In this document: piece after piece, positions 1 through 29,555 of the stretch
How positions within the stretch are numbered: position 1 is the first letter of the stretch
Layout: each line of letters opens with the position of its first letter
DNA from: a virus
Length of the DNA: 29,555 bases
Direction: 5' to 3' (one strand)
IMG/VR virus record: IMGVR_UViG_3300042465_003793
Location: 1 to 29,555 of that record
Translations under genes and position numbers: made by a program
The notes under the pieces: model-generated
What the model was told of the DNA's origin: nothing
The model's input: the letters and a program-made list of their open reading frames with translations, nothing else
The model's database searches: none

Positions 1-11
1 GTGTCGGGCCA
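1..11. repeat. Terminal direct repeat, left copy (candidate cos overhang)
   Basis: The first eleven bases, GTGTCGGGCCA, are identical to the last eleven bases of the window. A short exact terminal repeat is what a linear virion DNA with 5' cohesive ends gives once both overhangs are filled in. It could also be a small assembly overlap of a circular map. The position beside the small terminase gene favours a cos site. Confidence 0.7.
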
Positions 12-67
12 CGCGTGAAGGCGGGGGGGGTCTAGGAGACTCCTTAAGGGGGGTATATGGGCTGTTT
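12..67. other. Noncoding left end of the genome
   Basis: This short stretch separates the terminal repeat from the last gene. It contains a run of eight G at 23-30 followed by TCTA, and a small inverted repeat AGGAG-A-CTCCT near 35-45. Joined across the ends with 29494-29555 it would make a cos region of roughly 120 noncoding bases. I see no convincing promoter. TATACC on the minus strand lacks a matching -35 box. Confidence 0.5.
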
Positions 68-595
68 TCACGGGTTGTGCGGGGCAGGGCGGGGGCGGGC
101 CTGCTTATGTTTGTCGCGTCTGGCATTCACATGGGGGAACATCCCGACCGCGTCAGAGTTCACGGCGCGTTGGATTTCCTTGGCTCGGCTACGCATCCAG
201 AAGTGAGAGCGACCATACATCTTCCCGATCGTGCGGGAGTCTAGGCATCCGGGCAGGGACAGCGCCCACCTCACCGTCTCGACGTGACGACGGAAGGCGA
301 AGTTATCCGTCGCGGCCAGCGCGTCGATGAAGCCTTTTAACATCACGCCCACATGATCGCGAGAGATGAAGGCTTCAGTCTCCTTGCGTAGGTTGTCACC
401 GTCCTTCGTCGACCAGGCAGGATGATTGGCATCCACTTGGAACACGTGCCGGGACTGCGACATCTCGCGGTAAGGCAGCACGCCGTTCTCGCGCATCTTC
501 TCCTGCACCTTCTTCGGCTGGGCAAAGAACCAAGCGTCAAAGCTCTTCGCATCCCTAGCCGGAGCAGAGAGGTCGTTGATGCTGGCCTTGGTCAC
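68..595 (-). CDS. Hypothetical protein with a possible HTH segment; last gene of the map
   Basis: I do not recognise this 175-residue protein. Its C-terminal half contains LDSRTIGKMYGRSHFWMRSR, which resembles a helix-turn-helix of the sigma-4 or resolvase kind (an IGK.YG turn followed by a basic recognition-like helix), and the tail is rich in Lys, Arg, His and Pro. It may bind DNA. The chosen start is a GTG. A TTG 42 bases upstream, only four bases after the preceding stop, would add 14 residues and cannot be excluded. It is co-directional with the gene before it and probably shares its transcript. No catalytic motif is visible. Confidence 0.6.
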   Translation of the reverse strand: MTKASINDLSAPARDAKSFDAWFFAQPKKVQEKMRENGVLPYREMSQSRHVFQVDANHPAWSTKDGDNLRKETEAFISRDHVGVMLKGFIDALAATDNFAFRRHVETVRWALSLPGCLDSRTIGKMYGRSHFWMRSRAKEIQRAVNSDAVGMFPHVNARRDKHKQARPRPAPHNP

Positions 596-641
596 GCACT
601 GTAGTGGAAAGGATATTACTCGGCGGGCAATCAGCAAAAGG

Positions 642-1079
642 TTAGAGCCTCTTGCATCTGTTTTCCCATAGCCCTGTCACGAGGTTTACCTTGAGGATGC
701 CATCCCTGACCATGGTGCGGAACATATGCTCGGGCGACTTAGATCGAAGGGCTGTCCCTACTCCGCCGGTCATCTGTCGGATGATGCCTATAATTGTCTC
801 TTCGCCTCTCCCCAAGGTTTGCAGCCATTGCATCTTGGTCTGGCATTCCTCCTGGCGTTGCATGAACCGTTGCATAGCCTGCAGTCTGTATTGCTTGCGC
901 TCGGCGATAGACTTACGGCCTATGGCAGCCCTTGCCTCCATGGCTGGCTTGGTAGCCGGGTCTTTCCATTGGGTTGCGTAAGCCTTCAGCTCGTTGATGA
1001 TCTTGGCCCGGGCATGCTTGCGCCGTTCCTCGGACGCGGCCTGTTCGGCGGGGGTTCGTTTCTTGCGGTAGTAGGGCAT
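642..1079 (-). CDS. Hypothetical basic helical protein
   Basis: This 145-residue protein is not recognised. Its first 90 residues are strongly basic and probably helical (PYYRKKRTPAEQAASEERRK at the start, then many Arg, Lys, Gln and Ala), as in nucleic-acid-binding or coiled-coil proteins. The C-terminal part, from about residue 95, looks like a small folded domain. An in-frame alternative codon 27 bases upstream exists, but the internal ATG starting MPYYRKK is the better start because the basic domain begins there. It is the first gene after the hairpin and tandem-repeat region, so its expression probably depends on a promoter in that gap or on read-through from the helicase gene. Confidence 0.65.
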   Translation of the reverse strand: MPYYRKKRTPAEQAASEERRKHARAKIINELKAYATQWKDPATKPAMEARAAIGRKSIAERKQYRLQAMQRFMQRQEECQTKMQWLQTLGRGEETIIGIIRQMTGGVGTALRSKSPEHMFRTMVRDGILKVNLVTGLWENRCKRL

Positions 1080-1154
1080 GGTCGTCAGATGTATTTTGTC
1101 TCTCAAGGGGAGGGGGGTAGGCCGCCGTCAAGGCGAGCCGTATCCCTTCCTCCC

Positions 1155-1199
1155 TCTCTACATGCATGTCCCTGTAGCATACAGGGACTGCAGTAGAGA
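1155..1199. repeat. Long imperfect inverted repeat (hairpin)
   Basis: Arms TCTCTAC...GTAGAGA enclose TGCA pairs and a perfect 9-bp repeat GTCCCTGTA / TACAGGGAC around a three-base GCA loop. About 20 base pairs form, with two single-base bulges on one side. No T-run follows on either strand, so a simple intrinsic terminator is unlikely. A protein binding site or origin structure fits better. Confidence 0.75.
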
Positions 1200-1205
1200 C
1201 ATAGA

Positions 1206-1234
1206 TTTGTCGTCGGTTTTGTCGTCGGTTTTGT
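1206..1234. repeat. 12-base tandem repeat, iteron-like (2.4 copies)
   Basis: TTTGTCGTCGGT occurs twice back to back (1206-1217 and 1218-1229) and a third partial copy TTTGT follows. Perfect short tandem repeats in an AT-richer gap beside a helicase gene resemble initiator-binding iterons. Two copies are few, so the role is inferred. Confidence 0.6.
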
Positions 1235-1311
1235 ATAAGGGATTTAACATTAGGTTGCCATAGACCATTTTAAGGCGTTTAGGCTGGTTGAGGCGGGGGT
1301 GGTAGCCATCA

Positions 1312-1325
1312 CCCCTTCAGAGGGG
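1312..1325 (-). repeat. Small hairpin after the helicase gene
   Basis: Perfect 5-bp arms CCCCT / AGGGG surround a four-base loop, about 25 bases past the helicase stop codon. The lack of a following T-run on the minus strand makes this at most a weak terminator or a 3' stabilising structure. Confidence 0.4.
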
Positions 1326-1349
1326 CATTGGCGGGCCACGGAGAGGGGT

Positions 1350-2603
1350 CTAATAGCCCTCCCCAGAGTCGACTATGGGTGGGGTAGAGCGTACCCAGCG
1401 GATTTCTCCCTTGTTCGGGGAGTGACGGATGTAGATTTCCCCGCAAGGCTTGAAGCCATCGGTCATGCCGGCACGGCTGCGCCTCTTGGTCAGGCCGAAG
1501 CGGTAGATCGGTTCGTCGCCCTGGCATCGCTGGAGGCAGGCAATCTCGCGTGCCCAGTTAGTGACCTCGGAACTGCCGAAGAGTTGATAGGCAAGGTCGG
1601 CGATGGTCTGGCCTTCCTTGTCCTTGGATGACTTCGGCTTCCCGGTGTGGTGCATGAAGACCACGATGACACCCGTCTCGTTGAGGATGGGCTGGATGAT
1701 GTGGCGCAGGAACTTGGCGGCCTCGGCTGTCTCGGAGATGTCCGCACCGACAAACGCCATGAGAGGATCGATGAATGCAATCGTCGCCTGATGCTGGATT
1801 ACGAGCTTACGCAGGACGTCGCCGAACTCCTTGCCCGTGGCGACGCTCTCGCGGTAGATGAACATCCTCTCCTTAAGTTCGTTGCGCTCGTCTTGGTCGA
1901 GGTGAAGGCCGTCAATCTGATCCTGCATAGACTCGGCTACGTCTCCGGCGTCGTTCTCAGCCTGGATGACCAGCGTCCGCATCTTCATGCCGTTGTCCGT
2001 CTTGATGCCGAAGAAGTCCTGCCCCAGCGTCCAGTTGATGGCGGCCTGCATCATCAGGGCAGACTTACCCGTGCCGGCCTGACCAGCCATGACCAGGGAA
2101 CCTCCCCGGCATAGCCAGCGATTGCCTAGCACGTTGGTCGGGTCAGCCTTGCGGTCAAAGGCCATCAGCTCGTCGATGGGCATGCGCTGGGCGCTACCCC
2201 TTTTGGCCACGGCCTTGCGCTTGTCTGCTAGTCGGGCATAATGCTCGAGCAGGGTGTCCGGGTCGGTGACATTAGATTGAATGACTGACGCCTCGCGCAT
2301 GAAGGCGGCGTCGGCGACCATGTCGATGTGCTCTTGCCTTAACTCGCCAAATCCAGCGTACGCGGTCAGGTCATTGATGAACGGGTAATCAACCGAAGAG
2401 CCGACAGAGTTGAGGTAGGCTGGGACGGTTGCCTCATCTGCTGCTTTGCCATCGGCCTGCAGGTACAGGATCGCGGCGGCGACCTCCTGGTGCTTAGGCT
2501 CGAAGAAGTCGGACGGCTTGAGGTTTACCGGGAAGGGCAGGTTTTCACGCAGAAGCACACCGAGGAGGTGGCGTTCCGCCGGCACGTTGTTCGGAGGGGT
2601 CAT
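1350..2603 (-). CDS. Replicative DNA helicase, DnaB/RepA-like ATPase
   Basis: At 417 residues this has the two-domain plan of DnaB-type helicases. The N-terminal domain (about 7-70) carries the family pattern AERHLLGVLL, DFFEPKHQEV and a late tVpaYL segment. A RecA-fold motor follows, with Walker A GQAGTGKS at 174-181, Walker B IAFIDP at 275-280 and an HHT motif at 318-320 followed by a basic loop, as in RepA-type hexameric helicases. It should unwind DNA at the phage fork and may help choose the origin. Upstream sequence in the same frame has shadow-like composition, so the ATG at 2603 is preferred. The C-terminal portion is shorter than in full DnaB, closer to the AAA_25/RepA family. No separate loader or primase is recognisable in the window. 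Confidence 0.9.
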   Translation of the reverse strand: MTPPNNVPAERHLLGVLLRENLPFPVNLKPSDFFEPKHQEVAAAILYLQADGKAADEATVPAYLNSVGSSVDYPFINDLTAYAGFGELRQEHIDMVADAAFMREASVIQSNVTDPDTLLEHYARLADKRKAVAKRGSAQRMPIDELMAFDRKADPTNVLGNRWLCRGGSLVMAGQAGTGKSALMMQAAINWTLGQDFFGIKTDNGMKMRTLVIQAENDAGDVAESMQDQIDGLHLDQDERNELKERMFIYRESVATGKEFGDVLRKLVIQHQATIAFIDPLMAFVGADISETAEAAKFLRHIIQPILNETGVIVVFMHHTGKPKSSKDKEGQTIADLAYQLFGSSEVTNWAREIACLQRCQGDEPIYRFGLTKRRSRAGMTDGFKPCGEIYIRHSPNKGEIRWVRSTPPIVDSGEGY

Positions 2604-2643
2604 GGAAGAGAGGGTTGGGGTTTGGGGGCGTGGGTGCCCTTGG

Positions 2644-3084
2644 TCAAGATGCTTTGCGAAGGATGCGGTCGAGGTCGGCCTTGCGGTAGTAAGGGACGCT
2701 CCGAGGATTGCGGAGGATGCGGACAGGGAGGGCCATGCCGTCGATGCGGTATTGCACGCCGCGGACGGTGCGCCGGTGCTTGTGGGCATACTCGGAGAGG
2801 GTGACCCATCCCTTAGGGGCCTTGAACTTGTCCAGGGCTTCAGCTGCGGCCTTGGCGGCGGGCCAAGTCTTGAACCTGGGCGACAGGCGATAGATGAAGC
2901 GGCCTCGGCGGATGGTCTTCTGCTCGGCGTAGCCCGCCTTGACGATGCGGGCGAGCGGCAGGGAGACTCCGGCCCGGGTCGTATAGCCTAGGAGGCGGAC
3001 GACCTCCGTGGTCTTGTGCCAGCCTTCAGGGGTGTCGTCGGCGTTGATCGCGGCGACGAGGGCGTGGGCGTCGAAGCGCTTCAT
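2644..3084 (-). CDS. Putative DNA-binding regulator with two HTH-like domains
   Basis: This 146-residue protein seems to have two DNA-binding modules. Residues about 18-70 (WHKTTEVVRLLGYTTRAGVS ... GRFIYRLS) resemble a winged helix that ends in a two-strand wing. Residues about 95-146 (GWVTLSEYAHKHRRTVRGVQ ... VPYYRKADLDRIL) resemble a MerR/excisionase-type helix-turn-helix in which a tyrosine-rich strand leads into the last helix. The ATG overlaps the stop of the methylase-like gene as ATGA, so translation is probably coupled. A GTG five codons upstream is less likely. It sits between the methylase-like and helicase genes and could act as a transcription factor or replication accessory. The family is not known to me. 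Confidence 0.75.
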   Translation of the reverse strand: MKRFDAHALVAAINADDTPEGWHKTTEVVRLLGYTTRAGVSLPLARIVKAGYAEQKTIRRGRFIYRLSPRFKTWPAAKAAAEALDKFKAPKGWVTLSEYAHKHRRTVRGVQYRIDGMALPVRILRNPRSVPYYRKADLDRILRKAS

Positions 3085-3698
3085 AGCACAGCCCCCCACT
3101 GCTCTGCCATTGCTTCGGCAACGCCTACAAATGTTTTGCTGCTCTGCTTTGCGTTCTTGCTTACTCCGATTGAATAAGAATGCCCACGCTTCTTACCTCC
3201 AGTATTAGATGGAAGGTATGGCTTATGCTCTTTGACGATTTTAGTCGGGATAAGCTTTGGCAGGTTCTTAAGCCACAGGAGCGTGCGCTTGCTGTATGCG
3301 TGACCAAACTGCCAAGGCTGTATTGCCTGGGTGTGTTCTGGCAGATTGTAAACCTTCATGGGCGTAGGGTTCTCAACGGCGATAAACTTTGCTTTAGCGT
3401 TCAGCATAGCATTGAAGAAATCCTTGGCAGCTAGTCCCAGTGAAAGCCTTTGTTGGTTTAACTCTCCGCCAGCATAAAGCCATCGAGCACCGGCCTTGCT
3501 AAGGTATGTGCAAGGAGGGTGGGCGATTACCAAATCCCATCCTGCGTTGATGTGTTTAAGTACGTCGTCCTTAATATGCCATTCTGGATGGCCTCCAGAG
3601 CAGTCCTGCACGTCGCAACTGTAAGCTTCAAATCCTCTAGCCCTGAAAGCCTTGCATACCGTTTGGCTTTCTTCGCAAGCAATGAGTATGCGCTTCAT
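3081..3698 (-). CDS. Cytosine-C5 DNA methyltransferase-like protein, compact
   Basis: This 205-residue protein starts with a Rossmann-like strand ILIACEESQ and has the PPC motif of cytosine-5 methyltransferases in AHPPCTYLSKAG (Cys63 would be the nucleophile), followed by the ENP motif in VENPTP at 109-111. Most bacterial C5 methylases exceed 300 residues and have a target-recognition domain between the catalytic motifs. Here there is little room for one. Similar short proteins occur in phages, often annotated as DNA methylases, without settled activity. It may methylate DNA loosely or protect it from restriction. Its GC content is clearly lower (about 42% in a sampled 60 bases near the C-terminus) than neighbouring genes, a sign of recent acquisition. 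ATGA overlaps link it to both neighbours. Confidence 0.8.
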   Translation of the reverse strand: MKRILIACEESQTVCKAFRARGFEAYSCDVQDCSGGHPEWHIKDDVLKHINAGWDLVIAHPPCTYLSKAGARWLYAGGELNQQRLSLGLAAKDFFNAMLNAKAKFIAVENPTPMKVYNLPEHTQAIQPWQFGHAYSKRTLLWLKNLPKLIPTKIVKEHKPYLPSNTGGKKRGHSYSIGVSKNAKQSSKTFVGVAEAMAEQWGAVL

Positions 3699-4459
3699 CG
3701 GGCCTTCGGGGTGAAGACCTTGAGGTCGGTGGTCCAGACCCAGCGGGAGCCGACGCGGTGGACGAGCCAGACCTTCCAGTCCTTGCCGTCGACCCAGCCG
3801 GCGGCGAAGCCTGAGCCCCAGCGGGAGGTGGCTAGGCGGTGCGACGCGTAGGCCATGGCGTCCTTCTGGCAGAGACAGCCGGCGGAGAAAGCGGCGCCGC
3901 CCTCGGCCTTGGTCAGGTTGACCTGGGCGAGTGTGTGCGTGTGGCCGTGGATCAGCGCGCCGCCTCGGTCGGCGTAGTGCTTGCCCTGCTCTGCGGTGGC
4001 GTTGAGGCCGTGGGCGTAGCCGTGGATGAAGGCGACCTGCCCGAGGCGGTAGACGCCCTTCTCGGCGTGATAGGGCAGGATGGTCTTGGCTCCGCAGCTC
4101 TTCGCGGTGGTCTTGATGCGGGCCTCGAGGTCGGCGCAGTAGTCGCGCACCAGGGCGGAGCCCGAGGTATGCTGGAGGGCTTGTGCCCGGTGCTCGTGGT
4201 TGCCCATCAGGTAGACGGTGGGCTTGGTGCGCTCGAGGAAGTGTTCACCGGCCTCGATGTCGGAGATGAGGGACTCAGCGCCTTCAGCGTCTTGCCCGGC
4301 TCCACGGCGGAGCGATCGGAAGTCGAAGCAGTCGCCTAGGTGGACGCGCACGGTCGGCTTGTAGTCCTTGATGAACTCGACGAGGGCCTCGACGGCGTTC
4401 TCGTCGGCCATGTCGCCGTGGTTATCGCCGAAGGCTACGAAGCGGGTCGGGGTGCTCAT
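3695..4459 (-). CDS. Calcineurin-like metallophosphoesterase
   Basis: All metal-binding blocks of the family are present in order: GDNHGD (11-16), GDCFDF (42-47), GNHEH (86-90), a histidine in FIHGYAHG (near 146) and GHTHT (172-176). The 254-residue protein is therefore expected to be an active two-metal phosphoesterase. Phage members include protein phosphatases, nucleotidases and nucleases, and the substrate cannot be read from the sequence. It is coupled by ATGA overlaps to a small hypothetical gene upstream and the methylase-like gene downstream, and a dNMP kinase lies two genes upstream, so a role in nucleotide or DNA-end metabolism is plausible. Confidence 0.92.
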   Translation of the reverse strand: MSTPTRFVAFGDNHGDMADENAVEALVEFIKDYKPTVRVHLGDCFDFRSLRRGAGQDAEGAESLISDIEAGEHFLERTKPTVYLMGNHEHRAQALQHTSGSALVRDYCADLEARIKTTAKSCGAKTILPYHAEKGVYRLGQVAFIHGYAHGLNATAEQGKHYADRGGALIHGHTHTLAQVNLTKAEGGAAFSAGCLCQKDAMAYASHRLATSRWGSGFAAGWVDGKDWKVWLVHRVGSRWVWTTDLKVFTPKAR

Positions 4460-4770
4460 TTGTTGGCGAGGTAAGGGATGGGCTTGCCGGCATCGAAGGC
4501 CGCAAGCATCTCGTCACGGCGCTTGCGGGCGATGGTCAGGTCGCCGCCGATGTTCTCGACGATGTCCTTGCCGCGTCGACGCAGGCGGAACCACCAGCAG
4601 GAGCCAAGACGCTGGAGGTGATGGTTCGGGTTGTCCTTCACGTTGCGCTCGGACTTGCGGTTGCCGTGGCAGACCGTGAACTTCGGGCAGGAGGCGAGGA
4701 AGGCCATGCGGTCGGGGGCGATGCCGATGCGGAGTCCCCACTGGATAGTCTCGCGGGTCAGAGTCTCCAT
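4456..4770 (-). CDS. Hypothetical protein; segment resembles an integrase arm-binding fold
   Basis: This 104-residue protein is of unknown function. The segment LGSCWWFRLRRRGKDIVENI followed by a helix with ARKRRDEMLAAFDAGK resembles the three-strand-plus-helix arm-binding domain found at the start of tyrosine integrases (WWyRFR..Gk...s.gt.....A). No catalytic domain follows, and the gene ends shortly afterwards. Two cysteines near residues 28-34 and His/Asn-rich residues in between could bind metal. The start overlaps the dNMP kinase by 13 bases and the stop overlaps the phosphoesterase start as ATGA. It could be a stand-alone DNA-binding protein or an unrelated small protein. Confidence 0.65.
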   Translation of the reverse strand: METLTRETIQWGLRIGIAPDRMAFLASCPKFTVCHGNRKSERNVKDNPNHHLQRLGSCWWFRLRRRGKDIVENIGGDLTIARKRRDEMLAAFDAGKPIPYLANK

Positions 4771-5351
4771 GACTTCGCTAGCAGGCGACCCTCCGACATA
4801 ATCTGGTTACGGGAGTTAGGTTTGAAGATGTACTCCTGGTCAAAGGAGTGACTAGCCCGCAGCTCTGCGATGCTGTCTAGCTCTTCGTCATTGGCCGGGC
4901 CGACGCCGGCGGTGGCAACGTATACAGTGCGAACCTTCCAGCCACGCTCCCAGAGCACGTCCTGAATGACGCGAAGTTCGTTTCCGTACCGCAGATCAGA
5001 GCAGACCACAGTCTCAGGGCTAGGCTGGTCAGCGTGCTTCATCACTGGCACCCAGTTAGCGAAGTGCCGGGCGAAGACGTCGGAATCAAGGCGCCGTGCG
5101 AAGGTGCCCGCGTTCACAAGGAAATCCCTGTTGGCTACCTTAAAGTCCTCGTTGAAAAAGTCACCCTCTAGCCCGAGATAATCGAGATAGTGGTTGGAGG
5201 CTTCCTTGAGCGAGTCTGCGATGTTGATATGCTCTGCGGGTCGTGTCGCCCATTCAAGGAGTCCGGTGCAAAGTGTGTCTTTGCCCGCCCTTGCGAATCC
5301 AGCCACGAGCACAAGAGTCGGTGCGGCCATCGGCGTGGGTGCCTCGGTCAT
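4758..5351 (-). CDS. Deoxynucleoside monophosphate kinase-like P-loop protein
   Basis: The 197-residue protein has a Walker A motif GFARAGKDT (18-26) with the AGKD signature of phage dNMP kinases and adenylate-kinase relatives, followed by ADSLKEAS (45-52) and SDLRYGNEL (118-126), where Asp and Arg of SDLR match the conserved substrate-side motif of this family. It should transfer phosphate from ATP to deoxynucleoside monophosphates and so supply precursors for phage DNA, possibly including modified ones. The ATG at 5351 is used here. A second ATG seven codons in would also keep the P-loop intact. It lies six bases after the SSB-like gene. Confidence 0.83.
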   Translation of the reverse strand: MTEAPTPMAAPTLVLVAGFARAGKDTLCTGLLEWATRPAEHINIADSLKEASNHYLDYLGLEGDFFNEDFKVANRDFLVNAGTFARRLDSDVFARHFANWVPVMKHADQPSPETVVCSDLRYGNELRVIQDVLWERGWKVRTVYVATAGVGPANDEELDSIAELRASHSFDQEYIFKPNSRNQIMSEGRLLAKSWRL

Positions 5352-5357
5352 GGCTGT

Positions 5358-5795
5358 TTAGAAGGGGACGCCTTCAGGGGGCAGGGCGTCGGGGACGATG
5401 GGCTTCTGGCCGCCCTTGGGGAACGTCAGTTTGTATTTGAACTGCGGCTTGCCGTTCCACTCGCCGTTCGGGATGGCTTCGACGCCGATCAGGCAGGTCT
5501 TGCCGAAGGCCGGCTCGCAGTAGGTCATGAACTCGGCGGGGGTCGCGTCAAGGCGCAGCTCTTCGGTGTACTTGCCGGAGAACTTGCCGATGAGCATGGC
5601 GAGGGGCTTGCCGTACTTCGAGCCGTAGGACTTCGACAGGCAGTTGCCCTGGTCATCGAGGAAGAACAGGCGGGCGGAGGATGTGCCGTCCTCGTTGTGC
5701 TTTACCTTCTGGAACTTCGGCTTGATGAGCTTCAGTTTGTAGGTGCCGTTCACTTCGATGGACTTCAGGGGCGGGCGGTCGTTGTTGGGTTCCAT
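5358..5795 (-). CDS. Hypothetical early protein, possibly ssDNA-binding
   Basis: I do not recognise this 145-residue protein with certainty. It is rich in beta-strand patterns (IEVNGTYKLKLIKPKFQKVK, SARLFFLDDQG), which would suit an OB-fold, and its last residues, LPPEGVPF, recall the hydrophobic PF tip of single-stranded DNA-binding proteins, although the acidic run before the tip is missing. It lies between a RecE-like exonuclease and a dNMP kinase, where phages often keep an SSB. The leader has AGGAGG about 22 bases before the ATG, too far for a normal ribosome binding site, and an A/C-rich stretch directly before the start. Confidence 0.6.
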   Translation of the reverse strand: MEPNNDRPPLKSIEVNGTYKLKLIKPKFQKVKHNEDGTSSARLFFLDDQGNCLSKSYGSKYGKPLAMLIGKFSGKYTEELRLDATPAEFMTYCEPAFGKTCLIGVEAIPNGEWNGKPQFKYKLTFPKGGQKPIVPDALPPEGVPF

Positions 5796-5958
5796 TGTTT
5801 TGGTGGGTAAAGGTTTTTCCTCCTGTTGATTCGTCCCTGCTCTTAGAGGGTTCGCTTAATCCGCTCAGGTTAAGGACTGGTGACCATTAAAGGTCAGGAC
5901 AAGGGGCTTCTTTTATCGCGGAGATGCTCCAAGACCTACAGCCAAAGGAAAAGGTTTG
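5796..5958 (-). promoter_or_regulatory. Noncoding leader between exonuclease and SSB-like genes
   Basis: These 163 bases are the longest gap inside the recombination block and contain no open frame of useful length. They hold a small inverted repeat, TGACC-ATTAAA-GGTCA at 5881-5896, that could be an operator. A promoter or an untranslated leader for the genes downstream is plausible, but I find no clear -35/-10 pair. Nothing in it resembles a known riboswitch. Confidence 0.4.
5881..5896. repeat. Small inverted repeat, possible operator
   Basis: Five-base arms TGACC and GGTCA are separated by the AT-rich spacer ATTAAA. The size and symmetry would fit a dimeric repressor half-site pair or a weak hairpin. 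It is short enough to arise by chance. Confidence 0.35.
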
Positions 5959-6765
5959 TTAGGCGAAGGAGATGTTGGTCGCGGCGCTGGGCTTGGCGGC
6001 GATGTCGATGGTGGTGATTTCGGTCTGGTAGCCGGGCCAGTTGCCCGAGGCCGTGCAGTCCTTATACAGGGTCAGCGCCTTCTCGAAGTCGAAGGCGGCG
6101 TTCGTCATCAGTTCCGGCCCCAGCTCGTAGACGGCGGTCGCATAGGGCGGCTCCTTCTCTACGGCGATGAATCGGAAGCCGAGGACGCGGCACTTGTAGG
6201 CGGCCTCGACGGCGTGGCGGTAGAAGTAAGCCTGGAGGTTATAGCGATACTTGCGGACGGCCTGAAGGAAGCCGTGCGGGCTTGCGTCTTCGCAGGTCTT
6301 GAGGTCGTAGATATAGCCGTCGTCGGAGATGCCGTCGATGGCGCACTTGACCAGGGTGTCACCGAGGAAGGCCGTGAACATCACTTCGGTCTTCGAGAGG
6401 ACGATGCCGTGCTCCTTCATGCAGCCGATCGCGGCGTTGGAGACGGCGTCGACCAAGGCGCCTTCATCGGCGGTCAGGATGGCCTTGCCTTCGTTAGCGG
6501 TGACAAAGTCCTGCCACGCCTGCTTCCCGTCCTTAGTCCGTTTATCCACTTCTGGGGCGATGGCGTGGGTGGCGTTGTAAGCGTCGAGCCCTTCGAGGGC
6601 GAGCTTGTGGACGGCGGTGCCGACCCGGAGAGCCTTGGACTCTTCGCGGGTGCGGGCGAGATACGCCTGGTAGTGAGCGGGGGACTTGAGCAGCTCCTTG
6701 GCGCCGCTCTGGTTGAGCGCTTGGATGCCGTCATAGATGACGCGTTCGGTGATGAGGTCGGGCAT
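5959..6765 (-). CDS. RecE-like exonuclease, PD-(D/E)XK (exodeoxyribonuclease VIII family)
   Basis: The 268-residue protein fits the phage RecE/DUF3799 nuclease family. It begins with LNQSGAKELLKSPAHYQAYL, typical of the family start, has the GTAVH motif (49-53), a conserved Asp in CAIDGIS (144), the DLKT nuclease core (154-157) and the late YNLQAYFYR helix (175-183). It should degrade one strand at double-strand ends to give single-stranded DNA for the annealing protein encoded upstream. The ATG at 6765 gives this canonical N-terminus. Residues further upstream in the same frame look noncoding. Just before the start the leader carries three AACACC units. Confidence 0.85.
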   Translation of the reverse strand: MPDLITERVIYDGIQALNQSGAKELLKSPAHYQAYLARTREESKALRVGTAVHKLALEGLDAYNATHAIAPEVDKRTKDGKQAWQDFVTANEGKAILTADEGALVDAVSNAAIGCMKEHGIVLSKTEVMFTAFLGDTLVKCAIDGISDDGYIYDLKTCEDASPHGFLQAVRKYRYNLQAYFYRHAVEAAYKCRVLGFRFIAVEKEPPYATAVYELGPELMTNAAFDFEKALTLYKDCTASGNWPGYQTEITTIDIAAKPSAATNISFA

Positions 6766-6802
6766 TGGTGTTCGGTGTTTGGTGTTCTGGGTTGGTGGGA
6801 AA

Positions 6803-7099
6803 TTAGAGCAAGGCCATGATGGCCTCGGCACGATCAGGACGGCGGCGCTGGATGGCGGTCACGCACATCACCGACCCGACGACGAAGCGTGAGCAGGCGA
6901 CCGGGCGTTGAGCGTAGGTCATGCACTTGCCCAGGTTCGACAGGTAGGGACATCGGGCGGGGAGTTCCGCGTACTGGTGGCCGTACAGTTCAAAGACGGA
7001 ACCCCGAGCCTCGTAGAACTCCGTGGTCATCGGGCTCGCGTCGATAGGGATGAGGATGCTTTCACAGCACGCTCCCTTGCACAGTTCACAGGCTGTCAT
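6803..7099 (-). CDS. YkgJ-like cysteine cluster protein
   Basis: This 98-residue protein matches the YkgJ/CxxCxxxCC family, putative zinc or iron-sulfur binders. C4, C7, C11 and C12 form the opening cluster (CELCKGACC), CPYL at 50-53 and GKCMTY at 58-62 follow, then RPVACSRF at 65-72 and another Cys at 79. The set of eight cysteines is complete. The biochemical role of the family is not settled. The gene overlaps the preceding coiled-coil gene by 14 bases and belongs to the recombination operon, so a metal-dependent nucleic-acid or redox role is possible but unproven. Confidence 0.75.
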   Translation of the reverse strand: MTACELCKGACCESILIPIDASPMTTEFYEARGSVFELYGHQYAELPARCPYLSNLGKCMTYAQRPVACSRFVVGSVMCVTAIQRRRPDRAEAIMALL

Positions 7100-7439
7100 C
7101 TTCGGGGCTGGCTTCTTCGACGGAGGCGGAGATGTGGCGGACATCCTCCAAGGCTTTCTCCGCGGCGTTCTCCATCTGCTCAAGAGTGTTCCGTAGGACG
7201 CGCAGCTGGACGACCAGGACATGGACACGGTCATGCAGGGGCTTCACGGCGGCGGCCTCGTCAGCCGTCTCGATTTGATCGCGGAAGACCTGCAACTCCG
7301 TGATGGCGGAGCGGTTGAGGTCCGAGAGGGTGATGATGTCGGCGTCGTGCTGTTCGTAGCGTCCGGCGATGTGCTGGACGGTGGCGAGACAGCCCGTGAT
7401 GTTCTCCACTAGGCGCTTGATGTTGTCGCGGTTGGTCAT
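7086..7439 (-). CDS. Hypothetical coiled-coil protein
   Basis: The 117-residue protein is predicted to be almost entirely helical. It has heptad-like patterns from about residue 35 to 105 (LNRSAITELQVFRDQIETAD and LVVQLRVLRNTLEQMENAAE) and an acidic end. I recognise no family. The chosen ATG overlaps the stop of the gene before it as ATGA. A much longer reading of the same frame has shadow-like composition, so it was not used. It probably oligomerises. Its partner is unknown. Confidence 0.7.
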   Translation of the reverse strand: MTNRDNIKRLVENITGCLATVQHIAGRYEQHDADIITLSDLNRSAITELQVFRDQIETADEAAAVKPLHDRVHVLVVQLRVLRNTLEQMENAAEKALEDVRHISASVEEASPEDDSL

Positions 7440-7684
7440 CGGTTGAAGGCAAGTTCCTTTATTTCCCCGTTCGGGGCAAGCGTGAAGAAGCGGACGTCGG
7501 ACCGGGAGAGCGACGGGTAGGTCTTGCGCTTCCAGGCGTTGAGCTCCGTAAGGAAGTCGGCGTGCTTGCGGGCCGTGAGCTCGACATAGGGAAAGCCGTC
7601 GAGGAAGAGGAGGAGGGCGTATTGGCCCGGGACGGTCTTGGCGATCGTGAGGATGCCTTTGGGGGTGGCGTGGGTGCGGTCCAT
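7436..7684 (-). CDS. Small hypothetical protein
   Basis: The 82-residue protein has a mixed alpha/beta pattern: GQYALLLFLDGFPYVELTA suggests two strands, then a helix around HADFLTELNAWKRKTYPSL and a final strand. No family is recognised. It ends with an ATGA overlap to the next gene. Its start lies inside a longer frame opened upstream at 7818. A single missing base in a T-run just before this ATG would fuse the two, so it may be the C-terminal part of a larger protein. Confidence 0.65.
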   Translation of the reverse strand: MDRTHATPKGILTIAKTVPGQYALLLFLDGFPYVELTARKHADFLTELNAWKRKTYPSLSRSDVRFFTLAPNGEIKELAFNR

Positions 7685-7818
7685 TTGTTGAGAGAGAAAA
7701 GGTAGTCCCAGAAGGACTTGGCCATGGCGAGTTCATTCGCCACGAAGGCGGCCTCAACAGGAGTCAGGCTTCTTTTGATGAAGGCCGTGTTCTTCCTGCT
7801 GGGGCCGCGTTGGGTCAT
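7459..7818 (-). CDS. Hypothetical protein; N-terminal part plausible, C-terminal part shadow-like
   Basis: The start is well supported by an ATGA overlap with the preceding gene, and the first 46 residues look like a real small helical protein (LTPVEAAFVANELAMAKSFW). After that the frame becomes Ser/Pro/Arg-rich low complexity and runs for over 200 bases inside the 7436-7684 gene, which is typical of a shadow frame. Either a short gene lost its stop codon, or one base is missing near the TTTT run at about 7700 and the true product continues into the downstream frame, or a ribosomal frameshift occurs. The gene is real at its start but its end is uncertain. Confidence 0.45.
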   Translation of the reverse strand: MTQRGPSRKNTAFIKRSLTPVEAAFVANELAMAKSFWDYLFSLNKWTAPTPPPKASSRSPRPSRANTPSSSSSTAFPMSSSRPASTPTSLRSSTPGSARPTRRSPGPTSASSRLPRTGK

Positions 7819-8033
7819 TGGCCGGTCTTGGCGTTCTTCCAGCGGGCCACGGTGGCGGTCATCACGGCGCGGGAAATCTGGCAGGTAATCATGCCGGTGC
7901 CGAGGATGTCCTCCATTACCCGGGAGAGTTCGTTCCCCGCGTAGCGGAGTTCGCCGATGGTCTGGGCTTGGTTATCGCAGCGCTTCTCGGCAGCGCGGCA
8001 GGCGTCCGCCCAGAACTCTTCGTTGTTAGGCAT
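7815..8033 (-). CDS. Small hypothetical helical protein
   Basis: At 72 residues this protein is probably all helical (EEFWADACRAAEKRCDNQAQ at the start and SRAVMTATVARWKNAK at the end) with three cysteines. I see no known domain. It overlaps both neighbours by a few bases and belongs to a run of small genes between the ERF annealing protein and the RecE-like nuclease. Such genes often encode host-takeover or recombination accessory factors, but nothing in the sequence decides that. Confidence 0.65.
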   Translation of the reverse strand: MPNNEEFWADACRAAEKRCDNQAQTIGELRYAGNELSRVMEDILGTGMITCQISRAVMTATVARWKNAKTGQ

Positions 8034-8262
8034 GGTTGCGGGCCTCCTGCCACTCGCGCATGGCGTCCATCAGTTCCTCGGGGGTGACGGACTGGGCGTG
8101 TCGGAAGCAATAGGCCAGCGCGTCGCCGGCCTCGCGGAGGGTCTCCAGGCGTTCCTCGAGCTGACGGATGCGGGCGTCCTTGGCGTCGAGCATGTTGCCC
8201 TGGTGCATGGCACGCATGGCGGCACTGACCGGGTCGAACGGGTCGAAGTCGGGCTGGCTCAT
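8026..8262 (-). CDS. Small hypothetical coiled-coil protein
   Basis: The 78-residue protein has an acidic start (SQPDFDPFDPVSA) and a central heptad-like helix (ARIRQLEERLETLREAGDAL) that suggests a dimeric coiled coil, followed by a second helix PEELMDAMREWQEARNH. No family is recognised. ATGA-type overlap with the ERF gene upstream suggests coupled translation, which would fit a partner of that annealing protein, though this is only inference from position. Confidence 0.65.
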   Translation of the reverse strand: MSQPDFDPFDPVSAAMRAMHQGNMLDAKDARIRQLEERLETLREAGDALAYCFRHAQSVTPEELMDAMREWQEARNHA

Positions 8263-8717
8263 CGGGTGAGGGGGCGAGGGGTGGCAGGGCTAGGGGCGGA
8301 GGCCACGGAGGCCGCAGGGCGGAAGCCAGAGGCCACGGCGCCGTCATCGTCGAGGTCGACCGAGATGCCGCAGGCGGTCTGGATGGACTGTCGGCGGATG
8401 TAGGTGATGGCTCCGCCGATCTGCTGGGCGGTCAGGCCGTCAGCCTTGACCATCAGTTTGCCGAAGTCGAAGCGTTCGCCGGACGCGTGGAGGAACGCGG
8501 TGGACACGCCGACCTTGCCATCTTCGGAGACGAGCGTCTGGATCAGGGCTAGGTCGTGGTCGAGCAGCACCGGCTTGATGGCGTCGAGCAGCGCGTCGAG
8601 GGAGACGTACTTGGCCTTGAAGGCCGGGTTGATTTTATTGGCCTTGACGTTGTCGAGCTCAGCGAGCGCGGCGACGAGGGAGCCAGTGGCGGTTTGGGGG
8701 GTCTTGGGCTGGGTCAT
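8259..8717 (-). CDS. erf: ERF-family single-strand annealing protein
   Basis: The 152-residue protein carries the ERF family pattern in order: NPAFKAKYVSLDALLDAI (30-47), a strand ending in ALIQTL (57-62), LHASGER (76-82), QQIGGAITYIRRQ (98-110) and the acidic DLDDDG (121-126). ERF proteins bind single-stranded DNA as rings and anneal complementary strands in phage recombination. Here the RecE-like nuclease encoded downstream would supply the single strands. The C-terminal 25 residues are a flexible Ala/Pro/Ser tail. The start is an ATG preceded by CTCCCACC rather than a purine-rich ribosome binding site. Confidence 0.85.
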   Translation of the reverse strand: MTQPKTPQTATGSLVAALAELDNVKANKINPAFKAKYVSLDALLDAIKPVLLDHDLALIQTLVSEDGKVGVSTAFLHASGERFDFGKLMVKADGLTAQQIGGAITYIRRQSIQTACGISVDLDDDGAVASGFRPAASVASAPSPATPRPLTR

Positions 8718-8726
8718 GGTGGGAGA

Positions 8727-8951
8727 TTATTTGGCAGGCTGGTCAGCCTTCGCGACTTCGCCGGCCTTGATGGTGGCCTCGATGTCGGCGAGGGACATAC
8801 GCGTGTAGCCAGGGACGAAGAGGTTGTAGTAGGTCACGCCGTTGCGGACGGTGGGCGTAAGCAAGCGGGCCACTTTGTGGTCAGGCAGGACGATGTAGGA
8901 CGAGTCCGCGATGATGCGGTAGTCGGCGGGGAGTTTCGGGTCTTTCTTCAT
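8727..8951 (-). CDS. Small hypothetical protein with NUMOD-like pattern
   Basis: The 74-residue protein contains VLPDHKVARLLTPTVRNGVT, followed by a strand and GYTRMSLADI. This recalls the small beta modules (NUMOD4-like) that come before HNH nuclease domains in phage proteins, but no HNH motif follows. It could be a separate DNA-binding module or a remnant. The tail is Ala/Lys-rich. It stands alone between the inverted repeat at 8983-9001 and the ERF gene, so it is probably the first gene after that repeat. Confidence 0.65.
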   Translation of the reverse strand: MKKDPKLPADYRIIADSSYIVLPDHKVARLLTPTVRNGVTYYNLFVPGYTRMSLADIEATIKAGEVAKADQPAK

Positions 8952-8982
8952 GAGGGGAGAGTTTACAAAAGTCGGGGGGTGT

Positions 8983-9001
8983 CTGAGTTATGTTAACTCA
9001 G
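8983..9001 (-). repeat. Perfect 8-bp inverted repeat over the resolvase stop codon
   Basis: CTGAGTTA and TAACTCAG flank a three-base spacer. The repeat covers the stop codon of the RuvC-like gene and lies about 30 bases before the next ATG. The minus-strand sequence after it is C-rich, then CTTTTG, so termination would be weak. A transcript-end structure or an operator for the downstream genes is equally possible. Confidence 0.6.
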
Positions 9002-9462
9002 TTGATGACGCGGCGGGTGGCGGCGTCGTAGATCAGGAGGGCGTCGGCGTTCCAGAGGGTGACGTCAACGGTCGGGAACAGTTCGGCAGCGCGGGCCTTG
9101 AGTTTGTTCTTCCACTGGGTCGTGGTCAGTTCGCCCTTCGTGCCGCAGGTGTGGGCCTTCTGCCAGATGGCCGGGCGGATGCGGTGTATCTTCCAGCCCA
9201 TGGCGACGGCGGCGCCGTAGAGGACGCCAGTGTTCCACATCAGTTTGCCGATGGCCGAGCCGGGGATGTTTTTGCCGGCGAACAGGGGCGGCTCCTCGAG
9301 GAAAAGTTCCGCGTCCTTGGCCTTGCAGCTGAGGTCGGCGAGAAGTTGGCAGACCTCGACATCGGAGCCGGGCATCTTAGCGCATTCGACAGGGTCGCCG
9401 TCCACCGACCAGACGATGCCACCGTTCACGCCAGGGTCGATTGCCACGAGGAGGGATGCCAT
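8998..9462 (-). CDS. RuvC-like Holliday junction resolvase
   Basis: The 154-residue protein begins with LLVAIDPGVNGGIVW, the first RNase H-fold strand of RuvC proteins with catalytic Asp9. The second acidic site is in LFLEEPP (Glu56/57), and the C-terminal pair lies in WNADALLIYDAA (Asp140 and Asp146), matching the H/D-AD.....D pattern of the family. Size and motif order agree with phage RuvC-type resolvases, which cut branched DNA before packaging or during recombination. The ATG at 9462 places the catalytic strand at the usual distance from the N-terminus. Upstream sequence in frame is shadow-like. Confidence 0.85.
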   Translation of the reverse strand: MASLLVAIDPGVNGGIVWSVDGDPVECAKMPGSDVEVCQLLADLSCKAKDAELFLEEPPLFAGKNIPGSAIGKLMWNTGVLYGAAVAMGWKIHRIRPAIWQKAHTCGTKGELTTTQWKNKLKARAAELFPTVDVTLWNADALLIYDAATRRVIN

Positions 9463-9475
9463 TTGGAAAGACTCT

Positions 9476-9925
9476 TTAACGCAGGACGGGGGACAAGCGG
9501 AAAAGATTGGCGACGCGGAAGGCGTAGTCGTTAGGGCGGAAGGCACGCTCACGGGCGTTCGTCCAGCCGACGTTCCAGACAAGCGCCAGTTGTTCGGGGG
9601 TCGGGTCGGTCATGCCGATGCGGTGGAAGTTCGACCTGATCCAGCGGAGGTGGGAGGCGGCGACCATGTCCTGGGCGGTAGCGTCCCGCCACTTCGACCA
9701 GGGGAAGAAGTAATGGCCCTCGGCCTTGAGTCGGGCGGAGGCGTCGTCCCATGCCTCCTTGCCGACCTGATACATCCCGCGTTCACCGGCCTTGCCGATG
9801 GCCTTGCGGTTATGCCCAGACTCGACCTGAGCCACGGCCTCGAGGAAAGCCGCGTCGGTCTTGGCCTGTGCGTTGAGCCCGAGCAGCAGGAGGGCGACGA
9901 CGGAGAAGCGCTGGTTTAGGGTCAT
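9476..9925 (-). CDS. Secreted lytic transglycosylase (SLT/lysozyme fold), candidate endolysin
   Basis: The 149-residue protein starts with a Sec-type signal (hydrophobic SVVALLLLGLNAQA, probable cleavage after AQA near residue 21). It then has AVAQVESGHN (30-39), where Glu35-Ser36 is the catalytic ES motif of SLT transglycosylases, and GERGMYQV (47-54), the GxxGxxQ motif. It should cleave the glycan strands of peptidoglycan in the periplasm. It is the only peptidoglycan hydrolase I can find, yet it lies between a coiled-coil gene and the resolvase in the early block instead of the lysis cassette. It overlaps the gene before it as ATGA. Confidence 0.82.
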   Translation of the reverse strand: MTLNQRFSVVALLLLGLNAQAKTDAAFLEAVAQVESGHNRKAIGKAGERGMYQVGKEAWDDASARLKAEGHYFFPWSKWRDATAQDMVAASHLRWIRSNFHRIGMTDPTPEQLALVWNVGWTNARERAFRPNDYAFRVANLFRLSPVLR

Positions 9926-10353
9926 GGCTGGCCCTTGCCCTCCTTGGCGGCGAGCCAGTTGACGATTGCCTGACGCTTGTCAGAGTTGTCGAAGCAGTCG
10001 TCACGTTTGTCTAGAGCGACGATAAGATCATCCCCTGCCTTGCGGAGCCGCTCGACCTCGGCCTTGAGGCGGGCGTTCTCGGCCTGCTCCATATCAAGAC
10101 ACTCACGGCTCTTGCGTTCCTCCTTGGCGATATGGGCTAGGGCTTCTTCGTTGTATGCCTTCAGCCGCTCGACCTCGGCCTTGAGGCGGGTCACTTCATC
10201 GGCAATTTTTATTCCAACTTCTGAGGCCAATTTAAGAGCGTCTGCAAGTTCGCCGACCTCGGCCTTGAGGCGGGCGTTCTCGGCGCTTAAATCCACTAGG
10301 TGCTTAAGCTTGTTCCAGTCGTCGGATGATTTGTTCATAAAAAGGTCGCTCAT
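9922..10353 (-). CDS. Long coiled-coil protein with internal repeats
   Basis: This 143-residue protein is a nearly continuous coiled coil built from repeats of ENARLKAEVERL or close variants, which recur near residues 25, 58 and 92. It is acidic to neutral and ends in a short variable tail. The repeats are also nearly identical at the DNA level, which implies recent duplication. No family is recognisable. A structural or scaffolding role, or a partner of the transglycosylase to which it is translationally coupled, are possibilities. Confidence 0.7.
   Translation of the reverse strand: MSDLFMNKSSDDWNKLKHLVDLSAENARLKAEVGELADALKLASEVGIKIADEVTRLKAEVERLKAYNEEALAHIAKEERKSRECLDMEQAENARLKAEVERLRKAGDDLIVALDKRDDCFDNSDKRQAIVNWLAAKEGKGQP
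10047..10083. repeat. Intragenic direct repeat, copy 1 of 3
   Basis: The core GACCTCGGCCTTGAGGCGGG is shared exactly with 10164-10190 and 10255-10284. Copies 1 and 3 also share the following GCGTTCTCGGC. The copies encode the LKAEV heptads of the coiled-coil protein. Confidence 0.8.
10164..10190. repeat. Intragenic direct repeat, copy 2 of 3
   Basis: Matches copy 1 over 27 bases, including the upstream GCCGCTC, and then diverges. It encodes another LKAEVERLK heptad block of the coiled-coil protein. Confidence 0.8.
10255..10284. repeat. Intragenic direct repeat, copy 3 of 3
   Basis: Matches copy 1 over 30 bases. It encodes the first heptad block (AENARLKAEV) of the coiled-coil protein. Confidence 0.8.
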
Positions 10354-10634
10354 ACGCGTCTCGGGACTTGTGATCCGGCGACCTCGAAGCCGTCGACTTC
10401 GTAGGAGTAGGTGATGCCGACCCAGCCGCCGGCGGCGACGTAAGCCTGGAGCGACACCTTGCTGGCCCCGTCTTCGTGCAGGGCTTCGTGGTAATGGTGC
10501 AGGAGCTTCTTCATCCGGGTCGAGGCGATGGCGGCCTTGGCGCTGACCAAGTCACCGCACATCACGCGCTCGTTGATTTCGTAGACTTCGGAGAGCAGGG
10601 CGACCATGCCGTCGAGGTGTTTGAAGGCGCTCAT
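10350..10634 (-). CDS. Small hypothetical protein
   Basis: The 94-residue protein has a helical first half (LDGMVALLSEVYEINERVMC, then SAKAAIASTRMKKLLHHYHE) and a beta-rich end (GGWVGITYSYEVDGFEVAGS). No known domain is recognised. It is joined to both neighbours by ATGA overlaps, so it is clearly part of the early operon. Confidence 0.65.
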   Translation of the reverse strand: MSAFKHLDGMVALLSEVYEINERVMCGDLVSAKAAIASTRMKKLLHHYHEALHEDGASKVSLQAYVAAGGWVGITYSYEVDGFEVAGSQVPRRV

Positions 10635-11020
10635 TGGGCGTTCAGTTCGGTTACGCGTTCGATGGCCTTGGCCGGGTCTGTCTCGATGACAAACGACTTG
10701 GAATGGCCGTCGTAGAGGAATGCCTTACCACGCAGGACTGTCGTTTCCTTGGCCCTGTCGAGGTCAGGATCGGTGTCCTGAAAGTAGAACTTAGCCACGC
10801 CTTCAGCCAGGTTAACGTGAGGCACAATCTGCCAGCGAGGGCGGGTCGTATACTTGCCCTTCAGCAGAGCGTCCTGCCGATCGCAGAGGTTGCGCAGGGC
10901 GTTCGCGGCGGTGTGCAGGGTGCGGGCGTAGCTCCAGGGAAAGAGCCACCAGAGGCGGGGCTTGTCGTGGGGTCGGATGATGGTCATGGGTTTGTAGGGG
11001 CGGTGGGATGGGTCAGGCAT
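10631..11020 (-). CDS. Hypothetical protein
   Basis: This 129-residue protein has an aromatic segment KPRLWWLFPWSYARTLHTAA near residues 20-39, a helix with LRNLCDRQDALLKGK, then an alpha/beta C-terminal half (KFYFQDTDPDLDRA, GKAFLYDGHSKSFVIETDPA). No family is recognised. The ATG at 11020 overlaps the upstream stop by eight bases. A second ATG eleven codons later (MTIIRPHDK) is equally credible and would leave a 25-base gap. Confidence 0.6.
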   Translation of the reverse strand: MPDPSHRPYKPMTIIRPHDKPRLWWLFPWSYARTLHTAANALRNLCDRQDALLKGKYTTRPRWQIVPHVNLAEGVAKFYFQDTDPDLDRAKETTVLRGKAFLYDGHSKSFVIETDPAKAIERVTELNAQ

Positions 11021-11228
11021 GGGAGGCTTTGTAGGCGTCGAGGATGGCTTTGTTGCGGAGGTAGCGGGCCTTGGCGTAAGCCTTGATGCGTTCCCTGTTC
11101 CGCAGGTAGTAGTCCTTGCGGTAGCCGGGGTTGCGGGCAATCCAAGCCTCGGTGATGGCGATGACCCGCTCCTTGTTGGCCGCGTAGTAAAGGCGGCGCT
11201 TGTACGCTACGATTTCCTTGTCGGTCAT
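11013..11228 (-). CDS. Small basic Tyr/Asn/Arg-repeat protein, HNH-associated type
   Basis: The 71-residue protein consists of repeats of the form YY..NKER and YYLRNRERIKAYAKARYLRN. Such tandem repeats are often the N-terminal arm of phage HNH or GIY-YIG endonucleases, where they probably contact DNA. Here the protein stops before any nuclease domain, so it is either a free-standing DNA-binding peptide or a remnant. The ATG at 11228 is preferred because the upstream part of the frame is shadow-like. Confidence 0.65.
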   Translation of the reverse strand: MTDKEIVAYKRRLYYAANKERVIAITEAWIARNPGYRKDYYLRNRERIKAYAKARYLRNKAILDAYKASHA

Positions 11229-11235
11229 GGTCGTG

Positions 11236-11502
11236 TTACTTCTTGATGTTGTAGGGACCACGGCGCTTGAGGTTGACCCAAGTCGTGCCGGTGATGTCGA
11301 GCCACATCCGCAGGGTGCAGACAGTGGTCTCGAGGGCGGCGGCGGCGTCGGCCTGCGTCTTGCCGGCGGCGTTGAGCGCGGCGATCTGCGGGAGGATGGC
11401 CTGCAAGCGGTTCGCGGCATAGACGGCCATCGGTCGCTTGAGGGGGATAGGCCGACCAGCGAAGGTGAGGTGGTCGGTGTAGGGGTGGTGTGCGTTGGGC
11501 AT
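11236..11502 (-). CDS. Small HTH protein
   Basis: The 88-residue protein has a basic N-terminal half and a helix-turn-helix-like segment at about 38-75: PQIAALNAAGKTQADAAAAL, then ETTVCTLRMWLDI. The pattern (a helix, GKTQADAAAAL turn, then a recognition helix) resembles the HTH of small phage regulators and of helix-turn-helix resolvases. It may regulate early transcription. The leader CTCTTTTTCCCACCACC before the ATG lacks any purine-rich ribosome binding site. Confidence 0.65.
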   Translation of the reverse strand: MPNAHHPYTDHLTFAGRPIPLKRPMAVYAANRLQAILPQIAALNAAGKTQADAAAALETTVCTLRMWLDITGTTWVNLKRRGPYNIKK

Positions 11503-11520
11503 GGTGGTGGGAAAAAGAGT

Positions 11521-12129
11521 TTACCAGTTTTCTTTGGTGAAAATGCGGAAGTCGTTCTCGTCGATTTCAGGGAAGAGCGACATCAGGTTCTTGTTGAGGT
11601 CGATTTTCCATAGGTTGATGTCGTCGCTTGCCTTGAAGCCGACATGATTGATTTTGCCCTTCTCCCAGACTCCGTAGTTTACGAAGCCTAGGGACTTCCA
11701 GAAAGTATTGCTTTCAAGGTCAGTTCGGCAGCGCAAGGTAAACCCTTGGCGGTTGAAGGTTTCGCAGAACTGACGGCAGACATCAATCAAAGCGGTTCCA
11801 TAGTGCAGACGCCTAGCATCATTCCTCACGGCAATCTGTTGGATTTTGGCATACTTCATTAAGCCTTTGCCAGGAGTGATGAGCACATAGCCGACGGCCT
11901 CTTGATTGGCTTCGCAAATAAAGACCACAAAGTTTCGCTCACCACCGAAGACATACTTGTCCCAGACAGTCTTCTGAATGAAGCCAACTGCGTAGGCATT
12001 TTCTTTCTGGAGCTTATCAATCAGAAGGGTGTCGGCAATCACTCCATTCCTGACCGAGATGTTCTTAATCGGGTCAGAATAGAGAATGTTGATAAGGCCA
12101 GTTGAGCAGTCGAACTTTCCGAGGTTCAT
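11521..12129 (-). CDS. GNAT-family N-acetyltransferase
   Basis: The 202-residue protein shows the GNAT core: an acceptor-side strand with AVGYVLIT (78-85), the beta-4/alpha-3 region IQQIAVRNDARRLHYGTALI (97-115), where RRLHYGTAL fits the acetyl-CoA pyrophosphate loop, and NTFWKSLGF (141-149), the conserved C-terminal Asn/Phe motif. It should transfer an acetyl group from acetyl-CoA to an amine. The substrate is unknown and could be a host protein, a peptide or a modified base. Its GC content is visibly lower (near 48-50%) than in the flanking operon, suggesting later acquisition. The ATG at 12129 follows the upstream stop by four bases. Confidence 0.85.
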   Translation of the reverse strand: MNLGKFDCSTGLINILYSDPIKNISVRNGVIADTLLIDKLQKENAYAVGFIQKTVWDKYVFGGERNFVVFICEANQEAVGYVLITPGKGLMKYAKIQQIAVRNDARRLHYGTALIDVCRQFCETFNRQGFTLRCRTDLESNTFWKSLGFVNYGVWEKGKINHVGFKASDDINLWKIDLNKNLMSLFPEIDENDFRIFTKENW

Positions 12130-12133
12130 AAGA

Positions 12134-12274
12134 TTAGCGGGCGCGTCGGTGGGTGACTTTGGCCTTGAGGGGTTCAGGCCCGTTGATGGCTCGGTAAAGT
12201 TCCGGGCCGAAAAAAGTGACGGCTGCGGTCCAGCCAAAGACAATGAGGAAGGTGACGGCGATGAGGGCTTTCAT
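12134..12274 (-). CDS. Tiny membrane protein (46 aa)
   Basis: This short frame encodes a protein with one membrane segment at its start (ALIAVTFLIVFGWTAAVTFF) and a basic C-terminal tail ending in THRRAR. It fills the gap between two accepted genes exactly, with ten bases before and four after it, and has no competitor in another frame. It could insert in the inner membrane with the tail in the cytoplasm. Superinfection exclusion or holin-like functions are known for such phage peptides, but no function is assigned here. Confidence 0.65.
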   Translation of the reverse strand: MKALIAVTFLIVFGWTAAVTFFGPELYRAINGPEPLKAKVTHRRAR

Positions 12275-12284
12275 GTGCGTAGGA

Positions 12285-12470
12285 TTAAGAGTTAGATTCG
12301 ATGAGTTCATTCATCATGCGATTGAACTCTGAGGTGTAGGTGTGATTATACTGCGGAACGAACATCCTCATCTTTTTGCTTTCAGGAAGTTCAATTTTGT
12401 ATGCAGCACACGCCATCTCGGCGTGCTTGTGAGCAATGACTGCGATTTCTGAGGCGGTGTTAGTGGTCAT
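12285..12470 (-). CDS. Small hypothetical protein, first gene of the early block
   Basis: The 61-residue protein is mostly helical (TASEIAVIAHKHAEMACAAY, then YTSEFNRMMNELIES). No domain is recognised. It is the first gene after the noncoding switch region, so it is likely among the first early products. The start ATG is preceded by CACCACAAACAC. An in-frame non-ATG start 14 codons upstream exists but would place coding sequence over the hairpin at 12497-12510. Confidence 0.6.
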   Translation of the reverse strand: MTTNTASEIAVIAHKHAEMACAAYKIELPESKKMRMFVPQYNHTYTSEFNRMMNELIESNS

Positions 12471-12496
12471 GTGTTTGTGGTGCGTCAATGAACTTG

Positions 12497-12510
12497 GCGG
12501 ACTGTTCCGC
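12497..12510 (-). repeat. Small hairpin in the early leader
   Basis: Perfect GCGGA / TCCGC arms enclose a four-base loop, 26 bases before the first early ATG. It could sit in the 5' untranslated region and affect translation or transcript stability. Confidence 0.4.
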
Positions 12511-12542
12511 ATTCGTCAAGCACCTTTCCCAACAAACCCTGC

Positions 12543-12560
12543 GACCCTCATTCAAGGGTC
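12543..12560. repeat. Inverted repeat, possible operator
   Basis: GACCCT and AGGGTC flank a six-base spacer. It lies between the terminator-like hairpin and the first early gene, where an operator for one of the small HTH proteins would be expected. That role is inferred. Confidence 0.45.
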
Positions 12561-12620
12561 TAGGATTTTAAGCCCCCAGGTCATAAGGGCCCGCCATGAT
12601 GAGCGTACCCCTCGCCGGCT

Positions 12621-12656
12621 AAAGAAGACTCCCCCGTGCCTTTCGGTAGAGGGGAG
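12621..12656 (-). terminator. Probable intrinsic terminator of the late operon
   Basis: Read on the minus strand, CTCCCC pairs with GGGGAG around a loop that contains CC-GAAA-GG, a stable tetraloop helix, and is followed by TCTTCTTT. The T-tract is interrupted, so termination may be partial. It is the first terminator-like structure after the last late gene. Confidence 0.55.
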
Positions 12657-12686
12657 AGCCGTTATAGGAGTTAAGATGCCACCCTA

Positions 12687-12706
12687 GCCCGCCCTGTCAA
12701 GCGGGC
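12687..12706 (-). repeat. GC-rich inverted repeat containing TTGACA
   Basis: GCCCGC and GCGGGC arms surround an eight-base loop which, on the minus strand, carries TTGACA. A -35 element exposed inside a dyad could be a repressor-controlled promoter. The -10 partner is weak (ATCTTA at 17-base spacing). Confidence 0.4.
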
Positions 12707-12727
12707 GTTAGACCCCTCTGGCTTGCC

Positions 12728-13060
12728 CTAGGAGACGCTTTGACGGCGGGAGCGTATGAAGACCGCCACCCCTACCCCAAGGCACCCCACGGCCAAGGCC
12801 CACCCAAGGTCGCGGACGGCTTTCAGCGCAAGGGTCGCAGCTGACAGACCTTGCTCGACGCTGACCGAGTCCGACTTGATGCCCGCATCCGTCACGATCA
12901 TGACCAGGGCGTCCCGAGATTGGAGCAGGTCGAGGACCACGCCGGCGATGTAGGCGGACGCAAACGCCGACAGGCCCGCGAAGGCCGTGAGCAGGCAGAC
13001 CGCCAAGACGAGGTTACTTCCCCCGCTTGGCTGTTGGCTTCTTGGCTTTGCCTTTCCCAT
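12728..13060 (-). CDS. Small membrane protein, lysis-associated
   Basis: The 110-residue protein has a basic N-terminus, a long hydrophobic segment at about 17-46 (LVLAVCLLTAFAGLSAFASA and on to VVLDLL) and a second at about 85-102 (LGWALAVGCLGVGVAVFI), then a basic tail RSRRQS. With two membrane segments and a position at the end of the lysis cassette, it may be a second holin, an antiholin or a pinholin partner of the preceding protein. It overlaps that gene by 47 bases. No family is recognised from sequence alone. Confidence 0.65.
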   Translation of the reverse strand: MGKAKPRSQQPSGGSNLVLAVCLLTAFAGLSAFASAYIAGVVLDLLQSRDALVMIVTDAGIKSDSVSVEQGLSAATLALKAVRDLGWALAVGCLGVGVAVFIRSRRQSVS

Positions 13061-13403
13061 GGGGCTTGGAGGGTTTGCCGGCGACGGCTGCGGCGACTTC
13101 CTTTTCTCCGCGGGCTTTGACGTACTTCAGCAGATAGTCCAGACACTCGGGGGCCGCGTAGCCTGCCGCACCGACGACGCCCATCCGCAGGCCCGGGCTT
13201 TGGATATGCTCCTGGATGGCGTACCCGACCAAGGCCGCAGTGATCGCGGCGGCACAGACACGGCGCACGACCCAGCCCAGGGACACGGGTTCGGTGGACA
13301 GCAGGAGCCGTGCCGTCATCGCAAGGCCACCAAGGATGGAGGCGACGAGGCCGTCCTTGACCTCCTTCGGGATGTCCTCGGGGTTGAAGGGTGCGGCGCT
13401 CAC
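13014..13403 (-). CDS. Holin candidate (LydA/holin superfamily III-like)
   Basis: The 129-residue protein has hydrophobic segments at about 17-36 (GLVASILGGLAMTARLLLS), 43-62 (GWVVRRVCAAAITAALVGYA) and 73-92 (MGVVGAAGYAAPECLDYLL), followed by a strongly basic, lysine-rich tail of 30 residues. The last hydrophobic segment, with its small-residue GVVGAAGYAAPE pattern leading into LDYLLKY, resembles LydA-type holins. Holins make inner-membrane lesions that time lysis. The start is a GTG that overlaps the upstream stop as GTGA. It lies among a spanin-like lipoprotein and other membrane proteins, which supports the call. Confidence 0.65.
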   Translation of the reverse strand: MSAAPFNPEDIPKEVKDGLVASILGGLAMTARLLLSTEPVSLGWVVRRVCAAAITAALVGYAIQEHIQSPGLRMGVVGAAGYAAPECLDYLLKYVKARGEKEVAAAVAGKPSKPHGKGKAKKPTAKRGK

Positions 13404-13687
13404 GAGATGCGGGGAGGCTTGGCGTTAGGGTTCAAGAGGACGCGGCGGTAGTCCTGAGCCCAGAGCATCTTCGCGAGGGCTTTGCCGGCCTTGTCCACTT
13501 CGGGTTCGGAGAGGCCGGGGAAAAGCAGGTGGACCTGCTCATGGCAGAGCACCTCGAGCTGACGCTTCGCACCGAGGCGAGGGTCAATCTCGATGAGGTC
13601 TTCGCCGATGGTGGCCTGACCCCATGCACGCTCGCGGCCTAACTTGCGCCAGACGACCTTGACTGGCTTAGGCTTGCGGCGGGACAT
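13400..13687 (-). CDS. Small HExxH zinc metallopeptidase-like protein
   Basis: The 95-residue protein contains LEVLCHEQVHLLFPGLSEPE, where HEQVH (His49, Glu50, His53) is a zinc-peptidase HExxH motif and Glu61 or Glu63 could be the third ligand, as in minimal gluzincin-like proteins. N-terminal residues are basic, and IEIDP precedes the helix as in SprT/ImmA-like folds. It may cleave a peptide or protein, but no substrate can be read. It overlaps the spanin-like gene by 20 bases and the holin candidate by four, so it is co-expressed with lysis genes. The upstream extension of the frame is shadow-like. Confidence 0.7.
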   Translation of the reverse strand: MSRRKPKPVKVVWRKLGRERAWGQATIGEDLIEIDPRLGAKRQLEVLCHEQVHLLFPGLSEPEVDKAGKALAKMLWAQDYRRVLLNPNAKPPRIS

Positions 13688-14408
13688 CGTCGTTAGGCTT
13701 GTTGACCGAGTCGCGCACCTTGTCGGCCAGCCACCAAAGGCCAAGGCCGGAGCAGACCAGGAGCGTACCGCCGGCGATGTACTCGAAATACGGCGAGTCG
13801 ATGATGAAGGGGACGGAACCGCAGAACGCCCCGCACAAGAGCAGCGGGATGCCGATACGCGGTCCCATGAAGGCGGTCGTAAGCGCACCGATCACGGCGA
13901 GGCCCGCACCCGTCAGCGTCCAGACGTTGTTCGATGCTTCCTGCTTCACGCGCACGACCTCGGCGGTCAGGTCTTCGATGCGCTTGTCCTTCAGGCCGGA
14001 GACTCGCTTGGCTTCGGCTTGGTCGGCCTCCAGCTTGTCCCAGGCACGGTTGACGGCGGTGGCGAGTTTGCGTCCGAACTCCATCTGCTTGGCGTAGTCG
14101 ATAGGGTCGGCCTTGGTCGCCCGGGCCATAGCGAAGGCCACGTCAGCCTCGGGCGGCTGGGGTAGATAGGACTGGGCTAGGCGGGACTCGGCCACGACCA
14201 CCTTGGGCTTGTCGGCGTTGCGCTCGATAGCGACGAGGGACGCGGCCACGCGGTGATCCGTCTTGTCGAGGTCTTTGCCTAGGGTCTGGACGACCGAAGG
14301 AGTCGTCGGGGCGTCCGGCTGCTTGGGCAGGGGAACGTCCGCCGGCGACGAGCGGAACAGGCTGCACCCGGTCAGGGCCAAGGCGGCGATGACCAGGAGC
14401 AGGCGCAT
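13668..14408 (-). CDS. Membrane lipoprotein with C-terminal TM segments, spanin-like
   Basis: The 246-residue protein starts with a lipoprotein signal, MRLLLVIAALALTGC, where LTGC is a lipobox and Cys15 the likely lipidated residue. A Pro-rich linker and a helical region with coiled-coil pattern (about 104-158) follow, then three hydrophobic segments at about 162-181, 184-203 and 208-228 and a short polar tail. An N-terminal lipid anchor plus C-terminal inner-membrane anchor with a periplasmic coiled coil is the plan of unimolecular spanins, which fuse inner and outer membrane at lysis. Known u-spanins have one C-terminal segment and are shorter, so the three segments are unusual. Confidence 0.65.
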   Translation of the reverse strand: MRLLLVIAALALTGCSLFRSSPADVPLPKQPDAPTTPSVVQTLGKDLDKTDHRVAASLVAIERNADKPKVVVAESRLAQSYLPQPPEADVAFAMARATKADPIDYAKQMEFGRKLATAVNRAWDKLEADQAEAKRVSGLKDKRIEDLTAEVVRVKQEASNNVWTLTGAGLAVIGALTTAFMGPRIGIPLLLCGAFCGSVPFIIDSPYFEYIAGGTLLVCSGLGLWWLADKVRDSVNKPNDDVPPQA

Positions 14409-14411
14409 GGC

Positions 14412-14543
14412 TTACTTGCCCTTGAGGGCGTCGAGAGCCTGACGGCCTTTGGCTTCGAGCTCGCTGGCCTTGACGGCGTGCTTGCGGAAGACGAGGGCAC
14501 CGGCGACGAAGCCGACGAGGAGGGCGAGGAGGTGGGTGATCAT
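14412..14543 (-). CDS. Tiny single-TM protein (43 aa)
   Basis: A membrane segment occupies residues 3-20 (THLLALLVGFVAGALVFR), followed by a short charged helix (KASELEAKGRQALDALKGK). Small one-span proteins next to holin and spanin genes can be pinholins, antiholins or holin regulators. No family is recognised. It starts one base after the preceding stop and ends three bases before the lipoprotein start. Confidence 0.65.
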   Translation of the reverse strand: MITHLLALLVGFVAGALVFRKHAVKASELEAKGRQALDALKGK

Positions 14544-14544
14544 G

Positions 14545-14748
14545 TTATTCGGAGGGGAGGAGTTCGACGCGGACGAGAGGGCCGAGGTCGGCGGGGGTCT
14601 GCGGGGTGGCGAAGGTGACGGTGACGCTAGAGCGATCAACCATGCAGCTCTGGAACTCCTTGCCCGGGAAAACGTCTTTGACGATTGCAGGAGGGTTTTC
14701 CGATGCGTCCATCTGGGCGTAAAGGATTGAAATCTTATAAGTGCTCAT
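14545..14748 (-). CDS. Small hypothetical protein after the tail fibre
   Basis: The 67-residue protein is predicted beta-rich (YKISILYAQMDASE, SSVTVTFATPQ, LVRVELLPSE) without signal or membrane segment. Its ATG overlaps the fibre stop as ATGA. Small beta proteins directly after a fibre gene are often fibre chaperones or tip subunits, but nothing in the sequence proves it. Confidence 0.6.
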   Translation of the reverse strand: MSTYKISILYAQMDASENPPAIVKDVFPGKEFQSCMVDRSSVTVTFATPQTPADLGPLVRVELLPSE

Positions 14749-17006
14749 TCGCCAAAGAAAGATTTGAGGGTGTGGACATAGGTCGTGCTTTGACCGCCGG
14801 CACCACCAGCAGTCACGACTTCTAGTTGCACCATGCCTCCTGTGCTTACCTTTGTCGTCGGACCTGCGGTAGTAGTCGCAACGGAAGACCCATTGATGAA
14901 AAGCGTGACGTTGCCGGTTCCGTCAGAGAATACTTCAACGTCGAAGTTATCGTAAAGGACAGTCTGGAAAGAAGATGTCACGTTGGTCAGGGTCGTGCCA
15001 TTGTGGACTTGCAGGACTACAAAACCTTGCCCGGTGATCCTGATGCCAATACCCCGGTTGGAAAGGTCGCCAACAGCAGCCCCAGTAGCTTTTCCGATCG
15101 TAGCGCGGAAAACCTCGGTCGACACGACAGTATCCATGAACATCCTGAAACTGAACCAGACCGGGTTTGACCAGTTGATGTCGCCATTGTTTGCTCCGCG
15201 TGAAAGACCTGCGTTGTTGTTAGAGTTTACGGAAGAATTATTAGTCCTAACCAAAGCACTGCCTGCAACGTTGCTGGCGCCACGCAACCTCCAACTGTAA
15301 GGAGGAAATGCTGTAACAGTAGCCCCTGTTCCGCTTACGATTGATTGCATCTCGTAAATGGAGTAAAACGGTTTAGAACCAGGGTGCCAAATCATGTTCT
15401 TCACGGCCTCCATCGTGGCGATTTGCGTGGAACGATTGGACAGAGAAGACGTGACTGAAAGAGGGGTTCCAGTAAGCGAAGGGCTGGCGATGTTAGCCTT
15501 CAGATTGTCGGCAGTCGTCACGAAGGCCGTCGTGGCGACAGCGGTCGTGTTATTGCCAGCGGTCTGGGTGACGGCAATCGTGCCCGTCGGCAAGGAAGGC
15601 GTGCCGGTGAAGGCCGGGCTGGCGAGGTCGGCCTTGTTCGCGGCGCTGGCGATCGTGAAGTAAGTCGAGGCCGCCGAAGCGGTCGTCAGGTAGGACGACA
15701 TTCCGCTGATTGTCTGGTAGGTCGACGCCGCGGTGGCAGAAGTCAGGTAGGTCGAGGCAGCGTCAGCCGAGGTCAGCAGGCCGAGGGCGCTGAAGGTCTT
15801 GTTCTTCCAGAGGTCGGTCGAGGACTCGTAGGCCAGAAGGTCGTTGTTGGCCAGCGTGCCCAACTGAATATCATGGATTTCTCCGAGCTCGTACCCGTTT
15901 TGAATGGCGACAAGAATGACGCCCTGCGTAGGGTGAGCACGGACGCAGATGCCGACGTAGACTAGATGCTGGGGGGCGGACGGCTTGGTGGTCGTGTAGG
16001 CACCAGCGGTCGTCGGCGAGAGGTACAGCTGCACGCCTTCGGTCAGCGCCGAAGTGTCGATGTTCTCCAGTTCGCCGCGGACGATGACGAAACCGAAGCC
16101 GTTGTTCGCGATGGCGGCCTTCGTGAAGCCGAAGGTCTGGGCGGAGTTGGCGTCGTTGTTAGCCTGGGCGAGCGTGATTGTCGGGCGGTTGCCTGTGGCG
16201 CCGTTGATATAGACGATGGCCCCGGCAGTGATGGTCGAGCCGGTCTGGTTGCGGACATAGATCTCGAGGTTGCGGGCGTTGGCCGTGCCAGACAGGAGTT
16301 CCTGCTGGACGAAGGCGGTCGTGGCGATGGAGGTATCGTTATCCGCAAGGGCCGCCGTCGGGGCGGTGGGGTTGCCCGTGAAGGCCGGGGACGCAAGAGG
16401 GGCGTAACCCTGCGCCTTGACGAAGGCCGTGGTGGCGATGCTGGTATCGTTATCGCCGGAGGCCGGGGTCGGGGCCCTCGGGTCGCCCGTGAAGACAGGG
16501 GAGGCTTTGGGGGCAAATAAAGTCGTCACCCAAGACTCGGTTGCGATGTTCCGCGTCTCGCTGTCCAAGAATACTTTTAATGTAGAGGGGGTAATGCCTG
16601 CGTCATCGTAAACCCACAGGTCGCCGTTCTCCGGGGAGTCAGGGTCGGCAGAAGTCGTACCGATGTTAAATCCAGCAAAGTCACCAGCAATGCCAGGGAC
16701 GGTGACGCGGCCCGTGAAGTTAGCCCCAGAGAGCAGCGCATAGCCAGACAGGTTCAGCGTGACCCAGTCTGTGTTATAGTCGACGCCGTCAATCTTCTGG
16801 AGGTACTGACCAGCCGTGCCGCCAGCAGGCACGCCAACGCCAGGAGCGCCGGGACTGCCAGCGGGGCCAGGGACGCCGACCGAACCAGAGAGGGTGCCGG
16901 GGACGATGCCCGAGACCGTGCCCGTGATGGTCGACTGGTCCGCCGCAAACGTGCCGGAGATGGTCCCGAAGGTCGAGGCCGTGGACGTGATGATCGCGTC
17001 GGGCAT
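14745..17006 (-). CDS. Tail fibre / receptor-binding protein with collagen-like and fibre repeats
   Basis: This 753-residue protein is the largest in the window. A Ser/Thr/Gly-rich start leads into a short collagen-like GXY stretch (about 44-60) and the common phage motif GGTAGQYLQKIDGVDY (62-77). Fibre repeats of the SPAFTG.P..PT...DN.TSIATTAFV type lie at about 168-198, 204-236, 461-497 and a degenerate one at 507-536. A beta domain (about 245-400) and AASTY.T units (about 416-456) separate them. The C-terminal 200 residues look like a beta-sandwich, possibly lectin-like (FDVEVFSDGTGNVTLFINGS), and are the likely receptor-binding end. The DNA coding this end is AT-richer, as expected from exchange. 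It should trimerise. Confidence 0.88.
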   Translation of the reverse strand: MPDAIITSTASTFGTISGTFAADQSTITGTVSGIVPGTLSGSVGVPGPAGSPGAPGVGVPAGGTAGQYLQKIDGVDYNTDWVTLNLSGYALLSGANFTGRVTVPGIAGDFAGFNIGTTSADPDSPENGDLWVYDDAGITPSTLKVFLDSETRNIATESWVTTLFAPKASPVFTGDPRAPTPASGDNDTSIATTAFVKAQGYAPLASPAFTGNPTAPTAALADNDTSIATTAFVQQELLSGTANARNLEIYVRNQTGSTITAGAIVYINGATGNRPTITLAQANNDANSAQTFGFTKAAIANNGFGFVIVRGELENIDTSALTEGVQLYLSPTTAGAYTTTKPSAPQHLVYVGICVRAHPTQGVILVAIQNGYELGEIHDIQLGTLANNDLLAYESSTDLWKNKTFSALGLLTSADAASTYLTSATAASTYQTISGMSSYLTTASAASTYFTIASAANKADLASPAFTGTPSLPTGTIAVTQTAGNNTTAVATTAFVTTADNLKANIASPSLTGTPLSVTSSLSNRSTQIATMEAVKNMIWHPGSKPFYSIYEMQSIVSGTGATVTAFPPYSWRLRGASNVAGSALVRTNNSSVNSNNNAGLSRGANNGDINWSNPVWFSFRMFMDTVVSTEVFRATIGKATGAAVGDLSNRGIGIRITGQGFVVLQVHNGTTLTNVTSSFQTVLYDNFDVEVFSDGTGNVTLFINGSSVATTTAGPTTKVSTGGMVQLEVVTAGGAGGQSTTYVHTLKSFFGE

Positions 17007-17009
17007 GGC

Positions 17010-17330
17010 TCAGACCGTTACGGCGTCGATAACCTGGATACGGAAGATTTCGGAGCGGCTGACGGTCGAGCCGGGAAAGACGAATTTCACGTCCCAGCGA
17101 CCGACGCCGATGGCCCAGTCCGCCGTCGAGCCCGTGTAGGCCACGGTGAAGGACAGGCCGTCGCCCGCCTTTGTGACGGTCATCGCGTACTGGTTGAACT
17201 GCTTGTCCTCGAAGGTCGAGGTGATCGTGGTCGTCAGGAGGTTGGCCGGACCAGAAGCACCCGGCGTCCAGGAGAAGACGCAGGCGAAGGTGTTGCCCCT
17301 CGAGATGGTTACGGTGTTAGGACAGCTCAT
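17010..17330 (-). CDS. Small beta-rich protein upstream of the fibre, tail-associated
   Basis: The 106-residue protein is almost entirely beta-strand patterned (VTISRGNTFACVFSWTPG, AMTVTKAGDGLSFTVAYTG, RWDVKFVFPGSTVSRSEIFR) and resembles the single immunoglobulin-like or BppU N-terminal domains that attach fibres to the tail tip. Three bases separate it from the fibre gene, so the two are surely co-translated. I regard it as a tail-tip adaptor candidate, without a firm family. Confidence 0.6.
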   Translation of the reverse strand: MSCPNTVTISRGNTFACVFSWTPGASGPANLLTTTITSTFEDKQFNQYAMTVTKAGDGLSFTVAYTGSTADWAIGVGRWDVKFVFPGSTVSRSEIFRIQVIDAVTV

Positions 17331-17345
17331 CGGGTCTTAAACTTG

Positions 17346-17365
17346 CCCCGATTGGAAGGGGGGGG
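17346..17365 (-). repeat. Small hairpin next to an eight-G run
   Basis: CCCC and GGGG arms enclose GATTGGAA in the 39-base gap between two tail genes. The eight G at 17358-17365 followed by TCTA repeat the 12-base sequence at 23-34. There is no T-run for termination. Confidence 0.35.
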
Positions 17366-17369
17366 TCTA

Positions 17370-17777
17370 TCAGGAGATGTCCTCGAACCATTCCATGTCG
17401 GTCACGGGGCTTGTGCCGTCTATTCCTGCGGCTTGGCCCGCGTCGAACGCGTCAATGATCAGGACGAAGGAACTGGTACTGGTCTGTACGGTTTTGCCGA
17501 CCATGTTTTCTGGGTACGGGTCTGGGAAGCCGCCGGCAATGAAGAAGTCCTCGATGGGCGCTGTATTCTCAGAGAAGTTAATTTCAGGACCGCCGACCCC
17601 AGTGGCACGCCTCAACAGTCCGTTGCCTTCAATGGTCTTCATGTACTTTGTTCCGGCTGGGTACTCGATATTATAATCTCCAATTTTAACCGTCAGAGGC
17701 GGAGCGTCGAAATTATTTACGACGTCGCGAAGAGAGCCCCAAGTAGAAACTGAACTTGTGCCGATGAAGTCTCCCAT
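17370..17777 (-). CDS. Hypothetical tail-region protein
   Basis: The 135-residue protein has mixed beta patterns (PLTVKIGDYNIEYPAGTKYM, KTVQTSTSSFVLIIDAF) and an acidic end (MEWFEDIS). No family is recognised. Its ATG shares one base with the stop of the upstream gene, so it belongs to the tail operon between the tape-measure candidate and the fibre, where tail-tip components are expected. Confidence 0.6.
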   Translation of the reverse strand: MGDFIGTSSVSTWGSLRDVVNNFDAPPLTVKIGDYNIEYPAGTKYMKTIEGNGLLRRATGVGGPEINFSENTAPIEDFFIAGGFPDPYPENMVGKTVQTSTSSFVLIIDAFDAGQAAGIDGTSPVTDMEWFEDIS

Positions 17778-18355
17778 CAGATGCGGGCGTAATAGTATTT
17801 GGCCGTCGTCGTTCCTAGCTTGATGCGGTCGCCCCAGAGGGAGCCGTAGACATATTGAAATAGCGCACCAGAGGTCGGGGCCGAGGAAGAGTCCATCTCG
17901 AACTTCGCGAGCAACACATATCCATAGGTGTCCGTGTCGGTCAGTTGGACGTCCGACGAAATGATTTTAGGGTATGGAGTGTTAGCCAGGTTAGTGTCTG
18001 GAAAGTTGTAGGGCGAGGTCGTGCTGACTCCTGCGCGCAAATAGATCCACGACTCCTCGGTCGACGTGTTGATGGACAATTGCCCGGTAGGTGGGTTTGC
18101 TACGCCTGCCGTAGTGCGGTCAAGAAGTACCTCCGTAGCCGTAATGACGTCTTGGATTTCAGGAACGATATTGTTCAGCGTACCGCTGACTACCTGGTAT
18201 CGAAAGTTAGAGCCAGACGGTCCGATTGGGATGACCTTGAACGGATGTTTCGTGCTGACTTCGCTTTCAGACGGGAAAGGGCTGGTCGTGTTGATGGTGA
18301 AGCCGTAGCCCCCAGAGGTGAAGCCGTAACCTGAACCTGGTTGGATTCTGCTCAT
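17777..18355 (-). CDS. Hypothetical structural protein with QPGSGY motif
   Basis: The 192-residue beta-rich protein begins RIQPGSGYGFTSGGYGFTIN, which resembles FLQPGSSYETDGYGLLTAKG in the next gene upstream, so the two seem to share a start module. The rest includes ESWIYLRAGVSTTSPYNFP and YGYVLLAKFEMDSSS. No known domain is recognised. It shares one base with both neighbouring genes and probably contributes to the tail tip or an adhesion device. Confidence 0.6.
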   Translation of the reverse strand: MSRIQPGSGYGFTSGGYGFTINTTSPFPSESEVSTKHPFKVIPIGPSGSNFRYQVVSGTLNNIVPEIQDVITATEVLLDRTTAGVANPPTGQLSINTSTEESWIYLRAGVSTTSPYNFPDTNLANTPYPKIISSDVQLTDTDTYGYVLLAKFEMDSSSAPTSGALFQYVYGSLWGDRIKLGTTTAKYYYARI

Positions 18356-19200
18356 CAGACGGCGGAGTAGACTTCAGCCGGATACCCTTCGCGGTTATAA
18401 CGGATCTCGTAATTGACCTTAAAGATTTTAGGGGTGCCAGAGGGCTGCACGCAGTAGTCCTCAAATGACACTTGTGAGAGCATAATGGTCGGGCGGACGG
18501 CGCCTTTGACCGAGGCCGTCCAGGTAGTCCCAAGGTGGTCAGGCAGGAGCTTAGTGCCGGAGAAGGCGTTTGACGTGCTGGTCTTGCCGACGGCTGCACG
18601 CAGGTTAGTCACCACGCTCACTTGGGTGGTGTAGACACAGCCAGAGAAAGAGGTGGTCGGGGCAAGATACTGATTCTTTCCGTAGAAATACTGCTTGTCG
18701 ACGGTCGAGGAATCGAGGAAACCGACGAAGCCGCCAGCGTTGGTGGTCGTGCCTTTAAAGTGAGCGCCGTAGACGCCCCCGACCTTGTAGTCCGGGTTGA
18801 TGGTCGAGGCCGTGAAGGTCGTTCCATTGCCGGCGATGGCGGTCGTGAAGCCAGTCGAAGGGCCGAAGAAGTTGGGGTGGGTCGTGATGTGCTCAGAGGT
18901 CAGGCCGTGCGAGGCCGTCACGTTCGGGCGGGTAGTGTCGCCGATTGCGCTGTTGATGCCGACATAGTCAGCGGTGACTTGATCTACTTCCAGCGTTCCA
19001 CGGACCAGCGAGAACTTGTGCACGAACAGGTCGGAATACTGCGGGTGCACCTGGCCGCCGACGATGGAAGTCCCAGCGACGGACTGATCGAGCTGATAGA
19101 TGCCCTTGGCAGTCAAGAGTCCGTAGCCGTCTGTCTCGTAACTTGAGCCAGGCTGGAGGAACTTTGCCGTCAGTGCGTTTCCTTTTTTAACGATAGCCAT
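18355..19200 (-). CDS. Hypothetical structural protein, tail-tip candidate
   Basis: The 281-residue protein is rich in Thr, Ser, Gly and beta-strand patterns, like tail-tip or decoration proteins. Its start carries FLQPGSSYETDGYGLLTAKG, a module shared with the following gene. The middle holds SSTVDKQYFYGKNQYLAPTT and the end KIFKVNYEIRYNREGYPAEV, a strand-rich region. It follows the tape-measure candidate by two bases, where distal tail or hub proteins are normally encoded, but I see none of the lambda gpM, gpL or gpJ signatures. Confidence 0.6.
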   Translation of the reverse strand: MAIVKKGNALTAKFLQPGSSYETDGYGLLTAKGIYQLDQSVAGTSIVGGQVHPQYSDLFVHKFSLVRGTLEVDQVTADYVGINSAIGDTTRPNVTASHGLTSEHITTHPNFFGPSTGFTTAIAGNGTTFTASTINPDYKVGGVYGAHFKGTTTNAGGFVGFLDSSTVDKQYFYGKNQYLAPTTSFSGCVYTTQVSVVTNLRAAVGKTSTSNAFSGTKLLPDHLGTTWTASVKGAVRPTIMLSQVSFEDYCVQPSGTPKIFKVNYEIRYNREGYPAEVYSAV

Positions 19201-19202
19201 AA

Positions 19203-20090
19203 TTATTTTTTCTTGGTTAGAAGGGCGGCGCGAGATGGGGAAGCGTTAGCCGGTGTATCTGGCGTCGCGCCCTTATTGGTTAAGTCTGCGGACGGTGTTC
19301 CTGTACCCTGAGAGGCCATGATCTGCAGGCAGGCCAGTTGCTCGCGGGCGATGGCCTGCTGTTCCTGGAGGGCCGTCACGACCGGGTTAGCGCCGACGCC
19401 AATGACGTTGCCGGACATTGAGGTTGGCAACGAACTAGAGGACGGCGTGCTGACAACGTCTTTGCCGGCCTTGCGGGCATCCTGCTCTTGTTTCTTAGCC
19501 GTCTCTGCGGCTTTCTTTTGTTTCTCCTGGGTCTCTTCCCACTGAAGGGCTGCCTTTCCTTCGGTAGACTGTGACCACAAATCAAAGGCCCGCTTCTGGA
19601 CGTCCTCCTGCTTGGACATATTGGTCGTGAAAAACGGGTTGATGAGGTAGTTCCCAAGGTTCTCCCAGATCAGTTCCTTGCGGAGCTTCTTTCCTTCCTC
19701 GTTTTGCTTGAGGAATTGTTCGGTCACTTCGGCGCGTCCGGCCTTGGCGGATTCGCTTTCTTTCTGGCGCTCGTTCCTTTCCTTGAAAAACGCCGCCATG
19801 CGACGCTCATGGGCAGAGACGAACATACTGTCTCCCCTGGCCATCAGATCGAGTCCTTCCTTTGCGTTGCGCTTAGCCTCTTCGATGGCTCCAGAGATGT
19901 AGCTGATGGTGGACTGAAGGATGACCATCGGGGCGGCAAAGCCTAGGAAGATGTCTTTGAAGGACGTCGAGAACTTCTTCTGGATGTCCTCGACCTGTTT
20001 GGCAAATCCGGTCGTTGCCGTCTTGGCCTTGTCCATGGCCTGCGGGACGTCGGAGGTCGTCTTGATGTTAACCTCTAGGGATTGGCTCAT
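19203..20090 (-). CDS. Short tape-measure protein candidate
   Basis: The 295-residue protein starts with SLEVNIKTTSDVPQAMDKAK and TGFAKQVEDIQKKF, typical of tape-measure N-termini. A hydrophobic segment at about 46-68 (DIFLGFAAPMVILQSTISYI) follows, then long charged helices to about 215 and a flexible Ser/Pro/Thr-rich end. Tape-measure proteins set tail length and are usually 600 to over 1000 residues. At the usual 0.15 nm per residue this one would give a tail near 45 nm. It follows the chaperone-like gene with a 23-base overlap, the standard order. The start has an AAGGA sequence about eight bases upstream, one of the few good ribosome binding sites here. Confidence 0.6.
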   Translation of the reverse strand: MSQSLEVNIKTTSDVPQAMDKAKTATTGFAKQVEDIQKKFSTSFKDIFLGFAAPMVILQSTISYISGAIEEAKRNAKEGLDLMARGDSMFVSAHERRMAAFFKERNERQKESESAKAGRAEVTEQFLKQNEEGKKLRKELIWENLGNYLINPFFTTNMSKQEDVQKRAFDLWSQSTEGKAALQWEETQEKQKKAAETAKKQEQDARKAGKDVVSTPSSSSLPTSMSGNVIGVGANPVVTALQEQQAIAREQLACLQIMASQGTGTPSADLTNKGATPDTPANASPSRAALLTKKK

Positions 20091-20676
20091 CGGTTGTTTC
20101 CTTTGCAGGATTGGAAGGGGTCGCGGCGGCCTGTTCTTTGGCTTCTTCCTCGGCCATGAAGGCTTCCTCCTCGGGCGACATGATAGCTACGTCCGCCCCC
20201 TTGCGGATAGCCAGGGCGGAGTTGAGCCAGATGGCCTGACACTCCGGCATTTCCCATGCCCGCTTTTCTGGGATGCCGTTTGCGATGAGGTTGGCCACGA
20301 TGGACAGGGGCCAAGGCACCCCCTTGTCGCCGCCCCCTGACTTGGTCTTGTTCTGCTCCCAAAACTTGGGCCAGTCCTGGACGAGGATGTAGCCGGCGAA
20401 GGCTTCCAGCAGGCGCTCAAACTTGGCAGGGCTTCGGGATAAGGCTAGGATGCGTAACTGATCTAACCATCCCATGCGGTCCCCAAGCGGTTCTTCGGCG
20501 CAGACCTTGCAGGCGAAGAGCAGATCAGCGGGGCTGATGCCGCGAGAGCCTGTCACCAGCGGGGAGTCAAAAGCCATCAGGCGCACCCGGTACTTCAGGC
20601 ACCAGGGGTAAAGCAAACGACCCAGCAGCCGAAAGGGCGCCGGGTCGACGTAGGCATTTAAGAAGCGGCGGTCCAC
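20068..20676 (-). CDS. Tail assembly chaperone candidate
   Basis: The 202-residue protein lies between the tube candidate and the tape-measure candidate, the place of gpG/gpT-type chaperones. It has DPAPFRLLGRLLYPWCLKYR near the start, SPADLLFACKVC, and a helical region WEMPECQAIWLNSALAIRKG (about 140-159) before an acidic, Glu/Ala-rich tail. I found no slippery sequence or second frame to suggest the usual -1 frameshift. The start is a GTG directly preceded by AAGGAA. The function is inferred from position. Confidence 0.6.
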   Translation of the reverse strand: MDRRFLNAYVDPAPFRLLGRLLYPWCLKYRVRLMAFDSPLVTGSRGISPADLLFACKVCAEEPLGDRMGWLDQLRILALSRSPAKFERLLEAFAGYILVQDWPKFWEQNKTKSGGGDKGVPWPLSIVANLIANGIPEKRAWEMPECQAIWLNSALAIRKGADVAIMSPEEEAFMAEEEAKEQAAATPSNPAKETTDEPIPRG

Positions 20677-20689
20677 TTCCTTGATGCTA

Positions 20690-20704
20690 CCCCCTTTGCG
20701 GGGA
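20690..20704 (-). repeat. Small hairpin between tube and chaperone genes
   Basis: CCCC and GGGG arms enclose a five-base loop in the 34-base gap. Without a T-run it is not a full terminator. It could lower read-through after the highly expressed tube gene. Confidence 0.35.
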
Positions 20705-20710
20705 AGTCAA

Positions 20711-21088
20711 TTAGTAGGTAATGCCTTCGAAGTCGACCGCAGTGACGGACACCGAAGTAAAGCCCTTCGAAGAGCCCTTGTCGTCGACCTTTGTGATGAC
20801 TCCAGAAAAGGAAGCCGAAGCCGTGCCGCCGGGGTAAGCCGAAGAGGTATTGACCGTGAAGGAGAGCGTTGCGCCGAGAACGGGAATTGAGCCAGTCTTG
20901 GCGATGCCTTCGATGGTGATCTCCGACTTGCGGTCGTCCAGGCGGTGAGTGACCGTGATACCGGCCTCGTTCACAACCATCGACTCGGCGTTGAAGGAGG
21001 ACGAGAGGCTGTAGCTCTGGACAAAGAGGTTAGAGACAGTACCCGCGATACCGTAAACGCAGGTGGTTCCGTTAGAGATGGCGGCCAT
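20711..21088 (-). CDS. Major tail protein (tube) candidate
   Basis: The 125-residue protein is beta-rich, with a Ser-rich strand SYSLSSSFNAESMVVNEAGI, a second ITVTHRLDDRKSEITIEGIA, GATLSFTVNTSSAYPGG and SVSVTAVDFEGITY. This resembles small tail-tube proteins in which a two-layer beta sandwich forms hexameric rings. It comes after a tail-terminator-like gene and before the chaperone candidate, the usual place of the tube gene. At 125 residues it is at the small end for this role. Confidence 0.65.
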   Translation of the reverse strand: MAAISNGTTCVYGIAGTVSNLFVQSYSLSSSFNAESMVVNEAGITVTHRLDDRKSEITIEGIAKTGSIPVLGATLSFTVNTSSAYPGGTASASFSGVITKVDDKGSSKGFTSVSVTAVDFEGITY

Positions 21089-21111
21089 TTGAATATGCAG
21101 GGTTTGGAAGG

Positions 21112-21546
21112 TTACGCGGCAGGCAGGACCACCAGCACGTCAAAGGAGAAAGCCGTCGCCCAGGAGCGTTCGTCGATGCCCTCGTCCTCGGAGCCGATGG
21201 TGACGTCGTAGCAGGTCGCGTCGGTGCTGGCGACGAAGGCCGCCTTGATGCTGGTCAGGTCACGCATATTGCCGGACAGGGCGGCGCAGCGGGCACGGTG
21301 ATCGGCGAGGGTCGTGTCGTCGGCGTTGGAGAAAAGGGTGATGCGGACCGAGCAGGAGTAGTTGCCTTCGCCTTCGGGAAGGTCGGCAGGGTTGCGGGCC
21401 GAGTCGCAGAGGACCACGGCCTTGGGCAAGGTCTGGGTCGCGGCGCTGTCCCCGGTCAGGAAGGTTACGGTTGTCAGGCCAGTCTGGGTCGAGAGGTAGG
21501 TGGCGAGGGTAGACTCGACGATGTGCCGGATGCTCTTGGTGCCCAT
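21112..21546 (-). CDS. Tail terminator / minor tail protein candidate
   Basis: The 144-residue protein has an N-terminal helix (KSIRHIVESTLATYLSTQTG), then strands (AVVLCDSARNPADLP, YSCSVRITLFSNADD), a helix AALSGNMRDLTSIKAAFVA and a final strand SFDVLVVLPAA. This alpha/beta order with a central RITLFSNADD strand is typical of gpU-type tail terminators that cap the tube at the head end. The position between a completion protein and the tube candidate agrees. It is assigned from pattern and context. Confidence 0.65.
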   Translation of the reverse strand: MGTKSIRHIVESTLATYLSTQTGLTTVTFLTGDSAATQTLPKAVVLCDSARNPADLPEGEGNYSCSVRITLFSNADDTTLADHRARCAALSGNMRDLTSIKAAFVASTDATCYDVTIGSEDEGIDERSWATAFSFDVLVVLPAA

Positions 21547-21568
21547 TTCCTTTGCCCGTTATGGGAGG

Positions 21569-22516
21569 TTAGACGCCGTTACGCCGCTTCATGCGCTCGA
21601 TGTACGCCTTCAGGTCTGCGGCCATCTGCTTCTCTCGGTTAGCCAGGGATAGGTTCACGGCATCGGCCTCGGTCGCCACGGCGTTGATATTGCCGATAAG
21701 GTTGCCGATGGTGATCATGTATTCCTTGCTCGTCTCGACGACGCGGGAGTATCCGCCAGCCCCGGCGTGGCGGGCGATGTAGGTCGCCTTGCGGAGGTCG
21801 GCCCCGTAGTTGATTGGGCCGTTCTTGCCGGAGGGCATAGGCAGGGTGAGCAGTGAGCGCAGCCAGCCAGCCTTGACGCGTCCCACTTCGACCTGACGCG
21901 TCCTGACGTAGTCGTCGAGGGCCTGCTTGCTTTCGACGAGCTGACGGGGTTGGCCGATGCGCTGACCCTTCTTGATGCGTCCGCCGAACTTGCCCTTGAT
22001 GGCGTTGTGCTCGCCCTTGATGTCGGTGACCGTGTTGAAGCCGTAGGTGTTCGAGTTGACAGGGACGCGGGCAAGGTAGTTCTTGGCCTTCAGGAACGCC
22101 CGGTCGTAGTTCGGGTCGTTAAGGATACGCGTCATGATCGGCGAAATGCTCAGGGACTCGAGGCTGGACTTGCGGACAAGCTTGTCGAATGCCGCCCGGT
22201 TGTTTGTCTGCGTGGCGTGGGAAAGGCTGCGGAAGACGATAGCCTTCTGGCTGTTCGGGTTGCGGTCCCCGATGGCGATGAACATCTTCCGCGTGTCTCC
22301 GGCGATGGCTTGATTGCCAGCCGTCTCGGCCTTCTTGCTCAGGCCCCCGCCCCCGCCCTTGACCAGTGGGGGCGTGAAGCGGGCCATGTCTTCGCAGATG
22401 AGCGCGGCCTGTTTCTTGGCCGTGTCCTTCTCGGCGGTGCCCGTCTCAGCTGAGAGGCGCCGCAAGGTGGCCATGAAGTCATTCATGGACTTAGGGTTCA
22501 CGGTGACCGTCACCAT
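21569..22516 (-). CDS. Tail completion / neck protein candidate
   Basis: The 315-residue protein begins VTVNPKSMNDFMATLRRLSA, with a long helix and AALICEDMARFTPPLVKGGG, resembling HK97 gp10/gpZ-like tail completion proteins (a helix followed by A...TPP). A second part contains RQVEVGRVKAGWLRSLLTLP, again gpZ-like, and a helical end LSLANREKQMAADLKAYIER. It is longer than most HK97 gp10 homologues (about 130-190 residues). It probably joins the head connector to the tail tube. Confidence 0.6.
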   Translation of the reverse strand: MVTVTVNPKSMNDFMATLRRLSAETGTAEKDTAKKQAALICEDMARFTPPLVKGGGGGLSKKAETAGNQAIAGDTRKMFIAIGDRNPNSQKAIVFRSLSHATQTNNRAAFDKLVRKSSLESLSISPIMTRILNDPNYDRAFLKAKNYLARVPVNSNTYGFNTVTDIKGEHNAIKGKFGGRIKKGQRIGQPRQLVESKQALDDYVRTRQVEVGRVKAGWLRSLLTLPMPSGKNGPINYGADLRKATYIARHAGAGGYSRVVETSKEYMITIGNLIGNINAVATEADAVNLSLANREKQMAADLKAYIERMKRRNGV

Positions 22517-22520
22517 GGCC

Positions 22521-22898
22521 TTACTGGTTGTCGTCGATGACGAGGAGAGTGACCCATGCCGACCCGGGCTTGTAGGTCTGGGTCGTGATGCGGACGGTCT
22601 TCCCGCCGGCCACGATCTTCTTGCCCTGCCCTAGGGACGGGATGACGGCACCCGAGGCGATGATGGCAGCCGATGCCCCAATAGACCCATCTGGGAGGCT
22701 CCAGGAGGCCGTTACAGCGGGGAGCCTGACACTATACTGGGTCCGCTCCATATACCCCCCTGACTCGAGCACCGTGGCGACCGCAGGGTCGGAGATGAGG
22801 CAGGAGAAGGTGATGGCCCCGGAGTTGGCCGACCCGGCCACGCCGAAGTCCGCGATCATCTCCTTCGCGTCAGCCAGAAACTCAGAGTAGAGACTCAT
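22521..22898 (-). CDS. Head-tail connector candidate
   Basis: The 125-residue protein starts with a helix MSLYSEFLADAKEMIADFGV, then strands SGAITFSCLISDP, a helix-strand region and KTVRITTQTYKPGSAWVTLL at the end, a pattern like head-tail attachment proteins. A GTG nine codons upstream would extend it into the terminator hairpin that follows the capsid gene, so the ATG is strongly preferred. It lies four bases before the completion protein. The role is inferred from position between capsid and tail genes. Confidence 0.65.
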   Translation of the reverse strand: MSLYSEFLADAKEMIADFGVAGSANSGAITFSCLISDPAVATVLESGGYMERTQYSVRLPAVTASWSLPDGSIGASAAIIASGAVIPSLGQGKKIVAGGKTVRITTQTYKPGSAWVTLLVIDDNQ

Positions 22899-22925
22899 CT
22901 GTAATTGCCCGATTTGGTAGGACAC

Positions 22926-22954
22926 AAAAAAAGACCCCCATTTCTGGGGGCCTT
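22926..22954 (-). terminator. Strong intrinsic terminator after the capsid gene
   Basis: On the minus strand, AAGGCCCCC and GGGGGTCTT form a nine-pair stem (one G-U) around a six-base loop AGAAAT, followed by a run of seven T that overlaps the base of the stem. It begins 23 bases after the capsid stop codon. It probably limits read-through into the less-needed tail genes and stabilises capsid mRNA. Confidence 0.88.
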
Positions 22955-22976
22955 GTCTGTCGTCTCTTGGCCGCTA

Positions 22977-23846
22977 TTAGGCGGTCTTGAGGCGGTGGAG
23001 GGAGGTCGCGCGACCGACAGCGGCACCGAAGAGCAGCGTGGCGGTGACGTTGTAGTAGCCGCTCTGCTCCTGGCCCATGAGGACCTGGACGCCGAGGCCG
23101 GTGTCGGCGTCGACAGCGTTGGCGACTTCGAAGCCCGGGATTTCGGACATCGGGAGGGCCGAGGCCACAGCGATGGCGTCAGCGCCGCAGGCGAAGCCAG
23201 CGAGGTTTTCGCTGTTCGTCGGGAGGCTGGACCACTGGTAGACAGCGGCGCCAGCGAGGGTGCCGATCTGGCCGGAGGTCAGGATGCCAGCACCGAGGAC
23301 GGAGTTGCCGATGATGGTCGCGTCGCCGAGGAGGCCGTTCGCGTAGGTCGAGTTCAGGATGAACGCGCGGGGTTCAGCGGCCTTGGCGGCGTCGAGGACA
23401 CCCTTGGCGGTGACGACTTCGGCGTAGGTCAGGGCAGCGCCGGTGTCCACGTTGGACGAGTAGTTGGCGTTCGTGATGAGGGCGCCGACTTCAGCGAGGC
23501 ACTTTTCAGCGAGGGCGTTGGCGGCGGTCGGGACGAAGGCGTTCGAGAGGAACTGAGCGCCATACATCTTGACGTCGAGGGGTGAGAAGCGGGACGAAAC
23601 CTTAAAATGTTTTAGAGTGACATTGGCCGCCTGAATTACGGCGTCGTCCTGGGTGAGGTAGCCGCCGGTGGAAAATTCCGTGGCGGTGGACGTGCCGATC
23701 AGGGGGACCTGAACGGTCTTGCCGGCACCCGACTCAGCGGCGGTAAAGACGCTGGAGAAGGCGCGGAGCGCGGGGAGCTTGCCCTTGAGGGAAGCGATAA
23801 CCGACTCGGCCAGGATGGACGGAGCGGCGACGATGGAGTTAGCCAT
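22977..23846 (-). CDS. Major capsid protein
   Basis: The 289-residue protein is placed between a scaffold-like protein and a terminator and has the composition of HK97-fold coat proteins: few Cys, many Ala/Val/Gly/Thr, an N-terminal helix APSILAESVIASLKGKLPAL, then FTAAESGAGKTVQVPLIG (E-loop/P-domain-like strand), a helical spine AANALAEKCLAEVGALITNA and a beta-rich A domain with PRAFILNSTYANGLLGDATI. It ends with a typical GYYNVTATLLFGAAVGR strand. No N-terminal delta domain is present, which fits the separate scaffold gene. The leader CAATAAACACAT before the ATG has no ribosome binding site. Confidence 0.85.
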   Translation of the reverse strand: MANSIVAAPSILAESVIASLKGKLPALRAFSSVFTAAESGAGKTVQVPLIGTSTATEFSTGGYLTQDDAVIQAANVTLKHFKVSSRFSPLDVKMYGAQFLSNAFVPTAANALAEKCLAEVGALITNANYSSNVDTGAALTYAEVVTAKGVLDAAKAAEPRAFILNSTYANGLLGDATIIGNSVLGAGILTSGQIGTLAGAAVYQWSSLPTNSENLAGFACGADAIAVASALPMSEIPGFEVANAVDADTGLGVQVLMGQEQSGYYNVTATLLFGAAVGRATSLHRLKTA

Positions 23847-23877
23847 ATGTGTTTATTGGGTGAGGGTTAAGGGAAAA

Positions 23878-24318
23878 TCAGAGAGCAGCCTTGATGATGG
23901 CGTGCTTGTGGGTCGCGAAGTATTCGTTGCGCTCCTTGGAGCCGACCGGGAGGGACATGAAGACCGCGAGATGGTCGACGGCCTCGGCGGACGGCTTGGC
24001 GTCGGCAGGGCTGATTTCGACCGGGGAGACGCCGACGGAGGCCACGATCTTGGCGGCTTCCTTGGAGGCGTTGACCTTGCTGGCTTCGAGCGAGGCGACC
24101 ATCGCCTTGAAGCCTTCGACTTCCTTGGCGGCCACTTCGAGGGCGGCGGTCAGTTCGGCGAGCTTGGCGTCCTTGGACGCGGCTTCGACCTTGAGGGACT
24201 CGAGCTCGGAGGCGGCGCCCACGGTGAGTTTCTCGACGGTGGCACGGAGGTCGTCGCGCTCGGCGGTGACGCCCGAGATGGCGGCGGTGGCTTCGAGGAG
24301 CTGTTCTTCGATGGTCAT
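23878..24318 (-). CDS. Scaffold-like coiled-coil protein
   Basis: The 146-residue acidic protein is helical from residue 1 to about 95 with heptad patterns (TAERDDLRATVEKLTVGAAS, DAKLAELTAALEVAAKEVEG), then a Pro/Ser linker and a short end SKERNEYFATHKHAI, reminiscent of the capsid-binding tail of phage scaffolding proteins. It lies between the protease and capsid genes, the place of lambda Nu3 or HK97-like scaffold. It should guide procapsid assembly and be removed by the protease. Confidence 0.75.
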   Translation of the reverse strand: MTIEEQLLEATAAISGVTAERDDLRATVEKLTVGAASELESLKVEAASKDAKLAELTAALEVAAKEVEGFKAMVASLEASKVNASKEAAKIVASVGVSPVEISPADAKPSAEAVDHLAVFMSLPVGSKERNEYFATHKHAIIKAAL

Positions 24319-24340
24319 CTTGTTATTGCGAAGGTTGGAA

Positions 24341-25129
24341 TTAGAACGAGCGCAGGGCGTCGTTGAAAGAGTCTGCCAGCCCGGTCACTAAGCCCTGGGC
24401 GGCGGCCTGCTTGCCGGAGAAGGTCTGGCCTTCCATGGCTTCGGCCTTCACCATCTTGCGCTTCATGTTCACGGCTTCCTTGAACTCGGCGTGGATCGTG
24501 TCGACGCCTTCCTGCAGGTTGCTCATCTGGCCTTCGTCGAGGCTCGTGCCTTCGATGCCGGCGCCCTTGAACTTGCCGGACTTGATGACGACCATCTTGA
24601 TACCCTGCATTTTGGCGGCTTCGGAGTAGTCAGGAATGGCCATGTAGACGCCGATGGAGCCGACAGTGGACGAGGGGGAGGCCACGACGCGGTCGGCAGC
24701 GGACCCAATCCAATAGGCGGCGGAGGCCATCTCGGAGTCCGTGTAGGCGAGGGTCGGCTTGCTTAGGTTGCGGACTTTGTTGGCCAGTTCTTCGACACCC
24801 GTGACTGTGCCACCAGGGGAGGAGATTTGCAGGGCGACCTTCTCGACCGCAGGGTCGGAGGCGAAAGCGTCAAGGGCTTCGGAGATGTCGTTAATGTCAG
24901 CGACTCCCATCATCTTCTCCAGTGGGGAAGCACCCTTGGAAATGATGCCCACCACTGGCACGATCCCGATGCCGTCGACGACGTAAGGCTTAGGGGCCAC
25001 GCCGAAGAGCTGGGCGAGCATATCCGTAAAGCCGAACTTCTCGGCCAGAGCGGCATGGTCTTTAGCGCGAGCCGGGTCGATGAGGAGGGCTTCCCGGCCA
25101 GACAAGCCATTGAGGAGGAATCGGGGCAT
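24341..25129 (-). CDS. S49-family prohead protease (lambda gpC-like)
   Basis: The 262-residue protein has the S49/SppA signature: GIVPVVGIISKG (55-66), the oxyanion motif QISSPGGTVTG (101-111), DSEMASAAYWIGSAADRVVA (131-150) with catalytic Ser136, SSTVGSIGVY (153-162) and SGKFKGAG (184-191) with Lys186 or Lys188 as general base. It probably cleaves scaffold and portal or capsid precursors in the prohead. The ATG at 25129 is four bases after the portal stop and gives the full domain. Upstream residues in frame are shadow-like. Unlike lambda gpC there is no long C-terminal scaffold extension, because the scaffold is a separate gene. Confidence 0.9.
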   Translation of the reverse strand: MPRFLLNGLSGREALLIDPARAKDHAALAEKFGFTDMLAQLFGVAPKPYVVDGIGIVPVVGIISKGASPLEKMMGVADINDISEALDAFASDPAVEKVALQISSPGGTVTGVEELANKVRNLSKPTLAYTDSEMASAAYWIGSAADRVVASPSSTVGSIGVYMAIPDYSEAAKMQGIKMVVIKSGKFKGAGIEGTSLDEGQMSNLQEGVDTIHAEFKEAVNMKRKMVKAEAMEGQTFSGKQAAAQGLVTGLADSFNDALRSF

Positions 25130-25133
25130 AAGA

Positions 25134-26657
25134 TTAGGAATTGGGTTCGTCGAGCTCTTCAGGTTCTTCCTGATCGGCGGGCTCGTCTTCGCCTTCGGCC
25201 TCCGGGCCTTCCATGACGTCGCCGCCAATCGTGCCGACAGGGGTGTTCGACGGACGGAAGAGCAGCTCGAAGGGGATGCCGTACTGAGCCGCCAAGTCCT
25301 TGATGTGGACCATGTCGGAGGCTCGCTTCGCCATCTCGGAGCGGAAGTCTAGACCGCGCTGGGCGTAGAGTTCGGACATTGAGAGCAGGCCCATCTCGAC
25401 GTCGGCCCGGTCGTTCGCGGCTTCACGGCCAGCGTCGACAGTGACGGACTTCGGGGTGGTCCAGGAAACTTGGTTCCACTGCGGGTCGTCGGGGAGTTCG
25501 CCGGCGGCGATGCCCTGCCCGATGATGTAGCCCCAAGTTGGGACGCAGAAGTTCTCGATGATGATGCTCTGATACTTGCCGAACACGCGGCCAGCCTTGG
25601 CGGTGATCAGGCGGACGGTAGCGCCGCCGAGCTTGGACGAGTCGCTGACGAACTCGTAAGGGAGCACGCCCATGCTGATGTCGCGCTCGAGGGCGGACAG
25701 GAAGCCGGTGAAGGTGGCGTTGGGGCGGTTGCTCTGGAAGGACGTCATGTCCTCCCCGGGTTCAAGGGCGATGAGTTTGCCGCCCATCGTGTTGGCGAGG
25801 TTGGCGTAGGAGCCGTTGACGACCGCGCCGAGTTCGCCGGCCATGTCGCCGTCAAGGACGCCGCCCGTCTTCTTGATGATGCGGGTCACGTCGCCGTTGT
25901 CCTTCACGGCCTGCTTCTCGAGGGCGAGGATTTCCATCTCGTCCTGGATGGAGTTGATGGAGTGCTGGAGCAGGGGGACGCCACGGGCGCCGCTCGCGTA
26001 CTCCTGGTCGACGACCATCATCATGGACTGGGCCAAGATTTGGCGGGACGAGCCGTCCGAGCGGTAGATGTTTACGGCGATGTATTCGCCATAGGGACCG
26101 AACTGAATGCCGTCGTGCATCCCTTCGGGCACCTTGCCCTCAAGAGGGTCGCCGACGCGGTGGGCTTCCATCAGCTGAATCTTGGCTTCGCCGGCGCCGT
26201 TGCGGACCTTGGCGGCGAACGAGTCACCGTCGCGGATCATGCCGCGCAGGAGGATGGACTGAGCCTGGTAAAACGAGAAGCGGTTCGTGATGTCGATGCG
26301 CTTGGCCTTCTCCGCGAAGTAAGCCTCGTAGCGTTCCTGCATCTCCGGGGTGCTCGCGTGGGACTGAGGCTTGATGCCGTCGCCCACGGTGTAGAGGCAC
26401 ATATCCGCGAGGATCTGCTTGAACAGGCCAGAGTTGCGCTCCGCCCAGCGGCACTTCCGCATCATCGTGAGGCGGTCGTAGGGCGTCAGGTCGCGGCGAA
26501 GGTCACGCGGTTCAGCGCCGTAGGCCGAACGGCGGGCACGCGTCACGCCGATGGACTGCCAATCGCCGTAGGAAGCCTGCGGAGCAGGGGCGGCAGGCGT
26601 GGCCTTGGGCGTCTTAGGACGCAGGCTGACGGTCTTAATCTTCTTGCGGATGGCCAT
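25134..26657 (-). CDS. Portal protein (lambda gpB-like)
   Basis: The 507-residue protein has portal-family features: YDRLTMMRKCRWAERNSGLF (near 60-79), a wing region GMIRDGDSFAAKVRNGAGE, GVPLLQHSINSIQDEMEILA (clip/stem region), and TFTGFLSALERDISMGVLPY with DSSKLGGATVRLITAKAGR near 350-375, closely like gpB-type portals. The end is very acidic (GPEAEGEDEPADQEEPEELD). Twelve copies should form the dodecameric ring for DNA entry and tail attachment. The N-terminal 35 residues are basic and disordered. The ATG follows the gpW-like stop by five bases. Confidence 0.92.
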   Translation of the reverse strand: MAIRKKIKTVSLRPKTPKATPAAPAPQASYGDWQSIGVTRARRSAYGAEPRDLRRDLTPYDRLTMMRKCRWAERNSGLFKQILADMCLYTVGDGIKPQSHASTPEMQERYEAYFAEKAKRIDITNRFSFYQAQSILLRGMIRDGDSFAAKVRNGAGEAKIQLMEAHRVGDPLEGKVPEGMHDGIQFGPYGEYIAVNIYRSDGSSRQILAQSMMMVVDQEYASGARGVPLLQHSINSIQDEMEILALEKQAVKDNGDVTRIIKKTGGVLDGDMAGELGAVVNGSYANLANTMGGKLIALEPGEDMTSFQSNRPNATFTGFLSALERDISMGVLPYEFVSDSSKLGGATVRLITAKAGRVFGKYQSIIIENFCVPTWGYIIGQGIAAGELPDDPQWNQVSWTTPKSVTVDAGREAANDRADVEMGLLSMSELYAQRGLDFRSEMAKRASDMVHIKDLAAQYGIPFELLFRPSNTPVGTIGGDVMEGPEAEGEDEPADQEEPEELDEPNS

Positions 26658-26662
26658 GGAAA

Positions 26663-26917
26663 TTAGTCCTGACGGTTCTGCCAGTCGGTCGAGATGATCG
26701 TGCGACGATAGCCGTAGGTGGCAGGGTCTAGCCTCGATAGGGCCAGTAGGGCCTCGCTCAACATTTCTTTGGCGGGCAAGACCATCTGGCGGCTGGCGCT
26801 CGAACCGCTGTCAGAGTAACTCATGAGGGTCTTCCCCTCAGTAATTAGGGCGACAGCCTTCTCCTTGATCGCAAGGAGTTCGCATTCAGTGAGGCCGATG
26901 AATAGTCCTTGAGCCAT
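26663..26917 (-). CDS. Head-tail joining protein, gpW-like
   Basis: The 84-residue protein occupies the place of lambda gpW, between large terminase and portal, and has the same plan: an N-terminal helix (ECELLAIKEKAVALITEGKT), a short beta hairpin (SDSGSSASRQMVLPA) and a second helix (KEMLSEALLALSRLDP). gpW plugs or extends the portal after DNA packaging. The sequence identity to gpW is low by eye, so the family call rests on pattern and position. Confidence 0.72.
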   Translation of the reverse strand: MAQGLFIGLTECELLAIKEKAVALITEGKTLMSYSDSGSSASRQMVLPAKEMLSEALLALSRLDPATYGYRRTIISTDWQNRQD

Positions 26918-26948
26918 TTAAACTTGCCGAGAATGGAAGCCGTAGAGG

Positions 26949-27009
26949 GGGTACGCCGCCCAGCCCACGCCATGAGTCTCTTCCTCCCACGACACTAAAC
27001 GGCGTACCC
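26949..27009. repeat. 10-bp inverted repeat between large terminase and gpW-like genes
   Basis: GGGTACGCCG at 26949-26958 and CGGCGTACCC at 27000-27009 are perfect complements separated by 41 bases. In the transcript they would close a loop shortly after the terminase stop codon. The gap of about 113 bases is unusually large for this block. It contains no convincing gene. Confidence 0.65.
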
Positions 27010-27030
27010 TTGCTGATAGCGTGCCAAGGG

Positions 27031-28818
27031 TCATTCGGAAGGCAAGTCGGTTTCGGAGGTTTCCCGCCCGGCGATGCCCCAGCGGACCGCGGCCAGAAGG
27101 GCGAGGATTTCGCAGTCCATGGCGTGGTTGTCCTTCTTGCCCTGGGGAAGTATCCACATGGGCTTGCCGGTCCGCTTGTCCTTGATGCGGACTTCAGCGC
27201 TGAGCTGCTCGACGTACTCGGGGGTGGCGTCTAGGGCGTAGCTCCAGACGCGGCGAGCCCGGAGGCCGTGCAGGAGGTCTTTGCCGGCGGTGGCCGAGTG
27301 GACGATCAGGATGGCCCGCTGCGGGATGCCAGGGACGACGATAGACTGCTTCTCGGAATAGAAGCGGCGGGTCGTCTGGCCGTCCTTGGAGGTCACGGCG
27401 AAGTCGTCGGAGCCCGAGCCCTTGGCCGTCTTCCAGTTGCGCTTGGCCGTCTCGCGGTAGACCTCCTGCGTATTGTCGCCGGAGTCGACGAGCACCAGAG
27501 CCTGATGCACCCCATGCTGCTTGGCGTAGGCTTCGACGTTGCCCCAAGAGTCGATGCGGGCGAAGGCCATGAGGCGGCTATGCCCGGTCTTCGACCAACG
27601 GCGGACGACCACCCAGAAGTGGCCGCGCTGAACGTCGACGCCCATCGTGCGGAAAGGGATGCTCCCGGTCGGTGCGCCCTCGCGGTCGGCCACCTTGGCC
27701 TTCGGGGTGATCACGGCCTCCGCGTCCCAGTCGTCGGACATCTTGTAGTTGGCTGCCTCGGCGAGTGAGACCATCTCACCGCCCTCTTCGCTCCAGGGAA
27801 GGGCTAGCCGCTTCTGCTTGAAGATGCGTCGCGGTTCCTCGTCGCCGTATTCGTCCGCCGATGCCTTGGCCTTCAGCATCAGGACGCCGAGCTCGCCCCA
27901 GCTCATCGAGGCCAGCGAGTTCCAATGCAGACCGATGTGCCCGGAGTTGGACGAGGTGGCCGTGGCTACAAACGCACCACGCGCGTTGGCCTCGAGACGG
28001 GAAGCGTTCGTGTCGGGCAGGTGCGTCCGACATCCCGCGCACTCGTAGGTCGTGCCGACGCTGACCTTGTGCAAGTCCCATGTGCCCGTCGCCTTTGCGT
28101 CCTCGGGGAACCTGATCTGTTCCCACAGCCAGGGCTGAAGGTGGTCGCACTTCGGGCAACGCATATTCCAGTCACGCTGGTCGGTGCCTTCGTGCAGCTG
28201 ATGGAACTCCTGACCAGCCGAACCCCCTTGGGACATGAACACCCGCTTGCCCATCCAGCCGAACGCCGTCACGCGCGCGCTTGCTTCGGCCAAGTGTCCG
28301 GGCGGCGCCATCCAGCACTCGTCGGCGATGACGTAGCGCAAGGACAGGCGCTGAAGGTTCGCCTCGTTCCAGATGCCGCGACAGTAAAGCGTCATGCGGT
28401 CGAAGTCCGCAGTCGTCGAGCGGTCAAGGTCTTCGAGGGAAAGCCGTGCCTTGACGGGCGGGCAGTTGTTCCAGACCGGGCGGAGGTAACGCAGGGCGAA
28501 GTCCTTGGCCTCTGGGTCGGTGGCCTGCAAGAGCATCGTCGGCCCAGGAGCGTTGGCGATGATGTGGCAGGTGAGCAGGCGGGCGAACAGCGACTTGCCC
28601 GACTGGATGCTGGCAAGGATGGTCAGCAGTTTCGTCTCGGGGTCTGCGGCCAAGCGCAAACTCTCGGCGATCCACGGCGTGCGGTCGGAACGGAACGGCC
28701 CGGGCATAGGCGAGTCAGGGATGGCGTGCACGTTGTCCTCGAGCCACTCTACTACGTCACCCGAGTCGGACGGACGCAGGACTTCCCGACCGATGCGTAG
28801 GAGGTCGGACTTATTCAT
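27031..28818 (-). CDS. Terminase large subunit (lambda GpA-type)
   Basis: The 595-residue protein has the GpA architecture: an ATPase with SIQSGKS (70-76) as Walker A variant and YVIADECW (162-169) as Walker B, a zinc-binding pair CPKC (221-224) and CAGC (260-263), and a C-terminal nuclease with GVDVQRGHF (393-401), VDSGDNT (444-450) and DNHAMDCEI (near 573-581) as acidic sites. It should cut concatemers at cos and drive DNA into the prohead. The ATG overlaps the stop of a small basic gene as ATGA. The motif set agrees with cos-cutting terminases, in line with the terminal repeat. Confidence 0.93.
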   Translation of the reverse strand: MNKSDLLRIGREVLRPSDSGDVVEWLEDNVHAIPDSPMPGPFRSDRTPWIAESLRLAADPETKLLTILASIQSGKSLFARLLTCHIIANAPGPTMLLQATDPEAKDFALRYLRPVWNNCPPVKARLSLEDLDRSTTADFDRMTLYCRGIWNEANLQRLSLRYVIADECWMAPPGHLAEASARVTAFGWMGKRVFMSQGGSAGQEFHQLHEGTDQRDWNMRCPKCDHLQPWLWEQIRFPEDAKATGTWDLHKVSVGTTYECAGCRTHLPDTNASRLEANARGAFVATATSSNSGHIGLHWNSLASMSWGELGVLMLKAKASADEYGDEEPRRIFKQKRLALPWSEEGGEMVSLAEAANYKMSDDWDAEAVITPKAKVADREGAPTGSIPFRTMGVDVQRGHFWVVVRRWSKTGHSRLMAFARIDSWGNVEAYAKQHGVHQALVLVDSGDNTQEVYRETAKRNWKTAKGSGSDDFAVTSKDGQTTRRFYSEKQSIVVPGIPQRAILIVHSATAGKDLLHGLRARRVWSYALDATPEYVEQLSAEVRIKDKRTGKPMWILPQGKKDNHAMDCEILALLAAVRWGIAGRETSETDLPSE

Positions 28819-28946
28819 GTGTCGAGCCCGTGCTCCTTCAGCAGTTTCCAGAGTCGGTCAGAGAAGGTCGACCACTTGGGCCGCTTGTCCTTGAACGGAC
28901 GCGAAGGCTTCGGCATCGGCTTTCGCTTGGGCTTACGCTTCTTCAT
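28815..28946 (-). CDS. Tiny basic protein (43 aa) between the terminase genes
   Basis: This short frame encodes a very basic start, KKRKPKRKPMPKPSRPFKDK, followed by RPKWSTFSDRLWKLLKEHGL, an amphipathic helix. It overlaps the small terminase gene by 14 bases and the large terminase start as ATGA, and no other frame covers the gap, so it is well supported by layout. It could bind DNA or link the terminase subunits. No homologue is known to me. Confidence 0.7.
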   Translation of the reverse strand: MKKRKPKRKPMPKPSRPFKDKRPKWSTFSDRLWKLLKEHGLDT

Positions 28947-29493
28947 CTTGGGACAGTTCGGCCTTTACCCGACGCACCCAAGCCTCGAGCACCTTGACCG
29001 CCTTGGCCGGGTTCTCCGGGTTGCACCCTTCCGCCGCGTCGAGGGCCAGCTTGTCGAGACGGTTGACCATCGTCGCCGCTAACTCGCGCATGGCTTCGCC
29101 GGCTTCGCGGGACGAGATGTAGTCCTTGGCCAGGATGAGTCGGCGTTCCTGCTCTTCCTCGAGTGCGACGAGGGTTTTGAGGGAGGCGTTATAACTGCTC
29201 TGGTATTTGCTTTGGTTGGGGTCGCCCCCTTCCATGGCCGCCTGCCAGACGCCGCGTGCCCTGGTCACAAGTCTGCGGTGTTCGCCGATTGTGTCGGCCA
29301 GCGTGCCGTCGTCGAGCTGAGCGGGTGCGGCCTTCGGGGCTTGGGCACGTTGCACGGTCGCCCGGGCTTCACGCCATGCCTTTGCCGCGTCGATGGAGTC
29401 GGTCGGCATTCCCTCCTTGCGCAAGACCGAGATGCGTTGACCCGTCACGCCAAGGGCCAAACCCAGTTCTGAGTTGGTCAGGGTTTTGGCCAT
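28933..29493 (-). CDS. Terminase small subunit (Nu1-like)
   Basis: The 186-residue protein begins with a helix-turn-helix LTNSELGLALGVTGQRISVL (5-24) followed by a wing-like segment with DSIDAAKAWR, the N-terminal plan of Nu1-type small terminases. Long helices with heptads (RRLVTRARGVWQAAMEGGD, LVALEEEQERRLILAKDY) form a probable oligomerisation region, and the acidic tail may contact the large subunit. It should recognise the cos region that lies just before its own start. The only near ribosome binding site is AGGGGA about ten bases before the ATG. Confidence 0.85.
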   Translation of the reverse strand: MAKTLTNSELGLALGVTGQRISVLRKEGMPTDSIDAAKAWREARATVQRAQAPKAAPAQLDDGTLADTIGEHRRLVTRARGVWQAAMEGGDPNQSKYQSSYNASLKTLVALEEEQERRLILAKDYISSREAGEAMRELAATMVNRLDKLALDAAEGCNPENPAKAVKVLEAWVRRVKAELSQDEEA

Positions 29494-29544
29494 GTTTGTG
29501 AAATCCCCTGTTTCTGCTCATCGGCTCTGTGAAAAAGAGCCGTG
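29494..29544. other. Noncoding right end of the genome, cos region
   Basis: These bases before the terminal repeat hold the hairpin at 29522-29542 and the leader of the small terminase gene. The arrangement of terminus, structured DNA and small terminase gene resembles a cosN/cosB region. No other signal is seen. Confidence 0.55.
29522..29542. repeat. 7-bp inverted repeat next to the genome end
   Basis: CGGCTCT and AGAGCCG flank GTGAAAA and end two bases before the terminal repeat. On the minus strand the loop is TTTTCAC. It may be a terminase binding site (cosB-like) or, in a transcript crossing the joined ends, a hairpin in the late leader. Confidence 0.65.
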
Positions 29545-29555
29545 GTGTCGGGCCA
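29545..29555. repeat. Terminal direct repeat, right copy (candidate cos overhang)
   Basis: The last eleven bases repeat the first eleven exactly. The length is close to the 12-base overhang of lambda. Confidence 0.7.

Follow-up and report, generated by a model that had tools for sequence, protein, structure and literature searches.

The oriV of the RSF1010/IncQ system is served by a RepA helicase, a RepC initiator, and a dedicated RepB' primase, and it combines 20-bp iterons with ssi hairpins. In lambda, 18-bp iterons lie inside gene O, and the helicase is the host DnaB, used with the P loader. In the PLE satellites of Vibrio cholerae, the RepA initiator varies in step with an intergenic iteron-bearing origin, and genomes that are otherwise alike differ by exchange of the two as one module, with an origin-directed nuclease as the presumed driver of this swapping (PMC8263062). 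Structured DNA has a role in other systems as well: pRN1 requires for its replication a stem-loop that immediately follows the replication gene (PMC4234260), and the short DNA hairpins of the N4 early promoters are read in extruded, single-stranded form (PMC4496689). Here, we describe a conserved element of repeats and hairpins beside a helicase gene in a phage record from IMG/VR, the whole of which (29,555 bases) was analyzed and is referred to below as the window. We propose, with a probability of roughly 0.6, that the region from 1108 to 1281 is the replication origin of this phage and that the small basic gene next to it, gene A, encodes the cognate initiator.

Genome organization

All recognized genes of the window are carried on the minus strand, and the genome has a GC content of 61%. 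Read from the right end, the genes encode the terminase small and large subunits, portal, S49 protease, major head protein, tail proteins, lysis proteins, an ERF-type recombinase and an exonuclease, a kinase, a methyltransferase, a two-HTH protein, and the helicase, followed by gene A and gene B; the repeats and hairpins are located between the helicase gene and gene A (Table 1). Among the window proteins searched, we recognized no primase or polymerase, and no partition ATPase, integrase, or HUH nuclease. The record is classed as linear, and both ends of the window (1–11 and 29545–29555) carry GTGTCGGGCCA, the site at which the contigs of more than 10 relatives also end (CGCGTGGCCCGACAC). We take these shared ends to be a cohesive-end (cos) site, and the window is therefore probably a complete genome in spite of its linear classification. 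A palindrome, AGGAGACTCCT, is present at 34–44, about 25–35 bp inside the cos end, and is kept in most lineages (AAGGAGTCTCCTAG); it is a candidate terminase-recognition element. Gene B is placed between gene A and cos, upstream of the terminase genes across cos. Its product has no annotation, resembles an HTH protein in its C-terminal stretch, and is a possible late-gene regulator. ARAGORN also called a tRNA-Ala on the + strand at 28326–28419, opposite a terminase gene, and this call is probably a false positive.

Table 1. Positions of the element and of the genes discussed in the text.
Feature	Coordinates	Strand	Remarks
Gene B	68 to about 604	-	
Swap cassette (element and gene A)	approx. 605-1280	none	putative extent, transferred from relatives
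Gene A	642-1079	-	
Hairpin 2	1108-1154	+	from the fold of the region; adjoins hairpin 1
Hairpin 1	1155-1199	+	20 Watson-Crick pairs; fold z -6.7
Tandem 12-nt repeats	1206-1234	-	TRF, 2.4 copies at 100%
AT-rich flank, helicase side of repeats	1232-1281	none	66% AT
Helicase	1350-2603	-	
Two-HTH protein	2644-3084	-	
Terminase small subunit	28933-29493		

Repeats and hairpins of the window

On the + strand, the repeat unit TTTGTCGTCGGT occupies 1206–1217 and 1218–1229 and is followed by five more bases of the array; read on the minus strand, the unit is ACAAAACCGACG, at 1223–1234 and 1211–1222. A degenerate third unit, ACAAATCTATGT (1199–1210), abuts hairpin 1. The unit is unique to this site, as no other occurrence with fewer than two mismatches was found in the window, and in four near-complete relatives the repeats likewise occur once per genome, a distribution that would fit a cis site. 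The flank on the helicase side is a candidate melting region, and only 10 of the 29,506 segments of 50 bp are richer in AT.

Hairpin 1 has single-base bulges in its 5' arm (A1162 and T1167) and a GCA triloop at 1177–1179. Folded as DNA, it reaches -18.3 kcal/mol compared with a shuffle mean of -6.0, and none of 200 shuffles was as good. It is also the sole ungapped stem of at least 9 bp with a loop of 3–8 nt in all 29,555 bases, but because whole-sequence shuffles yield 0–2 such stems, the proof of this hairpin is its conservation rather than its length. Hairpin 2 has an outer stem, GGGAGG/CCTCCC, an inner stem, GGC-C-GCC/GGC-GA-GCC, and a GTCAA loop at 1127–1131. We tried and rejected an intrinsic transcription terminator, as there is neither a T-run nor a terminator-like site at 1108–1199 on either strand. 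Rfam gave no match in the window at the gathering threshold and none at E ≤ 1 in eight relatives.

Several parts of the original prediction for this locus can be judged from these results. It had described a 20-pair imperfect hairpin with a triloop and an exact 12-base tandem repeat, both of which are real, directly downstream of a DnaB/RepA-like gene. The helicase does combine a DnaB N-terminal domain (PF00772) with a RepA-type ATPase domain (PF13481, AAA_25, E 1.5e-19), and it matches DnaB chains in the PDB by profile. The surrounding gap had been called AT-richer, which is correct, with the AT-rich part at 1200–1281. Hairpin 2 had been missed, as had the recurrence of the repeats and both hairpins in nearly all relatives.

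Conservation among relatives

Scans with the helicase recovered more than 100 distinct loci, with at least 574 encoding relatives reported, and 64 representatives were left once near-duplicates had been removed. Absence of the element from relatives with the same helicase had been named as evidence against the original prediction; 61 of the 64 representatives keep the layout downstream of the helicase gene, in the order helicase, tandem 12-nt repeats, hairpin 1, hairpin 2, and gene A. The sequence of the unit differs by lineage, and we distinguished nine unit types (CAAAACCGAYG, CTCAACWTCY, GGAGAAAGCCTA, ACAAACCCTAA, TTAACAAACCCT, GACAATCTAATA, GAACGCTTATGA, GTGAAATCCTTA, and AGACAACTCGCA), all of which keep the period of 12 even though the unit itself is not kept. 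The best 14-nt self-match has a mean of 12.3 at lag 12, compared with 7.5–8.8 at the other lags from 6 to 30 and 7.6 in shuffles; no P value is attached to this conservation, as the representatives are not independent. The repeats are absent from three representatives, and two of these (L058 and L068) also have no recognized gene A. The third, L072, has gene A and a hairpin after position 4704 but no clear 12-nt array, and it may have a degraded or different recognition site. In L071, a second array of repeats of about 18 nt (AAATCCTATGAGTAAATA) lies directly before gene A, in addition to its GTGAAATCCTTA array and within about 350 bp of the end of the helicase match (4368). Isolated relatives were sought by tblastn in 50,697 phage records, in which neither the helicase nor gene A had a match, and a scan of GTDB genomes gave a single match, at 26%.

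Both hairpins recur in the relatives with altered sequence and preserved pairing, that is, with compensatory changes. For example, both sides of the outer stem of hairpin 2 have changed in GGGTA/TATCCC, GTGCA/TGCAC, and GGCA/TGCC, and other lineages have a second hairpin at the same place. Among 23 distinct regions of type B, this outer stem reads GACTC/GAGTC, GACAC/GTGTC, GAGTC/GACTC, or GAGAC/GTCTC, fully paired in every case, and the type B stems of hairpin 1 covary in step (ATAC/GTAT, GTAC/GTAC, and ATCC/GGAT). Hairpin 1 is weak or built differently in type E and in some type B elements. The automatic hairpin search chose alternative pairings in some type B regions (for example L118 and L139), and these were read by hand from the alignment; RNAalifold paired distant columns when applied to the whole type B region and was uninformative.

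Strand preference of the hairpins

The loops of the hairpins follow rules on the + strand, which is opposite to all genes. The C-G-closed loop of hairpin 1 is GAA, GTA, GTAA, or TTTA in most lineages, and it toggles between GTA and GAA in three near-identical pairs (L139/L286, L149/L150, and L118/L140); therefore, the middle base alone is free. The type B loops of hairpin 2 are GTAA (13), GTA (6), GTCA (3), and GCAA (1), so that + strand loops tend to GNA or GNNA, while the corresponding sense-strand loops (TTC, TAC, and TTAC) are unremarkable. Extrahelical bases occur almost exclusively in the 5' arm of the + strand and are mostly T, and few G-T pairs are present in the stems that we inspected by hand. 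Raw fold energy also favors the antisense over the sense strand in 59 of 60 cases. This difference is mostly one of composition, with a modest preference left after correction (mean z -0.65 ± 0.15 in 30 non-independent sequences), and the argument for the + strand therefore rests on the loops and bulges.

Tetraloops of the form d(cGNNAg) are stable in DNA. Triloops of the form d(GNA) with a C-G closing pair are also a known class of stable DNA hairpin, and they are related to the GNRA loops of RNA, with loop-closing interactions in common (PMC5815330). The GTA and GTCA loops fit the DNA class and not GNRA. Because of these loop rules and the recurring extrahelical T's, we suggest that the folded form is more likely the single + strand of DNA than an RNA.

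Exchange of the element together with gene A

In several pairs of relatives, nearly identical helicases are accompanied by different elements. The helicases of L148 (type D) and L150 (type B) are 100% identical, and those of L139 (B) and L153 (E) and of L129 (E) and L134 (B) are 99% identical, while the gene A proteins of these three pairs share just 19–32%. More generally, gene A is 32–100% identical within an element type and 15–39% between types, whereas the helicase, gene B, the HTH protein, and the phosphoesterase each reach 97–100% between types, leaving gene A as the sole gene that co-segregates with the repeat type. DNA breakpoints were determined in four pairs of relatives. L148 and L150 share 96.8% identity up to position 3798, beyond which stretches of 871 and 552 bases show no relationship, and 95.7% identity is regained from gene B onward; the three other pairs break in the same manner about 70 bp past the helicase match, with identities of 89–97% that resume near gene B. 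A search anchored on gene A instead of the helicase recovered 80 loci, 78 of which had enough upstream sequence; 72 of these 78 score at least 11/14 at lag 12, the rest are weaker, and the same helicase family lies upstream wherever the contig reaches far enough. Based on the swap pairs, the sharp breaks in identity on both sides, and the loci anchored on gene A, we consider the element and gene A to be one swap cassette.

These exchanges also bear on the proteins that had been proposed to bind the element. The original prediction recognized no separate initiator and suggested the helicase or the two-HTH protein instead. Both candidates were rejected as specific partners, the helicase on account of L148 and L150 and the two-HTH protein because that of the window is 95–99% identical to its counterparts in L139, L153, L159, and L162, in which the repeat type and gene A are entirely different. 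The protein that had been overlooked is that of gene A, which adjoins the element. Apart from this, in 173 pairs at least one flanking gene is at least 90% identical while the helicase is below 70%, and such comparisons show these phages to be mosaics. Alleles of the HTH protein and the metallophosphoesterase (2644–4459 in the window; relatives L002–L165) are shuffled independently, with neighboring genes up to 99% identical, and we view the early region as strongly mosaic throughout.

The gene A protein of the window has 145 residues and a net charge of +17. Members of its family are diverged, with 112–145 residues, net charges of +8 to +22, and invariant Trp, Met, and Asn residues in the alignments, and their N termini are Arg-rich (the first 45 residues carry a net charge of +7 to +12). 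AlphaFold2 models of two members, that of the window and one of type B, aligned separately, show two long helices followed by a helix-helix-wing arrangement (pLDDT 90.6 and 88.7), and the protein is thus predicted to be helical with a C-terminal winged helix. A first fold search returned no family beyond weak winged-helix matches; matches to PDB structures are weak, the best (VIA Z 6.0) being to cullin winged helices, and the remote look-alikes belong to uncultured Caudovirales. No family was found in Pfam, PHROGs, or PADLOC, and comparisons with Pfam and the PDB linked gene A to no known initiator, either by sequence or by structure. To judge from these searches, gene A represents an orphan family.

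A putative replication origin and its alternatives

The layout, the period, the covariation, the loop preferences of the + strand, and the exclusive co-segregation of the element with gene A were all seen directly. An origin with its initiator is the best fit to a cis site that is present in one copy per genome, combines repeats of fixed period with strand-specific hairpins and a flank rich in AT, adjoins a replicative helicase gene, and is exchanged as a unit with a small protein of DNA-binding type; tandem repeats of fixed period, an adjoining AT-rich region, and a neighboring gene with matching alleles are among the marks of an iteron origin. The original prediction of an origin beside the helicase gene is therefore retained as to the type of element, though not as to the proteins proposed to bind it.

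From this, we infer a possible course of initiation. The winged helix of the gene A protein would bind the 12-bp repeats, after which the AT-rich flank would melt and the exposed + strand would fold into both hairpins. The resulting nucleoprotein structure could load the neighboring DnaB-type helicase onto the + strand. DnaB-type helicases travel 5' to 3' on the strand that they encircle, so a helicase on the + strand would make this strand the lagging-strand template and would move the fork toward higher coordinates. As no primase or polymerase was recognized among the window proteins searched, we propose that synthesis would be carried out by the host primase and polymerase. A rightward fork would agree with the steady excess of G on the + strand, although codon bias can yield the same excess. 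The cumulative GC skew, which had been suggested as a check on the origin, climbs at a steady rate through the window, has no minimum in its interior, and does not switch at the element; being monotonic, it is uninformative as an origin locator, and the skews at the three codon positions of the coding strand (+0.23, -0.22, and -0.29) may mean that it reflects codon bias as much as replication.

Several points count against an origin: the GC skew has no switch at the element, gene A has no homology to a known initiator, hairpin 1 is weak or built differently in some types, and the corrected fold-energy preference for the + strand is modest. In addition, a rightward fork would meet the leftward genes head-on, and a position upstream of a co-segregating gene is also expected of an autoregulated operator. 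In the latter case, the product of gene A, a small winged-helix protein, would regulate its own gene by binding the repeats in front of it, and the hairpins would be a leader structure or protein-binding dyads. This is the strongest rival because it explains the co-segregation, the repeats being directly upstream of gene A and segregating with it, and regulators adopt the winged helix more often than any other fold. We nevertheless consider it unlikely, as it does not account for the covariation of both hairpins or for loop rules that hold on the non-coding strand, the sense-strand loops being unremarkable; moreover, the repeats occur at one genomic place only, and no sigma-70-type promoter was found in 900–1500, although the sigma-70 model may not be that of the host.

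In lambdoid phages, antitermination pairs such as N/nut and Q/qut are exchanged jointly as well, and a basic gene A protein might act on nascent RNA or on a DNA site to control the late genes (gene B, cos, and terminase). Its small size and Arg-rich N terminus would suit this role, as would its location, with the early genes on one side and, across cos, the terminase operon on the other. The RNA concerned would be the minus strand, however, while the loop and stability preferences are those of the + strand; the GTCA and GTA loops are not GNRA, and gene A is predicted to be well folded, unlike N, all of which makes antitermination a rather improbable explanation. We attach even less weight to a + strand transcript that would act as a structured non-coding RNA, antisense to the leader of gene A, in copy control or other regulation. 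The more stable fold and the GNRA-like loops of the + strand would agree with it, as would the loop-closing interactions that d(GNA) and GNRA have in common, but Rfam gave no match at any threshold, no promoter or T-run terminator is present at the element, and the triloops, the GTCA loops, and the scarcity of G-T pairs in the hand-inspected stems suit DNA better. Centromeres also consist of tandem short repeats with a winged-helix protein, and the element is about 1.1 kb from the cos end, yet gene A as the reader of a site for partition, packaging, or recombination is very improbable given that the searched proteins include no partition ATPase, integrase, or HUH nuclease, that the terminase small subunit is a separate gene, and that the element always lies beside the helicase and not the cos genes.

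We therefore return to an origin with gene A as its initiator. If this is right, it would provide an origin and an initiator for a large group of uncultivated cos phages (at least 574 relatives) in which none has been annotated, and it would name an initiator family without known relatives. The many natural swap pairs, with the same helicase and different origins and initiators, would make specificity directly readable. It would also suggest that a tailed phage uses folded single-stranded DNA in the recognition of its origin, and that diversifying selection acts on origins, as it does in the conflict between PLE and ICP1. More tentatively, and at somewhat less than even odds, these phages may have a distinct class of origin, in which orphan winged-helix proteins, each with its own 12-bp iterons and a + strand with two hairpins, load a DnaB-type helicase; origin and initiator would form a plug-in cassette that is replaced while the helicase is kept, and such replacement may help to evade nucleases directed at the origin, satellites, or interference with replication. 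The combination of 12-bp units with an orphan initiator candidate was not found described in the open-licence literature searched.

Comparison with known systems

The locus resembles the oriV of RSF1010 in its RepA-type helicase ATPase domain, iterons, small putative initiator, and strand-specific hairpins. It differs in its 12-bp units, in the DnaB N-terminal domain added to the helicase, and in that no primase was recognized, with no match to a primase family beyond the overlap with the helicase in the subset of ORFs searched. Gene A has no Pfam family or clear PDB match, and no homology to RepC was detected, though a distant kinship is possible. As in the O/ori system of lambda, a phage-encoded initiator would recognize its cognate iterons and bring in the replicative helicase; however, conserved hairpins of this kind are not part of the lambda origin, and here the repeats lie outside gene A and the phage has its own helicase. 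The N4 promoters share with the element a hairpin loop structure that differs between the two strands (PMC4496689), but they are single small hairpins without iterons that serve a virion RNA polymerase, for which there is no room in this phage. The resemblance to pRN1 lies in structured DNA 3' of the replication gene, with the structure kept and the sequence not (PMC4234260). In pRN1, a single primase-polymerase-helicase protein acts without iterons, in contrast to the DnaB-type helicase, tandem repeats, and separate small protein found here. The PLE satellites have iterons that are semi-palindromes of about 30 bp and an initiator with the known RepA_N domain, whereas the phages described here have 12-bp units, conserved hairpins, and a gene A protein without a family. 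In both systems, an initiator, here the putative one encoded by gene A, and its iteron region are swapped together (PMC8263062).
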